A stretch of 64,000 nt of DNA, taken from assembly GCA_030428255.1 (NCBI GenBank), contig JAUIBT010000001.1:62001-126000 (forward strand). The letters are read 5' to 3'. Origin of the DNA: Alphaproteobacteria bacterium (lineage in GTDB: Bacteria; Pseudomonadota; Alphaproteobacteria; UBA7985; JAUIBT01). Both the position numbers and the translations under genes were made by a program. Under the pieces are notes generated by a model. The model saw only the letters and a program-made list of their open reading frames with translations. It was not told the DNA's origin and did not search any database. Of the stretch, positions 1 to 64,000 are shown in pieces (position 1 is the first letter of the stretch; each line of letters starts with the position of its first letter).

Positions 1-188
1 GACCGTGTTGCCACAAAGCAAGGATACCGGGTCGTCGCTTTAATTCAAGCTTAAAATTTTGAACTTAAAGCACCTCAATTGCATGCGCTCGCTACGGCAG
101 ACATTTGGATGCATGGCCCAATGCCGCGATCGAACGAAGCGCGCGGAGCAAAACCCGCGCCTGTCGATCGGCACAAACTTGCGCAGGC

Positions 189-224
189 TTGATTATTACT
201 TTCGTTAATTGCTATAAACGAAAG
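189..224 (+). promoter_or_regulatory. Promoter with overlapping inverted-repeat operator upstream of the deoR-type gene
   Basis: A perfect 8-bp inverted repeat, CTTTCGTT (199-206) and AACGAAAG (217-224), is separated by 10 bp, so the half-site centres lie 18 bp apart. It overlaps a sigma70-like promoter: TTGATT (189-194), an 18-bp spacer and TATAAA (213-218). DeoR-family repressors commonly bind such repeats over their own promoter. Autorepression by the gene starting at 246 is inferred from this position; binding is not shown by sequence alone. Confidence 0.6.
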
Positions 225-245
225 TTGCTAGCTCAGGAGACATCA

Positions 246-1016
246 ATGAAACCCAGCCGCACCGCCTCTGTGCGTCAGACCGCCATTCTCAAGCACCTGC
301 AAAAGCAAGGGCGCGCCTTGGTTGACGAGCTTGCGTTGATGTTTGACACCACACCGCAAACCATCCGCAAAGACTTGACCACACTCGAGGACGAGAATCA
401 AATCGCGCGCTTCCATGGCGGCGCAACACTAATTAGCGGCATCGAATACACCAGCTTTGGGACTCGCCAAGAGATCGCCCGCGAAGAAAAGGAGCGTATC
501 GCCCAGGCGACAGCAGCCCAGATCCCCAACAACGCTTCGATCATCATCAATGCAGGAACGACCACGACGGCGGTGGCGCTCAAGCTTGAACACCATGTCG
601 GACTGAAAATCGTTACAGATTCGGTCGATTTGGCCACCAAAATTCGCGATTTTGCGGGTGTAGAGGTCATGGTGCCCGCCGGGGTCGTGCGGCGCAGCGA
701 CGGCGCTATTCTTGGCACCTCTGCCGTCGATTTCATCCGCCAGTTTCGCGTCGACATTGCGGTCATTGGGGTTGCCGCCATCGCTGAGGACGGTGCCTTG
801 CTGGACTACGATTTGCGGCAAGCCTCGGTCGCCCGCGCCATCATCGAAAACGCCCGCGCGGTTATATTGGCCGCAGACAGCACAAAGTTCGCGCGCCTAG
901 CGCCCGTGCGCATCGGCCACCTGTCACAACTGGATACGCTGATAACCGACACCGCCTGCCCGCAAGCCTTGCGTGAGCTTTGCAAGCAGCAAGGGTTGCG
1001 CCTACTCACAGCTTAG
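246..1016 (+). CDS. DeoR-family transcriptional repressor, probable regulator of the downstream sugar cluster
   Basis: This is a 256-residue protein of normal DeoR length. An N-terminal winged helix-turn-helix (about residues 5-58) contains the family pattern with DTTPQTIRKDL. It is followed by a DeoR C-terminal sensor domain with the phosphosugar-loop-like INAGTTTTA. The start at 246 is preferred over the in-frame ATG at 105 because it follows an AGGAG-type ribosome site and matches the family N terminus. An inverted repeat overlaps its promoter, suggesting autoregulation. DeoR proteins usually respond to sugar phosphates. The neighbouring genes, and the parallel with E. coli YihW (CsqR) of the sulfoquinovose operon, suggest a sulfosugar-derived effector. 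That effector is inferred only. Confidence 0.85.
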   Translation: MKPSRTASVRQTAILKHLQKQGRALVDELALMFDTTPQTIRKDLTTLEDENQIARFHGGATLISGIEYTSFGTRQEIAREEKERIAQATAAQIPNNASIIINAGTTTTAVALKLEHHVGLKIVTDSVDLATKIRDFAGVEVMVPAGVVRRSDGAILGTSAVDFIRQFRVDIAVIGVAAIAEDGALLDYDLRQASVARAIIENARAVILAADSTKFARLAPVRIGHLSQLDTLITDTACPQALRELCKQQGLRLLTA

Positions 1017-1037
1017 TGCAGAGATCGTTCAGAAGCC

Positions 1038-1093
1038 TTGACGAATGCATTCGATAATGTAGACTAACGCAAATCAAGTTGTCCAAAACGAAA
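1038..1093 (+). promoter_or_regulatory. Candidate promoter and operator half-site before the TRAP genes
   Basis: A TTGACG (1038-1043) to TAGACT (1060-1065) pair with a 16-bp spacer overlaps a perfect 12-bp palindrome, CGAATGCATTCG (1042-1053). Further down, AACGAAA (1087-1093) repeats the half-site of the operator before the regulator gene. This would allow control of the transporter by the same DeoR protein. The -10 match is mediocre and only one half-site is present, so this is tentative. Confidence 0.3.
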
Positions 1094-1186
1094 TCCGAAG
1101 ACAAGAAGGCCGGACAGCGCGTCAGATCCACCTTACCACGGTTGCCTTAAACGACCGACCGGTTGATCTGCTTAGGAGGAAAGCTG

Positions 1187-1786
1187 ATGGTGTCGCTCAT
1201 TGTGACCCTTCTCTTACGCCCGCTCGCCGGGGCCAACTCGCTGTTGCTCGCAATCGGGCGACAGGTCGCGTGGCTTGCTTTGGCGCTGATGGTGCTTGTC
1301 ATCCTCGCGCAAGTTTTTTTCCGTTACGTCCTGAACAACGCCCTGGCCTGGCCTGACGAAGCGGCCCGCTTTCTGATGCTTTGGATGACAGCGCTCATGG
1401 CGCCTTCGGCCATGCGCTGGGGCGGCTTTGTCTCCATTGATATGCTGCCGAGCGCGCTTGGGCGCGTTGCCTCGCGGGTCTTAACCTTGGTTCTGCTGTT
1501 TATGGCCCTGGCTGTCCTGCTGATCGCCATCCAACACGGCTACAAGCACACCTTTGGGTTTGGCGGTCGCTTCAACAGCTCGTCCTTGCGCATTCCGTTC
1601 GATTGGTTCGGTGGAGAGGTGGTGCGGGTCAAGCTGCGATACATGTATGCCTCCCTACTGGTGTGCGTAATCTTGCTGATCTCCGTTACCATAGAGCTGA
1701 TTTTGCGCTCTTTGGTCCTGCTGTTCAAACCGGAAGCAGAACTTCCCGCAACGGGCGCGCCTGCCCGCCAACTGGAGACCGACTGA
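1187..1786 (+). CDS. TRAP transporter small permease subunit (DctQ family)
   Basis: A 199-residue membrane protein with four predicted transmembrane segments (about residues 12-42, 58-78, 95-117 and 150-180) and the DctQ features RYVLNNALAWPDEAARF and MAPSAMRWGG near the second segment. DctQ is the small subunit that pairs with DctM in sodium-driven tripartite uptake of organic anions across the inner membrane. The start at 1187 follows an AGGAGG ribosome site 8 nt upstream and is chosen over the ATG at 1163. The stop overlaps the start of the large permease gene by one base, so the two are translationally coupled. Confidence 0.9.
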   Translation: MVSLIVTLLLRPLAGANSLLLAIGRQVAWLALALMVLVILAQVFFRYVLNNALAWPDEAARFLMLWMTALMAPSAMRWGGFVSIDMLPSALGRVASRVLTLVLLFMALAVLLIAIQHGYKHTFGFGGRFNSSSLRIPFDWFGGEVVRVKLRYMYASLLVCVILLISVTIELILRSLVLLFKPEAELPATGAPARQLETD

Positions 1787-3285
1787 TGCTGGCCTTGTTT
1801 CTGCCCGTCTTTTTGGTCTTCTTGCTGCTGGGCCTGCCGGTCTTTTTTGCGCTGGTCCTAGCCCCTGGCTTGCTGTTGACCCTCAACGGCCAAGAGCGCG
1901 ACGTGGCCTTGCTGTATCGCAACGTTTACAATGGCATGGACAGTTTTCCGCTGATGGCCTTGCCCTTCTTCGTGCTGGCTGGCGAGCTGATGAACCGCGG
2001 CGGTATCACCATGCGCTTGGTGGAGTTTAGCCAAGCGCTGATGGGTCATCTGCGCGGTGGTCTAGCCCACGTTAACATCCTCAGTTCGATCTTGTTCGCG
2101 GGTTTGTCGGGCTCAGCGGTTGCCGACACCTCCGCCTTGGGGTCTACCCTTATTCCGGCCATGGAGAAGAACGGCTACACCCGCAAGTTTGCAGCAGCAG
2201 TGACCGCCGCCAGTTCGGTCATTGGCCCGATCATTCCGCCCTCAGGCATCATGATCATCTACGCCTATGTGATGGGCGAGAGCGTGGCAGCGCTGTTCTT
2301 AGCTGGTATCGTCCCAGGAATTCTGGTCGGCTTGGGTCTGATGGCGGTGGTACGGCTGATGGCCGACCGCTATGACCTGCCCAAGGCTGAGCGCATCGTG
2401 CGACCCAACCAAACCATCAGCCCGTTGGAATCTTGGGTCTCTTTTGCTTTGTTGCGCATCAACCTGGCGGGCGTGCTGGTCGTCGCGGTCAATCTGGTCA
2501 AGGCGCTTGCTGGCTGGGCGGCGGGCGCAAGCCTAGCCATCAATGGCTGGATCATCTTCTTGGTCATGCTGCCGGTGGCGCACTTTATCCTGCTGCAGAT
2601 GCGCGCTCAGGTGTCCAAAGATTTTCGCGTTGTCTGCAAAAAGGCGGTGGCTCCGCTGCAAACGCCGATCATCATTCTTGGCGGCATTCTGATCGGCGTC
2701 TTCACCCCGACTGAAGCTTCGGCAATTGCCGTTGCCTACGCCTTGTTGATCGCTTTTGGCGTTTTGCGTTCGCTCAAGCTGTCGGATCTTCCAGGCGTCC
2801 TGGCGCGCGCAGCTTTGTCCTCGGCCTCCGTGCTGCTGCTGGTCGGTGCCGCAGTGGCCTTCAAGACAGTCGTCAGCCTGAGCCATGCGCCTGAGCAGCT
2901 CACCTTCTTCATTCTCAGCATAACCGAGAACCCGCTGCTGCTGCTGTTCTTGATCAACGTGCTGCTGTTTATCGTTGGCATGTTCCTGGATGCAGGACCT
3001 GCGATCATCATCCTGGGCCCAATCTTGAGCCCCATCTTTGTCGACTTGGGCGTCCACCCCGTGCACTTCGCCATCATCATGTCGGTCAATCTGACCGTTG
3101 GTTTGGCGACTCCTCCCATGGGTTTGGTGCTGTTTGTCGCTTCAGCTGTCTCGGGCGAAAAGGTCGAGACGATTTCACGGGCAATCCTGCCCTTCCTTTT
3201 GGTCGAGGTCGTTGTGATCTTCCTCATCACCTACATCCCGGCCATTTCCATGACGATCCCCCGCCTAACGGGCTTCGTCCAATAA
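1786..3285 (+). CDS. TRAP transporter large permease subunit (DctM family)
   Basis: A 499-residue polytopic membrane protein and the ion-coupled channel of the TRAP importer. Family motifs include NRGGITMRLVEF, GLSGSAVADTSALG, IGPIIPPSG and, late in the protein, GVFTPTEASAIAVAYAL. Typical DctM proteins are about 425-430 residues. The extra length lies between about residues 205 and 290, where an inserted stretch adds hydrophobic segments before the TPTEA motif; longer DctM variants of this kind are known. The start at 1786 overlaps the stop of the small subunit (TGATG). Longer readings that begin inside dctQ are rejected. Confidence 0.92.
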   Translation: MLALFLPVFLVFLLLGLPVFFALVLAPGLLLTLNGQERDVALLYRNVYNGMDSFPLMALPFFVLAGELMNRGGITMRLVEFSQALMGHLRGGLAHVNILSSILFAGLSGSAVADTSALGSTLIPAMEKNGYTRKFAAAVTAASSVIGPIIPPSGIMIIYAYVMGESVAALFLAGIVPGILVGLGLMAVVRLMADRYDLPKAERIVRPNQTISPLESWVSFALLRINLAGVLVVAVNLVKALAGWAAGASLAINGWIIFLVMLPVAHFILLQMRAQVSKDFRVVCKKAVAPLQTPIIILGGILIGVFTPTEASAIAVAYALLIAFGVLRSLKLSDLPGVLARAALSSASVLLLVGAAVAFKTVVSLSHAPEQLTFFILSITENPLLLLFLINVLLFIVGMFLDAGPAIIILGPILSPIFVDLGVHPVHFAIIMSVNLTVGLATPPMGLVLFVASAVSGEKVETISRAILPFLLVEVVVIFLITYIPAISMTIPRLTGFVQ

Positions 3286-3320
3286 CAAGCACACTGCGGC
3301 ATGACATCAAGGAGGTCTAA

Positions 3321-4382
3321 ATGCTGAAACATTCCCTTAAGGCGTTGCTGGCTGCAGCGGTTCTGTTGGGGGCTCCCGCCTTCAGCGCGAGCGCTGCCGA
3401 CTACACAATCCGCGCCACTGCCAACTCGAACGAGAACGACGAGGACTATGATGGCCTGGTGGTCTTCAAGAGCTTCGTGGAAAGCGCCTCGAACGGTGCC
3501 ATCGAAGTCGAGTTGTTCATCGGTACCCAGCTTTGCGCCAACGGCGCCGAGTGTCTGCAAGGCGTTGCAGACGGTTCGATCGACGTTTACATCTCAACGT
3601 CGGGCGGTGCTGCAGGCATCTTCCCCTACGTTCAGGTTCTCGATCTACCCTACCTGATGGCGAACGACCGCGTTGCAGAGGCCGTGCTGTCGGGCGACTT
3701 TACTCGCAAGATGCGCGAAATGGCGCTGGCTGATTCCGACGGCGCAATCCGCCTGATGACCATCGGCAATACGGGCGGCTGGCGTAACTTCGCCAACACT
3801 AAGCGTGTTGTGCAGACCCCTGCTGACCTGAAAGGCCTGAAAATCCGTACTGTTGTTGCGGATCTGCCTCAGGAATTGGTGCGCGCCTTGGGTGCGTCTC
3901 CCACTCCCATTCCGTGGCCAGAGCTGTTCACCTCGTTCCAGACTGGCGTGGTTGAAGGTTCTAAGAACGGCATCACCGACATCATGGGCATGAAGTTCCC
4001 GGATGCTGGCCTGCAGTACGTCACCCTCGACGGCCACGCCTACATGGGTGCGCTGTGGTGGATGAACAACCAGAAGTTCATGGATATGCCCGAAGACCTG
4101 CGCCGCGTGGTCGTAGACGGTTTTGCTGCTCTGCAGCAAGCGACCTTCGCATCACCCAAGCGCAAGTCGATCCAAGCTTACGCTGACTTCGTTGCCGGTG
4201 GCGGTTCGCTCTACGTCCCGAGCCCTGCTGAGAAAGCTATGTTCCGTGAAGCGGCAGCGCCCGTGTACGACTGGTTCAAGTCAAACATCCAAGGTGGCGG
4301 CGAGATCTTCGACGCTCTGGTTGCTGGTGTCGCTGAGGCAGAAGCTGAGATCGAAGCTGGCATGGCTGCGGACCTGAACTAA
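3321..4382 (+). CDS. TRAP transporter periplasmic substrate-binding protein (DctP family)
   Basis: A 353-residue secreted binding protein. The signal peptide covers about residues 1-26 (MLKHSLKALLAAAVLL to SASA/ADYT). The DctP fold shows the conserved GLKIRT segment, whose Arg176 corresponds to the arginine that grips the carboxylate of substrates in this family, followed by TPIPWPELFTSFQTGVVEG. An AAGGAGG ribosome site lies just before the ATG. It is the third gene of the dctQ-dctM-dctP unit and is followed by a strong stem-loop. An anionic substrate is expected from the family. A sulfonated sugar would fit both the arginine and the downstream enzymes, but specificity is not readable from sequence. 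Confidence 0.92.
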   Translation: MLKHSLKALLAAAVLLGAPAFSASAADYTIRATANSNENDEDYDGLVVFKSFVESASNGAIEVELFIGTQLCANGAECLQGVADGSIDVYISTSGGAAGIFPYVQVLDLPYLMANDRVAEAVLSGDFTRKMREMALADSDGAIRLMTIGNTGGWRNFANTKRVVQTPADLKGLKIRTVVADLPQELVRALGASPTPIPWPELFTSFQTGVVEGSKNGITDIMGMKFPDAGLQYVTLDGHAYMGALWWMNNQKFMDMPEDLRRVVVDGFAALQQATFASPKRKSIQAYADFVAGGGSLYVPSPAEKAMFREAAAPVYDWFKSNIQGGGEIFDALVAGVAEAEAEIEAGMAADLN

Positions 4383-4400
4383 GGCCTGCGCTGAGCCAAG

Positions 4401-4431
4401 CCCCACCCTGGCCGCTTTGGCCGGGGTGGGG
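4401..4431 (+). terminator. Stem-loop after dctP, probable terminator or mRNA 3' stabiliser
   Basis: CCCCACCCTGGCC (4401-4413) pairs with GGCCGGGGTGGGG (4419-4431) across a 5-nt loop, giving a 13-bp stem with one G-U pair. No U-run follows (TCCCCCAAAA). It may therefore act as a partial terminator or protect the binding-protein mRNA rather than end all transcription. Confidence 0.6.
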
Positions 4432-4633
4432 TCCCCCAAAACTAAAACCCTACCCGCATGAACTCTGGTTCAAGAAGCACTCCAATCACCATTGGCCCCG
4501 GCTCCAGGTCGCCAGCAGTGTTTTGAAGCTCGCCCGATCAGGTCTGCTGAATTGGTCCATTGAGGCCCATCGCCAGAATCGCGGACGGCCATCCTCAAAA
4601 CACTTGCAAGATTTGCCCGAGCGAGCCCTGGCC

Positions 4634-5191
4634 CTATCGAAAGGGATAAAGCCACACGCGATAGTCCTCGATGAGGATATGAGCCTGTTCGATTTGTTCG
4701 GGCGTCATCTTCTTGACCACCTCCTCTTGGGACATGGCTGCGTCTGGATCGCCACCGATCGCTGACAGCACATACCAAGTGTAGGCCCGGATTAGGTCAG
4801 GAGCTGGCATCCCTCGCCCCACTTCATAGTACCACCCAATTCCTGACTGAGCCCCTGCATGCCCCTTCAACGATGCGCGCAGATACCATTCGAATGCTCG
4901 AATGTCGTCCTGTTCGACCCCCAGCCCCAGAGCATACATGACCCCGATCAGCTCCTCGGCCTCGGCATTGCCCGAGCGTGCAGCGGGCAACAGTTCGGCC
5001 ATGGCAGCTTGGTAGTCATGGGCGTCCATAAGATCGCGCGCCGTCTCAAGCTCGGCCAGCGCGGGCGCCGCAGTCCAAGCCAGGCAGGCACCAGCCATCA
5101 GCGCCGCGACAGCGGTGTTGCGCATCCAAGCGCTGACGGAGCGCGGCAGGTTTATCTCACAGCGGGGCTGAGCGCATCTGGAAAGCATCAT
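4634..5191 (-). CDS. Secreted Sel1-repeat (TPR-like) protein
   Basis: A 185-residue protein with a hydrophobic export segment at about residues 24-46 (MRNTAVAALMAGACLAW to APALAE). Alpha-helical Sel1-like repeats follow: GNAEAEELIGVMYALGLGVEQD, then GHAGAQSGIGWYYEVGRG, then an incomplete third repeat. Sel1 repeats mediate protein-protein contacts, usually in the envelope. An AGGAG site 9 nt upstream supports the ATG at 5191, although the ATG at 5125 would give a more standard signal peptide. The gene lies antisense inside an otherwise + strand catabolic cluster, and its start codon directly abuts the proposed start of the diheme peroxidase. Partner and role are unknown. Confidence 0.7.
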   Translation of the reverse strand: MMLSRCAQPRCEINLPRSVSAWMRNTAVAALMAGACLAWTAAPALAELETARDLMDAHDYQAAMAELLPAARSGNAEAEELIGVMYALGLGVEQDDIRAFEWYLRASLKGHAGAQSGIGWYYEVGRGMPAPDLIRAYTWYVLSAIGGDPDAAMSQEEVVKKMTPEQIEQAHILIEDYRVWLYPFR

Positions 5192-6568
5192 TTGGCAGAT
5201 CTCCTAAAAGGGCGGTGGAGCGCGCGCACCAAAGCGCTGCTCACGGGATTCGGTTTCGCGTTGGCAATGCTTGTTGGTTTTGTCAGCACGACGCCGGTCC
5301 ATGCAAACCCCTTTCCGCCCGCATTGCAATCCTCAGATTTTCCTGCAGTTGATATCGACTTGGCCAAACTGGGCCAACTGCTGTTCTTCGACCCCATCTT
5401 GTCGGGCAACCGCAACATCTCCTGCGCCACCTGCCACAACCCGGATTTCGGCAGCGGCGATGGGCTGAGCCTAGGAATCGGCGAAGGCGGCACGGGCATA
5501 GGGCCAAAGCGCCAGCCGGGCGAAGGCGCGAGCCGTATCAGAAAGCGCATCCCGCGCAATGCGCCAGCGCTCTGGAACTTGGGCGCGCAGCAGGTCAAGT
5601 TCATGTTCCACGATGGGCGCGTGAGCTTTTCTGACATCTACGACAACGGCTTCGACACCCCCGCTCAAGAATGGCTGCCCGACGGCTTGTCGGGGCTGCT
5701 CGCCGCGCAGGCGCTGTTCCCCATGACCTCGCAGTTCGAGATGGCGGGTGATCCGCTAGAAAACGAGGTTGCGGGCGCAGCCTATGATCGCATCGACGCG
5801 GTTTGGCCCATTCTCACCAAACGGGTCCGCATTATCCCAGCCTATGCTGATCGCTTTATTGCCGCTTATGACGATGTTCAAGATCCGCTGGATATCTCCA
5901 TCACGCATATCGTCAACGCCATCGCGGCCTTTGAAACCTTCGAGTTCCAGAGTTTTGACAGCGCCTTTGATGCCTTCCTGGCGGGTGACGCCACTGCGCT
6001 CAGCGACCAGCAAAAGATGGGCATGGATTTGTTCTATGGCAAAGCGGGTTGCAGTGACTGCCACTCCGGTTCCTTGCTGACCGACCAGGAGTTCCACGCA
6101 CTCATGCTGCCCCACTTCGGGCCAGGGCGCACGCGCAAGTGGGATACGGTGGTGCGCGATGTTGGTCGCATGGCCGCCTCTGATCGCCTGGAAGACGCCT
6201 ATCGCTTTCGCACGCCCGCGCTGCGCAACGTCGCATTGACCGCACCGTATGGCCACAACGGAGCTTACCAAACCCTGGAAGGCATGCTGCGCCATCACTT
6301 GCAGCCGCGCCAGGCCTTCGCTGCCTGGACCCCGCAGAAAGCGCTGTTGCCTCAGGTGCCTTGGTTGGACGCCAGCGATTTTCGCCCCTTCGACGATCGC
6401 CTAGAGCGCGAACGCCTGGCCGCCAGCCTCGATATCGAATCGCGCGCTTTGAGCGACAGCGAAATCGCCGCCTTGCTGGCCTTCCTGGAGTCCTTGACGG
6501 GAACGGAATCGATCAAGGGCCGCTTGGGACGCCCCAAGGCTGTGCCCAGCGGTCTGGAGATCGACTGA
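5192..6568 (+). CDS. Diheme cytochrome c peroxidase / MauG-family protein
   Basis: Two heme c sites are visible: CATCHN at about residue 78 and CSDCHS at about residue 287, counting from a TTG at 5192. Around them are family elements such as GQLLFFDPILSGN, RNAPALWN, MFHDGR, FRTPALRNVALTAPYGHNG and a C-terminal helix rich in acidic residues. The length of about 458 residues suits the bacterial CCP/MauG family, which acts in the periplasm. The TTG start is chosen because it gives a complete signal peptide (KGRWSARTKALLTGFG to PVHA). The next in-frame ATG (5267) would truncate it, and the ATG at 4859 lies deep inside the opposite gene. The stop overlaps the kinase start (TGATG), so it is the first gene of the enzyme operon. 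Its role there is unclear. Confidence 0.82.
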   Translation: MADLLKGRWSARTKALLTGFGFALAMLVGFVSTTPVHANPFPPALQSSDFPAVDIDLAKLGQLLFFDPILSGNRNISCATCHNPDFGSGDGLSLGIGEGGTGIGPKRQPGEGASRIRKRIPRNAPALWNLGAQQVKFMFHDGRVSFSDIYDNGFDTPAQEWLPDGLSGLLAAQALFPMTSQFEMAGDPLENEVAGAAYDRIDAVWPILTKRVRIIPAYADRFIAAYDDVQDPLDISITHIVNAIAAFETFEFQSFDSAFDAFLAGDATALSDQQKMGMDLFYGKAGCSDCHSGSLLTDQEFHALMLPHFGPGRTRKWDTVVRDVGRMAASDRLEDAYRFRTPALRNVALTAPYGHNGAYQTLEGMLRHHLQPRQAFAAWTPQKALLPQVPWLDASDFRPFDDRLERERLAASLDIESRALSDSEIAALLAFLESLTGTESIKGRLGRPKAVPSGLEID

Positions 6569-7518
6569 TGTCGGCAACCCCTCAGCCTAGCCCACCAGGG
6601 CCCAATTCTTCGGAGCCCAACTCAAAGCAACCCAGTGTGCTCGTCGTCGGCGTTGCCGTGCTGGACTTCGTGTTTGCCATGCCCGAACTGCCGACCCGCG
6701 CCGCCAAGTATCGCGCTAAACAGGCCGAGATCGTCGGCGGTGGCTGCGCGGCCAACGCTGCGGTCGCCATTGCGCGCTTGGGCGGACGGGCCCTGTTGGG
6801 CGCTCGCTTGGGCCAAGACCCAGTGGGCGATTTGATCGTCAATGATCTGATCGCTGATGGCGTCAACACGGATTTGGTTCAACGGCACGCTAACGCCCGC
6901 TCCTCCTTCAGCTCGGTGTTTGTCGATGACCAGGGCGAACGCCAGATCGTCAACTATCGCGACACCAGCCTGTCCGACGCCACCGATTGGATCAACACCA
7001 GCCCCAAGATTCAGGCGATCTTGGTCGATACCCGTTGGGGCGCTGGGGCCATAGCGGCCTTGCGCTTAGCAAAACAGCGCGGTGTGCCGGGCATTGTTGA
7101 CGCCGAAGCGCCCATGGATACTGCGGTGCTGTGCGAAGCGACCCACGTGGCTTTTTCGCGCGATGGCCTGTTGTCCTATGCCCCTGCCGAAGACCTGGAA
7201 ACCGCTTTGCAGCTAGCCAGTCAGACCCTGCCCGGCGCTTGGCTGTGCGTCACTGACGGCGCGGCTGGCGTGACGGTCCTGAACGGCGGCCACCTGAGCC
7301 AGGTTCCCAGCTTCCAAGTCCCTGTGCGCGACACCTTGGGCGCAGGCGATGTGTGGCATGGGGCCTTCGCGCTGGCCCTGGCCGAAGGGCAAACTGAAGA
7401 CCAGGCGGTCCGCTTTTCCAATGCCGCAGCCGCCATCAAATGCACCATGTTTGGCGGGCGCAAAGGTAGTCCAGATCGCGCCGCGCTGGAGACATTCCTA
7501 AAGGAGACACAAAGATGA
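6568..7518 (+). CDS. PfkB-family sugar kinase, probable 6-deoxy-6-sulfofructose kinase (YihV-like)
   Basis: A 316-residue ribokinase/PfkB-fold enzyme. It has the substrate-side glycine motif EIVGGGCAANAAVAIARLGG (about residues 54-73) and the C-terminal catalytic signature DTLGAGDVWHGAF (255-267), with Asp261 the expected base. A proline- and serine-rich tail of about 20 residues precedes the fold. The family phosphorylates sugars at a terminal hydroxyl with ATP. Resemblance to YihV, and the adjacent aldolase and isomerase, suggest phosphorylation of sulfofructose at C1. A tagatose- or fructose-type substrate remains possible. It is coupled to the upstream gene by a TGATG overlap and to the aldolase by a 4-nt overlap. 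Confidence 0.75.
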   Translation: MSATPQPSPPGPNSSEPNSKQPSVLVVGVAVLDFVFAMPELPTRAAKYRAKQAEIVGGGCAANAAVAIARLGGRALLGARLGQDPVGDLIVNDLIADGVNTDLVQRHANARSSFSSVFVDDQGERQIVNYRDTSLSDATDWINTSPKIQAILVDTRWGAGAIAALRLAKQRGVPGIVDAEAPMDTAVLCEATHVAFSRDGLLSYAPAEDLETALQLASQTLPGAWLCVTDGAAGVTVLNGGHLSQVPSFQVPVRDTLGAGDVWHGAFALALAEGQTEDQAVRFSNAAAAIKCTMFGGRKGSPDRAALETFLKETQR

Positions 7519-8540
7519 ACCTGACACCCGGCAAGCTCTGGGGCCTTCGGCGCATGTCCGACGCTAAGGGCATCTTCAAGATGACCGCGGTGGATCAACG
7601 TCCCCCGATCAAAAACCCCATCGCAGCCCACTTGGGCGTCGATCAGGCCCCTTGGGATCAGGTCGCACGCTTCAAAGCGCTGTTGGTGGAGACACTGCAA
7701 GACCAAAGTACAGCGATGCTGCTGGATCCGCACTATGCGATCCCGATAGCCTTCGATCAGCTCTCGCCGACCAAGGGCCTGATCATAACGCTGGAAGACA
7801 GCCTGTTTCGCGAGACTCCCGGCGGGCGCTTGTCGGACAACATCGACGACTGGTCGGTCGCGAAAATCAAGCGTATGGGCGGCGATGCAGTCAAGGTTTT
7901 GGCCTGGTATCGCCCTGACGCCAGCCCCGAGGTCAAGCGCGCGCAACAAGACTACGTCAAGCAGATTGGCGAAGACTGCGCACGTTATGACATCCCTTTC
8001 TTGTTCGAGCTGCTGGTCTATCCTTTGGCCGCCGATGCGCACCAAACCAAGGACTACATCGAGATGCAGGGCAAGCGCGCTGATCACGTCTTGGCCTCGG
8101 TCGAAGAATTCGCCAAGCCTGACTACGGCGTCGATGTATTCAAGCTAGAAAGTCCGGTCAACGCGGCGCAGGCCGATGGCTCGGCACAAGTGCAGGCGGT
8201 GTTCGACGAGATGGCGCACTTGGCGGGGCGGCCCTGGGTCATGCTGTCGGCGGGCGCAGGCAAGGCCGAGTTTCGCGCGGTGCTGGAGCATGCCTTCAAA
8301 GCCGGAGCCTCAGGCTTCTTGGCAGGCCGGGCCATCTGGCTAGATGCCTTTAAGGCTTACCCAGACTGGCAGGCCATACGCGAAGGGCTAGAGGGCGAAG
8401 CACGAACCTACCTCACCGAAATCTCCGACCTGGCGGACCGCATGGCAGCCAACTGGGCGAACCACTCTTGCTACGGCGAGGCCGGTGCGCTGTTCCAGCC
8501 GGTCGATGCCGACTTCCGCCACGCCTACTCCTCCATGTGA
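7515..8540 (+). CDS. Class I aldolase of the LacD/YihT family, probable sulfofructose-1-phosphate aldolase
   Basis: A 341-residue TIM-barrel aldolase. The family motifs are TAVDQRPP (about residue 24), MLLDPHYA (68-75), GGDAVKVLAWYRPDA, DVFKLESP with Lys210 as the expected Schiff-base residue, and near the end PWVMLSAGAG and AGASGFLAGRAIW. LacD cleaves tagatose 1,6-bisphosphate and YihT cleaves sulfofructose 1-phosphate to DHAP and sulfolactaldehyde. The PWV-LS and AGASGFLAGRA-W blocks are shared with YihT. With the kinase before and the aldehyde dehydrogenase after it, the sulfosugar reaction is the preferred reading; the tagatose reaction cannot be excluded. Confidence 0.75.
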   Translation: MNLTPGKLWGLRRMSDAKGIFKMTAVDQRPPIKNPIAAHLGVDQAPWDQVARFKALLVETLQDQSTAMLLDPHYAIPIAFDQLSPTKGLIITLEDSLFRETPGGRLSDNIDDWSVAKIKRMGGDAVKVLAWYRPDASPEVKRAQQDYVKQIGEDCARYDIPFLFELLVYPLAADAHQTKDYIEMQGKRADHVLASVEEFAKPDYGVDVFKLESPVNAAQADGSAQVQAVFDEMAHLAGRPWVMLSAGAGKAEFRAVLEHAFKAGASGFLAGRAIWLDAFKAYPDWQAIREGLEGEARTYLTEISDLADRMAANWANHSCYGEAGALFQPVDADFRHAYSSM

Positions 8541-8549
8541 GCAACCGCC

Positions 8550-9935
8550 ATGAAATTGGGAATACTGGCGCTTGGGCGCTCTACGTTTGACGTTGATTTC
8601 GCCCAGCAAAATTTAAACGCCATGTTAGCGGTCCTGGATGCAAGCCCTGCTGAAATCGTCGGCCCGCGCACGCTGCTGTTCGACGAGACCGAGACGCGCG
8701 CGGCTATGGCAGAGCTAAAGGCCGATGGCATCGATCAACTCTTGATCATGCAAGTGACCTTCACCGACGCCGCCATGACGGCGGTGATTGCCGCCGCGTT
8801 CGCCCAGCCCGTGTCGATCTGGGCGATTCCAGAGCCTCGCATCGGCGGCCGCTTGCGCCTCAATTCATTTTGCGGATTGAACCTAGCATCTCACGCCCTG
8901 GGCCTGGCACAGCGCCCCTTCTCCTGGCTCTATGCGGCACCCGATAGCGCCAGCATCGCGCACGACTTGGCAGCCTTGCTCAAGGGTGAGCGCCGCGCCC
9001 TGCCACTGGACCTTGGCGCGGTGCCCGAAACCAACGCGCAGGGCCAAGCCATCGCCCAGGCGATCCAAGGTCAACGCATCGCGCGTATTGGCGAGCACCC
9101 GGCGGGTTTTGACACCTGCGCTTACGATCCTCAGGCATTAAAGGCGCTCGCGGGCGTCGAGGTCGATCCCTTGGAGCTGGACACGTTGTTTGACACCGCT
9201 CGGGCTGCGGACGCGGGCCAAGTGGCGGCGCTGCACGACCAAGTCGCAGGCCAGATAACCGGCCTGGAGGAGGTCGAGGCGGCCCCGCTGGACCGCTCGT
9301 TACGGCTCAAACTCGCGCTCGACAGCCTGCGCGCCTCTGGTAACTACGGAGCCTTCGCGATCCGTTGTTGGCCTGAGACCTTCACCGAATACGGCGGCGC
9401 TGTTTGCGGCCCGGCGGGCATGCTGGGCGAAGCGCGCCTGCCTTGCGCGTGCGAAGCCGATGTCTACGGCGCGCTGACCCAAATGCTGTTGAGTAAAGCT
9501 GCCGACGCACCCGTTTTCTTGACCGACCTGGTGGATATGGACGCAGACGACAACACAGGCGTGGTCTGGCATTGCGGCCAAGCGCCCATGTCGATGCGCG
9601 ACCCTGAGGCTGTGGCGGAAGCCACCATCCACACCAACCGCAAGCAGCCCTTGCTGTATCAGTTCACGCTGAGGCCGGGGCCCGTCACCTTGATGCGGAT
9701 CTCCCAAGCGCGCAACCAGCCCCACATGGTGCTGGGTTACGCCGAAATGCTGCGCCGCCCCATGTCCTTTACGGGCACCTCGGGCGTCTTGCGTTTTGAG
9801 CGGCCCGCCAAGGCGGTGCTGTCTGACATCATTGCCAGCGGGCTAGAACACCACATGGCCCTGGCCTATGGCGACCATCGCGAGGCCCTGAGCGGGCTGG
9901 CTGGTGCGCTCGATTTGCCGATTTTGGAGCTGTAA
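8550..9935 (+). CDS. L-fucose/arabinose isomerase-like protein, probable sulfoquinovose isomerase (SqvD type)
   Basis: A 461-residue protein of the FucI/AraA superfamily. The C-terminal catalytic part shows RCWPE, ACEADVYGALTQML with Glu302, LTDLVDMD with Asp326 and Asp329, and VVWHCG with His341. This is the Glu-Asp-His metal-binding pattern of FucI-type isomerases. The N-terminal half is the alpha/beta fold seen in that family. FucI enzymes interconvert aldoses and ketoses. In sulfo-EMP2-type clusters a member of this family, SqvD, converts sulfoquinovose to sulfofructose, as E. coli does with the unrelated YihS. It is separated from the aldolase by 9 nt and from the next gene by 4 nt. The substrate is inferred from context. 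Confidence 0.72.
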   Translation: MKLGILALGRSTFDVDFAQQNLNAMLAVLDASPAEIVGPRTLLFDETETRAAMAELKADGIDQLLIMQVTFTDAAMTAVIAAAFAQPVSIWAIPEPRIGGRLRLNSFCGLNLASHALGLAQRPFSWLYAAPDSASIAHDLAALLKGERRALPLDLGAVPETNAQGQAIAQAIQGQRIARIGEHPAGFDTCAYDPQALKALAGVEVDPLELDTLFDTARAADAGQVAALHDQVAGQITGLEEVEAAPLDRSLRLKLALDSLRASGNYGAFAIRCWPETFTEYGGAVCGPAGMLGEARLPCACEADVYGALTQMLLSKAADAPVFLTDLVDMDADDNTGVVWHCGQAPMSMRDPEAVAEATIHTNRKQPLLYQFTLRPGPVTLMRISQARNQPHMVLGYAEMLRRPMSFTGTSGVLRFERPAKAVLSDIIASGLEHHMALAYGDHREALSGLAGALDLPILEL

Positions 9936-9939
9936 ATCC

Positions 9940-11052
9940 ATGACAATTCGCTATGGCCTGATTGGTTCGGGCATGATGGGCCAAGAGCACATTCGCAACT
10001 TGGCGCTGCTAGACGGCTGCCAGGTGACTGCGGTGGCCGATCCCAACGAGGTGATGCGTAACCAGGCCGCACAGCTCGCGAGCGCCGGGCGCGCGGGCGC
10101 TGAAGTCGCGGCTTTTACTGACTATCGCGACCTGTTGGCCGCCGATGTTTGTGATGTGTTGGTGGTGGCCTCGCCCAACGATGCCCACCACGACACCATG
10201 ATGCATCTGCTGGACACGCCACTGCCGATCCTGTGCGAAAAGCCTCTTTGCACAACAGCGCAGGACTGCCGTGCGGTCATCGCCAAGGCTGCCGGTCGCC
10301 GGGCGCCGGTTTGGGTGGCTATGGAGTACCGCTATATGGCTCCCATCCAACGCATGCTAGAGGAGCTGGCCACCGATCGAGCCGGAGCGCCGCGCATGAT
10401 TTCGATCCGCGAGCACCGCTTTCCCTTCTTGCACAAGGTCGATGCCTGGAACCGTTTCAATGCCCGCACCGGCGGTACGCTGGTCGAAAAGTGCTGCCAC
10501 TTTTGGGATCTGATGCGGCTGGTATTGAACAGTGATCCGATCCGCGTCTATGCCTCGGCGGGTTTGGATATCAACTATAGTGACGAGGACTACGCGGGCG
10601 CGCGTCCTGACATTCTCGACAACGCCTATGTCATCGTCGATTTTGCCAACGGCACGCGCGGCATGCTGGATCTGTGCATGTTCGCCGAAGGCTCGCGGTG
10701 GCAGGAGGTGGTGTCGGCGGTCGGCCCTAAGGCTCGCATTGACGCGAAGGTGCCAGGCCCGGCGCGCTTTACCTCCGATGGCAAGGAACGCCCGGCTGAG
10801 CTGGAAATCTCAGACCGAGCAAGCAAGGTCGTGACCCGCGAGACGGTCACGGTGGATGAAAGCATTTTGGCGGCAGGCGATCACTTCGGATCGACCTTTT
10901 TCCAGCATCAGCGTTTCTTAGAGCTGGTGCGCAGCGGCCAAGGCGCGCCCGAGGTCAGCTTGCAGGACGGGCTTTGGTCGGTACTGGTCGGCGAAGCTGC
11001 CGAACGCAGCGCGCGCTGTGGCCAAGCCATTGATTTGAGGGACATGTCATGA
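9940..11052 (+). CDS. Gfo/Idh/MocA-family NAD-dependent protein, candidate sulfoquinovosidase (GH188/SqgA type)
   Basis: A 370-residue protein with an N-terminal Rossmann fold (GLIGSGMMG, residues 6-14), the family signature CEKPL (Lys101) and a C-terminal alpha/beta domain with GGTLVEKCCHFWDLMR (His187, Asp190). Members oxidise sugars or cleave glycosides by transient NAD-dependent oxidation. The cluster has no GH31 sulfoquinovosidase, and NAD-dependent sulfoquinovosidases of this fold are known from sulfo-EMP2-type clusters. Release of sulfoquinovose from its glycosides is therefore the favoured role; plain sugar dehydrogenase activity is the alternative. The ATG at 9940 is used because it follows the isomerase stop. 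Its end overlaps the mutarotase by 4 nt. Confidence 0.7.
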   Translation: MTIRYGLIGSGMMGQEHIRNLALLDGCQVTAVADPNEVMRNQAAQLASAGRAGAEVAAFTDYRDLLAADVCDVLVVASPNDAHHDTMMHLLDTPLPILCEKPLCTTAQDCRAVIAKAAGRRAPVWVAMEYRYMAPIQRMLEELATDRAGAPRMISIREHRFPFLHKVDAWNRFNARTGGTLVEKCCHFWDLMRLVLNSDPIRVYASAGLDINYSDEDYAGARPDILDNAYVIVDFANGTRGMLDLCMFAEGSRWQEVVSAVGPKARIDAKVPGPARFTSDGKERPAELEISDRASKVVTRETVTVDESILAAGDHFGSTFFQHQRFLELVRSGQGAPEVSLQDGLWSVLVGEAAERSARCGQAIDLRDMS

Positions 11053-12059
11053 CAGCATTTGGAACTATGCCCGACGGTCGTCCGGTTGAACGCATCACCC
11101 TGAGCGGTGGTGGACTGACGGCCCAGGTCCTGACCTACGGCGCTGTGCTGCAAGATCTGCGCCTGGACGGCCACAACGCGCCGCTGGTTTTGGGTTTCCC
11201 AGATTTTCCGCCCTACTTGGACCGCTCGCCTTACTTTGGCGCCACCGCTGGCCGCTGCGCCAATCGTATTCGCGACGGCCACCTGAGCCTAGATGGCCAG
11301 GACTACCAACTCGACACCAACTTCTTGGGCAAGCACTGCCTGCACGGCGGCGCTGGCGGATTTGGCAAACAGCTCTGGCGTTTGGCGAGCCAGCAGGGCG
11401 ACAGTCTGGTGTTGGCGCTGCACTCCCCGGATGGCGACATGGGCTTTCCTGGCTCACTAGACGCCGAGCTTAAACTCAGCCTGCTCGACGGTGGTGTGCT
11501 GGATATCGTCATGACGGCCACCTGCAGCGCCCCGACGCTTTGCAACCTGGCCCACCACAGTTATTTCATCTTGGATGACAGCGGCAGCGTGCAAGACCAC
11601 CTGTTGCAGGTCGATGCTCGCCACTACCTGCCCGTTGATGACGAGCTGATCCCCACCGGTGAACGTGCAACCGTTGAAGGCACGCGGTTTGATTTTCGTC
11701 AGTCGAAACCGGTGGGTCAAACGCCCTCGGGCCAACCCGAGCTGCTTGACCACAACTTCTGCCTGTCTCAAGACCGCCACACCCTGCGCAAGGTCGCGCG
11801 CCTGGTCAGCCCTAAGTCGGGCGTCGCGATGGACCTGCGCACCACCGAGCCCGGTCTACAGGTCTACGACGGGGCCAAGGTCAATGTTGATACACCGGGC
11901 CTGGCCGGACAGCCGATGCGTGCCCACGCGGGCATCGCCCTTGAGCCACAAATCTGGCCAGATGCTAACCACCATCCCACATTCGCCCAAGCGATCCTGC
12001 GCCCGGGCCAGGTCTATCATCAGCAGAGCCAATACATTTTTTCGAAGGACAAACCATGA
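11049..12059 (+). CDS. Aldose 1-epimerase (mutarotase), GalM/YihR family
   Basis: A 336-residue beta-sandwich protein. The GalM features are GRCANRI (68-74), LAHHSYF with catalytic His170, LLDHNF with Asp235, and GIALEPQIWPDA with catalytic Glu299. The enzyme interconverts alpha and beta anomers of a free sugar, which speeds entry into isomerase pathways. A mutarotase (YihR) also sits in the E. coli sulfoquinovose operon, where it acts on the sugar released from glycosides. It overlaps the genes on both sides by 4 nt (ATGA), so it is in one transcript with them. No signal peptide is seen, so a cytoplasmic location is expected. Confidence 0.85.
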   Translation: MTAFGTMPDGRPVERITLSGGGLTAQVLTYGAVLQDLRLDGHNAPLVLGFPDFPPYLDRSPYFGATAGRCANRIRDGHLSLDGQDYQLDTNFLGKHCLHGGAGGFGKQLWRLASQQGDSLVLALHSPDGDMGFPGSLDAELKLSLLDGGVLDIVMTATCSAPTLCNLAHHSYFILDDSGSVQDHLLQVDARHYLPVDDELIPTGERATVEGTRFDFRQSKPVGQTPSGQPELLDHNFCLSQDRHTLRKVARLVSPKSGVAMDLRTTEPGLQVYDGAKVNVDTPGLAGQPMRAHAGIALEPQIWPDANHHPTFAQAILRPGQVYHQQSQYIFSKDKP

Positions 12060-13510
12060 GCACGTTCAGCGGCTTACTCCAGGAAGCAAACTTGATTGGC
12101 GGCACTTGGGTCGGCGCGGACAGCGGCAAGACCCTGGCCGTCTCTAACCCCGCGACCGGCGAGGTTCTAGGCCAGGTTCCCAACTGCGGCCAAAGCGAGA
12201 CCCAGCGCGCGATTGACGCCGCCAGCGCTGCCTTTGCTGAGTTCGGTCGAACGGCCTTGTCCTATCGCGTCGGCTTGCTGCACAAGCTGCACGACGCCCT
12301 GATGGACAACCAAGAGGCCCTGGCGCACCTGCTGACCGCCGAGCAAGGGAAGCCATTGTTCGAAGCGCGCGGAGAAATCGCCATCGGAGCCGCCTACGTG
12401 CGTTGGTATGCCGAGGAAATCCGCCGCGCCAAGGGCGAGATCGTACCCGCAGCCTCCAATGACCGCCGCTTGCTGGTCACCCACCACCCGGTTGGCGTCG
12501 TCGGGGCCATCACGCCCTGGAACTTCCCCTCCTCCATGCTGGCGCGCAAGCTGGCTCCGGCCTTGGCAGCGGGCTGTACCGTGGTCGCCAAACCCGCCAG
12601 TGCGACGCCCTATTCCGGTTTGGCTTGGGGCAAGCTGTGCCAAGAGGTTGGCTACCCCGCAGGCGTGGTCAATATTCTGACCGGTTCAGCGCGCGAGATC
12701 GGTGGCGCGATCATGGACAGCGCAGAAGTGCGCAAAGTGACCTTCACCGGTTCGACAGAGGTCGGCAAGACCTTGATCCGTCAGTCTGCTGACACGGTGA
12801 AAAAGGTGTCGATGGAGCTGGGCGGCAATGCGCCCTTCATTGTCTTCGATGACGCTGACCTGGACGCCGCTGTCGAGGGTGCCATGGTCGCCAAGTACCG
12901 TAACATGGGCCAAACCTGCGTCTGTACCAACCGCTTCTATGTGCAGGCCGGGATCTATGACGCCTTTGTCGAGCGCTTCAGCCAAGCCACCGCAGCGCTG
13001 GTGGTTGGCAACGGCGCCGAGGACGGCGTGCAGCAAGGCCCGCTGATCGACATGGGCGCAGTTGAAAAGGTCGAAGCGTTGATCGCTGACGCGCTGGCCA
13101 AGGGGGGGCAGGTGCAGCAAGGCGGCAAGCGCCACGGCAACGGCGGCACCTTCTTTGAGCCCACAATCATCACTGATGCAAACGCCTCGATGCGCTTTGC
13201 CACCGAGGAGATCTTTGGCCCGTTGGCTGCCATCTTCAAATTCGAGAGCGAGGACGAGGTCATCGCCGCCGCCAACGCCACCCGCTTTGGCCTGGCTGCC
13301 TATGCCTATACCCGCGACTTAGCGCGCAGCTTCCACCTCAACGAGCGGCTGGACTACGGCCTAATCGGCATCAATTCGGGGCTGATTGCCACCGTGGAAG
13401 CGCCCTTTGGCGGGGTCAAAGAAAGCGGCATGGGCAAGGAAGGCGGCAGCCAGGGCTTGGACGACTATTTGGTCAGCAAGTACACCTGTTTGGCGGGGCT
13501 CGGCGCATGA
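12056..13510 (+). CDS. NAD(P)-dependent aldehyde dehydrogenase, GabD-like, probable sulfolactaldehyde dehydrogenase
   Basis: A 484-residue aldehyde dehydrogenase of standard length. Catalytic Glu254 is in MELGGNAPF and nucleophile Cys288 in MGQTCVC. Cofactor-loop sequences TPWNFPSSMLARKLAPALAAG and FTGSTEVGK are intact, and the protein resembles succinate-semialdehyde dehydrogenases. GabD-like enzymes oxidise sulfolactaldehyde to sulfolactate in sulfo-ED and sulfo-EMP2 organisms, which is the role expected beside the proposed aldolase. General semialdehyde or lactaldehyde oxidation is possible. It overlaps the mutarotase and the hydroxyacid dehydrogenase by 4 nt on either side. Confidence 0.82.
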   Translation: MSTFSGLLQEANLIGGTWVGADSGKTLAVSNPATGEVLGQVPNCGQSETQRAIDAASAAFAEFGRTALSYRVGLLHKLHDALMDNQEALAHLLTAEQGKPLFEARGEIAIGAAYVRWYAEEIRRAKGEIVPAASNDRRLLVTHHPVGVVGAITPWNFPSSMLARKLAPALAAGCTVVAKPASATPYSGLAWGKLCQEVGYPAGVVNILTGSAREIGGAIMDSAEVRKVTFTGSTEVGKTLIRQSADTVKKVSMELGGNAPFIVFDDADLDAAVEGAMVAKYRNMGQTCVCTNRFYVQAGIYDAFVERFSQATAALVVGNGAEDGVQQGPLIDMGAVEKVEALIADALAKGGQVQQGGKRHGNGGTFFEPTIITDANASMRFATEEIFGPLAAIFKFESEDEVIAAANATRFGLAAYAYTRDLARSFHLNERLDYGLIGINSGLIATVEAPFGGVKESGMGKEGGSQGLDDYLVSKYTCLAGLGA

Positions 13511-14430
13511 TCCTGATCACCGAGTTTATGGATCAAGCCGCGGTCGATCACCTGGCGAGCCAGCGCGCGACCCGCTATGCGCCCGAGTTGGCGGACGATC
13601 AAGCCGCTATCCCGGCGCATATGGCAGACATCCAAGCCCTCATCGTGCGCAATCGCACCCAAGTGACTGCAAAGCTGCTGGCCTCCGCGCCCGAGCTTAA
13701 GGTCGTGGGGCGCTTGGGCGTGGGGCTTGACAACATTGACCTGGAGGCCTGCAAGGCGCGCAATATCACCGTCATCCCTGCGACCGGGGCCAACACTTTG
13801 TCGGTGGCCGAATACGTGGTCACCAACGCTCTGATCTTGCTGCGTAACGCCTACCAAGCCAAAGACGCTATGGTGGCAGGCGCTTGGCCGCGCGCCGCTT
13901 GCTCGGGTCGCGAAGTGGCGGGCCGCATCCTGGGGCTGATCGGTTTTGGCGCCATCGCACAAAAGACCGCCGAGCTGGGCCGCGCCCTGGGCATGCAGAT
14001 TGCTGCCTTCGACCCCTTGCTGCCCTCCGATCACCCTGCTTGGCAGCAAGCCCAGCGTTGCGAGACCTTGGGCGCGCTGTTGGGCCTGGCCGATGCCGTC
14101 AGCCTGCATGTGCCGCTGTTGCCTGCGACCCGCCACATGATCAACGCCCAGACATTGGCTGACATGAAGCCAGGTGCCGTGCTGATCAACGCTGCGCGCG
14201 GGGGCGTGGTGGACGATGCCGCGCTGGCGCAAGCGCTACGCGATGGTCGTATTGCTGGAGCCGCTCTGGATGTGTTTGAGACCGAGCCCCTGACGGCCGA
14301 GGCGGCGGCCGCGTTCGAGGGCCTGCCCAACGTGGTGCTAACCCCGCACATTGCCGGGGTCACCGAAGACAGCAACCAGCGGGTCAGCGCCATGATCGCC
14401 GAGCGCGTGATGAGTGAGCTCAGGGCTTAG
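13507..14430 (+). CDS. slcC: D-isomer-type 2-hydroxyacid dehydrogenase, probable (S)-sulfolactate dehydrogenase
   Basis: A 307-residue NAD-dependent enzyme of the phosphoglycerate dehydrogenase superfamily. It has the Rossmann motif GLIGFGAIAQ (143-152) and the catalytic triad Arg231 (NAARGG), Glu260 (DVFETEP) and His281 (TPHIAG). The N terminus, LITEFMDQAAV and ALIVRNRTQV, closely resembles what I remember of SlcC from Chromohalobacter, which oxidises (S)-3-sulfolactate to 3-sulfopyruvate. As the last gene of the operon it would take the product of the aldehyde dehydrogenase onward. No sulfopyruvate decarboxylase, Xsc or sulfolyase was recognised in the window. The alternative is a generic D-glycerate-type dehydrogenase. 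Confidence 0.68.
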   Translation: MILITEFMDQAAVDHLASQRATRYAPELADDQAAIPAHMADIQALIVRNRTQVTAKLLASAPELKVVGRLGVGLDNIDLEACKARNITVIPATGANTLSVAEYVVTNALILLRNAYQAKDAMVAGAWPRAACSGREVAGRILGLIGFGAIAQKTAELGRALGMQIAAFDPLLPSDHPAWQQAQRCETLGALLGLADAVSLHVPLLPATRHMINAQTLADMKPGAVLINAARGGVVDDAALAQALRDGRIAGAALDVFETEPLTAEAAAAFEGLPNVVLTPHIAGVTEDSNQRVSAMIAERVMSELRA

Positions 14431-14433
14431 CGC

Positions 14434-15291
14434 TCAGCTCCTGGCGCTCGGCTGGGCGCTCGGCTGGGCGCTTGATCCCGCGACCAGCCCCTCGACAAAG
14501 CCCTGGATCGTCGCCAAGGTAAGATCGGGCTGCTCAAGGAACGGCACGTGGCGGCAGTCGTCCAACAGTGCCACTTGCACCGGCGCTGGGCTGCGGCGCG
14601 CCACCACCAAGACTTGCTCGTCACTGCCGTATTGATCTTGCTTGCCCTGAAGCGCCAGAGCTGGGACACCGAGGGTGTCGAGCACATGCTCGACGTTCCA
14701 AGCCTGAAAGCCCGGGTGCAACCAGGTGTCATTCCAGCCGCGAAACGTCGCCTCGGGATCGCGGTGATATTTGGCCATGCGCGCTTTCAAATCTTGGGTC
14801 TCAAAGACCTGCTTGGCGTCGCTGATAGCGGCCCGGCTGGCAGGTTCGGTAAAGAAGTGCGGAGCCATCAAGACTAAGCCACGCAGCCTGGGGTCGCAGT
14901 GCCGCCCTGCATATTCGGCGGCAATGGTCGCGCCGTCCGAATGCCCCAGCAGGATCAAAGGTCGCTCGCCAAACAGCGCCAGAACCTGAGGCAAGACGCG
15001 GGTGGCCTCGCGGGTTAAGTAGTCCAGCGGGCGCGGCATGTCCGCCAGGTCCGACTGACCATAGCCCGCACGCGAGAAGGCGAAGACAGGCAAGCCTGTC
15101 GCTTGGCTCAGCTTAGAGGGAAAGTCACGCCACAGTGCGAGGCAGCCCAAGCCCTCGTGTAGCATAACGATGGTCGGCTGACCCTGGTCGCAGTTCTGCG
15201 GGCTGGGGCCGAAACTAGCCCACTCCAAGGACTTGCCCTGCGCAATGAGGAACCCTGACCGCTCCAGCCACTGCTCGAAAATGGTCGTCAT
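14434..15291 (-). CDS. Alpha/beta hydrolase
   Basis: A 285-residue alpha/beta-hydrolase-fold protein. Features are the oxyanion region MLHEGLGCLALWRDFP, the nucleophile elbow LGHSDGA (the serine of GHSDG), an acidic residue in QGKQDQYG and a late histidine in CRHVPFLEQ. The start at 15291 is one base after the stop of the upstream gene, so the two are coupled. Its stop lies only 3 bp from the convergent slcC stop. The last residues come from a short 12-bp tandem repeat giving AQPSAQPSA. The substrate is unknown; the fold covers esterases, epoxide hydrolases and C-C hydrolases. Confidence 0.8.
   Translation of the reverse strand: MTTIFEQWLERSGFLIAQGKSLEWASFGPSPQNCDQGQPTIVMLHEGLGCLALWRDFPSKLSQATGLPVFAFSRAGYGQSDLADMPRPLDYLTREATRVLPQVLALFGERPLILLGHSDGATIAAEYAGRHCDPRLRGLVLMAPHFFTEPASRAAISDAKQVFETQDLKARMAKYHRDPEATFRGWNDTWLHPGFQAWNVEHVLDTLGVPALALQGKQDQYGSDEQVLVVARRSPAPVQVALLDDCRHVPFLEQPDLTLATIQGFVEGLVAGSSAQPSAQPSARS
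14443..14472. repeat. 12-bp tandem repeat, about 2.5 copies
   Basis: The unit GGCGCTCGGCTG occurs at 14443-14454 and 14455-14466, followed by a half copy (14467-14472). It sits in the extreme 3' end of the alpha/beta hydrolase gene and encodes a repeated Ala-Gln-Pro-Ser, so it lengthens the C terminus without breaking the frame. Confidence 0.8.
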
Positions 15292-15292
15292 G

Positions 15293-15739
15293 CTATGCGG
15301 CCAAGAACTTGCGCGCGGCTTCCAGGTCTTCACAGACCCTCGCGCTAATCCGATCGCCAAATTTGGCCAAGGTATTGGCCTCCCACTCCGCCACCCAGCG
15401 CGTGTCCTGCCCGGTCTCGGGCAAGGGCGGGATCAGCACGAATTTGCGCAAGGGAGATGCCAGGACGGCATCGCGGAACTCGGGCCCACTGACCCAGGCA
15501 TAGTCAGCTTCTGATAAAGCATGCGGCGAGGTGGAAACATCGGCAACCCAATGCTTAACCGCGTGCGAGCCGACCCAGGCCAAGGCCGCCAAGACAGCAT
15601 CGCGCACCCCACTGCCCTCGTCGTACTCCGAGAACCACTTCAAATAGACCGCTGCCATATCTGGCTGCCAACTCACCCGTACCAAGCCGGGCTTGTCATG
15701 GATGAGGGTCTCACTCTTCAGCGCGTCTTGCATGCCCAT
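15293..15739 (-). CDS. Small cytoplasmic protein of unknown function, possibly STAS/SpoIIAA-like
   Basis: A 148-residue protein without a signal peptide or membrane segment. The pattern of alternating strands and helices (IHDKPGLVRVSWQ, VAALAWVGSHAVKHWVADVS, KFVLIPPLPETG, WVAEWEANTLAKFGDRISARV) resembles the small SpoIIAA-like proteins found in many bacteria, but no diagnostic motif is visible. It is the first gene of a two-gene unit with the alpha/beta hydrolase; the stop codon and the next ATG are one base apart. I do not recognise its function. Confidence 0.6.
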   Translation of the reverse strand: MGMQDALKSETLIHDKPGLVRVSWQPDMAAVYLKWFSEYDEGSGVRDAVLAALAWVGSHAVKHWVADVSTSPHALSEADYAWVSGPEFRDAVLASPLRKFVLIPPLPETGQDTRWVAEWEANTLAKFGDRISARVCEDLEAARKFLAA

Positions 15740-15828
15740 TCTTTCGCTTACTTGTCTGGTCGCTGTAGTCTAACGAGCGGCACGTCCCAGCGCAAACTTC
15801 GCGGGGGCCAAGGCGAAACCCAACGCAC

Positions 15829-16149
15829 CTAGGGGTAGCGGGCCCGACATCCATTCGAAACGCGCAGATCAGCGTCATCGTCGACAGCAAAGCAAACGGT
15901 CTCACAAGGCACACCGTCTCGGTCCCGGTCCAAGGAGGTGACGCCGCCGACCAACAAGGCGAAAAAGGCATGCTCGCAGGACGAGACATCGCCGCAGCGC
16001 CTGACCGGAACCCAGCGCCGTGACCAGGTGATATCTGCACCTGAGGCCAGGCAACGTGCGACATTGCGGTAGTGGTGCAAGTCACCAGCCTCTTGTGCGC
16101 AAACGGGCCCAGCAGCCAGCGCAATCATTACAATATAGCGTTTAATCAT
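15829..16149 (-). CDS. Small secreted protein with excalibur-like calcium-binding motif
   Basis: A 106-residue protein with a signal peptide at about residues 1-18 (MIKRYIVMIALAAGPVCA). The motif DRDRDGVPCETVC near residue 75 matches the excalibur-type calcium loop (DxDxDGxxCE). Six further cysteines could form disulfides in the periplasm. An AT-rich TATAAAG lies shortly upstream. Neighbours are unrelated, and nothing indicates a partner or pathway. Confidence 0.65.
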   Translation of the reverse strand: MIKRYIVMIALAAGPVCAQEAGDLHHYRNVARCLASGADITWSRRWVPVRRCGDVSSCEHAFFALLVGGVTSLDRDRDGVPCETVCFAVDDDADLRVSNGCRARYP

Positions 16150-16393
16150 TTTACGTCTTTATAAAATGCACCGCACTCTGTCTAGACAAAAACCTACCCG
16201 CTCTGATTGCCGTCGATAGCGACGGCGGGTGCCCTTGACCTTGGGGCTGAGAAATTTAGGTGAAAGGGCCAGGTTTCTTGCCGCCGTCTGTCGACACCTG
16301 GCTTTTCAAGCACGATTTTCCGTGGCAGGGTTGAGCGGCTTTTGGTCCAAGTGACCAGGGCATCCCGCCGACAAACACGCATGAGACCAGCTT

Positions 16394-17593
16394 ATGGCCC
16401 TATCCCTGTTTGATCAAAGTGTGATGGCAGCGCTAAAGCGCCTGCTGTCCCATATCTCGTATGGTCGCCTATCGGTGAGCTTCCCCGATGGCAGCCAATT
16501 TCACTATGGCAACAGCAGCAGCCCGCAGGCCACGCTGCACATTCGCTCCATGCGTGGCGTGCGGCGTATCTTGTCCAGCGGCGCCGCGATTGGGCTGGCC
16601 GAAGCCTATATGGCCGAAGAGATTGACACCCCTAATCTTTATGATCTGCTGCATCTGGGCGTCGCCAATCTGACCTTCTATGAAGAAAGCGAAAAGCGCC
16701 ACCCGCTGCGCAACTTCATCATGAAGCTCTATCACCTCATGCGCGCCAACACCAAAGCGGGCTCGCGACGCAATATTGCCGCGCACTATGACTTGGGCAA
16801 TGACTTCTATCAGCTCTGGCTTGACCCCAGCATGACCTATTCCTCGGCGCTGTTTGAGCCCAACGACAATCTGCAGACCGCCCAGCAGCGCAAATATGAG
16901 TCCATCGCACGCATGGCGGATCTGCGCCCCGATAGCCACGTGCTGGAAATCGGCTGCGGCTGGGGCGGCTTTGCCGAATATGCCGCCAAGCAGATTGGAT
17001 GTCGCGTCACGGGAATCACTATTTCGCGCGAGCAATTCGACTTTGCCTCCAAGCGCATGCAACGCCAAGGCCTGAGCGAGAAGGTGGAGCTGCGGATGCA
17101 GGACTACCGCGATGTGCCCGAGCAGTCCTTTGACCGCGCGGTCTCCATCGAAATGTTCGAGGCTGTGGGCGAGCGGTATTGGCCGACTTTCTTCGGCAAG
17201 CTGCGCGATGTCTTGACCCCTGGCGGCCGCGCTGGCCTGCAAATCATCGCCATCGAAGACCCCTACTTCAAAGAATATCAGGAATCGACCGACTTCATTC
17301 AGCAGTACATCTTTCCAGGCGGCATGCTGCCATCGCCGACGCGCTTGCGCGAAGAGATTGAGCGTGCAGGTCTCAAATGGCGGCAGGACTTTGGGCTTGC
17401 CGCCTCCTATGCCCGTACATTGCTGGATTGGAACCAGAACTTCCAGGCCGCCTGGCCCCAAGTTCAGGCTCTGCGCGCAACCTTCGATGAGCGCTTCCGA
17501 CGCATGTGGGAGTTCTATCTGATCTATTGTGCTGTTGGCTTTGAAAGCCCGCGTCTGGACGTTAAACAGATCGCGCTTGTGCGGAGCGCCTGA
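16394..17593 (+). CDS. cfa: Cyclopropane-fatty-acyl-phospholipid synthase
   Basis: A 399-residue SAM-dependent methyltransferase that adds a methylene bridge to unsaturated acyl chains of membrane phospholipids. Typical blocks are NIAAHYDLGNDFYQLWLDPSMTYSSALF before the SAM site, VLEIGCGWGGFAEYA (the SAM-binding glycine loop), GITISREQ and SIEMFEAVGERYW. The ending AVGFESPRLDVKQIAL is as expected for the family. The gene stands alone, and a perfect hairpin overlaps its stop codon. CFA synthases are usually induced in stationary phase or acid stress. Confidence in the family is high. Confidence 0.92.
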   Translation: MALSLFDQSVMAALKRLLSHISYGRLSVSFPDGSQFHYGNSSSPQATLHIRSMRGVRRILSSGAAIGLAEAYMAEEIDTPNLYDLLHLGVANLTFYEESEKRHPLRNFIMKLYHLMRANTKAGSRRNIAAHYDLGNDFYQLWLDPSMTYSSALFEPNDNLQTAQQRKYESIARMADLRPDSHVLEIGCGWGGFAEYAAKQIGCRVTGITISREQFDFASKRMQRQGLSEKVELRMQDYRDVPEQSFDRAVSIEMFEAVGERYWPTFFGKLRDVLTPGGRAGLQIIAIEDPYFKEYQESTDFIQQYIFPGGMLPSPTRLREEIERAGLKWRQDFGLAASYARTLLDWNQNFQAAWPQVQALRATFDERFRRMWEFYLIYCAVGFESPRLDVKQIALVRSA

Positions 17594-17607
17594 TTGCAGG
17601 CGCTCCG
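17582..17607 (+). terminator. Hairpin overlapping the cfa stop codon
   Basis: CGGAGCGCCTG (17582-17592) pairs perfectly with CAGGCGCTCCG (17597-17607) over an ATTG loop. The TGA stop of cfa (17591-17593) lies in the stem-loop junction. No U-run follows. A second weaker hairpin occurs about 25 bp later (CCCCTGATGCAGGGG). Confidence 0.55.
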
Positions 17608-17733
17608 AGCCGCGTACCGGAGCCTCGGCCCCTGATGCAGGGGTCCCCAACCGCAAGCGGCCATGTCCAAGGCCGCCGCTGAGCGACGTTTGGGAGTTTG
17701 CAGCCGCGCCCGCAAACGCAGACCACCGCAGGA

Positions 17734-18351
17734 TTATTTGCAAATCGCCCCGGTGATATTGAGGTCTGATACGTCGGATTTGATCGGAATCGGCGTCTCT
17801 CCTAGCGCCGACGACAAGGCGTGCGTGCGCCGGTCGTGCATCACCAAGCCAATCTCTTCCATATACCAATATGAGTAACGCTTGGTGCGATTGTCAGGGC
17901 CCTCAATCGACTGACCTGCAAGCTTGAGCCCCAATTGCTCACATGCTGCGCGCCCAAAATCGAGCAAGCTGTTTACTTGATCCATATCAGTCGTTGCCAG
18001 GGTGTCACCGGGCAACAGAAAATGATGGTTGTTGGCGTGATATTCAAAGGCCAGGCGCCGGTGATAGCTGCCCTCGGAATCGATAAAGCCACCTGGCAAA
18101 GGCACGACATAGGACCAGCGCCAATCGCCATTGTGCTGGAATTTGAACGGCCGTTCCTTTGCAATAAGCGAGGTCAAAGCTCGTATGTTGTGATGATGCT
18201 CCGTGTTGCCGTCGCAGGCTGATGCTGGCTGGGCCGCCACGATCACCGCTAGGCTGGCAAGGCAAGCGATCAGCTTTGCTAGACCGAGTGCTTTTTGCGG
18301 CTGCACAGTCGATTTTGGGATGACCCACTTGCACTTGAGCCAAAGTTTCAC
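17734..18351 (-). CDS. Secreted protein of unknown function
   Basis: A 205-residue protein starting with GTG, placed 5 nt after a strong GGAGGTGAC-type ribosome site, which decides the start. A basic N terminus and hydrophobic segment (LAKLIACLASLAVIVAAQPASA, about residues 24-46) indicate export. The mature part is rich in Trp, His and Tyr, with DGNTEHHHNIRAL, RRLAFEYHANNHHFLLPGD and SYWYMEEIGLVMHD. I recognise no family. It ends convergently with cfa. Confidence 0.6.
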   Translation of the reverse strand: MKLWLKCKWVIPKSTVQPQKALGLAKLIACLASLAVIVAAQPASACDGNTEHHHNIRALTSLIAKERPFKFQHNGDWRWSYVVPLPGGFIDSEGSYHRRLAFEYHANNHHFLLPGDTLATTDMDQVNSLLDFGRAACEQLGLKLAGQSIEGPDNRTKRYSYWYMEEIGLVMHDRRTHALSSALGETPIPIKSDVSDLNITGAICK

Positions 18352-18495
18352 GTCACCTCCCCAAACAGATCCTGGTTATTGGGCGCAAAGCGGCTCGCCT
18401 TAAGCCTGCCATGCGCACCCAACTAGGTAACCTCAACAGGCTCGGCATTCAATATATGTTATTATGTTTTTTATTATTTATTTGAGATTCAGCGC

Positions 18496-19848
18496 CTAGA
18501 GCTGGTTCCAGCGCCGTCGCGTCAACCCCATGCTCCAAGCCCAGAAAGGCAAGCGCGACAGCAGGTAGACCGCAGCAATGGTCGTCACCCAAGCAAAGAT
18601 GATTTTGACGGACGAATAAACCGGGATCGAGGCCTGCCAGCCCTTTGTTTGCACGTCAAAAATGTCGATCATCATGGGATGGACCAAGTAGGTGCCAAAG
18701 CTGTAGGGGGCCAGCTTAGAAAAGACAGGCGGCCAGGGCCAATGGCTGACCGACAGCAGCGTTAGGACGATCACCAAACAGATTCCGTAATAGGGCAAAT
18801 ACACCAGGCCACGCGGCGGCACCCAGGTTCCGTCTTTCATGATCTGCCAACCGTGGACCGCGAACGCCAGCAAACACAGCGTCAAGACAAGCGTGAACAG
18901 CGGCACAAAGGGGCGCATTAGCGCGACATCGCGCTTCACAAAGCCAAAGATCGAGAACATGGCTAGTCCGTAGCCGGTGTAAGTCAGCATCTTGACCACC
19001 ACCAGCGCCGTGTCGCGGAACAGCCTGAGATCCGGCTGATAGAAATTGGAGTACAAGAAGACATCCGCCTGGTTCTTAAACAACAGCAAGGGAATGACCA
19101 AGAGCCCCAACCAAGGGTGGGTGATCGCCAAGCGATACAGCGGATAGAAGAGCGTCAGCAAAAACAACATCGGCAGGAAGTGCATGTGATACTGCGACTT
19201 GCCCAACGCCAAGTACTTGAACCAGGATTCAGGGTCCGGCACTAGGGCCGCGGGATGGGTCAATAAGAAGCCTGGCAGGCCCAGCCACGTCTCGGGCCGC
19301 TGCTTCCAAATCTCTCCGAACAAGAAAATCTGGTCTAAGATCGCTTGCTCATAACCGAAGGCACCCGCCTTATAGAGCCGGAAGAAGACATAAACCAAGG
19401 TCCAGACCAAGAAGGGCAACAGCAAACGTTTGGCTTGCTTGACGACGTGCGTGCCGTAGTTACCGACAAAACGCTCAAGAGAAACCGCTAGCAAAAACAG
19501 CGACATAACAAAGAAGAATTCAGAGCGCGCAACGTTGGAGATGATGCGACCTGCAATCGGCAGCAATTTCTCCAACATGTCCGCTTCGGGAAAGGGCTTG
19601 CCGTGCGGATCGGTGGTGGCGTGTTCCAAAATCACGAACAGGCAAGCGAAGGTCCGGCTCATATCCAGAGCCGTTATGCGGGTCTTGGTCTGCGGGCGCA
19701 TGCGTGCCCGCTCACCGAAAGCAGAGGCCTCAATGTTGGCGGGTCTGGTGTGAGCGAGCGCGCCATTACCTGGCGTTGCGGTTGTATCTTGTGATGCGGT
19801 CATGGCACTCATGTGGGGTGCTAGGAGGAGGGAGGCTGACCCTAGCAC
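18496..19848 (-). CDS. Acyltransferase 3 (OafA/YrhL-like) membrane protein
   Basis: A protein of about 450 residues with roughly ten transmembrane helices. It has the acyltransferase-3 layout: ALDMSRTFACLFVILEHA near the N terminus (family R-x-x-A-x-x-x-V-x-x-x-H type helix), then RSEFFFVMSLFLLAVSLERF, with SFGTYLVHPMMIDIFDV near the C terminus. Such enzymes transfer acyl groups to sugars, polysaccharides or glycolipids at the cytoplasmic membrane. No good ribosome site distinguishes 19848 from the internal ATGs at residues 12 and 16, so the exact start is open. No operon partner is evident. Confidence 0.8.
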   Translation of the reverse strand: MLGSASLLLAPHMSAMTASQDTTATPGNGALAHTRPANIEASAFGERARMRPQTKTRITALDMSRTFACLFVILEHATTDPHGKPFPEADMLEKLLPIAGRIISNVARSEFFFVMSLFLLAVSLERFVGNYGTHVVKQAKRLLLPFLVWTLVYVFFRLYKAGAFGYEQAILDQIFLFGEIWKQRPETWLGLPGFLLTHPAALVPDPESWFKYLALGKSQYHMHFLPMLFLLTLFYPLYRLAITHPWLGLLVIPLLLFKNQADVFLYSNFYQPDLRLFRDTALVVVKMLTYTGYGLAMFSIFGFVKRDVALMRPFVPLFTLVLTLCLLAFAVHGWQIMKDGTWVPPRGLVYLPYYGICLVIVLTLLSVSHWPWPPVFSKLAPYSFGTYLVHPMMIDIFDVQTKGWQASIPVYSSVKIIFAWVTTIAAVYLLSRLPFWAWSMGLTRRRWNQL

Positions 19849-19984
19849 AGGCCAGGCGCCTCCACTAGCCCAAGCGCAAGGCTAGCACCCAAACCGAGAC
19901 CATGGGCGCGCCCGGTCAGCCCAAACGCAACCGGGACGCGCAGGTGCCTGACTACCCAAAAGCGGCAGCCCTAAACAAGCCGCC

Positions 19985-21769
19985 TTATAGCCAATCGTCT
20001 TCCAAGGCCAAAACGTCTTCGGCACCAGCCGAGACCGTGGCCGCCAAAGCGCCCACACGCGGCAGGACGTGCGAGACATAGAAGGCCGCCGACTTGATTT
20101 TGGACTGCAAGAAGCTGTCCGCCGCCGTCAGCGCCCCGCTGCTCAACTCGTCTTGCGCAGCCTTGGCCGATCGCAGCATGAGCCAGCCACCGGTCACATA
20201 GCCCAGCATCTTCAGATAGGGAACGCCGACTGCTGCCGCCTTGGCGGGTTCATTGGCGTAGGACAGCAGGGCCTGCAGGCCCATTTCTGCCGCTTCCACG
20301 GCCTTGCCCAAGGCTTCTGCCTGGCCCGCGTCAAAGGCGGCCAGCGGACCCTTGGCATCAGCGGCCATTTCCGCCAGCAAGCCGCTGACCCCAGCGCCCT
20401 GATCGCGCAAGGTCTTGCGGAACACCAGGTCGTTGGCCTGAATCGCGGTCGTGCCTTCGTAGATCGGCAGAATGCGCGCGTCGCGATAAAACTGCGCGGC
20501 GCCGGTCTCCTCAATGAAGCCCGTACCACCGTGAACCTGCACCCCCGCCGAGGTCACGTCGAGCGACAGCTCGGTGCTCCAAGCTTTGACGATGGGCACC
20601 AGCAATTCCAGACGGCTGTGGGCAGCGGCGCGCTCTGCCTCACTATCCGCCAAGCGCGAACGATCCATGGCCGCCGCCGCGACATAGGCCAAAGCGCGCA
20701 TGGCCTCGATCTGTGATTTCATTTCCGCCAACAGGCGCTTGACATCGGGATGGCCGATAATGGGGGTTGTCGCACTGCGACCTAAGGGCTGACCTTGCAT
20801 GCGCTCGCGGGCATAGGCCAGGGCGTGCTGGTAGGCCATCTGAGAGATGCCCAATCCCTGTACGCCGACCTCAAACCGGGCCCGGTTCATCATGATGAAC
20901 ATATAGGACAGGCCCTTGTTTTCCTCGCCGATTAGGTAGCCGACAGCGCCGTCATTCTCACCGTATTGCAGCACGCATGTTGGCGAGCCTAGGATGCCCA
21001 ACTTGTCCTCAATGGAGATACAGGTCACATCATTGCGTTCGCCGGGCTGGCCGTTTTCGTCCGGCAGAAACTTCGGCACGATGAACAAGGAAATGCCCTT
21101 GATCCCCTCGGGCGCATCGGGCGTGCGCGCCAACACCAAGTGAATGATGTTGTCGGACATCTCGTGCTCGCCATAGGTGATGAAGATCTTCTGCCCTTTG
21201 ATGCGATAGTGGTCGCCTTCGCGGATCGCCTGAGTGCGTAAGCTGGCCAGGTCTGTGCCAGCTTGCGGTTCGGTCAGGTTCATGGTGCCAGTCCAGCGCC
21301 CTTCGATCAGCGCCGGCAGATAGGTGGCCTTCTGATCATCCGACCCAACCTCTTCCAGCGCATCGATCACGCCCTGGCTCAGCAAGGGGCACAAAGCCAA
21401 GGACATGTTCGCTGCCTGCCACATTTCGCTGACAGCCGTCGCCAGAGTTCGCGGTAAGCCCTGCCCGCCATATTCGGGATCTGCGGCCAGCCCAATCCAT
21501 CCGCCTTCAGCCAGCGCATCGTGCGCCTCTTTGAATCCCTTAGGCACTTGAACGCGACCGTCGCCGATATGGCGGGCGTGCTCAAGGTGGCCGCTGTAGT
21601 TAACGGACGAAAGCGCGTCTTGACACACTTTCGCAGACTCGCTCAGAATCGAATCCACCAGGTCCTCGTCCAGCGCATCATATCCGGGACAGGCCATAAG
21701 ATCGCCGCCACCAACTAAGTGGCGCAGCGCAAAACGCATGTCATCAAGGGGGGCTTCATACAGGGGCAT
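19985..21769 (-). CDS. Acyl-CoA dehydrogenase, DmdC-like large type
   Basis: A 594-residue FAD enzyme, longer than the classic 380-residue acyl-CoA dehydrogenases and matching the length of the DmdC/FadE-like group with a C-terminal helical extension. Visible blocks are MNLTEPQAGTDLASLRTQA (flavin and substrate contacts), QKIFITYGEHEM, LGILGSPTCVLQYG, VHGGTGFIEETGAAQFYRDARILPIYEGTTAIQ and a late extension LKMLGYVTGGW. The start at 21769 (MPLYEAPLDDMRF) matches the family; the longer reading from 21955 is rejected. DmdC acts on methylmercaptopropionyl-CoA, but many paralogues act on fatty acyl-CoAs, and nothing nearby fixes the substrate. Confidence 0.85.
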   Translation of the reverse strand: MPLYEAPLDDMRFALRHLVGGGDLMACPGYDALDEDLVDSILSESAKVCQDALSSVNYSGHLEHARHIGDGRVQVPKGFKEAHDALAEGGWIGLAADPEYGGQGLPRTLATAVSEMWQAANMSLALCPLLSQGVIDALEEVGSDDQKATYLPALIEGRWTGTMNLTEPQAGTDLASLRTQAIREGDHYRIKGQKIFITYGEHEMSDNIIHLVLARTPDAPEGIKGISLFIVPKFLPDENGQPGERNDVTCISIEDKLGILGSPTCVLQYGENDGAVGYLIGEENKGLSYMFIMMNRARFEVGVQGLGISQMAYQHALAYARERMQGQPLGRSATTPIIGHPDVKRLLAEMKSQIEAMRALAYVAAAAMDRSRLADSEAERAAAHSRLELLVPIVKAWSTELSLDVTSAGVQVHGGTGFIEETGAAQFYRDARILPIYEGTTAIQANDLVFRKTLRDQGAGVSGLLAEMAADAKGPLAAFDAGQAEALGKAVEAAEMGLQALLSYANEPAKAAAVGVPYLKMLGYVTGGWLMLRSAKAAQDELSSGALTAADSFLQSKIKSAAFYVSHVLPRVGALAATVSAGAEDVLALEDDWL

Positions 21770-22177
21770 GGTGTCGTGTTTCCTATACAAGAGCCGCAGT
21801 GCAGGTCTGGCGGACGCCGGTCGGCTCGTCTTGAAATGCCTTACCTTAAGGGAAAGGTTGTCACCTATAGGTAGCGCCAGCCCAAATCCAAGTCTAGAGC
21901 ATATTCGGCCCAGCGCAGGGTCCAAAATGCCCCAGCCTGACTGTGTGCGCTCCACAAGACTCTGGCCAAGTGGGCGCTTGAGGTGGCGATGACCTCAGCC
22001 TCGCATCACGCAAAAGCTCGCCGGAAATTGAGTGCAAGTGACCCCAATCCCGGCAAAAACGCAGCCCTTAGGCAAGCAGCCATGCAAAGGGCGCATAGCT
22101 AAAACGCTAGGCTTGCAAGCGAGGCAAGAGCGAGGCATTCCCTAGCTAAATATCTCTGGAAACAGCACGCTGATATT
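21770..22177. other. 408-bp intergenic region between divergent genes, with two palindromes
   Basis: The region separates the acyl-CoA dehydrogenase and the cNMP-domain fusion gene. It holds the imperfect 19-bp palindrome CCTTACCTTAAGGGAAAGG (21839-21857) and, 5 bp further, a perfect 10-bp palindrome ACCTATAGGT (21863-21872). No small gene is convincing. The rest shows nothing that I can assign. Confidence 0.5.
21839..21872 (-). promoter_or_regulatory. Candidate operator pair for the acyl-CoA dehydrogenase gene
   Basis: The two palindromes described for this interval lie 70-100 bp upstream of the dehydrogenase start on its coding strand. An ACCTT...AAGGT dyad between promoter elements is reminiscent of MerR-family sites, which often control acyl-CoA catabolic genes. 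The -35 and -10 matches are weak, so only the dyads themselves are firm. Confidence 0.3.
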
Positions 22178-24790
22178 ATGACATTTCAGAGCCCTAAGCA
22201 GGCCGTCGATGCCCTGATTGACCTTGTGGACGCAAACCGCCCAGGTGGCCTAGATGCGCTCGACTTGACCGAGGCGCGTGTGCTGCTGGCTCGCAGTGCT
22301 AGTTTGCGTTCGTTCAAGGCTGGCGAAACTCTGGTCGAAAACTTTGCGACCGGTGCCTGGCTCTATTTGTTGCTCGATGGCAGCATCACTTTTTGGAGCA
22401 ATGGTCGCGCGGAACGTGAATTGATCACAACCGACGTGCTGTGGACGCCCTTTGGTTGGTCGGCATTGCGTTCGCCGTCGCGTTACTTCAGCCATGTGAC
22501 CAGCGAAAGCCAAGGCCAATATCTCGCCCTGTCCATAGAGGACATACAGCAAATTTCGACCAACCAACCGGAAGCCGCAATTGCTCTGGTCTCATGGTGG
22601 TTTGCCCGCGCCATGCCCTTGACCGAGAAAAATCGGCTGGATCCGGACCAGGATCAAAGCGCGCCTGATGTTCGTGCATTCGCTCATGCCGCGCCGCAAG
22701 ATACCGATATACCGACAATTTGTGACGTTCTGGAGCGCTCGCCAGTCCTTGGTGGCATGGGGCGCGAGACTCTGGAGACTCTGGCGCGCACCGGCAGCGC
22801 CATTCAACTCCAGACGGGCGATTATCTGACCCGCCAAGGCTGCAAGAGCCCCGGCTTGGCGATCATGATTTGGGGTCAGTTCAGTCTCTACTACCGCCCG
22901 AGCGATGCGCCTGAGCAAATCCGTGAGCGGTCGGCAACTCGTCCCGGATCGGTCGTAGCCTGGGGCGGGCTTGAGGGCCAGGACATCAAGGCGATTTACG
23001 ACGTGCAGGCCTCGCGCGATTGTTTGGTCCTGCTGCTAGAGCCGCAGCATTGGAGCGCTCTGGTTGCGAGCCATCCTTATTTGGTCGAAACGCTCTATCA
23101 CAAGCAATTCTGGCTGCTGGGTCGCAGCTTGCGTTCGGCGCGTGCCCTCAAGCAAGTCGATAATTCGCGCTCGGGCATTGAGATCTTGCGCGCCCTTATC
23201 GACGACAACCGCCTCAACCTTCCGCCCTCCTCTTCGCTGTTTGCGATTGAGATTATGTTAAATCACACCGCAACGCGCCCGGTGGCGTTTGACTTGCTCA
23301 ATCGCCTGCCCGATAGCGGCTCAGAGCTTGAGAAGGGCATTGCGGCAGTGGCCTTGGACACGCTGCGGAATTTAGAGCTTGAAACCAGCCTTGCCTCCGC
23401 CTTGGCACTGTGCTGCCCGGATCCGAGCCGGGTCAAATCGCCCAGCCTTGCGCGTCGAACCCGCCACGCGCGTGCCATGGAAGAAGCCCTGAACTTCAGC
23501 GGCTTTCAAATCTCTGGCTTGGATCGCCTGCCAAGCACGGCAAATTGCATCTTCATCTATAACAGCCTGCCGGGCGGTGAAATCAGCCACCTGGCCAACG
23601 GCCAACAGCTTGATCTTTGCGCCGAGTTCATCTCAGCTAAGATCGCCTACCCACAGTATGGCCGACCAGTGGCTTGGATCACACATCCCACTGAGAGCTC
23701 CGCCAGCGCGACCATTCTGGGCGCGATCGCCCCGCCCAACTCTGCGCCAAAGAGCGGCTCGGCCTTCCTCGAAGAAACCCAAGCGGCGCTTGACCATGGG
23801 TGTCCCTTGCTGATCGCGCCCGAGGGCGAAGACGATGGCGACTGGCGTGACCAAAGCACGGCCACCTCGCCCGGCCCATTGCGACCAGGCGCGCTGGTCT
23901 TGGCGCAATCGCTCACGAGCAAGCCCCTGATTGTCCCCGTGGCACTCGCCAACTTTGAATGCGATCCTGCTGATGCCGTCTTGTCGGCTGTCGTGCAAGA
24001 ACCTTTGGACCCGCAAAGCCTTCCTGACTTGGCGGACCGCGCTGCGGTCAAGACCTACTTGTCCGCGCTTCGCAAGCAGTTCAAGGGCTGGGTGGCTGAG
24101 GCGCGCGATCAAGCCTCGGCGCCGCCGCCCGTTGGAGCTGCCCATGTTTGGACCAATCGCCGCTCGGTCGGCTCGCTTGAACGCGAATTCCAGGCCGATG
24201 TCCTGCAGGCCGAGCAGAGCTTTCATGCAAGCCGCGAGCCACAGGGCGAAATCATGCTGTATGGCTCCTCTAGCTTGCGGTATTGGCAAACTGCTGAGGC
24301 CGACTTGGGTCACGCCCCCTTGTTCAATCTGGCCTTTGGCGGATCGACCCTGCCAGCCTGTTACCACTATTTTGATCGCCTCGTGAGCCCTTTGGCCCCG
24401 CGCGGCATGATCTTTTATTGCGGGGACAACGACCTCAGCCGTCACAGCGACCCGGAGCGCGTGTTACGCCACTTCCAGCGCTACGCCGACCGCCAGGCCG
24501 AACGCCTGCCCTACTGCCGAAGCCTTATGGTATCGATCAAACCCAGCCCCTTGCGCTTTGGTTTGATGGAGCAAGTGAAAGCGGCCAATCTGGCGCTGGA
24601 GCAAGAACTGGCCGAACGTCCCACCTGGCGCTTTGTGACCATCTTTGATGCCATGCTGAATGAGCAAGGCAAGCCCAGGCCCGAACTCTACTCTGAGGAC
24701 CGTTTGCACCTCTCGCCCGCGGGTTACGCGCTCTGGGCTCAAGCCTTGCGCCCGCATTTGGCTTGGCTAAACGGCTCCGACGTTTCCTAA
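22178..24790 (+). CDS. Large multidomain protein: two cNMP-binding-like domains, acyltransferase-like segment, SGNH hydrolase
   Basis: An 870-residue protein. Residues about 32-140 and 183-315 each look like a cyclic-nucleotide-binding beta-roll (FKAGETLVENFATGAWLYLLLDGSI; LQTGDYLTRQGCKSPGLAIMIWGQF). Residues about 430-640 resemble a PlsC-like acyltransferase, with IAPEG at 547-550 and a later LIVPVAL strand, but a clear HxxxxD motif is missing. Residues about 690-862 form an SGNH/GDSL esterase domain with GSSS (696-699), GGS (721-723), GDND (749-752) and DRLH (841-844), giving Ser, Gly, Asn and Asp-His. No signal peptide is seen. The architecture suggests a ligand-gated lipid-modifying enzyme; the substrate is unknown. 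It stands alone. Confidence 0.75.
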   Translation: MTFQSPKQAVDALIDLVDANRPGGLDALDLTEARVLLARSASLRSFKAGETLVENFATGAWLYLLLDGSITFWSNGRAERELITTDVLWTPFGWSALRSPSRYFSHVTSESQGQYLALSIEDIQQISTNQPEAAIALVSWWFARAMPLTEKNRLDPDQDQSAPDVRAFAHAAPQDTDIPTICDVLERSPVLGGMGRETLETLARTGSAIQLQTGDYLTRQGCKSPGLAIMIWGQFSLYYRPSDAPEQIRERSATRPGSVVAWGGLEGQDIKAIYDVQASRDCLVLLLEPQHWSALVASHPYLVETLYHKQFWLLGRSLRSARALKQVDNSRSGIEILRALIDDNRLNLPPSSSLFAIEIMLNHTATRPVAFDLLNRLPDSGSELEKGIAAVALDTLRNLELETSLASALALCCPDPSRVKSPSLARRTRHARAMEEALNFSGFQISGLDRLPSTANCIFIYNSLPGGEISHLANGQQLDLCAEFISAKIAYPQYGRPVAWITHPTESSASATILGAIAPPNSAPKSGSAFLEETQAALDHGCPLLIAPEGEDDGDWRDQSTATSPGPLRPGALVLAQSLTSKPLIVPVALANFECDPADAVLSAVVQEPLDPQSLPDLADRAAVKTYLSALRKQFKGWVAEARDQASAPPPVGAAHVWTNRRSVGSLEREFQADVLQAEQSFHASREPQGEIMLYGSSSLRYWQTAEADLGHAPLFNLAFGGSTLPACYHYFDRLVSPLAPRGMIFYCGDNDLSRHSDPERVLRHFQRYADRQAERLPYCRSLMVSIKPSPLRFGLMEQVKAANLALEQELAERPTWRFVTIFDAMLNEQGKPRPELYSEDRLHLSPAGYALWAQALRPHLAWLNGSDVS

Positions 24791-24816
24791 GTCGAGATGC
24801 CCCCTATCGAACAACC

Positions 24817-25722
24817 TCAGGCGGACAAGTCCAAGCGATAGAAGCGCGCGGCAGTGTCAGCGAACACGGCCTGGCGCGCCTCCGGTGGCACCAGCTCGAA
24901 CAGCGTGGTAAACAGGCGGTGATAGTCGGAATAGAGGCTATCGACCGGGAAGTTTGAACCAAACATGCATCGCGCAGGACCGAACAGCTCCAGGCAGGTC
25001 TCGACCAATGGCGCAAAACTTTGGCGGGTCCAAGCGTGATCAAACATGCCCAACCCCGAAAGCTTGACGCTGACCTGAGGCAGCGCCGCCAGCTTGGCTA
25101 GCTCTTGGCGCCAAACGGCCAGACCTTCGGTGCTGCGATCCTGGGGTGAGCCGGCATGACACAGCGCAACCGGCGTGTCAGGCGCTTGCGCAAAGACTTT
25201 GGCCGCCTTACCCATCAGCTCAGGAGTGAGCTGTAGGTCGAAAGACAAGCCGCGCTGACCCAAAGCCTGCAAACCAGCTACGAAACTGGGCTGATCCAGC
25301 AGGGCTTGGGTACCGCTCTTGGCATCCTCCTGAGTAGCACGCCCCACGATCTGACGCAGGCCACGCAAACTTGACAGGGCGCAGAGCCGGTCGAGTTCAT
25401 CGCTCAAGTCTGCGCGGGTCAGGTCACAAAAGGCAACCTGTACCAACGGCCAATCCGGGTTGGCCTGGCTGACGCCCTCGACCCAGCGGGCCTCCTGTAG
25501 TGCGTCGGCTGCACCCACTTGTATGTGGACCGATGCCCGCATGCCCTGAGCGGCCGCGTCGGCGCGAAACTCGGGCAGCAAATAATCCCTTTGGATCGGC
25601 GTCGGATCACCAAAGAACCGCGCGACACCGCGCTCCGCTAGCCAGGGATAGTGAACCGCCGCCAGATCCCACAGGTGATGATGCGCGTCGATCATAGGCA
25701 AGCTCACCAGTCTTGACTCCAT
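24817..25722 (-). CDS. Amidohydrolase-2 family lactonase-type hydrolase (COG3618)
   Basis: A 301-residue TIM-barrel metal hydrolase. It has the opening motif MIDAHHHLWD (His-x-His), the strand end ALCHAGSP, and SGLGMF and MFGSNFPVDSLYSDY with the conserved aspartate. COG3618 includes L-fuconolactonase, sulfomuconolactonase and pyrone dicarboxylate lactonase, so opening of a sugar-acid lactone is a reasonable guess. It is the second gene of a - strand pair, overlapping the SnoaL-like gene by 19 nt. The pair is divergent from the sugar ABC operon across the LacI-type operators. If the internal ATG at 25695 is used, the overlap disappears. Confidence 0.78.
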   Translation of the reverse strand: MESRLVSLPMIDAHHHLWDLAAVHYPWLAERGVARFFGDPTPIQRDYLLPEFRADAAAQGMRASVHIQVGAADALQEARWVEGVSQANPDWPLVQVAFCDLTRADLSDELDRLCALSSLRGLRQIVGRATQEDAKSGTQALLDQPSFVAGLQALGQRGLSFDLQLTPELMGKAAKVFAQAPDTPVALCHAGSPQDRSTEGLAVWRQELAKLAALPQVSVKLSGLGMFDHAWTRQSFAPLVETCLELFGPARCMFGSNFPVDSLYSDYHRLFTTLFELVPPEARQAVFADTAARFYRLDLSA

Positions 25723-26726
25723 GGCGTTTCAAGTCCTGTCGTTCGGGCCAAGAGATCAACTCCTTGCTGATTCCAAAAATGAAGCAGGTCGATAAAGACC
25801 CAGTTTTCGGCCAGCTTGTCGCCTGCCCGGCGGTAGATATCTATGACGCGAAATTCGCCAGACTTCTGGCTCGCAGGCATGCCCATAAAGCCGCCAGTCG
25901 GGCGCGCGGTGAAGTTTGGCCACCCAAAAAAGCCACCGAACTCGCCCTCCGCCAAGCGGCACAGGTGCCCCGTTTTGCTGCGATCGGCAAAGCCCGCGCG
26001 AAAGGGTCCCGAGTGTTGTCGGGCATAGCGTTCAATGGTGTAGGTGGCGCCGATGCCCTCGGGGCCCCACCAAATCATGTCTTCGTGCCAGGTGCGGCGC
26101 AGTTCGTCCTCCAGCGGCAAACTGCCCTGCCACTGCCCCAAATCTGTGATCATGGCGTTGATGAGCGCCAGGGTCGCCGCACCCTCCTTAGGGTCCTGCG
26201 GATCGTAGAGCAAACCAGTATGGGTTTGAGGCCCCGGCTGAACCAGATGTGCGGCGGTCTGCGGGCCAAAGGGGCTCTGCCCGGCTTGCGCCATCAGGTG
26301 CGGAATATCGAAATAAAAGCTGGTCTCGGCCAGTTTGCCGTCGTCAACCCGATTGAACTCACAGTAGCGCAAAAAGGCCATTTTGCCCGTGGGCCTGATC
26401 CCCAGCCAAGGCTTGTCGAACAGCCCCATCAGGTGCCCCATGGACACCACCCAAATCGATTGAAAGTCGTCGATTTGGTTGCGCCCGGCAAAGAAGATGT
26501 CCTGGCGACGTTGCATGGCAGTCAGTGCAGTGCGCAGCGGTTTCCAGAATCGATTCGTCACTTCAAGCAGAGGCATTAGGCCAAATGGATGATAGCCGCG
26601 CCAAACATAGTCCGACGTTACCGCCGCTTGCAGAGCGTCACCAATCCCCTCAACTGGGGCCGCGTCCAGGCGGCGATGATGGTCGCGCACAACCTGCTTT
26701 GCAGCTTGAATATCCTGAAGAATCAT
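25704..26726 (-). CDS. Tandem SnoaL/NTF2-like protein (paralogue 1)
   Basis: A 340-residue cytoplasmic protein that appears to hold two NTF2-like cone-shaped domains (about residues 5-165 and 185-335). The second ends with EFRVIDIYRRAGDKLAENWVFIDLLHFWNQQGVDLL, the same ending pattern as two other proteins of this locus. The start at 26726 follows a GAGG site and is preferred over the ATG at 26921, which lies upstream across operator site 2. SnoaL-type enzymes catalyse aldol-type cyclisation, hydration or isomerisation using a central His/Asp. The reaction here is unknown. It is the first gene of the divergent - strand transcript. Confidence 0.7.
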   Translation of the reverse strand: MILQDIQAAKQVVRDHHRRLDAAPVEGIGDALQAAVTSDYVWRGYHPFGLMPLLEVTNRFWKPLRTALTAMQRRQDIFFAGRNQIDDFQSIWVVSMGHLMGLFDKPWLGIRPTGKMAFLRYCEFNRVDDGKLAETSFYFDIPHLMAQAGQSPFGPQTAAHLVQPGPQTHTGLLYDPQDPKEGAATLALINAMITDLGQWQGSLPLEDELRRTWHEDMIWWGPEGIGATYTIERYARQHSGPFRAGFADRSKTGHLCRLAEGEFGGFFGWPNFTARPTGGFMGMPASQKSGEFRVIDIYRRAGDKLAENWVFIDLLHFWNQQGVDLLARTTGLETPWSQDW

Positions 26727-26834
26727 TCCTATCCTCGTCGTCTTGTACCCCTTGCCGCCTGGTGAGAGTGCGGACACCCCATGCCGGCTGGATTTTCGAT
26801 CGCATACGGCTGCTGACCGAAGCTTTCCACATGA

Positions 26835-26854
26835 TTTTGCATGCGTCTGCAAAA
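26835..26854. promoter_or_regulatory. LacI-type operator, site 1
   Basis: TTTTGCA (26835-26841) and TGCAAAA (26848-26854) form a perfect 7-bp inverted repeat around a 6-bp centre containing the CG step typical of LacI-family sites. It sits in the divergent promoter region between the SnoaL-like gene and the ABC operon. Recognition by the LacI protein encoded at 35271 is inferred. Confidence 0.6.
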
Positions 26855-26890
26855 AAGAGCTTGCCAAACCCCTAGCATGAAGTCTAGCAT

Positions 26891-26910
26891 TTTTGCATAC
26901 GTAGTCAAAA
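26891..26910. promoter_or_regulatory. LacI-type operator, site 2
   Basis: TTTTGCATAC (26891-26900) followed by GTAGTCAAAA (26901-26910) repeats the left half of site 1 and keeps a central CG, with two mismatched pairs in the right half. The centres of sites 1 and 2 are 56 bp apart, a spacing that would allow looping or separate control of each direction. Confidence 0.55.
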
Positions 26911-26953
26911 CGTGAAGCCAAGTCGCTATCCGCTTGGCGAAACAGGGGGACAC

Positions 26954-28003
26954 ATGGCCGAAATCCAATTGCGCAACCTTTCCAAACGCTGGGGAAGTTT
27001 CGTCGGTGTCGATAACTTTGACCTCACAGTTCGCGACCAAGAGTTCCTGGTGCTGCTTGGGCCTTCGGGCTGTGGCAAGACCACGACGATGCGCATGATC
27101 GCTGGCCTGGAAGACGTCACCGAGGGTGAAATCTTGATCGACGGCAAAGTCGTCAACACCCTGGAGCCCAAGGATCGCGACGTAGCCATGGTGTTCCAGA
27201 GCTACGCGCTCTATCCGAACATGAGCGTTTATGAAAACATCCGCTTTCCGCTCAAAGTACGCGGCATCGACCCCAAGACCCATGAGGAGCGGGTCATGCG
27301 CGCTGCGGCCATGGTCGAGTTGACAGATTTCTTGCACCGCAAGCCTGCCGAGCTTTCTGGCGGTCAGCGCCAGCGCGTTGCCTTGGCGCGCGCCGTCGTT
27401 CGCGAGCCCAACGTCTTTTTGATGGACGAGCCCCTGTCCAACCTGGACGCAAAACTGCGCGTATCCACCCGCGCCCAGATCAAGAACCTCAGCCACGAGC
27501 TGAAAGTGACCACGGTCTATGTGACCCACGATCAGATCGAAGCCATGACACTTGCAGACCGCGTGGTGGTCATGAAACACGGCGTCGTTCAACAGGTCGG
27601 CAGCCCGACAGAAATCTATGACCGCCCCGCCAATACCTTCGTAGCAGGCTTTATCGGCTCGCCTGCGATGAACCTGATCAGCGGCCAGCTCAAAGGCGGA
27701 ACCTTCACCGCCGATCAGGTCGAGATCAAGGGTTTGAGCGCACCAGACGGCCCGACGACACTGGGCTTTCGCGCCGAAGATGCGAAGGTCGTCGATAGCG
27801 ACGGCCAGATCCGATCCAAGATCTACACCCAGGAGCTGTTGGGCGATGCCACCATGTCATCGGTGCGCATTGGTGGCGCACTGGTAAGCGTAAAGGCCGA
27901 CAAGACCTATCGCGCTGAGATTGGCGACACGATTTCCATTCAAGTACCGAGCGAACAGTGCCACCTGTTCGATGCAAAAACCGGAGCACGGATCGGCGCT
28001 TGA
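26954..28003 (+). CDS. Sugar ABC transporter ATP-binding protein (UgpC/MalK type)
   Basis: A 349-residue ATPase with Walker A GPSGCGKTT, Q-loop VFQSYALYPNMSVYENIRFPL, signature LSGGQRQRVALARAVV, Walker B VFLMDEPLSNLDAKLR and H-loop VTHDQIEAM. A C-terminal regulatory TOBE-like domain follows, as in MalK. The start at 26954 follows an AGGGGGA site; the ATG at 26912 is less likely. It powers the CUT1-type sugar importer encoded next. It is the first gene of the + strand operon, 44 bp after the second LacI-type operator, so repression by the local LacI protein is expected. Confidence 0.92.
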   Translation: MAEIQLRNLSKRWGSFVGVDNFDLTVRDQEFLVLLGPSGCGKTTTMRMIAGLEDVTEGEILIDGKVVNTLEPKDRDVAMVFQSYALYPNMSVYENIRFPLKVRGIDPKTHEERVMRAAAMVELTDFLHRKPAELSGGQRQRVALARAVVREPNVFLMDEPLSNLDAKLRVSTRAQIKNLSHELKVTTVYVTHDQIEAMTLADRVVVMKHGVVQQVGSPTEIYDRPANTFVAGFIGSPAMNLISGQLKGGTFTADQVEIKGLSAPDGPTTLGFRAEDAKVVDSDGQIRSKIYTQELLGDATMSSVRIGGALVSVKADKTYRAEIGDTISIQVPSEQCHLFDAKTGARIGA

Positions 28004-28080
28004 TTTGGCAAGATATCCCGCAATGGCGGGTCAACCAGGGTGCGTTCGACGGGGCACCCACACAAAGGGAGACAGACCAT

Positions 28081-29313
28081 ATGTGTCTTAAAAAAGTTGC
28101 ATTAGCAGGAGCAATGGCACTGCTTTCGACATCCGCTTACGCGGGCTGCGGGCTTTCTGGAGGTTCGGTTCGGATTTTGTCCAACGACTTCCCCGCTCTG
28201 CAAGCCGTAGCTGCAGGCGCAGAGGCTTGTGCCGGTGGCGGCGTTGAGGTGAGCAAGAACCAGACGACCGAACACCGTGACTTGCAGGTCGCCGCACTGA
28301 CCGCGAACCCTGCCGAGTACACCACCGCTGTGGTCGCCAACAGCTCAATCGTGCCTCTGCTCAACGAAGACCTCATTCGCCCATTGGATGACCTGGTCGC
28401 TAAGCACGGCGGTGATCTGCAAAAGCATCAATTGATCACCATCGACGGAAAGATCATGGCCATTGCTTTCATGGCCAACGCTCAGCACCTGTTCTATCGC
28501 AGCGACATTCTAGAGCAAGCCGGCGTCGCGGCGCCGACCACCTATGAAGACGTTCTGGCCGCCGCTGAAGCGATCCGCGCGGCAGGCATCATGAAGCACC
28601 CCTTCGCTCTCAATACCAAGACCGGCTGGAACCTGGGCGAAGAATTCATCAACATGTACATGGGAACTGGTGCTCCGATGTTCAAAGCGGGCACAGCAGA
28701 AGTCGCGATCAACAACGAGCACGGCGTTGCGACGCTGAACATGCTCAAGGATCTGGTCGCTTACTCCAACCCAGATTTCCTGACCTTCGATTCTAACGCC
28801 ACACAAGCGCTGTGGGAAGCTGGTGAGCTGGCAATGGCCACCATGTGGGGATCGCGCGGCGGCGCAATTCTGGACGACGAAGGCTCAAGCGAGGCTGTGA
28901 CCAGCACAACTGTCTTGTCTGGCGCTCCGACTTGGGGCGGAGGCTCAACCCCCGCATCCACCCTGTGGTGGGATGGCTTCACCATCGCCAAAAACATCTC
29001 TGATGAAGACGCTGAAGCAACCTTTGTCGCCATGCTGAACGGCATTTCGACTGAAATGGTTCAGGCCAACAACGATGCAGCAGTTTGGCTCATCAAAGGC
29101 TACGCGCCCGGTGCCGCTGCACAGGGTGTTTCCGCAACGGCTTCATCTGGTACAGAGCCCTACCCCATGCTGCCCTTCATGGGCCCGTTGCACACTGCTT
29201 TGGGCAACGAGCTATCTGATTTCTTGCAAGGCAAGGAATCCGCTGAGCAGGCTTTGGCCGACGTTGAAGCCGCCTACACGACCTCTGCCAAGGAAAAGGG
29301 CTTCTTGAACTAA
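28081..29313 (+). CDS. Sugar ABC transporter periplasmic binding protein (CUT1 type)
   Basis: A 410-residue extracellular solute-binding protein of family 1. The signal peptide is about residues 1-21 (MCLKKVALAGAMALLSTSAYA). Typical family segments are TAVVANSSIVPLLNEDLIRPLDDLV, FMANAQHLFYRSDIL and ELAMATMWGSRGG. A GGGAG site precedes the ATG at 28081, and the longer reading from 27958 is rejected. Family members bind oligosaccharides or polyols; this one is divergent enough that I cannot propose the ligand. A strong stem-loop follows, which often protects binding-protein mRNA so that more of it is made than of the permeases. Confidence 0.9.
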   Translation: MCLKKVALAGAMALLSTSAYAGCGLSGGSVRILSNDFPALQAVAAGAEACAGGGVEVSKNQTTEHRDLQVAALTANPAEYTTAVVANSSIVPLLNEDLIRPLDDLVAKHGGDLQKHQLITIDGKIMAIAFMANAQHLFYRSDILEQAGVAAPTTYEDVLAAAEAIRAAGIMKHPFALNTKTGWNLGEEFINMYMGTGAPMFKAGTAEVAINNEHGVATLNMLKDLVAYSNPDFLTFDSNATQALWEAGELAMATMWGSRGGAILDDEGSSEAVTSTTVLSGAPTWGGGSTPASTLWWDGFTIAKNISDEDAEATFVAMLNGISTEMVQANNDAAVWLIKGYAPGAAAQGVSATASSGTEPYPMLPFMGPLHTALGNELSDFLQGKESAEQALADVEAAYTTSAKEKGFLN

Positions 29314-29346
29314 GCCCGCCGCCAGTTACTGGCGATCTAAAAGGCC

Positions 29347-29370
29347 GCTGGGAGGCTTCGCTCTCCCAGC
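29347..29370 (+). other. Intercistronic stem-loop between binding protein and permease genes
   Basis: GCTGGGAG (29347-29354) pairs perfectly with CTCCCAGC (29363-29370) over an 8-nt loop. No U-run follows and the operon continues. A role in mRNA stability or partial termination is inferred. The 234-bp gap to the next gene has no other feature that I can name. Confidence 0.5.
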
Positions 29371-29547
29371 CGCCCCATTCGAGGACAGCCCCCCAAAAGA
29401 GCGCATAGCCTGCGGTTGCGCGCAACTTGTTTCAGGCTCCTTGCCGCTGACCTCGGAACCGACGTTCTTTCATTATGTACCATGGGCCCTTGGCACAGAA
29501 CGTCTGTGACAAACCCTGTCGTGCGCCGTAAACCGGGACGCTAATCC

Positions 29548-30579
29548 ATGAAACATCGCAGCTTCTTTTGGTTTATTCTGCCCTCGCTGGCCGCGATGCT
29601 GTTGTTCATCGCTCTGCCCATCGTGTCGGTCTTTGTGCAGTCGCTTTTTGTTGAGCATGAGCAGGTGCTGGTAGTGACCGAAAACTGTGGCCCCTTCGGC
29701 TGCAAACAAGTCACCTCTGTCGATGTCGAGGCCACTCAAGCGATGGTCGAAAAGGCCCCTTTGGGCCGCTTCAATGGCTTTGGCACCTACATCAATCGCA
29801 ATCACTTGGCCTTTGCTGAGGTCGCCGCCGCCTGGTCGAGCGCTCAAGGCCTGGGTGACTTTGCGGGCAAAGTCATGAACTTGCCCTTCTACAAGGCCTT
29901 GCTGTTCACGCTGGCCTACACCTTTATCGTCACGCCTTTGGTTATTCTGCTCGGTCTGGCGATTGCACTCGGCGTCAACGCGCTGCCAAAAATGCTAAAA
30001 GGGCCGACGATCTTCTTTTCCCTGTTGCCGATGATCGTCACGCCGCTCATAGGCTCGCTGATCCTGTTTTGGATGATTGATGCACAGGGTATCATCGGGG
30101 CTAGTCTGCAAATCCTGTTCGACGACCCAGACCTCTCGCTCAAGGCCTCGCCGACACTGACCTGGATCACTCTATTCGTCTACGGCGTGTGGCACTCGGC
30201 CCCCTTCAGTTTCATCGTTTTCTACGCCGGTCTTCAGACCGTGCCCGAGGACACCATGGAGGCCGCCATGATTGATGGAGCCACCCGTTGGCAGCGCCTG
30301 CGCTATGTAGTGGTTCCTTATATGACCCCCTTGGTCACCTTCATCATGCTGATGCAATTGATGGACAATTTTCGCGTCTTCGAGCCCATCGTTGGATTCA
30401 GCGCCTCAGCGAACGCCACCTCCTTAAGTTGGATCATTTACAACGATTTGCGCGGCCAGGACACCCAGCTTTTTGGCTCGGCGGCCACCACCTCCATGTT
30501 GACGATTGTTGGCGTGTGCATCTTGCTGACCCCCGTCTTACTGCGCACCTGGCGCGAATTTAACCGCAAAGCCGTCTAA
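29548..30579 (+). CDS. Sugar ABC transporter permease 1 (MalF/UgpA-like)
   Basis: A 343-residue inner-membrane protein with six or more helices and the coupling EAA-type motif EAAMIDGATRWQRLRYVVVPYM near residue 235, which contacts the ATPase. A periplasmic insert follows the first helix, with CGPFGCKQ (two cysteines in a possible disulfide), and runs to about residue 105, longer than in many family members. It forms the channel with the next gene product. Its ribosome site is weak (GGGAC about 13 nt upstream). Confidence 0.9.
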   Translation: MKHRSFFWFILPSLAAMLLFIALPIVSVFVQSLFVEHEQVLVVTENCGPFGCKQVTSVDVEATQAMVEKAPLGRFNGFGTYINRNHLAFAEVAAAWSSAQGLGDFAGKVMNLPFYKALLFTLAYTFIVTPLVILLGLAIALGVNALPKMLKGPTIFFSLLPMIVTPLIGSLILFWMIDAQGIIGASLQILFDDPDLSLKASPTLTWITLFVYGVWHSAPFSFIVFYAGLQTVPEDTMEAAMIDGATRWQRLRYVVVPYMTPLVTFIMLMQLMDNFRVFEPIVGFSASANATSLSWIIYNDLRGQDTQLFGSAATTSMLTIVGVCILLTPVLLRTWREFNRKAV

Positions 30580-30589
30580 GGAGCCTTCC

Positions 30590-31471
30590 ATGAGTCTCGC
30601 AACGCAACGGCGCTCTGCCAGCCTAATTATCTTTTCGACCGGTTTTGTCATTCTGTGGCTTTGCCTGGCCTCCTTGCCCTTCCTGTGGACCCTTTGGGGT
30701 TCGTTCAAGGTGCAAGGCGACTTCTTCTCAAAGGCCGACTGGAGCTATGCCTTGACAGGCGTCCGCACCCAGATCGAGACCGGGGCGGCCTTCACTGGCG
30801 ATGGGTACTTTGGTGCCTGGATTGAACAAGAGTTCTGGCGCGCCACTTTGAATACCGCGATTGTCGTCATTGCCACCGTTGTCATCTCGCTGACGCTTGG
30901 GACGCTGGGCGGTTATGCCTTGGCGCGCTCTGGCTACCGCTACGCCTTTTGGCTTCTGATGGCAGCGCTGGTGTTCCGGGCCATGCCGCATATCACGCTG
31001 GTCTCAGGCTACCTGCTGCCGTTCTTCCAATGGAACCTTTGGGGCCACCTGCCGACCGCAATCATCGTGTTGGTCGCCATCAATCAACCCTTCACCTTGT
31101 GGATGCTACACTCGTTTTTCCTCAACATACCCAAAGACATGGACGAAAGCGCCATGGTGGACGGCTGCACGCGATTCCAAGCCTTCCGACACGTCATCAT
31201 TCCGGTGATGTGGCCGGGGGTCATCACCACAGGGCTGTTCAGCTTCTTGCTGGCCTATAACGATTTCGCGGTCACTGGCATGCTGCTGAGCCAGCAAAAC
31301 CAAACCATGGTGCCGAAGATTGCCAGCTTCCTGGGCACCACCCAGGTCGAAGGTAACGTCATGTTCGCCGTGGCAGCGGTTGTCTCGGCAACGGCACCCT
31401 TGTTTGCGTTGGTCATGTTCTTTCAACGCCAGATCGTCAGCGGTCTGACCGCCGGCGCGGTGAAGGGCTAA
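30590..31471 (+). CDS. Sugar ABC transporter permease 2 (MalG/UgpE-like)
   Basis: A 293-residue inner-membrane permease with six predicted helices and the EAA-type loop MDESAMVDGCTRFQAFRHVIIPVMWPG. The segment LPFFQWNLWGHLPTAIIVLVAINQPFTLWMLHSFF is typical for the MalG side of CUT1 importers. It starts 10 nt after permease 1 behind an AAGGAG site. Five bases after its stop comes a SnoaL-like gene, so the importer and the enzymes are co-transcribed. Confidence 0.92.
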   Translation: MSLATQRRSASLIIFSTGFVILWLCLASLPFLWTLWGSFKVQGDFFSKADWSYALTGVRTQIETGAAFTGDGYFGAWIEQEFWRATLNTAIVVIATVVISLTLGTLGGYALARSGYRYAFWLLMAALVFRAMPHITLVSGYLLPFFQWNLWGHLPTAIIVLVAINQPFTLWMLHSFFLNIPKDMDESAMVDGCTRFQAFRHVIIPVMWPGVITTGLFSFLLAYNDFAVTGMLLSQQNQTMVPKIASFLGTTQVEGNVMFAVAAVVSATAPLFALVMFFQRQIVSGLTAGAVKG

Positions 31472-31476
31472 CGGCG

Positions 31477-32001
31477 ATGACAGGCGCAAGGCCCGAACAA
31501 GCAGTGCTGACCCGCGACACCGATCTGGGCAAGACCGCTGAAACCAAGGCGGTGATTGAGGCCATGGTCGATGGTCTCAATGATCACCGCATCGATGACA
31601 TAGGCGACTTCTTCGCCCAAGGCTTTCGCTGGATGGGCAACTACGGATGCGGCACCAAGCAGGGACTGCGCGCCTTCCAAGACAACTGGCAACGCCCCTT
31701 TCAAGCGGCCTTTCGCGACAAGGTCTGTATCGACGAAGCGCGCTTGTACATGGGTGAGTGGGCCGCGGCCTTTGGGCGGCAAGAGGCCACCCACGCGGGT
31801 GAGTTTCTGGGCATCGCGCCGACCGGCAAGCGGGTCGAAATTCGCTACATGGACTTTTGGAAGGTGGTGGACGGCAAGATCATAGACAATTGGGTGTCGG
31901 TTGATTTTGCTCACGTCGCCGCTCAGTTGGGTGTCGATCTGTTCCAAGGTCAGGGCTGGGAGGCCTTTGATCGCGGCGCGCGCGTGCCGCCGCGCCCTTA
32001 A
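31477..32001 (+). CDS. Single-domain SnoaL/NTF2-like protein (paralogue 2)
   Basis: A 174-residue protein with one NTF2-like domain. The sequence AMVDGLNDHRIDDIGDFFAQGFRWMGNYG is followed by the family ending GIAPTGKRVEIRYMDFWKVVDGKIIDNWVSVDFAHVAAQLGVDLF. The latter half matches the second domain of the tandem paralogues in this locus, so it could act as a free version of that domain. SnoaL-like enzymes are small cyclases, hydratases or isomerases with no cofactor. It lies directly after the transporter genes in the same operon. Confidence 0.75.
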   Translation: MTGARPEQAVLTRDTDLGKTAETKAVIEAMVDGLNDHRIDDIGDFFAQGFRWMGNYGCGTKQGLRAFQDNWQRPFQAAFRDKVCIDEARLYMGEWAAAFGRQEATHAGEFLGIAPTGKRVEIRYMDFWKVVDGKIIDNWVSVDFAHVAAQLGVDLFQGQGWEAFDRGARVPPRP

Positions 32002-32021
32002 CACGCTGTAACGCTAAGGCT

Positions 32022-32052
32022 GCTCGCGACCAAAGTCAGCTTTGGTGAGAGC
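32022..32052 (+). other. Intercistronic hairpin before the HisD/HpsN-like gene
   Basis: ACCAAAG (32029-32035) pairs with CTTTGGT (32040-32046) over a TCAG loop. GCTC (32022-32025) and GAGC (32049-32052) can extend the structure. No U-run follows. It lies 30 bp before the next ATG and could shape expression of that gene within the operon. Confidence 0.45.
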
Positions 32053-32082
32053 AACACAAGACTGAAACGAAGGATAAGAAGA

Positions 32083-33411
32083 ATGGCCATTACCTACCTC
32101 AAACGCGGCAAGCCTGAAGCCGACCGAGCGCAAGATGATGCCAAGACCGCAGCCGTCGTCGAAGCCACCTTGAAAGACATCGAGGCGCGTGGCGATACAG
32201 CGGTTCGCGAACTGGCCAACACCTTCGACGGCTATGACCGCGACAGCTACCGCCTGAGCGACCAGGAGATCCAGGCCATCATCGCCAAAGTCAGTCCCGA
32301 AGATATGGCGGACATCAAGTTCGCCCAACAGCAGGTCCGCAACTTTGCCCAAGCCCAGCGAGACTCCATGCTGGACATCGAGGTCGAGACCCTGCCCGGC
32401 GTGATCCTGGGGCACAAGAACATCCCCGTACAGTCGGTAGGTTGCTATGTGCCGGGCGGCAAATTTCCCATGGTGGCCTCGGCGCACATGTCGGTGGCCA
32501 CCGCCAGCGTCGCCGGTGTTCCGCGCATCATCGCCGCCACGCCGCCCTTCAAAGGCGAGCCCAATCCGGCGGTCATCGCTGCCATGCACTTAGGTGGCGC
32601 GCACGAAATCTATGTTCTGGGTGGCATCCAGGCAGTAGGTGCTATGGCACTGGGGACCGAGACCATCGCGCCGGTGCACCTGCTGGTCGGGCCGGGCAAC
32701 GCCTTCGTCGCCGAAGCCAAGCGGCAGTTGTTCGGGCGAGTCGGCATCGACCTGTTCGCCGGTCCGACCGAGACCATGGTCATCGCCGATGAAACCGTTG
32801 ATGCTGAGATGTGCGCAACCGACCTGCTGGGCCAGGCAGAGCACGGCTATAACTCGCCCGCGGTCCTGGTGACCAACAGCCAAAGGCTGGCGCGCGAGAC
32901 CCTGACCGAAATCGACCGCCTGTTGGCCATCTTGCCGACTGCGGACACAGCCTCGGCGAGTTGGCGCGACTATGGCGAGGTCATCGTGTGCGACAGTTAC
33001 GAAGAAATGCTGTCCGTTGCCGACGAGATTGCCAGCGAACACGTCCAGGTCATGACTGACCGCGATGATTGGTTCTTGGAGAACATGACCTGCTATGGCG
33101 CGCTGTTCTTGGGTCCGCGCACCAACGTCTCCAACGGCGATAAGGTGATTGGCACCAATCACACCCTGCCAACCAAAAAGGCGGGTCGCTATACGGGCGG
33201 GCTGTGGGTTGGCAAGTTTCTGAAAACTCACTCCTACCAAAAAGTTCTGACCGACGAAGCAGCCGCTATGATCGGCGCTTACGGCTCGCGCCTGTGCATG
33301 CTTGAGGGTTTTGTTGGCCACGCCGAGCAGTGCAATTTGCGGGTCCGGCGTTATGGCGGTGGTAACGTCGCCTATGGCCAGGCAGCACCACGCCGCGAAG
33401 CCGCCGAATAG
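32083..33411 (+). CDS. HisD/HpsN-family NAD-dependent alcohol dehydrogenase
   Basis: A 442-residue protein of the histidinol-dehydrogenase family. The zinc and catalytic residues are kept: Gln251 and His254 ([10 protein letters not shown]), Glu319-His320 (ASEH), Asp353 (NGDK) and His413 (VGHAE). The HGYNSP block and overall features recall HpsN, the sulfopropanediol 3-dehydrogenase, rather than HisD of histidine synthesis, and no his genes are nearby. HpsN-type enzymes oxidise a primary alcohol to an acid in two NAD-dependent steps. The substrate here is not known. It sits between two SnoaL-like genes in the operon. Confidence 0.78.
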
Positions 33412-33457
33412 CACCCGGCCTGCACTTAACCCCCGCCTTTAACCCGGAACTACGGAT

Positions 33458-34510
33458 ATGTCGGATATTCATACCAGCAACAAGGCCCTGCTCGCCCCTC
33501 TGCGCGAGGCGATGTACAATTTCGACGCCCAAGCTCTGCGCACGGCCTTGCGCACCCTATTTGCACCCGATGCCGTTATTCACATGCCCCACCCTTTGGG
33601 CGACATGAGCGGTCCGGATGCCTTCTTTGACCACTGCTATGCCCCCTTGCTTGAAGCCATGCCAGACCTTGAGTGCCGCGATTGGATCGTCATGGGCGGG
33701 CGTACGGATCAGGGCAACGACTGGGTTGGCTGCGGCGGTCACTACATGGGGACCTTCGTAGCACCCTGGCTCGACATCCCGCCGACCGGCCACCTGGCCC
33801 ACATGCGCTTTCACGAGTACTACCGCTTTGTCGATGGCAAAGTGGTCGAGGTTCAAGCGATCTGGGACATTCCAGAGCTGATGATGCTGGCGGGCGCCTG
33901 GCCCATGGCACCCTCTTTGGGTCTGGAGTTCTGTATTCCCGGCCCTGCGAGCTTGGATGGCAAGGTGCCGGGTCCGTGGGACGCGCAGCGCTCGCGGGCG
34001 TCTTGCCAGCACATTGTTGATATGCTCGACCACCTCAAAAAGCACCCCAGCCAAGGCGGGCCCGAGGTGATGGAAATGACCAAGTTCTGGCACCCCAAGA
34101 TGAACTGGTACGGTCCGGCTGGGATCGGTACCGGGCGGGGCATAGCGGGCTTTCGAAACTGGCACCAAATCCCCTTTTTGAATGCCATGCCAGATCGCGG
34201 CCAGAACGAGGAGGCGATTAACTATCACTTCTTTGGTGACGGTGACTACGTGGCGGTAACCGGCTGGCCGGATATGTGTCAGACCGTTACCCACGATGGC
34301 TGGATGGGCATCGCGCCCTCAGGCAAGCGCATCACCATGCGTTCGCTCGACTTCTGGCGGATGGAAGATGGGCTGATCCGCGAGAACTGGGTCTTGGTGG
34401 ATTTGCTGGACGCTTACCGCCAATTGGGTGTTGATGTCTTGGCGCGCATGCGTGAATTCAATAAGGCGCGCGTTCCTGGGCGCATCGCCTTTCCAGTCGG
34501 AGACCTCTAA
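33458..34510 (+). CDS. Tandem SnoaL/NTF2-like protein (paralogue 3)
   Basis: A 350-residue protein with two NTF2-like domains. The first (about 10-160) includes IHMPHPLGDMSGPDAFFDHCYAPLLEAMPDLE and MGTFVAPWLDIPPTGH. The second (about 185-340) contains FWHPKMNWYGPAGIG and ends with GIAPSGKRITMRSLDFWRMEDGLIRENWVLVDLLDAYRQLGVDVL. The ending is very close to the single-domain paralogue at 31477. Fused tandem domains may form the usual NTF2 dimer within one chain. The reaction is unknown. Its stop overlaps the SDR start (TAATG). Confidence 0.75.
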   Translation: MSDIHTSNKALLAPLREAMYNFDAQALRTALRTLFAPDAVIHMPHPLGDMSGPDAFFDHCYAPLLEAMPDLECRDWIVMGGRTDQGNDWVGCGGHYMGTFVAPWLDIPPTGHLAHMRFHEYYRFVDGKVVEVQAIWDIPELMMLAGAWPMAPSLGLEFCIPGPASLDGKVPGPWDAQRSRASCQHIVDMLDHLKKHPSQGGPEVMEMTKFWHPKMNWYGPAGIGTGRGIAGFRNWHQIPFLNAMPDRGQNEEAINYHFFGDGDYVAVTGWPDMCQTVTHDGWMGIAPSGKRITMRSLDFWRMEDGLIRENWVLVDLLDAYRQLGVDVLARMREFNKARVPGRIAFPVGDL

Positions 34511-35274
34511 TGCAACTCCCTCGCACCCCCTCGTTTCGCCTTGATGGCCGCCGCGCGTTGGTGGCTGGTGCCAGCTCTGGCATTGGCCTGGCTGCCGCGG
34601 TTGCTTTGGCCGAGGCCGGTGCGCAGGTAACCCTAGCCGCCCGTCGCGCCCCGGCACTGCAAGACCTGGTGGAGGCCCTGAGCGCGGCAGGCCACGAGGC
34701 CCAGGCTCTGGCGCTGGATGTCGCCGATGTGAATGCGACCCGCCAAGCGGTGCGTGATCAGGGGCCCTTTGACATCCTGCTCAATTCGGCGGGTATGGCG
34801 CGCCACAGCCCAGCGCTGGAGACCTGCGACCCTGACTTCGACGCGGTGTCGGACCTCAATATCAAGGGGGCCTATTTCCTCACCCAAGCCGTCGCCCAAG
34901 GCTTGATCGAGGCTGGCAGGCCCGGGAGCTTGATCAACATCTCCTCGCAAATGGGCCACGTCGGCGGGATCGACCGCGCTGTCTATTGCGCCAGCAAGCA
35001 CGCGGTGGAAGGCTTCACCAAAGCCATGGCCATCGAGTGGGGCAAGGCGGGCATTCGCGTCAACACCATCTGCCCGACCTTCATTAGAACCGCCTTGACC
35101 GAGGCCACGTTTCAAGACCCGGACAAGCGGGCTTGGATTAGTTCAATGATCAAGCTGGATCGCGTCGGTCTCCCCGAAGACATCATGGGCGCGGTGGTGT
35201 TTCTGGCCAGCGACGCCTCGGCCCTGGTGACGGGAACCTCGCTGCTGATCGACGGCGGGTGGACCGCCGAATGA
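34510..35274 (+). CDS. SDR-family oxidoreductase
   Basis: A 254-residue classical short-chain dehydrogenase. It has the cofactor loop GASSGIG (20-26), NSAG (92-95) and the catalytic Ser145/146, Tyr159 and Lys163 (YCASK), with a C-terminal LLIDGGWTAE typical of sugar and polyol dehydrogenases. An arginine pair after the second strand (AARRAP) hints at NADP use. It would oxidise or reduce a hydroxyl of the imported substrate. It is coupled to the SnoaL-like gene before it (1-nt overlap) and to the LacI gene after it (4-nt overlap). Confidence 0.88.
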   Translation: MQLPRTPSFRLDGRRALVAGASSGIGLAAAVALAEAGAQVTLAARRAPALQDLVEALSAAGHEAQALALDVADVNATRQAVRDQGPFDILLNSAGMARHSPALETCDPDFDAVSDLNIKGAYFLTQAVAQGLIEAGRPGSLINISSQMGHVGGIDRAVYCASKHAVEGFTKAMAIEWGKAGIRVNTICPTFIRTALTEATFQDPDKRAWISSMIKLDRVGLPEDIMGAVVFLASDASALVTGTSLLIDGGWTAE

Positions 35275-36305
35275 GGCCCGAGAGCAAAGTCACCTCTAAC
35301 GATGTCGCACGCCTGGCCGGGGTTAGCCAGTCGGCTGTCAGTCGGGTCTTTACACCAGGTGCGTCGGCGTCAAAAAAGACTGTCGAAAAGGTGCGCCGTG
35401 CCGCCAGCCAATTGGGCTATCGCCCCAACGTGCTAGCGCGCGCCATGGTCTCAGGTCGCAGCCGCATCATCGGGTTGATCGTAGCCTATTTGGACAATCA
35501 CTTTTATCCCGAAGCGCTGGAAAAGCTATCTAATGCTCTGCAAGAAAAAGGCTATCACGTCCTGATATTCATGGCCTCGCAGACCGCTGGCAATATCGAC
35601 AACGTTGTACAGGAAATCTTGGATTATCAAGTCGATGGCATCATTGCAGCCTCGGTGGCCTTGGGCTCGGATTTGTCCAAACGCTGCCGCGAAGCGGGCG
35701 TTCCCATGGTGCTGTTCAACCGAAGCCAAGACGACGCGGCCATGTCGGCTGTCACCTCGAATAACTTTGCGGGCGGAGCAAAGGTCGCTGAATTCTTAGT
35801 CGCGGGCGGCCATGAACGCATTGCCTACGTAGCGGGCTGGGAGGGTGCATCGACCCAGCGCGACCGCGAGACCGGATTTCGTGCGGGCCTTGCTGCCGCC
35901 GGTCGCCAGATTTATGCCCGCGAGGTCGGCAACTATCACCTCGACCAGGCGCGCGATGCCACCTGCGCCTTGTTTGCGGATTGCAGCACCAACCAGCGCC
36001 CGGACGCGGTCTTCGCCGCCAACGACCACATGGCCTTTGCCGTTTTGGACACACTGCGCTTTGAACTGGGCCTGAAGGTGCCTGAGGAGGTGTCAGTCGT
36101 CGGCTACGATGATGTGCCCCTGGCGTCTTGGCCCGCCTACAACCTCACCAGTTTGCGCCAACCTGCCAATCAGATGGTGCGCCAAACCGTTGATCTGCTG
36201 CTGACTATGATCGACGAGCCGACAACCCAAGCCAAGCAAGTGCAAATCGAAGGCCCCTTGGTCGTTCGCGGCACTGCACGTATCCCCGAAGGATGGAACA
36301 CATGA
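35271..36305 (+). CDS. LacI-family transcriptional repressor
   Basis: A 344-residue protein with an N-terminal LacI helix-turn-helix (VTSNDVARLAGVSQSAVSRVFT), hinge helix GYRPNVLARAM and a periplasmic-binding-protein-like sensor domain (SVVGYDDVPLASWPAYNLTSLRQP near the end). The ATG at 35271 overlaps the SDR stop and is preferred over a GTG at 35259. It is encoded inside the operon it probably controls. Two LacI-type operators lie in the divergent promoter 8.4 kb upstream. The inducer is presumably the imported sugar or a derivative. Confidence 0.9.
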   Translation: MRPESKVTSNDVARLAGVSQSAVSRVFTPGASASKKTVEKVRRAASQLGYRPNVLARAMVSGRSRIIGLIVAYLDNHFYPEALEKLSNALQEKGYHVLIFMASQTAGNIDNVVQEILDYQVDGIIAASVALGSDLSKRCREAGVPMVLFNRSQDDAAMSAVTSNNFAGGAKVAEFLVAGGHERIAYVAGWEGASTQRDRETGFRAGLAAAGRQIYAREVGNYHLDQARDATCALFADCSTNQRPDAVFAANDHMAFAVLDTLRFELGLKVPEEVSVVGYDDVPLASWPAYNLTSLRQPANQMVRQTVDLLLTMIDEPTTQAKQVQIEGPLVVRGTARIPEGWNT

Positions 36306-37285
36306 AGGGATTTGACCCCAAGTTCAAAGACTTCCCCGACTACATCGTTGGAATCACAAAAGAAATCTGGGAAGATCGCGGGATCGCCACCCTGCATCGC
36401 TATTACAGCGATGACATCGTAGTGCGCTCTCCTGGCTCTGTGGTTCTGGGCAATCAGAACGTCATCGCAGCGACCATGGCGACCTTGTCGGAATTTCCTG
36501 ACCGCCAGTTGTTTGGCGAGGATGTCATTTGGTCGGGCACTCCTGAAGAGGGCATGCTTAGCTCTCATCGCATCCTGTCGACGGCAACCCACGGCGGCGA
36601 CGGTGTCTATGGCCTTGCCAGTGGCCGCAAGCTGTCCTATCGCATTTTGGCCGACTGCCACGCCATCAATAACCAGATCAACGACGAATGGCTGATCCGC
36701 GATCAAGGCGCCATCGTGCGTCAGATGGGTTTGGAGCCGCAGGCCTACGCTCGCGATTTGATCGCTCGCGAAGGTGGGCCAGAGCGCTGCATTCAGCCGT
36801 TAACGCCCAAGACCGATCAGCCAGGCCCCTATCAAGGTCAGGGAAACACCAACGAGTGGGGCCAGCGGCATGCCGATATTCTGACCCGCATCATGGGGGC
36901 CGATATGGCAGCCATTGAGCAAACCTATGATCGCGGCGCTCAGATGGAATATCCCGGGGGTCGCACCGGCCATTCCTTTGGTGATGCAGACCGCTTTTGG
37001 ATGGGCCTGCGCGCCAGCTTTCCGAACGCAAGCTTCACCCTTCACCACCAAATCGGTCGCGATGATCCCATGATGCCGCCCCGCTCAGCCTTACGCTGGA
37101 GCCTGTGGGGCAAACACGACGGCTGGGGAGCCTTTGGCGCTCCTAGCGGCGCAGAAGTCTACATCTTGGGCATCAGCCATGCCGAGTTTGGCGCACTGGT
37201 CGGCGGACAGCCCAAACTGCGTCGCGAGTGGAGCTTGTTTGATGAAACCTCGGTTTGGAAGCAAATCGCTTTACAAACTGGTTAG
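36302..37285 (+). CDS. Tandem SnoaL/NTF2-like protein (paralogue 4)
   Basis: A 327-residue protein with two NTF2-like domains, more distant from the others. The first has GIATLHRYYSDDIVVRSPGSVVLGNQNVIAATMATLSEFPDRQLFGEDVIWSG, an arrangement typical of SnoaL cyclases. The second includes TYDRGAQMEYPGGRTGHSFGDADRFW and lacks the ENWV ending of paralogues 1 and 3. The ATG at 36302 is favoured over 36293 because it lies 8 nt after an AAGGA site and overlaps the LacI stop (ATGA). Confidence 0.7.
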   Translation: MKGFDPKFKDFPDYIVGITKEIWEDRGIATLHRYYSDDIVVRSPGSVVLGNQNVIAATMATLSEFPDRQLFGEDVIWSGTPEEGMLSSHRILSTATHGGDGVYGLASGRKLSYRILADCHAINNQINDEWLIRDQGAIVRQMGLEPQAYARDLIAREGGPERCIQPLTPKTDQPGPYQGQGNTNEWGQRHADILTRIMGADMAAIEQTYDRGAQMEYPGGRTGHSFGDADRFWMGLRASFPNASFTLHHQIGRDDPMMPPRSALRWSLWGKHDGWGAFGAPSGAEVYILGISHAEFGALVGGQPKLRREWSLFDETSVWKQIALQTG

Positions 37286-37384
37286 CGCTTGCTGCTGCGC
37301 CGCCTCAGCGGGGCGCGCACGGCCTGGGGGTAGGACACACAGTATAAGACTTGAACGGGATATGTCCCAGAAACGAGAGATGAC

Positions 37385-38347
37385 ATGACGCAGGATCTTC
37401 ACGCCCGCATTGTACGATACGGCGACTTGCAGCCTTGCAAGACAGCCTTTATTGACGCGCACACCCCAGGCTCAGACCAGAAGGAAAACTTCACTATCAT
37501 CGGTGGCGGCGTCTCAGAGAGCCCGGACCAGCACGTCCACATCCGCCAGACACCCGGCTTCAACATTGGCGCGGCGGGCCAACCGCCCAAGTGCCGGAAT
37601 TCGCTGCACAGCCACACGACCGCAGAGGTCTTCTTTGTCCTTAAAGGCCGCTGGCGCTTCTTCTGGGGTCGCTGGGGCACAGCGGGCGAATTTGTGGCCG
37701 AAGAAGGCGATATCTTCAACATCCCCACCGGCATTTTCCGCGGCTTTGAGAACATCGGCACCGACTACGGAATGATCATGGCCGTTCTGGGTGGCGATGA
37801 CGCAGGCGGCGGCGTGACCTGGGCACCGCAAGTGATCGAGGATGCGCGCGACCACGGCCTGGTGTTGGGCGAAAACGGCGTACTGTATGATTCCAAGAAA
37901 GGCCAGAGCCTGCCCCACAACGTGCAGCCCATGCCCTTGCTGACCGACGAGCAGCTCAAGGCTTTCCCTGAGGTACCGGTTGAAAACGTCGTGCGCGATT
38001 ACGTGGCCCGCTATTGGGATCTGATGGCACTGGCGCGCAACAAACCCGCTAAGGTCATCGGCGAGGACGCTTTGTTGAAGGACAAGCCAGGGTTTGAAGT
38101 GGACTTTTTAACCCGCGGCTCCCTCCCGGCGGATATGCAAACCCCGGCGCGCCACACCGTGCTAATGCCCGTGCGTGGCCATTGGCGCTTGCGTGTTCAG
38201 GGCGCTGAGACCGCGCTCAACCCGGGCGACACCTGCCTGATCAATCCGGGCGAGGCCTATGCACTGGAGCCCTCTATGACCGGCGAGGCCAGCTTGTACC
38301 GTGTAACCGCGACCGACGATCCGGCCGGGGCGACCTGGCAAGGCTAG
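37385..38347 (+). CDS. Double-cupin protein
   Basis: A 320-residue bicupin. The N-terminal cupin (about residues 60-150) has the metal-binding set NSLHSHTTAEVFFVLKG (two His and a Glu) and a later GDIFNIPTGIFRGFENIG. The C-terminal cupin (about 245-315, RGHWRLRVQGAETALNPGDTCLINPGEAYAL) lacks the histidines, so only the first half is likely to bind metal. Similar proteins include gentisate-type dioxygenases and sugar-acid isomerases, but neither can be chosen. It is separated from the upstream gene by a 100-bp gap holding a small GGGA-TATG-TCCC inverted repeat (37357-37368). Confidence 0.75.
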   Translation: MTQDLHARIVRYGDLQPCKTAFIDAHTPGSDQKENFTIIGGGVSESPDQHVHIRQTPGFNIGAAGQPPKCRNSLHSHTTAEVFFVLKGRWRFFWGRWGTAGEFVAEEGDIFNIPTGIFRGFENIGTDYGMIMAVLGGDDAGGGVTWAPQVIEDARDHGLVLGENGVLYDSKKGQSLPHNVQPMPLLTDEQLKAFPEVPVENVVRDYVARYWDLMALARNKPAKVIGEDALLKDKPGFEVDFLTRGSLPADMQTPARHTVLMPVRGHWRLRVQGAETALNPGDTCLINPGEAYALEPSMTGEASLYRVTATDDPAGATWQG

Positions 38348-38433
38348 GCGACCAGCACCACGACGCAGCGGTCCGCGCAAAACCTCGGGCCGCTGTTTGT
38401 ACTTTGACCTGACAGCCAAACGAGGCAGCCATA

Positions 38434-39567
38434 ATGACCAAGATCCTGACCAGCCATGTAGGAAGCCTGCCGCGCAGCCAGCAGGTAGTGGACTTCATCT
38501 TCGCCCGCGAGAACCAGCAGCCTTACGATCAAGCGGAATTTGACGCCTGCATGCGTCAGGCTGTTTCCGCCACCGTTGGCCGTCAAAAGGCGGCAGGCGT
38601 CGATATCGTCAGCGACGGAGAGACCTCTAAAATCTCCTACGCTACCTACGTTAAGGATCGCTACACCGGCTTTGACGGTGACAGCCCGCGCAATGCACCT
38701 GCGGACCTGAAACTCTTTCCGGGCTTTCTGCAGCGCTTGGCCAATGATGGCGGTACGCCGCAGTACGCGCGGCCGCAATGCGTTGGCGAGGTGCGCTCTA
38801 AGGGGCAGGACGAGCTCAACAAAGACATCGCCAACCTCAAGGCTGCCATGGCCGAACATGGCGTAGAGCGCGGCTTCATGAATGCCGCCTCACCCGGGGT
38901 CATCTCCCTGTTCTTGCCCAACGCGCACTACTCGAGCCGCGAGGCCTACCTGGCCGCGTTGGCCGACGCCATGAAGAGCGAATACGAGACCATTGTCGCA
39001 GCAGGCCTAGACCTGCAACTGGATTGCCCCGACCTGGCGCTGTCGCGTCACATGCTGTTCAATGACTTGAGCGACGATGAGTTTGTGAAGATCGCGGCCC
39101 AGCACGTCGAGGCTCTCAACCACGCCTTGCGCGACGTGCCACAGGATAAGGTACGCGTCCACATCTGCTGGGGCAACTACGAGGGTCCGCATTGCTGTGA
39201 CATTCCCATGGACAAGGTTTTCTCCACCCTGATGAGCACCAAGGCGCGCTATGTGCTGTTCGAGACATCGAACCCCCGCCATGCTCACGAATGGCAGGTC
39301 TTCGCGGATCGCCGCGCCGAGATCCCAGACGACAAGGTGCTGGTGCCGGGCGTGGTGGACACCACCACCAACTTTGTCGAGCACCCCGAGCTGGTCGCCC
39401 AGCGCCTGGATCGCTTCGCTGATATCGTAGGGGCTGAGCGGGTGATCGCGGGTTCGGATTGCGGTTTTGGCACCTTCGCGGGCTTTGGCGCGGTAGACCC
39501 AGACATCGCGTTTGCCAAGTTGACCAGCTTGTCAGAGGGCGCGGCCCTGGCCTCGCAACGCGCTTGA
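38434..39567 (+). CDS. MetE catalytic-domain-like zinc methyltransferase family protein
   Basis: A 377-residue protein equal to the C-terminal (catalytic) domain of cobalamin-independent methionine synthase, without the MetE N-terminal half. The zinc ligands are intact: His243 and Cys245 (VHICWGNYEG), Glu277 (LFETSN) and Cys343 (GSDCGFGTF). The N terminus, TSHVGSLPRS, is also typical. The stand-alone family includes thiol-activating enzymes such as epoxyalkane:coenzyme M transferase and short MetE-like methyltransferases. Whether it methylates, demethylates or conjugates a thiol cannot be told from sequence. It starts 86 bp after the cupin gene and overlaps the next gene. Confidence 0.78.
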   Translation: MTKILTSHVGSLPRSQQVVDFIFARENQQPYDQAEFDACMRQAVSATVGRQKAAGVDIVSDGETSKISYATYVKDRYTGFDGDSPRNAPADLKLFPGFLQRLANDGGTPQYARPQCVGEVRSKGQDELNKDIANLKAAMAEHGVERGFMNAASPGVISLFLPNAHYSSREAYLAALADAMKSEYETIVAAGLDLQLDCPDLALSRHMLFNDLSDDEFVKIAAQHVEALNHALRDVPQDKVRVHICWGNYEGPHCCDIPMDKVFSTLMSTKARYVLFETSNPRHAHEWQVFADRRAEIPDDKVLVPGVVDTTTNFVEHPELVAQRLDRFADIVGAERVIAGSDCGFGTFAGFGAVDPDIAFAKLTSLSEGAALASQRA

Positions 39568-40274
39568 TTCCGCTGCTTTTGCTGCCGGGCATGATGTGCG
39601 ACGCGCGCCTGTTTGCGCCGCAAGTGGCCGCCCTGTCGGCGCAACACCCGATCATGGTTGCGCCCATGACCCAGCATGACAGCATGCAGGCGCTGGCAGA
39701 AGCGGTTCTGGCCTGCGCCCCGCCTCGCTTCGCCTTGGCTGGCCTGTCGATGGGCGGAATCTTAGCCATGGAGATGCTGCGCCAAGCGCCTCAGCGGGTC
39801 CTTGGTCTGGCTCTGATGGACACCAACCCCCTGGCCGAGGCTCCCGAGGTTCAAGCCCGGCGTCTGCCACAGATACAGGCCGCGAGAAATGGCGAGCTTG
39901 ACCGCATTATGCGCGAGGAGATGAAGCCCAACTACTTGGCGGACGGCCCCAAGCGCAGCCAAATCTTGGACCTGTGCATGGCCATGGCTTTGGGCCTTGG
40001 AGCACAGGTGTTTGTACGTCAATCGCTGGCCTTGATGCACCGCCCCGATCAGCGCCAGACGCTTGCGCGTTATGACGGACCGTCGTTGGTCCTGTGCGGC
40101 CGCGGCGACCAGCTCTGCCCGCTCGAGCGGCACAAGCTCATGGCCGAGCTTTTGCCCCACAACGAGCTGGCGATTATCGAGCAAGCTGGCCACCTGCCGA
40201 CGCTCGAACAGCCCGAGGCTACGACAAGCGCGCTCCGCCGCTGGCTGGGCCGCCTGCCATCGGCTTTGTCCTAG
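39564..40274 (+). CDS. Alpha/beta hydrolase with TTG start
   Basis: A 236-residue alpha/beta-hydrolase-fold protein. It begins IPLLLLPGMMCDARLFAPQ, has the nucleophile elbow LAGLSMGG with the serine, then LVLCGRGDQLCP with the acid, and EQAGHLPTLEQP with the catalytic histidine. The start is taken as TTG at 39564, overlapping the stop of the MetE-like gene (TTGA), because this gives the exact family N terminus; the ATG at 39459 would read inside that gene. It is the last gene of the + strand locus. The substrate is unknown. Confidence 0.8.
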   Translation: MIPLLLLPGMMCDARLFAPQVAALSAQHPIMVAPMTQHDSMQALAEAVLACAPPRFALAGLSMGGILAMEMLRQAPQRVLGLALMDTNPLAEAPEVQARRLPQIQAARNGELDRIMREEMKPNYLADGPKRSQILDLCMAMALGLGAQVFVRQSLALMHRPDQRQTLARYDGPSLVLCGRGDQLCPLERHKLMAELLPHNELAIIEQAGHLPTLEQPEATTSALRRWLGRLPSALS

Positions 40275-40285
40275 CGCGGCGCTAG
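40271..40285. terminator. Short perfect inverted repeat between convergent genes
   Basis: CTAGCGC-G-GCGCTAG (40271-40285) overlaps the stop of the alpha/beta hydrolase gene. It lies 20 bp from the stop of the oppositely oriented autotransporter gene. It could serve as a bidirectional terminator, but the loop is minimal and there is no U-run. Confidence 0.3.
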
Positions 40286-40303
40286 CCCTTAGGCCAGCGG
40301 CCC

Positions 40304-41962
40304 TTAATTGAGAGGAATGTGCAGCCTGCCTTCCAGGGTCTGGCTGGTGTTGTCGCGGCCAAAGCTGGAGCGGCTGTATTCGAGCGAGACATCGCTGCCG
40401 TTCAGGACCCCGCCGACCCAGGTGCCAGGGGCAAAGCCGCTCAGGCGGCCGCGCAGGCCCGTGGACCAGGTGACACCCCAGTCGTCTGCCGTCAGCACGT
40501 CGCCGTTGGTCAGCGTGACATCGCCGCCATTGATCCAGTCCCATTCGCCCTGCAGGCTGATAAAGGGGCTAAGGCCCAGCGCCACCGGATCACGGCTGTC
40601 GATCAGGAAGCCAAAGGCGCCCTGGCTCAGCTCAGCGCTGGAGGCCGCAATGGTCGCGCCGCTGGCGGTCCGATAGCCATCAATCCGCTCGTACATGTAG
40701 GTGGCCGAGGCATAGGGCGAGAAATCAACCCCGATGGCGTCGAACTTGCTTTCTATTCTGGCACCGGTCATCCAGCGCTCGCTGTCCGCCCGGCCCTTGT
40801 CGAAATCGGCTGTGACCTCGTTCTTAAAGCGGCCATAGGAGGCAAAGCCTTCGACCGACACCAGCGCGTCCAGCTGCCAGCCGCCATAGACATCGCCGCG
40901 CCAACCGTCGCGCACCACCTTGCCATTGACCAGCGCGTCGTATTCCAGGCGGCCCCATTCATAGGACACGCTGCCGCCCAGCAGCAGGTCCGGGGTCAGA
41001 AGGTAGTCCGCGCCTGCGGTGGTGATGTAGCCATAGCCGTCATAGCCCGCCGTGCCTTTGCGCTCCAAGCTGCCCCAGGCCGCCGAGGCGTAAAAGTCCA
41101 GCGCGGCTTTGTCCAGGCCCACAGCCTCGATCGCCTCGTCCGCCAGGCCGAGCGCCTCTAAGTCCAGGTCCTCGATCTTGTCGTTGGCCAGCTGGGCTGC
41201 ATTGCGCGCCACCATGCTGGTTACATCGTCCGAGGAGATGCGCGTCCAACCGCTGTCGGTGAAGTCCGCCTGGCTGCCCTGTGCGCCGCAGCCCAAAGCG
41301 TCGTCCAGACGGCAGCCGATGCGCGAGAAGGTGCTGCTGATGGCAATCTTGGTCGCGGCCTGCCCAAAGGCCTGTGCGCCAGCTTGCGCGGCTTGCTGGG
41401 AGTGCGCAATGGTCGCGGCAGGCACTGGCGGCGTGCCCGCGATCACCGGCCCGAAAGTAACAGTGGTTGAATTTTCGGCCTTATGAACCTGCGCATAATA
41501 AGGAGCACCTAGATAAACCCAGGCCAAATAATCGTCAAATGCCATATTCTTCGACGAGTTGGGTATTTTGTAAGCATCATTCACGGACACATTACTGTAT
41601 GGCGACATACTGACACCCCCGAAATGCACGGACGTTAGACTGATTGACTCAACAACAGTTATGAAGACCCCATCGGACACAATCCCACCACCTGGACCGT
41701 TAGTGTTATTTATAACCACCAGAGAATGTGAATATACGTCCCCCGTGGAAATGAAACGAGTGTCAGCCAGACACCCCACAAAAATATCTACAATGACCAG
41801 CGCCCCCGACACCACAACCCCAAATTCATTATACCCACTCGTATCCTCGGAAACCAACTCCGTCCCACACCCAGCCGCACTGGGTGTTAGCGCATAGCCG
41901 GCAAACGGAGAGGTGCTGAAGACGAAGACCAGCAGAGATCGCAGGACTAATGACCGGAACAT
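40304..41962 (-). CDS. Autotransporter (type Va secretion) domain protein
   Basis: A 552-residue protein with a signal peptide (about 1-25, MFRSLVLRSLLVFVFSTSPFAGYA), a short passenger (about 26-290) and a C-terminal autotransporter beta-barrel (about 300-552). The barrel shows repeated amphipathic strands such as GYDGYGYITTAGADYLLTPDLLLGGSVSYEWG and YASATYMYERIDGY. The last residues are GRLHIPLN, so the usual terminal aromatic residue of outer-membrane proteins is absent. The DNA for the first 170 residues is clearly more AT-rich than the barrel region. The role of the passenger is unknown; an adhesin or surface enzyme is possible. Confidence 0.75.
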   Translation of the reverse strand: MFRSLVLRSLLVFVFSTSPFAGYALTPSAAGCGTELVSEDTSGYNEFGVVVSGALVIVDIFVGCLADTRFISTGDVYSHSLVVINNTNGPGGGIVSDGVFITVVESISLTSVHFGGVSMSPYSNVSVNDAYKIPNSSKNMAFDDYLAWVYLGAPYYAQVHKAENSTTVTFGPVIAGTPPVPAATIAHSQQAAQAGAQAFGQAATKIAISSTFSRIGCRLDDALGCGAQGSQADFTDSGWTRISSDDVTSMVARNAAQLANDKIEDLDLEALGLADEAIEAVGLDKAALDFYASAAWGSLERKGTAGYDGYGYITTAGADYLLTPDLLLGGSVSYEWGRLEYDALVNGKVVRDGWRGDVYGGWQLDALVSVEGFASYGRFKNEVTADFDKGRADSERWMTGARIESKFDAIGVDFSPYASATYMYERIDGYRTASGATIAASSAELSQGAFGFLIDSRDPVALGLSPFISLQGEWDWINGGDVTLTNGDVLTADDWGVTWSTGLRGRLSGFAPGTWVGGVLNGSDVSLEYSRSSFGRDNTSQTLEGRLHIPLN

Positions 41963-42198
41963 TGGAAAACCCTTTAGTGGCCCATATTAGATGAACGCCG
42001 CGCCGCAGTGACCGGCAAGCGCGATGACAGGAGGTTCAAAACACGTCGAATCATCGCCTGGCACGGCATGGAGCGACGCGGCTTTGGTATTGGGAACCAG
42101 TTGTTATGTGTGTGTTGGTGTCTGCCTCAGCCTGTACCCAATCGATCTTCGCCTTTGGCGGACCTCCAAAGCGCGGATTTCTATGAGGCTGGCTTTGC

Positions 42199-42468
42199 TC
42201 ATAAAGCCGAGACAGGATGGTTTGGCACCGCTGACACGTCGTTGCGCTGAGCGCCAAACCTGATGTGAGGTGCCGCGCTCGACTGAGAGAGACTGCAATC
42301 GGCCCGTCCAAACGGTGATGCCGCTTGCCAGTTTTGTAGTGTTTGATGGATCCAAGCCTGCCAGACGTTCTGCGCGCCCGCTGCTTGAACAAATGCCACG
42401 ATGTCACGGCTTGCCCCTATGCGCCTCCGGTCGTTTCTAGCCGACTTTGGAGATGCTAACTTGTTCAT
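42199..42468 (-). CDS. Possible small protein of unknown function
   Basis: An 89-residue reading frame beginning ATGAACAAG, with a TATAAA-like sequence shortly upstream and an inverted repeat just before that. The N-terminal half (KSARNDRRRIGASRDIVAFVQAAGAQNVWQAWI) could fold into helices. The C-terminal half has no pattern that I recognise and other frames overlap it. It may be a gene remnant or no gene at all. Confidence 0.25.
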   Translation of the reverse strand: MNKLASPKSARNDRRRIGASRDIVAFVQAAGAQNVWQAWIHQTLQNWQAASPFGRADCSLSQSSAAPHIRFGAQRNDVSAVPNHPVSAL

Positions 42469-42488
42469 AACTGTAGCGCGTTTATACC

Positions 42489-42511
42489 TTAGGTTTTGTC
42501 GCGCTACCTAA
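42489..42511. promoter_or_regulatory. Inverted repeat TTAGGT/ACCTAA
   Basis: TTAGGT (42489-42494) and ACCTAA (42506-42511) form a perfect 6-bp inverted repeat with an 11-bp spacer, 20-40 bp upstream of the small - strand reading frame. It is operator-like in geometry; the binding protein is unknown. Confidence 0.35.
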
Positions 42512-42541
42512 ACGTGTATAGACTGAGGCAGGCTTGTCAAG

Positions 42542-42572
42542 TTATCCACACACTTTCGCCGAATTATCTACA
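42542..42572 (+). other. Two DnaA-box-like sequences
   Basis: TTATCCACA (42542-42550) is an exact consensus DnaA box. TTATCTACA (42564-42572) differs by one base. Both face the same way, with starts 22 bp apart, about two helical turns. No dnaA, hemE, parAB or gidA-type gene is nearby, so an origin is not supported by context; a DnaA-titrating or DnaA-regulated site is possible. Confidence 0.45.
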
Positions 42573-42794
42573 GATTGGCAGAAAGCGCTCCAGATGCACC
42601 TGGTCCCAGGGCACCGTCACCCCACCCGCACTGCGCGGGCAAGAGCAGCGGCCCATGTGGCGGTCGGCGGCAACAGGCTGCGGCCAGCTATCGCGGGTGA
42701 CAAAGCAAGAATGCGCCATGCAGCCAAGCATAGGACCAGCCGATAAGCACCTGGTGGCGTCACCGAACTTATGTCTTCAATTTTCGGAAAAAGG

Positions 42795-42870
42795 TGGCTC
42801 CGCGAGCAGGGCTCGAACCTGCGACCCACTGATTAACAGTCAGTTGCTCTACCAACTGAGCTATCGCGGA
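42795..42870 (-). tRNA. tRNA-Asn (anticodon GTT)
   Basis: The 76-nt - strand sequence begins TCCGCGA and ends TCGCGGA-G-CCA, so the acceptor stem pairs fully and CCA is encoded. The D arm (TAGCTCAGTTGGTAGAGCA), the anticodon arm with CTGTTAA in the loop (anticodon GTT), and the T arm with GGTTCGAGCC are all present. Confidence 0.97.
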
Positions 42871-43069
42871 ACAATGGCGACCTGATATCAGGACTAGCCC
42901 CCTACATCAAGTCATATTTTGCTATGAAATTCGGTGCGTAGGGCTGGCAAATATGCCGTTCCCGACGCCCTCATTTCAAGGCTCGCCGTCTGTAGCCCAA
43001 GGCCCTGGCCCTGTCAACAGACGAAGTGACCACGGGCTGATAAAAGACCTGGGCGCAAGCGATCTCGGC

Positions 43070-43555
43070 TCAACTTTTCTCACCGATCAGCACGTCCAGC
43101 ACGTTCGAGACAAGCTGTTGCTTGCTGTTAACGCCCGCTTTGCGATAGACCGCGCTGCACTGATTTTTCACAGTTCCCTCGCTGGTCTCACGAATGCCCG
43201 AGATTTCGGCGATACTAAACCCTTTGATCAGCAGCATTGCAATTTCGCTCTCGGCGTCCGTGAGCTGCCAGTCTTTAAAGATATCAGCCACAAGGGTTTC
43301 GAACTTTTTTTGCACGTTACCCATCCGAAGTTGCAGACGCGAGTTGTCTCGATAAAACCGCACAGTCGCGACCATGCCGCAGAAGAAGCCTAGGAGCGCG
43401 AACACCACCTCGACGATCTCAAGGTACTCGATGTACTTCCAGTCAACCTTCAGCCGGGCGTCATTGACCATGACCACGAACTCCAGCGTCGCCAAAAGGC
43501 AGAGCGTGGTCGAAAAGATGATGGTCAAAAAGATCCACAGGCGATTGTCGGACAT
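43070..43555 (-). CDS. Membrane-anchored LuxR-type helix-turn-helix protein
   Basis: A 161-residue protein. Two hydrophobic segments lie at about residues 7-29 and 45-67, joined by a short charged loop (VMVNDARLKVDWKYIEYL). A coiled-coil-like linker (NSRLQLRMGNVQKKFETL) leads to a C-terminal LuxR/GerE DNA-binding domain (about 95-157: LTDAESEIAMLLIKGFSIAEISGIRETSEGTVKNQCSAVYRKAGVNSKQQL). No response-regulator receiver domain is present. Such proteins may pass a membrane signal to DNA without a kinase. The target is unknown, and it stands alone beside the tRNA gene. Confidence 0.75.
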   Translation of the reverse strand: MSDNRLWIFLTIIFSTTLCLLATLEFVVMVNDARLKVDWKYIEYLEIVEVVFALLGFFCGMVATVRFYRDNSRLQLRMGNVQKKFETLVADIFKDWQLTDAESEIAMLLIKGFSIAEISGIRETSEGTVKNQCSAVYRKAGVNSKQQLVSNVLDVLIGEKS

Positions 43556-43753
43556 GTCGCTTCCTTTGCTTCGCCCTCACTCAAACTCACCAACGGGTCC
43601 TGCGAGAAGCGTTCGGCACGATCGATGCCATGGGGGACGGCGCTACCGCCACAACGGCAGCGAGAAGCGCCTATGGTAGACCAGTGCGGTGGGCAAGCAA
43701 CAGGCTAGCTTGCCTCACCTTCCCTGAGCCGCCCGACGCCACTGGCCGGTTGG

Positions 43754-44116
43754 CTAGTCATCATCGTGGTCGTTGCCGTGATCATCGTCGTGGTCGTCGC
43801 GGTCGTTGTGGCGGCGATCATTGTCATCGCGATCATTGTGGCTTGAACCTGACCGCCAGCTGTGCTCGCGGTCCTTGCGGTCACGGAAGACATGGCCGGT
43901 GTCTGCATCTATGATGATTTCGCGCGAGCCGCCGCGTCCATCAGCCTCGATTTTGATACGCCCCATCAGGGTTCGACGCACCTCAAAGGACCGATATCCC
44001 TGGGCGCGCATTTGGTCGATGACTCTGTTCACCGCCGCAGAATAGGCTTGCGCTGCGGTTTGGGCGCCAAAGGTAAGAACTGCGGCTGCGATTGCAACTT
44101 TTGTCATGGTTTTCAT
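43754..44116 (-). CDS. Secreted PepSY-like protein with His/Asp-rich tail
   Basis: A 120-residue protein with a signal peptide (about 1-25, MKTMTKVAIAAAVLTFGAQTAAQA). A PepSY-like unit (about 28-75) shows VIDQMRAQGYRSFEVRRTLMGRIKIEADG followed by REIIIDADTGHVFRD. The last 40 residues are almost only Asp, His, Asn and Arg, from GAC/CAC/GAT repeats, and would bind metal ions or act as a flexible acidic tail. The ATG at 44116 lies 9 nt after a GGAG site and is preferred over a GTG at 44149. PepSY proteins often work in the periplasm with proteases or electron-transfer proteins. Confidence 0.7.
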   Translation of the reverse strand: MKTMTKVAIAAAVLTFGAQTAAQAYSAAVNRVIDQMRAQGYRSFEVRRTLMGRIKIEADGRGGSREIIIDADTGHVFRDRKDREHSWRSGSSHNDRDDNDRRHNDRDDHDDDHGNDHDDD

Positions 44117-44463
44117 GGAAGGCTCTCCGTTTGTGACGCTCACGATCACAATCTGGGTTCAGATAGCGCGAGCGGTGGTTTGAGAGGCGGCGTAGGTTCG
44201 ACGCCTCGGATGCCTTCAAAAGTCACCATTTTGACTGAACTTGATATGGGCTAAGGGATTAGGGCGCAGTGCCTATCCAGTTCGGCCAAAAGCCTCTGGA
44301 CCGAAGTTTTAGAAGTTCGCCAGGCCAGAACGCCTTGATGTGACAAAGGTCACAGGCCTAGGCAGGCACTACCAGTCCGGTGCCAAAGGGCATGTTCGCT
44401 GCCTCAGCGCGGCCATGGGCGTTTGGACCTAAGCAACTGAGCGGCGCAGGGGTCGACGCTAAG
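44117..44463. other. 347-bp intergenic region with a Crp/Fnr-type palindrome
   Basis: The region lies upstream of the PepSY-like gene and downstream of the DUF2478 gene, both on the - strand. Apart from the perfect Crp-type palindrome at 44339-44354 I see no gene, terminator or repeat. Confidence 0.5.
44339..44354. promoter_or_regulatory. Perfect Crp-consensus palindrome
   Basis: TGTGA (44339-44343), six bases, TCACA (44350-44354) matches the Crp consensus exactly. It lies 223 bp upstream of the PepSY-like gene start. The target could be that gene, an unannotated transcript, or none; regulation is inferred from the match only. Confidence 0.5.
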
Positions 44464-44985
44464 CTAAGCCGCCGCCTCACATCTGGTCAGGGCTGCAAGG
44501 ACCCAGCGCTGCACCACATCCTCACACGGCTCCAACGCAACCGCCAAACCCGCGGTGAATTCGTGAAAAGCGGCAGCGTTCAACGCGTTGAGGCCGACCA
44601 AAACCGGGATATCCTGGGCCAAGGCTTCGGCAATCAAACCGCGAAACCCGCGCCCTTCGGCTTCGTGCTTGCCGAATTTGTTGACCAGCAAGCAGTCGGC
44701 CCCGGCCGCCAAAGCGGACTCAGCGTGGCCAACCGCGCGTTCAAGCGCCATGGGATCAAGGCGGCAGCCTTTGGCGTGTTGGCCTAAAGACTGAGATATG
44801 CGGATGCGGGGCCCGTCCGGGAGCAGCAAAACGTCCATGTCGCAAGGTCCTTGGTCGCCCCGCTCGCAATTGACCTGGATGGTGCCTGCCAAGCGCAGCC
44901 CTTGGGCCAGCAATTTTTGAGCCACCGCAGCCAACAGCAAGTCTGTGCCGCCGCTTTGCGGGGCCATGGTATAAGCGATCTTCAT
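44464..44985 (-). CDS. DUF2478-family protein
   Basis: A 173-residue protein resembling the DUF2478 family, which has a P-loop-like NTPase fold and is often found near molybdenum-enzyme genes. Visible features are MKIAYTMAPQSGGTDLLLAAVAQKLLAQGLRLAG at the start, CDMDVLLLPDGPRIRISQSLG, a cysteine at KGCRLDP, and ADCLLVNKFGKHEAEGRGFRGLIAEALAQDIPVLVGLN. The classic Walker A lysine is absent from the N-terminal loop. It is the last gene of the nitrate respiration group and may take part in molybdenum cofactor handling. That role is inferred. Confidence 0.7.
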   Translation of the reverse strand: MKIAYTMAPQSGGTDLLLAAVAQKLLAQGLRLAGTIQVNCERGDQGPCDMDVLLLPDGPRIRISQSLGQHAKGCRLDPMALERAVGHAESALAAGADCLLVNKFGKHEAEGRGFRGLIAEALAQDIPVLVGLNALNAAAFHEFTAGLAVALEPCEDVVQRWVLAALTRCEAAA

Positions 44986-45048
44986 GCTACTTTCTCCTCA
45001 GCGCAGACAGCGGCGCCTTTCTTTCTGGGATGAACCATGCCCCTGCCC

Positions 45049-45684
45049 TCAGCGGCTGGCGGCCATGTTTGCCAGGTCATCTGTTTGGAAATGCCCTGGA
45101 CCTATTGAGCAATCCAAAGGCTTTAGGCAACCGTTTTGCAGACCATAGATCAGGCCATGAACGCGCACATCCGCGCCTCTGGCCCAGGCCTTTTGCAGGA
45201 TCGGGGTCTCAGAGGCCCGCCGCACGCCTTCAATAACGTTGAGTTCGGCCAAGCGATCCCGCCGGGCCTCAACATCTGCGCATTGCGCCAAGTCAACGGC
45301 GTAGGCGCGCGCCAGTCGTCGGATCGGCTCAAGCCAGTGATCGGCCAAGCCGTGTGGCATGTCCTCGGTGGCGGCCTTGACCCCTCCGCAGCCGTAGTGG
45401 CCACAAACAATGATCTCGCGCACCTGCAAGGCATCGACGGCAAATTCCAAAGCCGAGAGTAAATTCATGTCCGACGAATGCACGACATTGGCAACATTCC
45501 GGTGCACAAACACCTCGCCAGGGTCCAGACCTGCGACCACATTTGCAGGCACGCGGCTGTCAGAACACCCAATCCAAAAGAACTCCGGCGATTGTTGCGC
45601 GGCAAGGCGGGCGAAGAAGTCCGGATCGTTCTGGACCTTCTGCCGTGACCAGGCCGCGTTTCTTTCAAACAGATCACTGAGCAT
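45049..45684 (-). CDS. Beta-class carbonic anhydrase
   Basis: A 211-residue beta-carbonic anhydrase that interconverts CO2 and bicarbonate. Zinc ligands and catalytic dyad are present: Cys40, Asp42 and Arg44 (GCSDSRVPA), and His96 and Cys99 (GHYGCGGV). The conserved VHRNVANVV and the ending KPLDCSIGPG are typical. The start at 45684 (MLSDLFERNAAW) matches the family; the reading from 45738 is too long. The start overlaps the hemerythrin stop by 11 nt. Its presence in a nitrate respiration operon suggests a need for bicarbonate or pH balance during anaerobic growth, which is an inference. Confidence 0.92.
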   Translation of the reverse strand: MLSDLFERNAAWSRQKVQNDPDFFARLAAQQSPEFFWIGCSDSRVPANVVAGLDPGEVFVHRNVANVVHSSDMNLLSALEFAVDALQVREIIVCGHYGCGGVKAATEDMPHGLADHWLEPIRRLARAYAVDLAQCADVEARRDRLAELNVIEGVRRASETPILQKAWARGADVRVHGLIYGLQNGCLKPLDCSIGPGHFQTDDLANMAASR

Positions 45685-46225
45685 AATACGCCTCCTCGCG
45701 GCGCTGCTTGAAGATGGCTCCCAGCGTCTGCAAGTCATCTGCGGTCAGACGCGCACGTGCCAAAGGCAAAATGATCGCGTTCTCAAAGATCAAATGGCGG
45801 CGCGCCGCCGAGGTATAAGCCAAGAGGCTTGCGAGCTCCTCCTCGCCCAAGGCGCTCGGACTTGCGTCGATCTTCTTTAAAAGCCGCAGCACCTGTGCCG
45901 TTGTATGCTCAATGGCCCGGTGATCGCCTTCAAGTTTGCTCAAAGCGCGTTCAATTTCATCTTCTGCCTCGCAGCGTGTGCGTAGCAAGGGGAACAGCTC
46001 CTCCTCCTCATTGCGCAGATGAACCGGCAGCTCGCCGCGAAGAAAGGCGAGCGCCTGTTCGGGGCGATCCCCGCTGCGTGGGCAGCCCGTCGCCAACCGG
46101 TCCATCAGTGCACAAATCTCCCGCTCGCGCAGATGATCTTGATAGAGCATATCCAGAGGGCCGTCGCCAGGCAACGGCGAGCCCAAGCCCGACGCAGCGC
46201 TGTTGATGTGTGCTTGCTTTCGCAT
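45674..46225 (-). CDS. Hemerythrin-like (HHE) protein
   Basis: A 183-residue four-helix protein with the iron-ligand pattern of hemerythrin HHE domains: YQDHLREREICALMDRLA, PVHLRNEEEELFPLL, LEGDHRAIEHTTAQVLRLL and TSAARRHLIFENAIILPLA. These give the series of His and Glu residues needed for a diiron site. The start at 46225 (MRKQAH) follows a ribosome-like GGAG stretch. HHE proteins bind O2 or NO or repair iron centres, and their link with nitrate reduction suggests NO or iron-sulfur protection. It lies between the PpiC and carbonic anhydrase genes in the same operon. Confidence 0.85.
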   Translation of the reverse strand: MRKQAHINSAASGLGSPLPGDGPLDMLYQDHLREREICALMDRLATGCPRSGDRPEQALAFLRGELPVHLRNEEEELFPLLRTRCEAEDEIERALSKLEGDHRAIEHTTAQVLRLLKKIDASPSALGEEELASLLAYTSAARRHLIFENAIILPLARARLTADDLQTLGAIFKQRREEAYYAQ

Positions 46226-46244
46226 AGGCGCTCCTTTCTGAAGA

Positions 46245-47042
46245 TCAGTGTGGCTCGAAATCAATGCCCTTGATATCTGCGTCGGCGACAAGCGCAGCGA
46301 CGAATTCCCGAGCTCTGCGCGCCCATGCCGCCTTCTCCAAGGCCTCAGCAATCTTGGCCTCAACCGCGTCAAAGGGCAGCCGCGCGCCTACGGCCTTGGC
46401 CTCAACGCGGATAAGGTGCCAGCCAAATCGCGTGCGCAGGGGGGCCTGGCTCGTCTGGCCAGCATCAAGCTGGTGAAGCGCGCGCTCGAACTCAGGTACG
46501 GTATCGCCGTGCCGCAGTTGACCCAGGGCACCGCCGTTCTCCTTTGAACTACAATCGCTGTTCTTGCGTGCCAGATCAGCAAAGGACTCGGGTGCGGCCT
46601 GCAGCTTCGTGGCAAGCTCTGCGCAGCGCTCAAAGGCTGCTGTGCTTGCGGCTTGATCTTGATGATCGCAGGCGCACAAGATGTGCGAGGCCTGCCACAA
46701 AGGCGCGGTGCAAAACCGCTCTGGGTGGCGGTCGTAGACCTCTCGGACTTCCGCCCGCGTCGGCCGCGTGGGGCTGACTTCTTGCTCCAACAAGTGGCGC
46801 AGTTGGGCTTCATCATCGGTTTCCCAGCGTCCCGGAGCCACCTGTTCTGGCGCGCTGGCTTCGCCGCGCCGCTGCGCCTCTTGCAACAACAGGGTGCGCA
46901 GCGCAACCGCTTGGGCAGCCTGTCGCCAAGCAAGGCCAGGCTTGCCCTTGGGTGCGTCGTGGTTTTGCACCTCGGCGGCAATCACCGCATAGGGCACCGC
47001 CTCACCGTTGATGACCAAACCAGGTAGGGCCTGATCTGTCAT
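46245..47042 (-). CDS. PpiC-type peptidyl-prolyl cis-trans isomerase (NifM-like)
   Basis: A 265-residue protein with an N-terminal helical region and a parvulin domain (about residues 115-225: LWQASHILCACDHQD, FADLARKNSDCSSKENGGALGQLRHGDTVPEFERALHQLDAGQTS, RFGWHLIRVEAK). No signal peptide is seen, so it is probably cytoplasmic. Parvulins of this kind are common in alphaproteobacterial nar operons, where they probably help fold or mature the NarGHI complex. The start at 47042 (MTDQALPG) lies 17 bp after narI and is preferred over the reading from 47156, which overlaps narI. Confidence 0.85.
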   Translation of the reverse strand: MTDQALPGLVINGEAVPYAVIAAEVQNHDAPKGKPGLAWRQAAQAVALRTLLLQEAQRRGEASAPEQVAPGRWETDDEAQLRHLLEQEVSPTRPTRAEVREVYDRHPERFCTAPLWQASHILCACDHQDQAASTAAFERCAELATKLQAAPESFADLARKNSDCSSKENGGALGQLRHGDTVPEFERALHQLDAGQTSQAPLRTRFGWHLIRVEAKAVGARLPFDAVEAKIAEALEKAAWARRAREFVAALVADADIKGIDFEPH

Positions 47043-47058
47043 GTCACCTCTCCTTCCC

Positions 47059-47802
47059 TTAGCCGCGATTGGAGTGCTGGGGTGACGCCCCCTTGGCGCG
47101 CTTGGGCAGCGGCTCGCGGCGGCGTGTACGCACAATCTGGTAGCCCGTCCGCCCAATCAGATACCGCACAGGGGCGGCAAGTCCGGACAGCAGGTGAACA
47201 AGCCGCGTAAAGGGGAACAGCAAGAAGATGGTCAGCCCCAAGACAATGTGCAGCTTGAACACCAGGGCGGCTTCCGCGACATAGTCTGCAGCGCCAGGTT
47301 GGAAGGTCCAAATCATCTGAGCCCAGGTCATGAACTTGACCATCTCGTGCCCATCCGAGTGCTGCCAACTAACCGGCACCGTGCCCAGGCCTAAGATGAG
47401 TTGGACGACCAGGATGATCAAAATGGCCGTGTCCGCGAAACTTGATGTCTTGCGGATGCGTGGATCTGTCAGACGACGATGCAACAGCAAGGCCCCACCC
47501 AGCAAGGCCATGGCACCCGCCACCCCGCCGGCTGCGATCGCAAGCAGCTGTTTGGCCTCGTGGCTGACGCCCAGCGCATCAAATATCCAAATCGGCGTCA
47601 AGAGCCCGACGAAATGGCCCGCAAAGATCACCAGCACGCCCAAGTGAAACAGGATTGATCCTGCGATCAATTGCTTGCGCCTCAGCAACTGGCTGGACTC
47701 GCTCTTCCAGGTAAAGGGATCGCGCTCATAACGGGCAATCGAGCCAATGATCAGCACCGCCAGGGCGATATAGGGGTAAATCCCAAATAGAAAACCGTTC
47801 AT
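47059..47802 (-). CDS. narI: Respiratory nitrate reductase gamma subunit (cytochrome b)
   Basis: A 247-residue inner-membrane protein with five transmembrane helices. It carries two hemes b and passes electrons from quinol to NarH. Typical parts are the N terminus MNGFLFGIYPYIALAVLIIGSIARYERDPFTWKSESSQLL, the first heme ligand in FHLGVLVIFAGHFVGLLTP, and the later HIVLGLTIFLLFPFTRLVHLLSG. It lies 11 bp after narJ in the operon. Length and motifs match E. coli NarI (about 225 residues), with a slightly longer C terminus. Confidence 0.95.
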   Translation of the reverse strand: MNGFLFGIYPYIALAVLIIGSIARYERDPFTWKSESSQLLRRKQLIAGSILFHLGVLVIFAGHFVGLLTPIWIFDALGVSHEAKQLLAIAAGGVAGAMALLGGALLLHRRLTDPRIRKTSSFADTAILIILVVQLILGLGTVPVSWQHSDGHEMVKFMTWAQMIWTFQPGAADYVAEAALVFKLHIVLGLTIFLLFPFTRLVHLLSGLAAPVRYLIGRTGYQIVRTRRREPLPKRAKGASPQHSNRG

Positions 47803-47813
47803 GAGTTCCTCGC

Positions 47814-48512
47814 TTACTCTGCTGCCTGGGCTGGAGCCCGGGGTTCATCCATACGCGCCAGCAGGTCACGCGCTTGCGGACAGCCCGCGTCAGGGTCTGG
47901 ACCAAAGCGCACCTCGCTCTCCTCCCAGACCCGATCCAAGGCCGCCAAATCGTTCGGATCGATCTCTTCGCTGGCCAGGAGTTCATCGACCGTTGCGCGG
48001 TCCGCGCTTTGCCCGGACAACTGGCCAAGAGCTGCAAAGACCGCAGCATAGGGACTGTCACGACGCACAAGCCGAGTTCGGAGTGCCTCGAAGATATGCG
48101 CCGCATCCGCCAGGATATCCTGGGCCTCGCTGAACGGGCGGGTTGCCAAGAACTCGAGCAGCACCGGCAAATGGTCGGGCAGCTCAGAGGTCGCGGGCAT
48201 AAAGCCCCCCTCCTCATAAGTCTCGATCAAGGAGACCATGGCACCGCCGCGATCACGGCTCTCACCGTGTACATGCTCGAACAGGTTCAATGACAGGCTG
48301 CGCGAGCGGTCAAACAGCAGTACGTAACGCTCTTGCAAGTCGTAGATGTCATCTTGAGCCATGGCATCCAGCAGGGGCCGCAGCTCCCTGCGTGCCACAC
48401 CGGTCAGGCGGGTGTCTGAGGACACAACCGCTGCGATTTCCGGCATGGCGGCTTGCAGCTCGGGCGTCGGGTAGCTCAAAATCAAGGATACGGCTTTCAG
48501 GCATCGATCCAT
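47814..48512 (-). CDS. narJ: Nitrate reductase molybdenum cofactor assembly chaperone
   Basis: A 232-residue TorD/NarJ-family chaperone that helps insert the molybdenum cofactor into NarG before membrane attachment. Family features include LSYPTPELQAAMPEIA, YVLLFDRSRSLSLNLFEHVHGESRDRGGAMVSL, DHLPVLLEFLA and a late acidic region. The start at 48512 (MDRCLKAVSLIL) overlaps the last base of the narH stop codon; the longer frame upstream lies inside narH. The C terminus is rich in Pro, Ala and Arg. Confidence 0.94.
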   Translation of the reverse strand: MDRCLKAVSLILSYPTPELQAAMPEIAAVVSSDTRLTGVARRELRPLLDAMAQDDIYDLQERYVLLFDRSRSLSLNLFEHVHGESRDRGGAMVSLIETYEEGGFMPATSELPDHLPVLLEFLATRPFSEAQDILADAAHIFEALRTRLVRRDSPYAAVFAALGQLSGQSADRATVDELLASEEIDPNDLAALDRVWEESEVRFGPDPDAGCPQARDLLARMDEPRAPAQAAE

Positions 48513-50047
48513 CACGCAGCCCCCTCTGATTGAGCGTTGGGCATGACCAGAGGCCGTTTCGAACCGCCGAACAAGGAGCCCTTGGAAATGCCTGTTGAGC
48601 AGCCGTTGCCATCGGTGAAGCCACAACCGCCCTTCAAATCATAGGCCTCCTCAACCTGCTCCCGGTGGGTGGTCGGGATGACAAATCGATCCTCGTAGTC
48701 CGCCAACGCCATGACTTTGTACATGTCCTCAATCAGCGCGCTGCTCAAGCCGACCCGTTCGGCCAGCCCCTCGTCGATCACGCCGTCGATGGTCTTGGCC
48801 CGCATGTAAGCGCGCATGGCGAGCATGCGCTCCAGGGCCAGAGCGACGGGTGCCTCGTCACCAGCGGTCAGCATGTTGGCCAAATAACGCAACGGAATGC
48901 GCAGATTGGAGACATCGGGCATGCCGCCGTCGGTGCCAATGGCCCCAGCCTCTGCCGCGTTTTGGATCGGCGAAAGCGGCGGGATGTACCAAACCATCGG
49001 CAAGGTGCGATATTCCGGATGCAGCGGGAAGGCGACCTTCCAGTCCATGGCCATCTTCCAAACCGGGCTCTGCTGAGCGGCCTTGATCCAGTCCTCAGGG
49101 ATACCGTCAGCGCGTGCGGCAGCAATGATGTCAGGATCGTTGGGGTCAAGGAAGACACCCAATTGCGCGTCGTAAAGGTCGGTCTTCTGCTCAACGCTGG
49201 CCGCCTCGGCGATCTTGTCCGCGTCGTACAGCATGACGCCCAGATAACGAATGCGCCCCACGCAAGTCTCTGAGCAAACCGTCGGGTTGCCGCTCTCAAT
49301 GCGTGGATAGCAGAGCGTACACTTCTCGGACTTGCCGCTGGACCAATTGTAGTAGACCTTCTTGTAAGGACAGCCCGACACGCACATGCGCCAGCCCCGG
49401 CACTTTTCTTGGTCGATCAAGACGATGCCGTCTTCTTCGCGCTTATAGATCGCGCCCGAAGGACAGCTTGCGGCGCAAGCCGGGTTCAAGCAGTGTTCGC
49501 ACAAGCGCGGCAAATACATCATAAAAGTATTTTCGTACTCGCCGTAAATCTGCTTCTCCACGCCCTCGAAGTTATAGTCCAGGCTGCGCTTAGAGAACTC
49601 GCCGCCCAGAATTTCCTCCCAGTTCGGGCCCTTTTCGATCTTCTCCATACGTTCGCCGGTGATCTTTGAACGCGGGCGCGCCGTTGGAAATGCCTGCATG
49701 TCAGGCGCCGACTTCAAGTGGTCGTAGTCGAAATCGAAGGGCTCGTAGTAGTCGTCGATTTCAGGCAAGTCGGGATTGGCGAACAGCTTGGCCAAGATCC
49801 GCCATTTGGCCCCCTGCTTGGGGTGCAGTTTGCCTGAACGCGTTCGGCTCCATCCACCGTTCCAACGTTGTTGGTTCTCCCAGTCGGTCGGATAACCGCT
49901 GCCGGGTTTGGTCTCGACATTGTTGAACCAGGCGTATTCAACGCCCTCGCGGCTGGTCCAGACGTTCTTGCAGGTGACAGAACAAGTATGGCATCCGATG
50001 CACTTATCCAGGTTCAGCACCATTCCAATTTGAGCTCTTATTCTCAT
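48512..50047 (-). CDS. narH: Respiratory nitrate reductase beta subunit (iron-sulfur)
   Basis: A 511-residue iron-sulfur protein carrying four clusters. Cys16, Cys19, Cys22 and Cys26 form the first motif (CIGCHTCSVTCKNVW). A second (CEHCLNPACAASCPSG) follows. The third has Trp in place of a Cys (CRGWRMCVSGCPYKK), which is the mark of the NarH [3Fe-4S] cluster. A fourth (CTLCYPRIESGNPTVCSETC) completes the set. It moves electrons from NarI to NarG at the cytoplasmic face. The start at 50047 overlaps the narG stop by 4 nt. Confidence 0.96.
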   Translation of the reverse strand: MRIRAQIGMVLNLDKCIGCHTCSVTCKNVWTSREGVEYAWFNNVETKPGSGYPTDWENQQRWNGGWSRTRSGKLHPKQGAKWRILAKLFANPDLPEIDDYYEPFDFDYDHLKSAPDMQAFPTARPRSKITGERMEKIEKGPNWEEILGGEFSKRSLDYNFEGVEKQIYGEYENTFMMYLPRLCEHCLNPACAASCPSGAIYKREEDGIVLIDQEKCRGWRMCVSGCPYKKVYYNWSSGKSEKCTLCYPRIESGNPTVCSETCVGRIRYLGVMLYDADKIAEAASVEQKTDLYDAQLGVFLDPNDPDIIAAARADGIPEDWIKAAQQSPVWKMAMDWKVAFPLHPEYRTLPMVWYIPPLSPIQNAAEAGAIGTDGGMPDVSNLRIPLRYLANMLTAGDEAPVALALERMLAMRAYMRAKTIDGVIDEGLAERVGLSSALIEDMYKVMALADYEDRFVIPTTHREQVEEAYDLKGGCGFTDGNGCSTGISKGSLFGGSKRPLVMPNAQSEGAA

Positions 50048-53000
50048 TGCGCTGCCTCCTTGTGGCTCGCTTCTTGGTCCAGCCAATCCACGGTCTTCAT
50101 CTTTCTTACGATGACAAATTCATCGCGGTTTGCCCCCACGGTTCCGTAGTAATTGAAGCCGTAGGATTGCTGGGCATAGCCGCCGATCATGTGGGTTGGC
50201 TTCAGCACCGCGCGGGTCACCGAGTTATGAATGCCGCCGCGTTTGCCCGTCATTTCTGAGCCCGGCGTGTTCACGATCTTCTCTTGCGCGTGGTACATGA
50301 AGGTGGTGCCGTCTTTGATGCGCTGGCTCACCACCGCCCTTGCGGTCAGCGCACCATTGACGTTGTACAGCTCGACCCAATCGTTATCGACGATGCCCGC
50401 CACCTTGGCATCATTCTCAGAGATCCAAATCACCGGACCGCCGCGATTGAGCGTCAGCATCAAGAGGTTATCTGAGTAGGTCGAGTGAATGCCCCACTTC
50501 TGGTGCGGCGTGATGAAGTTCAGCACAATGTGGGCTTCGCCGTCTCGCGCTGCCTTGTTTACGTCCGTGGTGATGGTTTTCAGATCGACCGGCGGCCGAT
50601 AGGACATAAAACCTTCACCAAAGGCGCGCATCCAAAGATGATCTTGATAAAGCTGCTGGCGACCTGTCAGCGTGCGCCAGGGGATCAGCTCGTGGACGTT
50701 GGTGTAGCCCGCGTTATAGCAGACCTTTTCGCTCTCCAACCCTGACCAGGTCGGCGAGGAAATGATCTTGCGCGGCTGAGCAGCTATGTCCCTAAAGCGA
50801 ATTTTCTCGTCTTCTTTGGGCAAAGCCAAGTGCGCGTGCTCGCGTCCGGTGATCTTGGACAGAGCCTGCCAAGCTTTGACTGCCACTTCGCCGTTGGTCT
50901 CCGGTGCCAGCATCAGTACGACCTCTGCCGCATCGATGTCGGTGACAATTTTGGCGCAGCCCTTAGCGCCACCGTCCGGCCAGACCCCATTCAGCTCGCG
51001 CAGGTGCTCCACCTCGTGCTTGGTGTCCCAAGCGATGCCTTTGCCGCCGTTGCCGACCTTGTCCATCAGCGGGCCCAAGGCCATGAAGCGATCACCGATG
51101 GCGGTATAGTCCCGCTCAACCGCGATGTAGTTGGGCGCGGTTTTGCCAGGCACCAGCGCGCATTCGCCCTTTTTCCAGTCTTTGACTTGGTCTTGAGCGA
51201 TCTCGCCCGGTGTGTCGTGCAAGATTGGCAAGGCGACGATATCAGTCTCCTGACCCAAGATTTCAGGCGCGACCTCCTGAAACTTCACTGCCAGTGCTTT
51301 GAAGATCTCCCAGTCCGACTTGCTCTCGTAGGCGGGATCGACCGCCGCTTGCAACGGGTGGATGAAGGGGTGCATGTCCGAAGTGTTGAGATCGTTCTTT
51401 TCGTACCAGCTCGCGGTCGGCAAAACCACGTCGGAATAGACAGCAGTGGTGCTCATACGAAAATCGATGCACACTAGCAGGTCCAGTTTTCCGCGCGGGG
51501 CCTCTTCGTGCCACTTGGCTTCCTTGGGAAGCTGGCCGCCTTCCTCACCCAGATCGCGGCCCAACACGCCATGATCGGTGCCAAGCAGATGCTTGAGGAA
51601 ATACTCGTGCCCCTTGCCGGACGACCCCAGCAGGTTTGAGCGCCACACGAAGAGATTGCGCGGCCAGTTCTCCGGTGCGTCGGGGTCCTCGCACGACATC
51701 TCCAGAGCGCCCGAGCTGAGCTGCTCGGCGACATAGGCCGGGATCTCTTGACCCGCAGCCTTGGCCGCCTTGGCCACCTCCAGCGGGTTGGTTTTAAGCT
51801 GGGGAGCCGACGGCAACCAACCCATGCGCTCAGCGCGAATGTTGTAGTCGATCATGCTGGCATCCCAATCGCCATCGGGTGCGGTCGGAGACAAGATCTC
51901 GCCAGCCGTCAGGGTCTCATAGCGCCACTGGTCGGTATGGGCATACCAGGCCGAGGTCGAGTTCATGTGCCGTGGCGGTCGCCCCCAATCCAGGGCAAAG
52001 GCCAGCGGCAACCAGCCGGTTTGCGGGCGCAGTTTTTCTTGCCCGACATAGTGGGCCCAACCACCACCAGACTGGCCGACGCAACCGCACATCACCAGCA
52101 TGTTGATGACGCCGCGGTAGTTCATGTCCATGTGATACCAGTGGTTCATCGCAGCCCCGATGATGATCATCGACTTGCCTTGCGTCTTTTCCGCATTGAA
52201 AGCAAAATCACGCGCGACATGGATAATCTTATCGGCTGATACGCCGGTGATCTTCTCGGCCCAGGCCGGGGTGCCAGGCACGTCGTCTTGGTAGGCAGAG
52301 GCAACCCAATCGCCGCCCAGCCCACGATCCAAGCCGTAATTGGCACAAAAGAGATCAAAGACCGTAGCAACCGCGACCGGGCCATCAAGCGTAGCAATGC
52401 GCTTGACCGGAACGTTCTTGGTCAGCACATTCGGGCGGCGATCGTCGGTCGAAAAGGCTGCCGTAGCGTCGGCTCCGAAGTACGGGAAATCAACGCCCAC
52501 AACATCGTCGTGATGTTGGTCGAGCAGCAGGGACATTTGCAGCTTGGTTTGCGCGCCCTGGGCAGATTCCTCAAGGTTCCAAGAACCTTGCTGGCCCCAG
52601 CGATAGCCGATAGCGCCATTGGGGCTGACCAGCGTGCCGCGCGCCTCGTCATACGCCACCGTCTTCCATTCGGGGTTGTTGTCTTCGCCCAGCGTGCCGT
52701 CCAGATCTGCAGCACGCAAGAAGCGGCCAGGGATCAGGCGTCCGTCTTTTTCCTCCAGCTTGACCAGCATGGGGAAGTCCGAATATTTGCGGCAATAGTC
52801 TTCGAAGTACGCTGCTTGGCGGTCCAGGTGGAACTCGCGCAAAATGACGTGGCCAAAGGCCATGGCCAGCGCGGCGTCGGTGCCCTGCTTGGCGTTCAGC
52901 CAGACATCACCGAACTTGGCGGCTTCGGAATAGTCGGGGCAGATGACCGCCGACTTGGCGCCGCGATAGCGCGCCTCAGTATAGAAGTGCGCATCGGGCG

Positions 53001-53784
53001 TGCGGGTCTGTGGGACGTTCGAGCCCCAGAGCAGCAGGTAACCTGCGTTGTACCAGTCCGCGCTCTCGGGCACGTCGGTTTGCTCGCCCCAGGTCATGGG
53101 CGAAGCCGGCGGCAGGTCGCAGTACCAGTCATAAAAGGACATACAGACTCCGCCAAGCAGGCTGAGGTAGCGGCTGCCCGCTGCATAGGAGACCATGGAC
53201 ATGGCCGGAATGGGTGAAAAGCCAAAGATGCGATCTGGGCCATAGGTCTTGGCGGTGAAGGCATTGGCTGCGGCCACCAGTTCGCTCGCCTCTTGCCAGT
53301 CCGCGCGCACAAAGCCGCCCTTGCCGCGCGTTTCAACATAGGACGCGCGCAAAATCGGATCGTTTTGAATCTTGGTCCAAGCCTGGATGGGGCTCAGGGT
53401 TTCGCGCAGCTTGCGCCAGGCCTTTAACAGGCGCCCACGAACCAGCGGGTTTTTCACCCGGTTCGCGCTGTAAAGATACCAACTGTAGGAGGCCCCGCGC
53501 GCACAACCGCGCGGCTCGTGATTGGGTAAATCAGGTCGGGTCCGGGGGTAGTCGGTCTGCTGGGTTTCCCAGGTCACGATGCCAGACTTTACATAGATTT
53601 TCCAAGAGCATGACCCTGTACAGTTCACGCCGTGGGTCGAGCGAACGACTTTGTCGTGACGCCAGCGGTTTCGGTAGGTCTCCTCCCATCCACGATCTTC
53701 GCGTGTGACTTGGCCGTGGCCGTTGGAGAAACGCTCCAACTCCTTGGACTGGAGGAAATTCAGTCTGTCGAGCAAGTGGCTCAT
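50044..53784 (-). CDS. narG: Respiratory nitrate reductase alpha subunit (molybdenum catalytic)
   Basis: A 1246-residue molybdo-bis-MGD enzyme that reduces nitrate to nitrite. His51, Cys55 and Cys59 (STHGVNCTGSCSWKIY) match the FS0 cluster ligands of NarG. The block YDWYCDLPPASPMTWGEQTD holds the aspartate that binds molybdenum in this family. There is no Tat signal beyond the remnant N-terminal motif, as in other NarG. Length is the same as for E. coli. It is the first of narGHJI and is separated from narK2 by a 109-bp gap with a strong hairpin. Confidence 0.97.
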   Translation of the reverse strand: MSHLLDRLNFLQSKELERFSNGHGQVTREDRGWEETYRNRWRHDKVVRSTHGVNCTGSCSWKIYVKSGIVTWETQQTDYPRTRPDLPNHEPRGCARGASYSWYLYSANRVKNPLVRGRLLKAWRKLRETLSPIQAWTKIQNDPILRASYVETRGKGGFVRADWQEASELVAAANAFTAKTYGPDRIFGFSPIPAMSMVSYAAGSRYLSLLGGVCMSFYDWYCDLPPASPMTWGEQTDVPESADWYNAGYLLLWGSNVPQTRTPDAHFYTEARYRGAKSAVICPDYSEAAKFGDVWLNAKQGTDAALAMAFGHVILREFHLDRQAAYFEDYCRKYSDFPMLVKLEEKDGRLIPGRFLRAADLDGTLGEDNNPEWKTVAYDEARGTLVSPNGAIGYRWGQQGSWNLEESAQGAQTKLQMSLLLDQHHDDVVGVDFPYFGADATAAFSTDDRRPNVLTKNVPVKRIATLDGPVAVATVFDLFCANYGLDRGLGGDWVASAYQDDVPGTPAWAEKITGVSADKIIHVARDFAFNAEKTQGKSMIIIGAAMNHWYHMDMNYRGVINMLVMCGCVGQSGGGWAHYVGQEKLRPQTGWLPLAFALDWGRPPRHMNSTSAWYAHTDQWRYETLTAGEILSPTAPDGDWDASMIDYNIRAERMGWLPSAPQLKTNPLEVAKAAKAAGQEIPAYVAEQLSSGALEMSCEDPDAPENWPRNLFVWRSNLLGSSGKGHEYFLKHLLGTDHGVLGRDLGEEGGQLPKEAKWHEEAPRGKLDLLVCIDFRMSTTAVYSDVVLPTASWYEKNDLNTSDMHPFIHPLQAAVDPAYESKSDWEIFKALAVKFQEVAPEILGQETDIVALPILHDTPGEIAQDQVKDWKKGECALVPGKTAPNYIAVERDYTAIGDRFMALGPLMDKVGNGGKGIAWDTKHEVEHLRELNGVWPDGGAKGCAKIVTDIDAAEVVLMLAPETNGEVAVKAWQALSKITGREHAHLALPKEDEKIRFRDIAAQPRKIISSPTWSGLESEKVCYNAGYTNVHELIPWRTLTGRQQLYQDHLWMRAFGEGFMSYRPPVDLKTITTDVNKAARDGEAHIVLNFITPHQKWGIHSTYSDNLLMLTLNRGGPVIWISENDAKVAGIVDNDWVELYNVNGALTARAVVSQRIKDGTTFMYHAQEKIVNTPGSEMTGKRGGIHNSVTRAVLKPTHMIGGYAQQSYGFNYYGTVGANRDEFVIVRKMKTVDWLDQEASHKEAAQ

Positions 53785-53832
53785 CGGGCATATCCTATCA
53801 GTTGGGCGACGCACCCAAAGGGCCGCGTTGGG

Positions 53833-53860
53833 CCTCTGAGGCCGCGTTTGGCCTCAGAGG
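53833..53860 (-). other. Perfect hairpin between narK2 and narG
   Basis: CCTCTGAGGCC (53833-53843) pairs with GGCCTCAGAGG (53850-53860) over a 6-nt loop, giving a perfect 11-bp stem. No U-run follows in the direction of transcription. It lies 50-75 nt before the narG start and could be an RNA processing or partial termination point that sets the ratio of transporters to reductase. Confidence 0.55.
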
Positions 53861-53893
53861 ATGCGTCGTTGGTTTCGTAGGGGGAAGCTGGGG

Positions 53894-55297
53894 TTAGCAG
53901 GGAACCGGAGCGCCCTTGCGGCTGTAGACAATCCAAGTGATCACGCTGCAGACAACGTAGAAGACAAGGAAGCCCCACAGTGCGCCGTGCGGAGCGCCTG
54001 TCATGGAGATAGACGTGCCGTAAGCCTTGGGGATGAAGAAGGCGCCATAAGCTGCAATCGCACTGGTGAAGGCGATGATGGCTGCGCTCTCACGCTCGAT
54101 GGTGCGCTGCATCTGGGTGGCATCCAGGCTTGGCAACAAGCGCGGAATTTCTTGCTTCATGATCGATGGGATCATCTGGAAGGTAGAAGCGTTGCCGACA
54201 CCGGTCAGGAAGAACAGCGCCATGAAGCAGGCGAAGAAGCCCCAGAAGTTCCCGTCTGCAACACCAGCACCCGAGGGCAAGAACTGCAGGACACCGAAGA
54301 CCGACAGGATCATGCCCAAGAACACCCAGAAGGTAACCCGGCCACCGCCGAACTTGTCAGAGATCCAACCGGTTGCCGCACGAGACAAGGCACCAACAAG
54401 CGGGCCAAGGAAGGCGTATTGCAGCACGTTGACATCGGGGAACTGGGTGCGCATCAGCAGCGGGAAGCCAGCAGAGTAGCCGATGAAAGAGCCAAAAGTG
54501 CCGGTGTACAAGATGCACATGATCCAGTTTTGGCGGCGCTTCAAGATGGACAGTTGGTCCCCCAGTGAAGCTTTGGCATCTGCGATGTCGTTCATACCAA
54601 ACCACGCAGCAATGGTGCCAACGATCAGGAAGGGAACCCAGATAAAGGCCGCGTTCTGTAGGTAGAGCTGGCCACCGGTTGACAATTGCTGGGGCTCACC
54701 GCCCAAAGCGCCGAACACGCCCATGGTGATGACCAGCGGCACGACGAACTGCATGACCGATACGCCAAGGTTGCCAAGACCAGCGTTCATGGCCAGCGCC
54801 TGGCCCTTAACCTTCTTGGGATAGAAGTAGGCAATGTTCGCCATAGAGGAAGCAAAGTTGCCGCCACCAAATCCGCAAAACAGAGCCAAGATTAAGAAGG
54901 TGGTGTAGCTGGTTCCGGGATCTTGGATCGCATAGCCAATGCCCAGCGCGGGTAACAAGAGGGACGCCGTGGACAGCGCGGTCCACTTACGCCCGCCGAA
55001 AATCGGGATCATGAAGGAATAGAAGATCCGCAGCGTTGCGCCTGACAAACCTGGCAGAGCTGCAAGCCAGAAGCGCTCACCTACCGAAAAATCAAAGCCG
55101 ATGGCGGGCATTTTGGCCACCACGACGGACCAAACCATCCAGACCGAAAAAGCCATGAGCAGGTTCGGGATGGAAATCCAAAGATTGCGCGTTGCGATCG
55201 CTTTGCCCTGGCTGGCCCAGAACTGCGGGTCTTCAGGGCGCCAGTCGGCCAAGATATGACCGCTTTGGCGCGAGGTTGTTTTGGTAGTAGTCGCCAT
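53894..55297 (-). CDS. narK2: Nitrate/nitrite transporter, E. coli NarK type (NarK2)
   Basis: A 467-residue major-facilitator protein with 12 predicted helices. The N terminus DWRPEDPQFWASQGKAIATRNLWISIPNLLMAFSVWMVWSVV and the blocks GFGGGNFASSMANIAYFYPK and NAGLGNLGVSVMQ (nitrate signature) closely match E. coli NarK, a nitrate/nitrite antiporter. The start at 55297 (MATTTKTTSRQSG) is used; the frame upstream extends into the inter-narK gap. It follows narK1 by 95 bp in the same direction. Confidence 0.93.
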   Translation of the reverse strand: MATTTKTTSRQSGHILADWRPEDPQFWASQGKAIATRNLWISIPNLLMAFSVWMVWSVVVAKMPAIGFDFSVGERFWLAALPGLSGATLRIFYSFMIPIFGGRKWTALSTASLLLPALGIGYAIQDPGTSYTTFLILALFCGFGGGNFASSMANIAYFYPKKVKGQALAMNAGLGNLGVSVMQFVVPLVITMGVFGALGGEPQQLSTGGQLYLQNAAFIWVPFLIVGTIAAWFGMNDIADAKASLGDQLSILKRRQNWIMCILYTGTFGSFIGYSAGFPLLMRTQFPDVNVLQYAFLGPLVGALSRAATGWISDKFGGGRVTFWVFLGMILSVFGVLQFLPSGAGVADGNFWGFFACFMALFFLTGVGNASTFQMIPSIMKQEIPRLLPSLDATQMQRTIERESAAIIAFTSAIAAYGAFFIPKAYGTSISMTGAPHGALWGFLVFYVVCSVITWIVYSRKGAPVPC

Positions 55298-55392
55298 GGG
55301 TAGGTCCTCCCGTTTTGGCGTGGTTCGAAGAAAGGGCGGCGGTCGCATGGACCGCCAACAGCCCCAGATTGTTTGCAAACCGCAGCGCTGCA

Positions 55393-56805
55393 CTATTCAG
55401 CCAGCTCTGCACCGTTTTGCTTGCGGGCGATGGCCGCCATGCCCTCGTCCAAGGCAGCGTTTGCTTTGGCAGCGCGGCGGCGCAGGGTTTCGATATTGGC
55501 GGCGGCAAAGTTTGCGCGCTCTTCGTCTTCTTGTTTGGTTGAGAAGCGGACGAAGAAGGCCAAGAAGGAGGCGCAAGTCACCACAATGCCCAAGATCAAG
55601 AAGGCCTGGCTCCAGTCGATCATGTTCTTGAACAAGAAACCGGCAAGCACCGCGCCTGCGTTGCCCCCTGCTCCAACGACGCCAGCAACCGCGCCCAGCG
55701 CTTTTTTGTTGATGAAGGGCACGACGGAGTAGGTCGCACCTTCGGACATTTGGGTGAATAGCGAGAAGACGATCAGGGTCGGCAGCGCCAAGAACAAGAC
55801 ATGCATCTGGCTGAAGATCATCAAAGCAATGCCCTCAAACAGGATGCAGATGAACAGCCAGAAGCCCCGGCCTCTCAGTCCCCACAGCGCACCGAAGTTG
55901 TCGCCAAAGATGCCGCCAAGTGTGCGGGCGAAGATGTTCATCAGACCAAATGAAGCCGCCACAAAGCCAGCCGCCACAAGGCTCAGATCAAAGAAATCGA
56001 TGAAGTAGAGTGCCGCTACGTTGTTGACGGTCAGCTCAATTCCAAAACAGGCACCGTAAATCAAGAACAACACCCAGACCCGCGGATCGCGCAATGCCTG
56101 TATGTAGTTGCCGGTAACATTCTTTTTTTCTTCCATCAGGCCTTTGGCGCGCAGTTCATCAAAGTTGCCGTCCGGTGCATCCTTGGTCAGGAAGAAATAG
56201 CCGATACCAACCAACAAGGTGATCACGCCGACAACCGCCATAGACAGCCGCCAACCGATGGCTTCCGAAAAGCCAAAGCCAATAACGAAGACCGAGAACA
56301 GCAGAGGCATCACGAACTGGGTGACACCGCCGCCCAGGTTGCCCCATCCGGCCGACGTCGCGTTGGCCTGGCCGACCACGTTGGGCGCGAACATGACGCT
56401 GGTGTGGTACTGGGTGATGACGAACGAAGCACCAATCGCGCCGATCAGAACGCGGAACAGCAAGAAGGACTCAAAGTTCCAAGACAGGCCAATGCCCATA
56501 ACCGGGAACGATCCAAGGACCAACAGCCAGGTGTAAGCTTTGCGCGGTCCGATGCGATCGCAGAGCCAGCCAATAAAGAAGCGGGCAAACACCGTAATCG
56601 CCACCGAGCCAATGATGGCCCAGCCAATTTGATCTTTAGTCAGTTGCAATTCGTCGCGAACAACGCTCATCAAAGGCGCGATACCGAACCATGCAAAGAA
56701 ACACGAAAAGAAGGCGAACCAGGTCATGTGGAAGGTGCGGATTGGCACCATGGTCACGTTTAGAAAGTTCGACCACAGGGCTGTGGCCTTGTTTTGAAGC
56801 TCCAT
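55393..56805 (-). CDS. narK1: Nitrate transporter, NarK1 type (nitrate/proton symporter class)
   Basis: A 470-residue major-facilitator protein of the nitrate-nitrite porter family, distinct from the E. coli NarK type. Features are VGQANATSAGWGNLGGGVTQFVMP (nitrate signature 1), AGVVGAGGNAGAVLAGFLFK (signature 2) and FIGWLCDRIGPRKAY. NarK1 proteins import nitrate with protons to start respiration, and exchange by NarK2 follows. In Paracoccus the two are one fused protein; here they are separate genes. It is the first gene of the nar operon, with an FNR-like box about 85 bp upstream. Confidence 0.92.
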   Translation of the reverse strand: MELQNKATALWSNFLNVTMVPIRTFHMTWFAFFSCFFAWFGIAPLMSVVRDELQLTKDQIGWAIIGSVAITVFARFFIGWLCDRIGPRKAYTWLLVLGSFPVMGIGLSWNFESFLLFRVLIGAIGASFVITQYHTSVMFAPNVVGQANATSAGWGNLGGGVTQFVMPLLFSVFVIGFGFSEAIGWRLSMAVVGVITLLVGIGYFFLTKDAPDGNFDELRAKGLMEEKKNVTGNYIQALRDPRVWVLFLIYGACFGIELTVNNVAALYFIDFFDLSLVAAGFVAASFGLMNIFARTLGGIFGDNFGALWGLRGRGFWLFICILFEGIALMIFSQMHVLFLALPTLIVFSLFTQMSEGATYSVVPFINKKALGAVAGVVGAGGNAGAVLAGFLFKNMIDWSQAFLILGIVVTCASFLAFFVRFSTKQEDEERANFAAANIETLRRRAAKANAALDEGMAAIARKQNGAELAE

Positions 56806-56886
56806 TGTCTTTTCCTTTGCTCATCTCGCGGCGACGTTGAGCGCCGTGGCTTGACGCACTAAGCAATATGAATAGGCAGGAGAAAC

Positions 56887-56900
56887 TTGATCTGGATCAT
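56887..56900 (-). promoter_or_regulatory. FNR/NarR-type binding site upstream of narK1
   Basis: TTGAT-CTGG-ATCAT (56887-56900) matches the FNR consensus TTGAT-N4-ATCAA in nine of ten defined positions. It lies about 82-95 bp upstream of the narK1 ATG, within the narK1-narR divergent region. Activation of the nar operon by the adjacent regulator or by FNR under low oxygen is inferred. Confidence 0.75.
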
Positions 56901-57002
56901 CTAACTGATCGGTCTTTGTCGAAATAATTGCAGCCAACACATTGGTCAGCCCGCAAACAAACAGACATCAAGATCCAATTTTGGGAAACGACAAGCAAGG
57001 TC

Positions 57003-57016
57003 TTGACATTTTTCAA
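57003..57016 (+). promoter_or_regulatory. FNR-like site upstream of narR
   Basis: TTGAC-ATTT-TTCAA (57003-57016) matches the FNR-type palindrome in eight of ten defined positions. It lies about 43-56 bp upstream of the narR ATG. The position fits autoregulation or control by another Crp/Fnr protein of this regulator gene. Confidence 0.5.
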
Positions 57017-57058
57017 GCGAGCGCTTGACTTGTGACATTGATTACCACATGAGCACCT

Positions 57059-57757
57059 ATGCCCCAGGACCACTACGCTGACATTCGAGGACTCCATCTG
57101 TTCGCAGATATGTCCGATGAGCACTTCGCTCAACTCTTCCGCGGGGCCTATGTCCAAAACTTCCCGCCGCACATTGATCTGATCCACGAGGGTGAGCCGA
57201 GCGACTTTCTGCACATCGTGTTGTCCGGCGCTGTCGATCTTTACTCGACCTGGAACACCCGCGAGACCAGCATGGCCACCATCAGGCCGATATCTACATT
57301 TATTCTCGCGGCAACGATCAAAGACGCACCTTATCTTATGTCTGCGCGGACCATCGAAAAGAGCCGTATTGCCTTGGTCCCCAGCCAAGATGTCAGAGCA
57401 ATTTTTGGTGTAGACGACGCCTTCGCGCGCGCAATTGTCAGCGAGCTTGCGCAATGCTATCGGTCAGTCATTAAAGCGCAAAAGAACCTCAAGCTGCGCA
57501 GCTCGTTGGAGCGCTTGGCCAACTATCTGCTGCGTCAGCAACTGCGAGCCGGCGGCGGCGCTGAATTTGAACTCGATTTTGAAAAGCGACGCCTGGCCAC
57601 CGTTCTTGGCATGACACCTGAGAACCTCAGTCGTGCCTTCAAGAGTCTCAATGCCTACGGCGTGGTGGTCGAGGGCAACCGGATACGGATCACCGATCAA
57701 GATGATTTGACCCGCTTTGCTAAGCCTGACCCGCTGATTGATGACTTTTCGACCTGA
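57059..57757 (+). CDS. narR: Crp/Fnr-family regulator, NarR/Dnr type
   Basis: A 232-residue regulator with an N-terminal cNMP-like beta-roll (about 15-110), dimer helix (about 120-150) and winged helix-turn-helix (about 155-225). The recognition helix TPENLSRAFKSL has Glu188, Ser191 and Arg192, the E-x-x-S-R pattern of FNR proteins, so it should read TTGAT half-sites. It has one cysteine (Cys133) and no N-terminal cysteine cluster, so it cannot hold the FNR [4Fe-4S]. This fits NarR/Dnr proteins, which respond to nitrate, nitrite or NO. It is divergent from narK1, as narR is in Paracoccus. An in-frame stop just upstream fixes the ATG at 57059 as the earliest start. Confidence 0.82.
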   Translation: MPQDHYADIRGLHLFADMSDEHFAQLFRGAYVQNFPPHIDLIHEGEPSDFLHIVLSGAVDLYSTWNTRETSMATIRPISTFILAATIKDAPYLMSARTIEKSRIALVPSQDVRAIFGVDDAFARAIVSELAQCYRSVIKAQKNLKLRSSLERLANYLLRQQLRAGGGAEFELDFEKRRLATVLGMTPENLSRAFKSLNAYGVVVEGNRIRITDQDDLTRFAKPDPLIDDFST

Positions 57758-57939
57758 CACCGTAGAGGCACGCTAGACGTGCTCAGCGCGCGTCAGATCT
57801 TTGTGCGAAACGGGATCGAGCAGCACTCACCAGTTGATCAGCGCTGCTCGCGCGCTCCCTGCCCTACCAAGCAGACACCGTATCTATTTGTTAGTTATTT
57901 GTCAGGTTGGCAGGCCAATATTGCGGAGTGGTCTTCGCC

Positions 57940-58152
57940 TTATGACGAGCGTGTACGCAAGCCAACCAGGCGATAAAGCGGACAAAAGCTCAGCGCCGCG
58001 GTGGCGAAGAAGACCGCGCCAACCGCGACAAATCCCCAAACCACCTGCGGTGCCGCTGGAATTTCAGGCACGGCCGCTTGATAGAGCCCATAGCCGATCA
58101 AGCCGGCAGCGAGCAAAAAGCGGAGGAAACGATCAAATTGACCGACGTTCAT
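57940..58152 (-). CDS. Small DUF2892-type membrane protein
   Basis: A 70-residue protein with two hydrophobic segments, beginning MNVGQFDRFLRFLLAAGLIGYGLYQAAVP and ending FFATAALSFCPLYRLVGLRT. This is the DUF2892/YgaP-like inner-membrane layout with the conserved N-x-G-x-x-D-R start and the CPLY motif. A GGAGA site lies 8 nt before the ATG at 58152, which is preferred over the ATG at 58257. Members sit beside rhodanese or thiol-sulfur genes in other species, but none is seen here. Confidence 0.8.
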   Translation of the reverse strand: MNVGQFDRFLRFLLAAGLIGYGLYQAAVPEIPAAPQVVWGFVAVGAVFFATAALSFCPLYRLVGLRTRSS

Positions 58153-58540
58153 GGCATGTCTCCAGTAAATCCAAATTCTGATGATCCCGCATGCCAAACG
58201 GCCGCGATGAACCGCCATTCTAGGTTTTGGAGCGCGACGGCCAAGACCGGGAAACACACCAGGGGATTCTACGATACTGATGGCTTAGTCTTGTACTATA
58301 TTGAATTTAAATTGTTTTTCAAACTCGCTTGTGGCGAGCGCCAAGCGCGACGATTGGGACCAAGCTTGACCATTCTGACCGGAGCTTGGGCAGCAGAACT
58401 GACACCAGGCTACACCCGTTCAGAATTACGCACAGGCTCCGACGAAAATCGACCGCTGCGCAGCTCATGGCTTCCATTGGAAAGGTTTTTCGCTACAAGC
58501 AAGGCCAAAGAAAAAATTGAACCAAAATCAGGGAAGAACC
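58153..58540. other. 388-bp intergenic region with an AT-rich promoter-like stretch
   Basis: Most of the region is unremarkable and holds no convincing gene. Around 58290-58320 it becomes AT-rich, with TATATT (58297-58302) and the palindrome AATTTAAATT (58304-58313). This could be a promoter for the + strand oxidoreductase gene, which would then have a leader of about 230 nt. No convincing -35 element is seen. Confidence 0.35.
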
Positions 58541-59608
58541 ATGAAAGCCATTGCTGTTCTGGGGCTTGGCAAGGTGGGAACACTTGCCGCTGAACTGCTC
58601 AATGCTTGCGGATTTGAGGTCACCGGATATGACGCCGCCGCCCATCCTCGCGACCTGCCCTTTCGTGTGCAATGCATCGACGTTGCGGACTATGACGCGC
58701 TGGCACGTGCTTTGGCTTCCGCCGATGGTGTGCTGTCCTGCTTGCCATACCATCTGAACACCGGCGTAGCCAAAGCCGCTCACACTGCGGGCATTCACTA
58801 TTTCGATCTGACCGAAGACGTGCCGACGACCAAGGCCATCATAGAGCTTTCCAAGACCTCCAAGGGCCTCATGGCTCCGCAATGCGGTTTGGCTCCGGGA
58901 TTTGTCGGGATCGTGGGTGCAAGCCTGATTTCGCAATTCGATGACTGCCGCTCCTGCAAGATGCGGGTGGGCGCCCTACCCCAGCACCCTACGGGGCTGA
59001 TGGGCTACTCCTTCAACTGGTCGCCTGAGGGCGTCGTTAACGAATACCTGAACGATTGCGAAGTGATCGAGGACGGCCAGATCAAATGGGTTTCGGCCAT
59101 GGAGTGGCTGGAAAAGCTGTTCATTGGCGGCACTGAGCTGGAGGCCTTCACCACCTCGGGCGGGTTGGGCACTATGTGCGAGACCTACAAGGACAGCGTA
59201 CCGAACATGGACTATAAGACCATGCGCTATCCCGGGCACGTGAAGCTGATGAACTTCTTTTTCCACGAGCTTTTGATGCGCGAACGGCACGAGGAAGCCG
59301 GACAGATCCTGGTCAATGCTAAGCCGCCGGTTGACGATGATGTCGTCTATGTCCACGTCTCCGCCGAGGGCAAAATTTCGGGCCGTCTGTTCCGCCGCGA
59401 GTTTGTCCGCGCCTATTATCCCATCAAAATCGCCGGGCTTGAGCGCACCGCCATTGCTTGGACCACCGCTTCGTCGGTCGTCGCGGTCATTGAAATGGTG
59501 CGCGACGGCCTCTTGCCTCGGCAGGGGTTTTTGAAGCAAGAAGACATCCCGCTTGAAGGCTTTTTGCGGACCCGAACCGGGGCCTCTTACAACGCCGGGC
59601 AGGTCTAA
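58541..59608 (+). CDS. Saccharopine-dehydrogenase-like NAD(P) oxidoreductase
   Basis: A 355-residue protein with an N-terminal Rossmann motif (VLGLGKVGTLAAELL, residues 5-19) and the saccharopine-dehydrogenase-type second region: CLPYHLNTGVAKAAHTAGIHYFDLTED, then GLAPGFVGIVG, and a C-terminal domain with AYYPIKIAGLERTAIAWTTASS. The family includes lysine 6-dehydrogenase and carboxynorspermidine dehydrogenase. The ATG at 58541 follows a GGGAAGA site; the ATG at 58517 is less likely. It is followed 35 bp later by an M20 hydrolase gene, so the two may act on an amino acid or its acylated derivative. Confidence 0.8.
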   Translation: MKAIAVLGLGKVGTLAAELLNACGFEVTGYDAAAHPRDLPFRVQCIDVADYDALARALASADGVLSCLPYHLNTGVAKAAHTAGIHYFDLTEDVPTTKAIIELSKTSKGLMAPQCGLAPGFVGIVGASLISQFDDCRSCKMRVGALPQHPTGLMGYSFNWSPEGVVNEYLNDCEVIEDGQIKWVSAMEWLEKLFIGGTELEAFTTSGGLGTMCETYKDSVPNMDYKTMRYPGHVKLMNFFFHELLMRERHEEAGQILVNAKPPVDDDVVYVHVSAEGKISGRLFRREFVRAYYPIKIAGLERTAIAWTTASSVVAVIEMVRDGLLPRQGFLKQEDIPLEGFLRTRTGASYNAGQV

Positions 59609-59643
59609 TAGGCGCTTGGCTGCAGGCGCAAAACGGAGCCCCC

Positions 59644-60804
59644 ATGATGGACACTGACCAACTCCAGCGCGACATGACCACTTGGCGACGCGACTTTCAC
59701 CGCCATCCCGAATTTGGCTTTGACGAGACGCGAACCGCAGCCATTGTCGCTGACCTTTTGCGCGATTTTGGTTTAGAGGTCAGCGAAGGCGTTGGTGGAA
59801 CCGGCGTTGTCGGGACGCTGCGCCGCGGGCAATCGAACCGCGCCATCGCTTTGCGCGCTGATATGGATGCACTTCGGATCACCGAAGATAGCACGCTGGA
59901 CTATGCCTCCAGCACTCCTGGAATCATGCATGCCTGTGGCCACGACGGGCACACGGCCATGTTGCTCGGAGCTGCCAAGGTGCTGGCAGAAGAAGGCGGC
60001 TTTGACGGTACGCTACACTTCATCTTTCAGCCCGCCGAAGAGTGGGGGAAAGGGGCTTTGGCCATGCTGAGTGATGGCCTGATGGAGCGCTTCGCCTTCG
60101 ATGAGATCTATGGCATCCACAACATGCCGGGCTTGGAAGTGGGGCAGTTTCGCACCAAACCGGGCGCTTTCATGTCGGCCGAAGATACCTTTGAGATTAC
60201 GCTCAAGGGTAGCGGCGGCCATGCCTCGCGTCCCAATTGGACCCGCGAAGTTCTGGTCGCGGCCTGTGCCACGGTCATGAACCTGCAAACCATCGTCGCG
60301 CGCCGCTTGAGCCCCACGGACACCGCCGTGGTCTCGGTCACGGAGTTGATCACCGACGGTACCCGCAACGCCCTGCCCGGAACCGCACGCATCCTTGGCG
60401 ATTGCCGCAGCTTTGATCCGGCCGTGTCAGCCGATATCGAGGCCCAAATGCGTCGCATCGTTCGAGGCACGGCAGAGGCCTATGACCTTGCAGCCGAGCT
60501 GAGTTATAGCCGTGACTTCGTGCCGACCGTTAACGACCCCGCCTTGGCTGACGAGGCCCTGGCTGTCGCGCAAGAGCTGTTCGACCCCGACCAAGCCGCT
60601 ATGTTGGACCAACCCGGAGCAGGCTCAGAGGACTTCGCCCGCTTTTTGGAACACGTGCCCGGCTGCTTTGTCTATTTGGGCAACGGGCTGGGCTCCAAGC
60701 CTTTGCACCACCCCGGCTATAATTTCGATGACGCTGGCTTGCTCTACGGCTTGCGCTTTCACGTTGGCATAGCGCGCCGCCGCCTCGCCCCGCTCGCTGA
60801 GTGA
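59644..60804 (+). CDS. M20-family amidohydrolase (hippurate hydrolase-like)
   Basis: A 386-residue metal-dependent amidase. Metal ligands are in MHACGHDGHTAMLLG (Cys98, His100, Asp101), QPAEEWGKGA (catalytic Glu132 or Glu133) and the later GSGGHASRPNW and GSEDFARF segments. Such enzymes remove acyl groups from N-acyl amino acids (hippurate, N-acetyl amino acids, indole conjugates) in the cytoplasm. It starts with two ATGs (59644 and 59647) behind a GGAG site. It is in line with the oxidoreductase before it, so deacylation followed by dehydrogenation of an amino acid is plausible. Confidence 0.88.
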   Translation: MMDTDQLQRDMTTWRRDFHRHPEFGFDETRTAAIVADLLRDFGLEVSEGVGGTGVVGTLRRGQSNRAIALRADMDALRITEDSTLDYASSTPGIMHACGHDGHTAMLLGAAKVLAEEGGFDGTLHFIFQPAEEWGKGALAMLSDGLMERFAFDEIYGIHNMPGLEVGQFRTKPGAFMSAEDTFEITLKGSGGHASRPNWTREVLVAACATVMNLQTIVARRLSPTDTAVVSVTELITDGTRNALPGTARILGDCRSFDPAVSADIEAQMRRIVRGTAEAYDLAAELSYSRDFVPTVNDPALADEALAVAQELFDPDQAAMLDQPGAGSEDFARFLEHVPGCFVYLGNGLGSKPLHHPGYNFDDAGLLYGLRFHVGIARRRLAPLAE

Positions 60805-60918
60805 TCTTTGTCGATTTGAAGCTTGCTGGATCGCTTGACAGCGCAGAGACTTTAGCAACACTTACAAAAAACTGACCATGGGTCAGCAAATTGCAAGCAA
60901 AAGCACCACAAGGCATTC

Positions 60919-61896
60919 ATGTCCATTCGACTGCTTCGAACACTGATAGCGGTTGCCGACCACCGCACCTTCAGCGCCGCCGCAGATGCCGTGTTCATCA
61001 CGCACGCTGCCGTGAGCCAGCAGATGCGTGCCCTTGAACGCGACTTGGGGATCGCCTTGTTTGATCGCAGCCACCGCACACCCGAACTCACGCCCATTGG
61101 TCGCGCCATCGTGGCCCGTGCGCGCGTGTTGGTAAAGGACTATGACGACTTGGTGCCCTCGGTGCTGGGTGACGATGGTTTGCGTGGAGAGGTGGTGCTG
61201 GGCGCCGTGCCCACGACGCTGATCGGACTTGCCCCGCTGTCCATGTCAATTCTGCGCAGCCGCTATCCGCATCTGCGGGTCCGCATCTTACCGGCCCTGA
61301 CTTCCGCGCTACTTTCGGGTCTGGAGCGCGGCACTTACGACGTCGCCTTGGTGTCAAAGCCAGTGGTGATGCCAAGCGGTTTGTCCTTCCTTGAGATCGC
61401 CGAGGAGCCGCTGCATCTGATCACCAGCGACGCGGTCGCGCTTGACGATCCAGTCGCGATCCTCAGCAGCCAGCCTTTCATTCGCTTCAACCGCGATGCC
61501 GTGGTTGGCACCTTGATCGAAAGCTGGCTGCAACGTAAGAACATCAAGGTCAGCGAGACCATGGAGCTTGAGAACCTAGAGGCAATTTCAAGCATGGTTC
61601 ATGCCAACCTGGGCGTTTCCGTGGTACCCCGCTCCTGCGTGGCCAGCACCTATGCCCTGCCGCTGCGCTGCTTGCCCTTGGGACCCGATGCGCCACTGCG
61701 AAGCCTTGGGCTCGCCTTTCCCAAACAGCACTCCAAGCAACGGGTCATCGAGGAGGTTCATGCCGCCTTGTTGAGCGCCGTGGCAGACAATCCACCCATC
61801 TCTAGGCCGCCGCACGGCTATGCCCGACGCCACTGCCTGCTGATCGGCCGGTCGCTGGGGCTGGGTTTGGGCGTCATCGCGCGGGCTAGAGGCTGA
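60919..61896 (+). CDS. LysR-family transcriptional regulator
   Basis: A 325-residue protein with an N-terminal helix-turn-helix (MSIRLLRTLIAVADHRTFSAAADAVFITHAAVSQQMRALERDLGIALFDR) and a periplasmic-binding-type effector domain. The C-terminal 30 residues (RPPHGYARRHCLLIGRSL) extend beyond the usual fold. It is transcribed in the same direction as the oxidoreductase and M20 genes and is convergent with the ThDP gene, whose end it overlaps by 11 nt. The target may be either neighbour group; no LysR box was securely identified. Confidence 0.88.
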   Translation: MSIRLLRTLIAVADHRTFSAAADAVFITHAAVSQQMRALERDLGIALFDRSHRTPELTPIGRAIVARARVLVKDYDDLVPSVLGDDGLRGEVVLGAVPTTLIGLAPLSMSILRSRYPHLRVRILPALTSALLSGLERGTYDVALVSKPVVMPSGLSFLEIAEEPLHLITSDAVALDDPVAILSSQPFIRFNRDAVVGTLIESWLQRKNIKVSETMELENLEAISSMVHANLGVSVVPRSCVASTYALPLRCLPLGPDAPLRSLGLAFPKQHSKQRVIEEVHAALLSAVADNPPISRPPHGYARRHCLLIGRSLGLGLGVIARARG

Positions 61897-63457
61897 CCGA
61901 CGGCGCGGGTTGGCCATCGATCCGCACGTTGATGCAAGCGGGCTTGCCCGAAGCAAGGGCGCGCTGCAAGGCCTGCGGCAGTGCCGCGAGTTCCGTGACC
62001 TCAGCACCAAAGCCGCCCAGTGCGACAACCGCCTCGTGATAGTGCGCCTCACTCAGCGCACAGCCGTGGCTGCGGTCGGCACCAAATTCGCGGATCTGGA
62101 TTTGGTGTTCCGCGTTCCAGCGCAGATCGTTGCCGATGATGGCAACGAAGGGCAAGTTTTCACGCACGGCGGTTTCAAATTCGGCCAAGTGGAAGCCCGC
62201 CGTGCCATCGCCCATCATCGCAATGACGGTGGCATGTGGGTCAGCCGCGCGCGCGGCCATGGCATAGGCAATACCGCCGCCAATCGCGCCCGAAACGCCG
62301 TTGATAACCCGCCGCTTGGCAGACAACCCCGCCTGCGCCCATTGGCCGATCTCGCCGCCATCACAGATCAAAATCGGCCTCTCTAGTCCGTCGAGAACCT
62401 CTTGCACCACGGCACAAAGGCCCGATGGATGGATTGGCCTGTTGGCGAGCTGAACGGCAGTGCGCCGTTGGATCGCCGCGCTTACCCGGCGCTGCCAGTC
62501 GCTTTGGCTTTGCGCTGTGGATGCGCCGGCCAGCGCGTTGGCAACCCCGATAGGATCGGCGACCAAACTGAAGGTGAGGCGCTGCTTGCAATTGCGTTGG
62601 CCCCGCTCCTGCTCCTTGGGGTCAGCGTTGACCAAGCTCCAGTCAGCCGCTGGCGCAACCGCGCCAAATTGCAGCGTAAAGTCCAAAGGCTTGCCCAACA
62701 ACAAGACCCGATCGGCCTCCGCCAGCACAGCCGACACAGCGCCCAGCGAGGGATCTTTTGCTCCCCTCGGGCTTTCGCTTGCAAACACCGCTGCGCCGGT
62801 GGCCTGTGCCAATCGCGCGGCAAGGCCAGGCTGGCGGGTGGCGTTCAGCGCTGGTCCGAGCACGACCACAGAGCGTTGCCCAGCAGCCAACCAAGCGCCC
62901 AAGGCTTTGACATCGACCGGGCCAGGCGCGAGCGCTTCAGCCTGTGCCACAGCGTCAGTTGCCGCCGTCAAGACATCAGCGGGCAGCGAGACATGCACCG
63001 GCCCTGGCCTTCCTGAGGCTGCGAGCCTCATGGCCTGGTGGATCACGCCCGACAGCTCATCGGCTGAGGTCGCCCGCACCGACCACTTGGTCACCGACTG
63101 GGTGAGTGCCACCTGGTCCATTTCCTGAAATGCGCCCTGCCCGTCGCGCCCCACCGGGCTGTCCCCGCTCAGCAGCAGTATGGGCGAGTCTGAGGCTCGC
63201 GCGGTCAACAAAGGCCCGATGGCATTGCACAGCCCCGCCCCCGCCGTCACCAGTGCGACGCCAACCTGACCGGTTAGTTGCGCATAGGCTTCGGCCATAT
63301 AGACCGCCGCCGCCTCGTGCCGTGTATGATAGAGCCGGATGCCGACCTCTAAGCTGGCGTCAAACAGCGGCATGATCTGGTTGCCCGACAGGGCGAAGAT
63401 GTCGCGCACGCCCCGTTCAGCTAGGGCCTGCATCACGCGATCACAGCCTCGGTTCAT
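61886..63457 (-). CDS. Thiamine-diphosphate-dependent enzyme, acetolactate-synthase-like
   Basis: A 523-residue ThDP enzyme with the full three-domain layout. Catalytic Glu48 is in YHTRHEAAAVYMAEAYA. A central cofactor-like domain covers about 180-330. The ThDP-magnesium motif is MGDGTAGFHLAEFETA with Asp444 later (GDG 416-418, ND 443-444). It resembles acetolactate synthase large-subunit-like or decarboxylase proteins (benzoylformate or oxalyl type). It is shorter than, and not clearly matching, sulfoacetaldehyde acetyltransferase (about 590 residues). Its start overlaps the stop of the sulfite-oxidase-like gene (ATGA), so the two are one operon. The reaction is not known. Confidence 0.8.
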   Translation of the reverse strand: MNRGCDRVMQALAERGVRDIFALSGNQIMPLFDASLEVGIRLYHTRHEAAAVYMAEAYAQLTGQVGVALVTAGAGLCNAIGPLLTARASDSPILLLSGDSPVGRDGQGAFQEMDQVALTQSVTKWSVRATSADELSGVIHQAMRLAASGRPGPVHVSLPADVLTAATDAVAQAEALAPGPVDVKALGAWLAAGQRSVVVLGPALNATRQPGLAARLAQATGAAVFASESPRGAKDPSLGAVSAVLAEADRVLLLGKPLDFTLQFGAVAPAADWSLVNADPKEQERGQRNCKQRLTFSLVADPIGVANALAGASTAQSQSDWQRRVSAAIQRRTAVQLANRPIHPSGLCAVVQEVLDGLERPILICDGGEIGQWAQAGLSAKRRVINGVSGAIGGGIAYAMAARAADPHATVIAMMGDGTAGFHLAEFETAVRENLPFVAIIGNDLRWNAEHQIQIREFGADRSHGCALSEAHYHEAVVALGGFGAEVTELAALPQALQRALASGKPACINVRIDGQPAPSVSL

Positions 63458-64000
63458 CAGGGTTTCTCCACGACATAGAGCCGAACACGATGAACGGCGT
63501 TATTGGCAAATCCGGCCAAGTCAAAGGGCGCTTCCAAGGGCTGAACCTGGCCGTTCGCGTCGGTTGCACGGCAGGCCAAATCATAGACGCCAGGCTTTGG
63601 GTGCCAGTCAAAACGCCAGCCCGTCCAGGCATAATGATCTTGGCGGCCGGTCAGCTCGGCTTGATGCCAGGCCTCGCCGGTCCACACCTCGACCGACTGG
63701 ATCGCTGCGCCGCCACCCGACCAAGCGCGCCCCTCAATCGTCACAGCGCCTTCTTGCATCCAACGCTGGCGCGTCACCCAATCGGGCACGCCAGGCGGCT
63801 TCATCAAGGACTTAACCCGCATGGTGGTAACTGGCCTGCCGGGGTCCTCAGCGTTGGCACGATAGCGATAAGTCTGGACCTGCTGGAAGCCTTGATAGCG
63901 CTGTGTCAGCGCCTCGATCCGGGTCAGCCATTTGACCGAGGCCATGCCGTACCAACCAGGCACAATGATGCGCAGCGGCGCGCCATGTTGCGGCAGTAAG
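63457..64000 (-). CDS. Sulfite-oxidase-family molybdenum enzyme, 3' part only
   Basis: The coding region continues past the right edge; about 180 C-terminal residues are visible. The sequence at the edge reads LLPQHGAPLRIIVPGWYGMASVKWLTRIE, the end of the molybdopterin-binding domain in sulfite oxidases. It is followed by a Mo-co dimerisation beta-sandwich (TIEGRAWSGGGAAIQSVEVWTGEAWHQAEL, YAWTGWRFDWHPKPGVYDLACRATDANG). Family members oxidise sulfite to sulfate or reduce S/N-oxides. It overlaps the ThDP gene by one codon. A sulfite-detoxifying role would fit sulfonate breakdown, but the link is an inference from distance and family. Confidence 0.8.
   Translation of the reverse strand, partial: LLPQHGAPLRIIVPGWYGMASVKWLTRIEALTQRYQGFQQVQTYRYRANAEDPGRPVTTMRVKSLMKPPGVPDWVTRQRWMQEGAVTIEGRAWSGGGAAIQSVEVWTGEAWHQAELTGRQDHYAWTGWRFDWHPKPGVYDLACRATDANGQVQPLEAPFDLAGFANNAVHRVRLYVVEKP

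Follow-up and report, generated by a model that had tools for sequence, protein, structure and literature searches.

The window, a stretch of 64,000 nucleotides of an alphaproteobacterial genome, contains on its forward strand an open reading frame that starts with ATG and encodes a protein of 870 amino acids (Table 1). The genes on both sides are encoded on the opposite strand and there is no obvious operon for this gene. Two other species of the genus have full-length orthologues (71% and 69% identity), which takes the reading frame beyond chance: judged by this conservation, it is a genuine gene product.

Table 1. Positions of the features in the window and in related loci (L numbers); the family gene is the 870-amino-acid gene or its relative
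Feature	Locus	Position	Strand	Basis or remark
Gene for the 870-amino-acid protein	window	22178-24790	+	ORF reading
CNB-like domain 1	window	22259-22552 (aa 28-125)	+	Pfam cNMP_binding; beta-roll in model; Foldseek PKA/PKG; residue counts
CNB-like domain 2	window	22733-23086 (aa 186-303)	+	Pfam best stretch 210-299; model; 3gyd_B alignment
Helical stretch	window	23087-23467 (aa 304-430)	+	secondary structure of model
PlsC/LPLAT-like acyltransferase domain	window	23468-24097 (aa 431-640)	+	Pfam, family alignment, residue counts
SGNH (GDSL-type) esterase domain	window	24179-24775 (aa 668-866)	+	Pfam, VIA-align, residue counts
Acyl-CoA dehydrogenase	window	19985-21955	-	Pfam-checked; neighbour of the 870-amino-acid gene
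Acyl-CoA dehydrogenase	L002	1-667		near family gene
Acyl-CoA dehydrogenase	L061	4051-5847		Pfam-checked; near family gene
Acyl-CoA dehydrogenase	L003, L074			near family gene
Amidohydrolase-like ORF	window	24817-25722	opposite	named by eye; neighbour of the 870-amino-acid gene
Cyclopropane fatty acid synthase-like gene	window	16394-17593		CMAS, 273 bits
Photolyase-related gene (DPRP)	L012	15170-16651		PF04244 checked
Photolyase-related gene (DPRP)	L089	12037-13533		PF04244 checked
Photolyase-related gene (DPRP)	L076-L083, L091-L093, L096, L098, L102, L103			PF04244 checked in L078
Second photolyase gene, FAD-type	L078	8501-9631		adjoins family gene
Zn_peptidase_2 gene	L102	5122-5826		PF04298 checked
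Zn_peptidase_2 gene	L012, L084, L087, L095, L096, L101, L103
Flavin-reductase-like gene	L020	6463-7071		PF01613
Family gene with interrupted frame	L042	6001-8617
Family gene with interrupted frame	L112	8729-10765

Pfam scans of the window protein identified cNMP_binding in two stretches (36.3 bits, cut-off 27.5) and Lipase_GDSL_2 over residues 702-852 (43.6 bits, cut-off 32.9); Acyltransferase PF01553 matched residues 525-590 with 15.1 bits, under its cut-off of 23. An AlphaFold2 model, for which a family alignment of 40 rows was used, has a mean pLDDT of 83.2 and a pTM of 0.66; its two beta-rolls are followed by a helical stretch, then an alpha/beta domain and, last, an SGNH domain. Foldseek matched the tandem beta-rolls to the tandem-CNB regulatory domains of PKA/PKG (E about 1e-12), and VIA-align aligned the second CNB domain (model residues 166-334) to 3gyd_B (Z 16.9, 161 residues aligned, rmsd 4.2). 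The helical stretch ends approximately where the PlsC-aligning part starts in the model of a relative, L096 (residues 381-655, aligned with 5kym). The first-pass annotation had read the protein as two cNMP-like domains fused to an acyltransferase-like segment and an SGNH esterase and had proposed structure prediction and a domain search, both of which support this reading: the cNMP-like domains are confirmed as CNB-type folds by Pfam, AlphaFold2 and Foldseek, and the acyltransferase-like segment is probably a PlsC-like domain of about residues 431-640.

This CNB-CNB-acyltransferase-SGNH architecture was regarded as uncommon at first; in the genomes sampled it is indeed sparse, but it is not unique, and it is conserved in the window genus. 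Among 96 related genomes there were six matches, of which only the three genus members (the window itself and the two orthologues) were full-length; the other three were to SGNH or CNB alone. A scan of a genome collection with a single peptide pattern, which misses members that lack this peptide, returned 170 related stretches. The best 80 of these 170 include Marinomonas, Maribrevibacterium, Dadabacteria, Cytophagales, Marinoscillum, Vicinamibacteria, Thiodiazotropha, Chromatiaceae, Pelagibacteraceae (SAR11), Rhodobacteraceae and other Alphaproteobacteria. Together with the window and nine loci found earlier, they make up the 90 loci analysed here; two pairs of loci have identical proteins (L013 and L094, L020 and L039), and L022 and L023 are placed only as another class of the phylum. 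The family is present in 4 of 289 genomes of the window's class and in 5 of 398 of its phylum and, with the acyltransferase domain alone as query, in 2 of 48 genomes of the class of G307, 4 of 369 of the class of G420 and 1 of 395 of the phylum of G671 (all tallies include the window's or the respective centre genome). In Persicobacter sp. JZB09, identified by tblastn in plasmid records, the chain is split into two genes: a gene for a 655-amino-acid CNB-CNB-acyltransferase protein is followed one base later by a gene for a 209-amino-acid SGNH protein. A search of phage records returned no match, and a PHROGs search only a single weak one, within the SGNH part. The survey across genomes that had been suggested with the first reading of the sequence has thus revealed a scattered family, and a literature search of partial coverage found no paper on this sensor-acyltransferase-esterase fusion.

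The SGNH domain is fused to the family protein in 69 of the 90 loci and is encoded by the next gene on the same strand in eight, with gaps of -28 to +17 bases; one further locus, L042, has a fused gene with a broken frame. All of the 12 loci without SGNH have a gene for an AXE1-type alpha/beta-hydrolase; the 78 loci with SGNH have no such gene. Four of these 12 loci were the source of the AXE1 profile and are therefore not independent of it. A later sample contained three further members without SGNH: AXE1 is present in both loci that could be tested (L112 and L113), and L111 ends at a contig edge. The AXE1 genes are mostly located beside the family gene on the opposite strand, although 'adjacent' would be too strong for every one of them: in L023 a PhoD-like gene lies between the two. 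In an alignment of 11 of the 12 AXE1 proteins (L094 was omitted as a duplicate), Ser, Asp and His are invariant at the places expected from the fold. As predicted from these sequences, a serine esterase accompanies every member whose flanks could be read, either as fused SGNH domain, as SGNH protein of the next gene or as AXE1. In a tree built from 46 of the 90 rows, two changes suffice for the AXE1 label and three for all three partner states, so that the 12-versus-78 split corresponds to few events kept over a long time rather than to 90 independent observations. The window genus is on a long branch of the tree (2.61) and its placement is unsure. The interrupted frames in the family genes of L042 and L112 are either sequencing errors or recent breaks.

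Several other genes recur near the family gene. A photolyase-related gene (DPRP, PF04244) is found in 17 of the 90 loci, all from the alphaproteobacterial clade, and in the SAR11 locus L078 a second photolyase gene adjoins the family gene. Eight alphaproteobacterial loci have a Zn_peptidase_2 gene, which is directly upstream of the family gene in the three that were read (L012, L084, L102). In the Marinomonas locus L020, a flavin-reductase-like gene is located 26 bases upstream. In the window genus (window, L002, L003) and in two Cytophagales loci (L061, L074), the family gene has an acyl-CoA dehydrogenase gene nearby, which may be chance, such genes being common. The cyclopropane fatty acid synthase-like gene of the window lies about 4.6 kb from the 870-amino-acid gene.

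The SGNH domain of the window protein has the motifs GSSS (696-699), GGS (721-723), GDND (749-752) and DRLH (841-844), with S698, G722, N751, D841 and H844 as catalytic residues. Across the 78 SGNH-bearing members, G696, D841 and H844 are each kept in all, N751 in 77, S698 in 76 (the other two have Thr) and G722 in 74. VIA-align aligned window residues 666-867 to sialate O-acetylesterase (7pzg_BBB; Z 25.4, rmsd 2.0, 190 residues) and residues 666-865 to PAF acetylhydrolase Ib (1wab; Z 22.2, rmsd 2.5, 194 residues). The initial description of the SGNH residues as intact holds: all four catalytic blocks are present, Lipase_GDSL_2 is over its cut-off and the SGNH fold is matched.

The acyltransferase domain differs from known enzymes in the whole family and has diverged further in the window genus. 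Glycerolipid acyltransferases are defined by the motif H-X4-D, with a spacing of four (available part of PMC10593935). In the family domain (ACYLTRANSFERASE), block I has N-H, followed after exactly 17 residues by an Asp, in 87 of 90 members: N and the 17-residue spacing are kept in all 90, H and D in 87 each. Also conserved are R500 (87/90), R503 (86/90), PEG (90/90) and P587 of the VP block (89/90). H, D and R500 are missing only from the three members of the window genus, which all have Ser463, Cys481, Glu483 and Trp500 (H463S, D481C, R500W); position 503 is His in the window alone (R503H) and still Arg in L002 and L003. The window protein keeps N462 and P548-E549-G550. The first-pass annotation was correct in that the window lacks a clear HxxxxD, the family His being replaced by Ser463 and the family Asp by Cys481, but this is a loss in the window genus, while nearly all relatives keep both residues as H-X17-D, a motif that a plain HxxxxD search misses because of its spacing.

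In the L096 model, a strand precedes the NH, and the helix that comes next carries the Asp in its first turn; residues 381-655 align to PlsC 5kym with a Z of 18.0 (223 of 241 residues, rmsd 4.1). We infer that the Asp at X17 is the displaced catalytic Asp. PF01553 matches 16 of 16 relatives at E<=1. PlsC appears among the VIA-align matches for the L096 model and is absent from the 50 best matches listed for the window model, as matches to the SGNH domain filled that list. The acyltransferase is often the best-conserved domain across the family, but not so for the window: identities to L096 are 69% for the acyltransferase and 55% for the SGNH domain in SAR11, 43% and 32% in Marinomonas, and level in the window (37% and 36%), and between the window and the Dadabacteria member L059 the acyltransferase (25%) is less conserved than the SGNH domain (34%). 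Since the window genus alone has H replaced by S, D replaced by C and Arg500 lost, its domain looks like a pseudo-acyltransferase. The earlier suggestion that only the esterase is active is hence well supported for the window genus, as a prediction from residues that 86-87 of the 90 members keep. Within the genus, the dN/dS of the acyltransferase domain is 0.06-0.16, which indicates purifying selection on the apparently dead domain, although this is poorly measured, as dS (1.7-1.9) is near saturation.

On balance, we consider it somewhat probable that the family is a ligand-gated deacylation/reacylation unit, which in the window genus has been reduced to a gated SGNH esterase with an acyltransferase scaffold. 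The family core, CNB-CNB-LPLAT, is paired with a serine esterase in the loci examined, and in the common form both enzymes would share one kind of acyl ester: the esterase would take an acyl group off and the PlsC-type domain with its displaced H-X17-D dyad would add one. Gating would be the task of the two CNB domains, whose ligand is probably neither cAMP nor cGMP. In the window genus, the acyltransferase, having lost H, D and one arginine, would be retained in folded form as a scaffold that probably helps docking to the membrane or the substrate, and the protein would be a ligand-gated SGNH esterase of which the hydrolytic half alone remains. Domain content, motif states, esterase partnership and the divergence of the window-genus acyltransferase are taken from sequence; substrate, gating and reaction direction are what we infer.

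The 'lipid editing' proposed at first sight would fit such a unit. The resemblance of SGNH and AXE1 to short-chain or acetyl esterases does not by itself point to phospholipids, and the acetyl-esterase flavour of both partner types makes a carbohydrate or metabolite substrate possible. The protein could then be an editor of short-acyl (acetyl) esters on a carbohydrate or metabolite, with an acyltransferase-like domain that merely binds an acyl carrier or the membrane. The two closest SGNH folds, sialate O-acetylesterase and PAF acetylhydrolase, are consistent with this, as is the alternative partner AXE1, an acetyl xylan esterase family. However, the PlsC fold agrees with glycerolipid acylation, as does the NH/D/R/PEG set that 86-90 of the 90 members keep, and no sugar-binding domain was found in the Pfam scans; we regard an acetyl ester editor as rather unlikely.

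The Glu of the phosphate-binding cassette is the canonical cNMP contact in CNB domains. In CNB1 this cassette is replaced by the motif P-[IVLF]-G-[WIV]-S-x-[FL]-x-x-P-x-R-[YFH]: all 88 members with this stretch (the remaining two of the 90 lack it) have W, I or V at the position of the Glu (W94 in the window), and all 88 keep Arg102. Neither of two cyclase families, PF00211 and PF01295, matched in the window's genome, which is 99.24% complete. PF00211 is present in 8 of 17 carrier genomes and absent from nine, including the window's; G002, of the same genus as the window, has one match. PF01295 is absent from all 10 carrier genomes tested. Because the CNB1 Glu is replaced in 88 of 88 members and neither tested cyclase family is found in the window's genome, cAMP or cGMP appears unlikely as ligand of the window protein, and so does the cAMP-type signal considered in the first-pass annotation. 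The best NCBIfam match of the CNB region is family 2B encapsulin, whose CNB domains are reported not to bind cyclic nucleotides (available part of PMC12407261). Membership in this family is not supported: the match is confined to residues 175-307 and has 24.2 bits against a cut-off of 400.

These data bear on a further explanation, a cAMP- or cGMP-regulated phospholipase as bacterial analogue of PNPLA6/NTE. CNB sites combined with a lipase are the layout of NTE (available part of PMC9025805), the CNB1 arginine is kept throughout and class III cyclases are present in almost half of the host genomes, but the replacement of the canonical Glu, the distribution of both cyclase families and the reported non-binding of the encapsulin CNB domains all argue against it, and we consider it improbable. 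Membership in NTE itself was rejected, as the Pfam scan of the window protein gave no patatin match.

Two further explanations have very little probability. A phage-defence effector of the Pycsar/CBASS sort, in which a cyclic nucleotide unleashes a membrane-damaging lipase, is suggested by weak PADLOC PycTIR/TIR matches (14.8 bits in the window protein, up to 37.6 bits in L024), but these fall in the CNB regions, no TIR domain was found by Pfam in the window protein or in eight relatives, the window's genome has no PF00211 cyclase and the neighbourhoods are conserved in SAR11. That the gene is decaying in the window genus and has no present function would agree with the lost acyltransferase residues and the long branch, but is hardly compatible with the full-length open frame in all three species found, the intact SGNH catalytic residues and a dN well below dS in all domains.

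More tentatively, the ligand-gated deacylation/reacylation unit can be read as a bacterial Lands-cycle machine under sensor control, in which the H-X17-D dyad is displaced; it would be present in marine bacteria down to SAR11 and, in the window genus, converted to a gated esterase whose scaffold is a pseudo-acyltransferase. In the boldest variant, acyl chains that are oxidised or shortened would be repaired in the manner of PAF acetylhydrolase. Photolyase genes nearby in SAR11 and other Alphaproteobacteria would fit a repair of acyl chains oxidised and shortened by light damage, but their proximity may be inherited synteny.

The family is a concrete candidate for bacterial acyl turnover, in which an LPLAT and a serine esterase are kept together across several phyla; the type of esterase has been swapped but, in the loci examined, never lost. 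With intact and dead acyltransferases in one frame, it lends itself to a natural comparison of the two; also of note are its unusual H-X17-D motif and its CNB domains, for which cAMP is probably not the ligand. With family 2B encapsulins, the window protein shares the fold of the CNB insertion domain (available part of PMC12407261), but it has no HK97 shell domain and scores far below the family cut-off. The SGNH part has the four catalytic blocks and the fold of SGNH/GDSL hydrolases such as 7pzg and 1wab and, unlike these, is the C-terminus of a sensor-acyltransferase chain or the product of the next gene. The acyltransferase shares with PlsC/LPLAT (PF01553; 5kym) the fold, as seen in L096, the NH, PEG and VP blocks and the conserved arginines; it differs by the H-to-D spacing of 17 instead of 4, by its position behind two CNB domains and, in the window genus, by the absence of H, D and Arg500. 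PNPLA6/NTE likewise has CNB-type domains on a serine (lyso)phospholipase (available part of PMC9025805), but NTE has a patatin domain, whereas the family uses SGNH or AXE1 together with a PlsC-type domain and lacks the canonical cNMP Glu. In the available part of PMC9132575, a bacterial pathway for rapid phospholipid acyl-chain turnover is described as unknown, and so is the acyltransferase partner that follows PlaF of Pseudomonas aeruginosa. The deacylation and subsequent reacylation of glycerophospholipids proposed there for PlaF resembles the reaction sequence that we suggest for the family; in contrast to PlaF, the family links acyltransferase and esterase in one chain or one locus.
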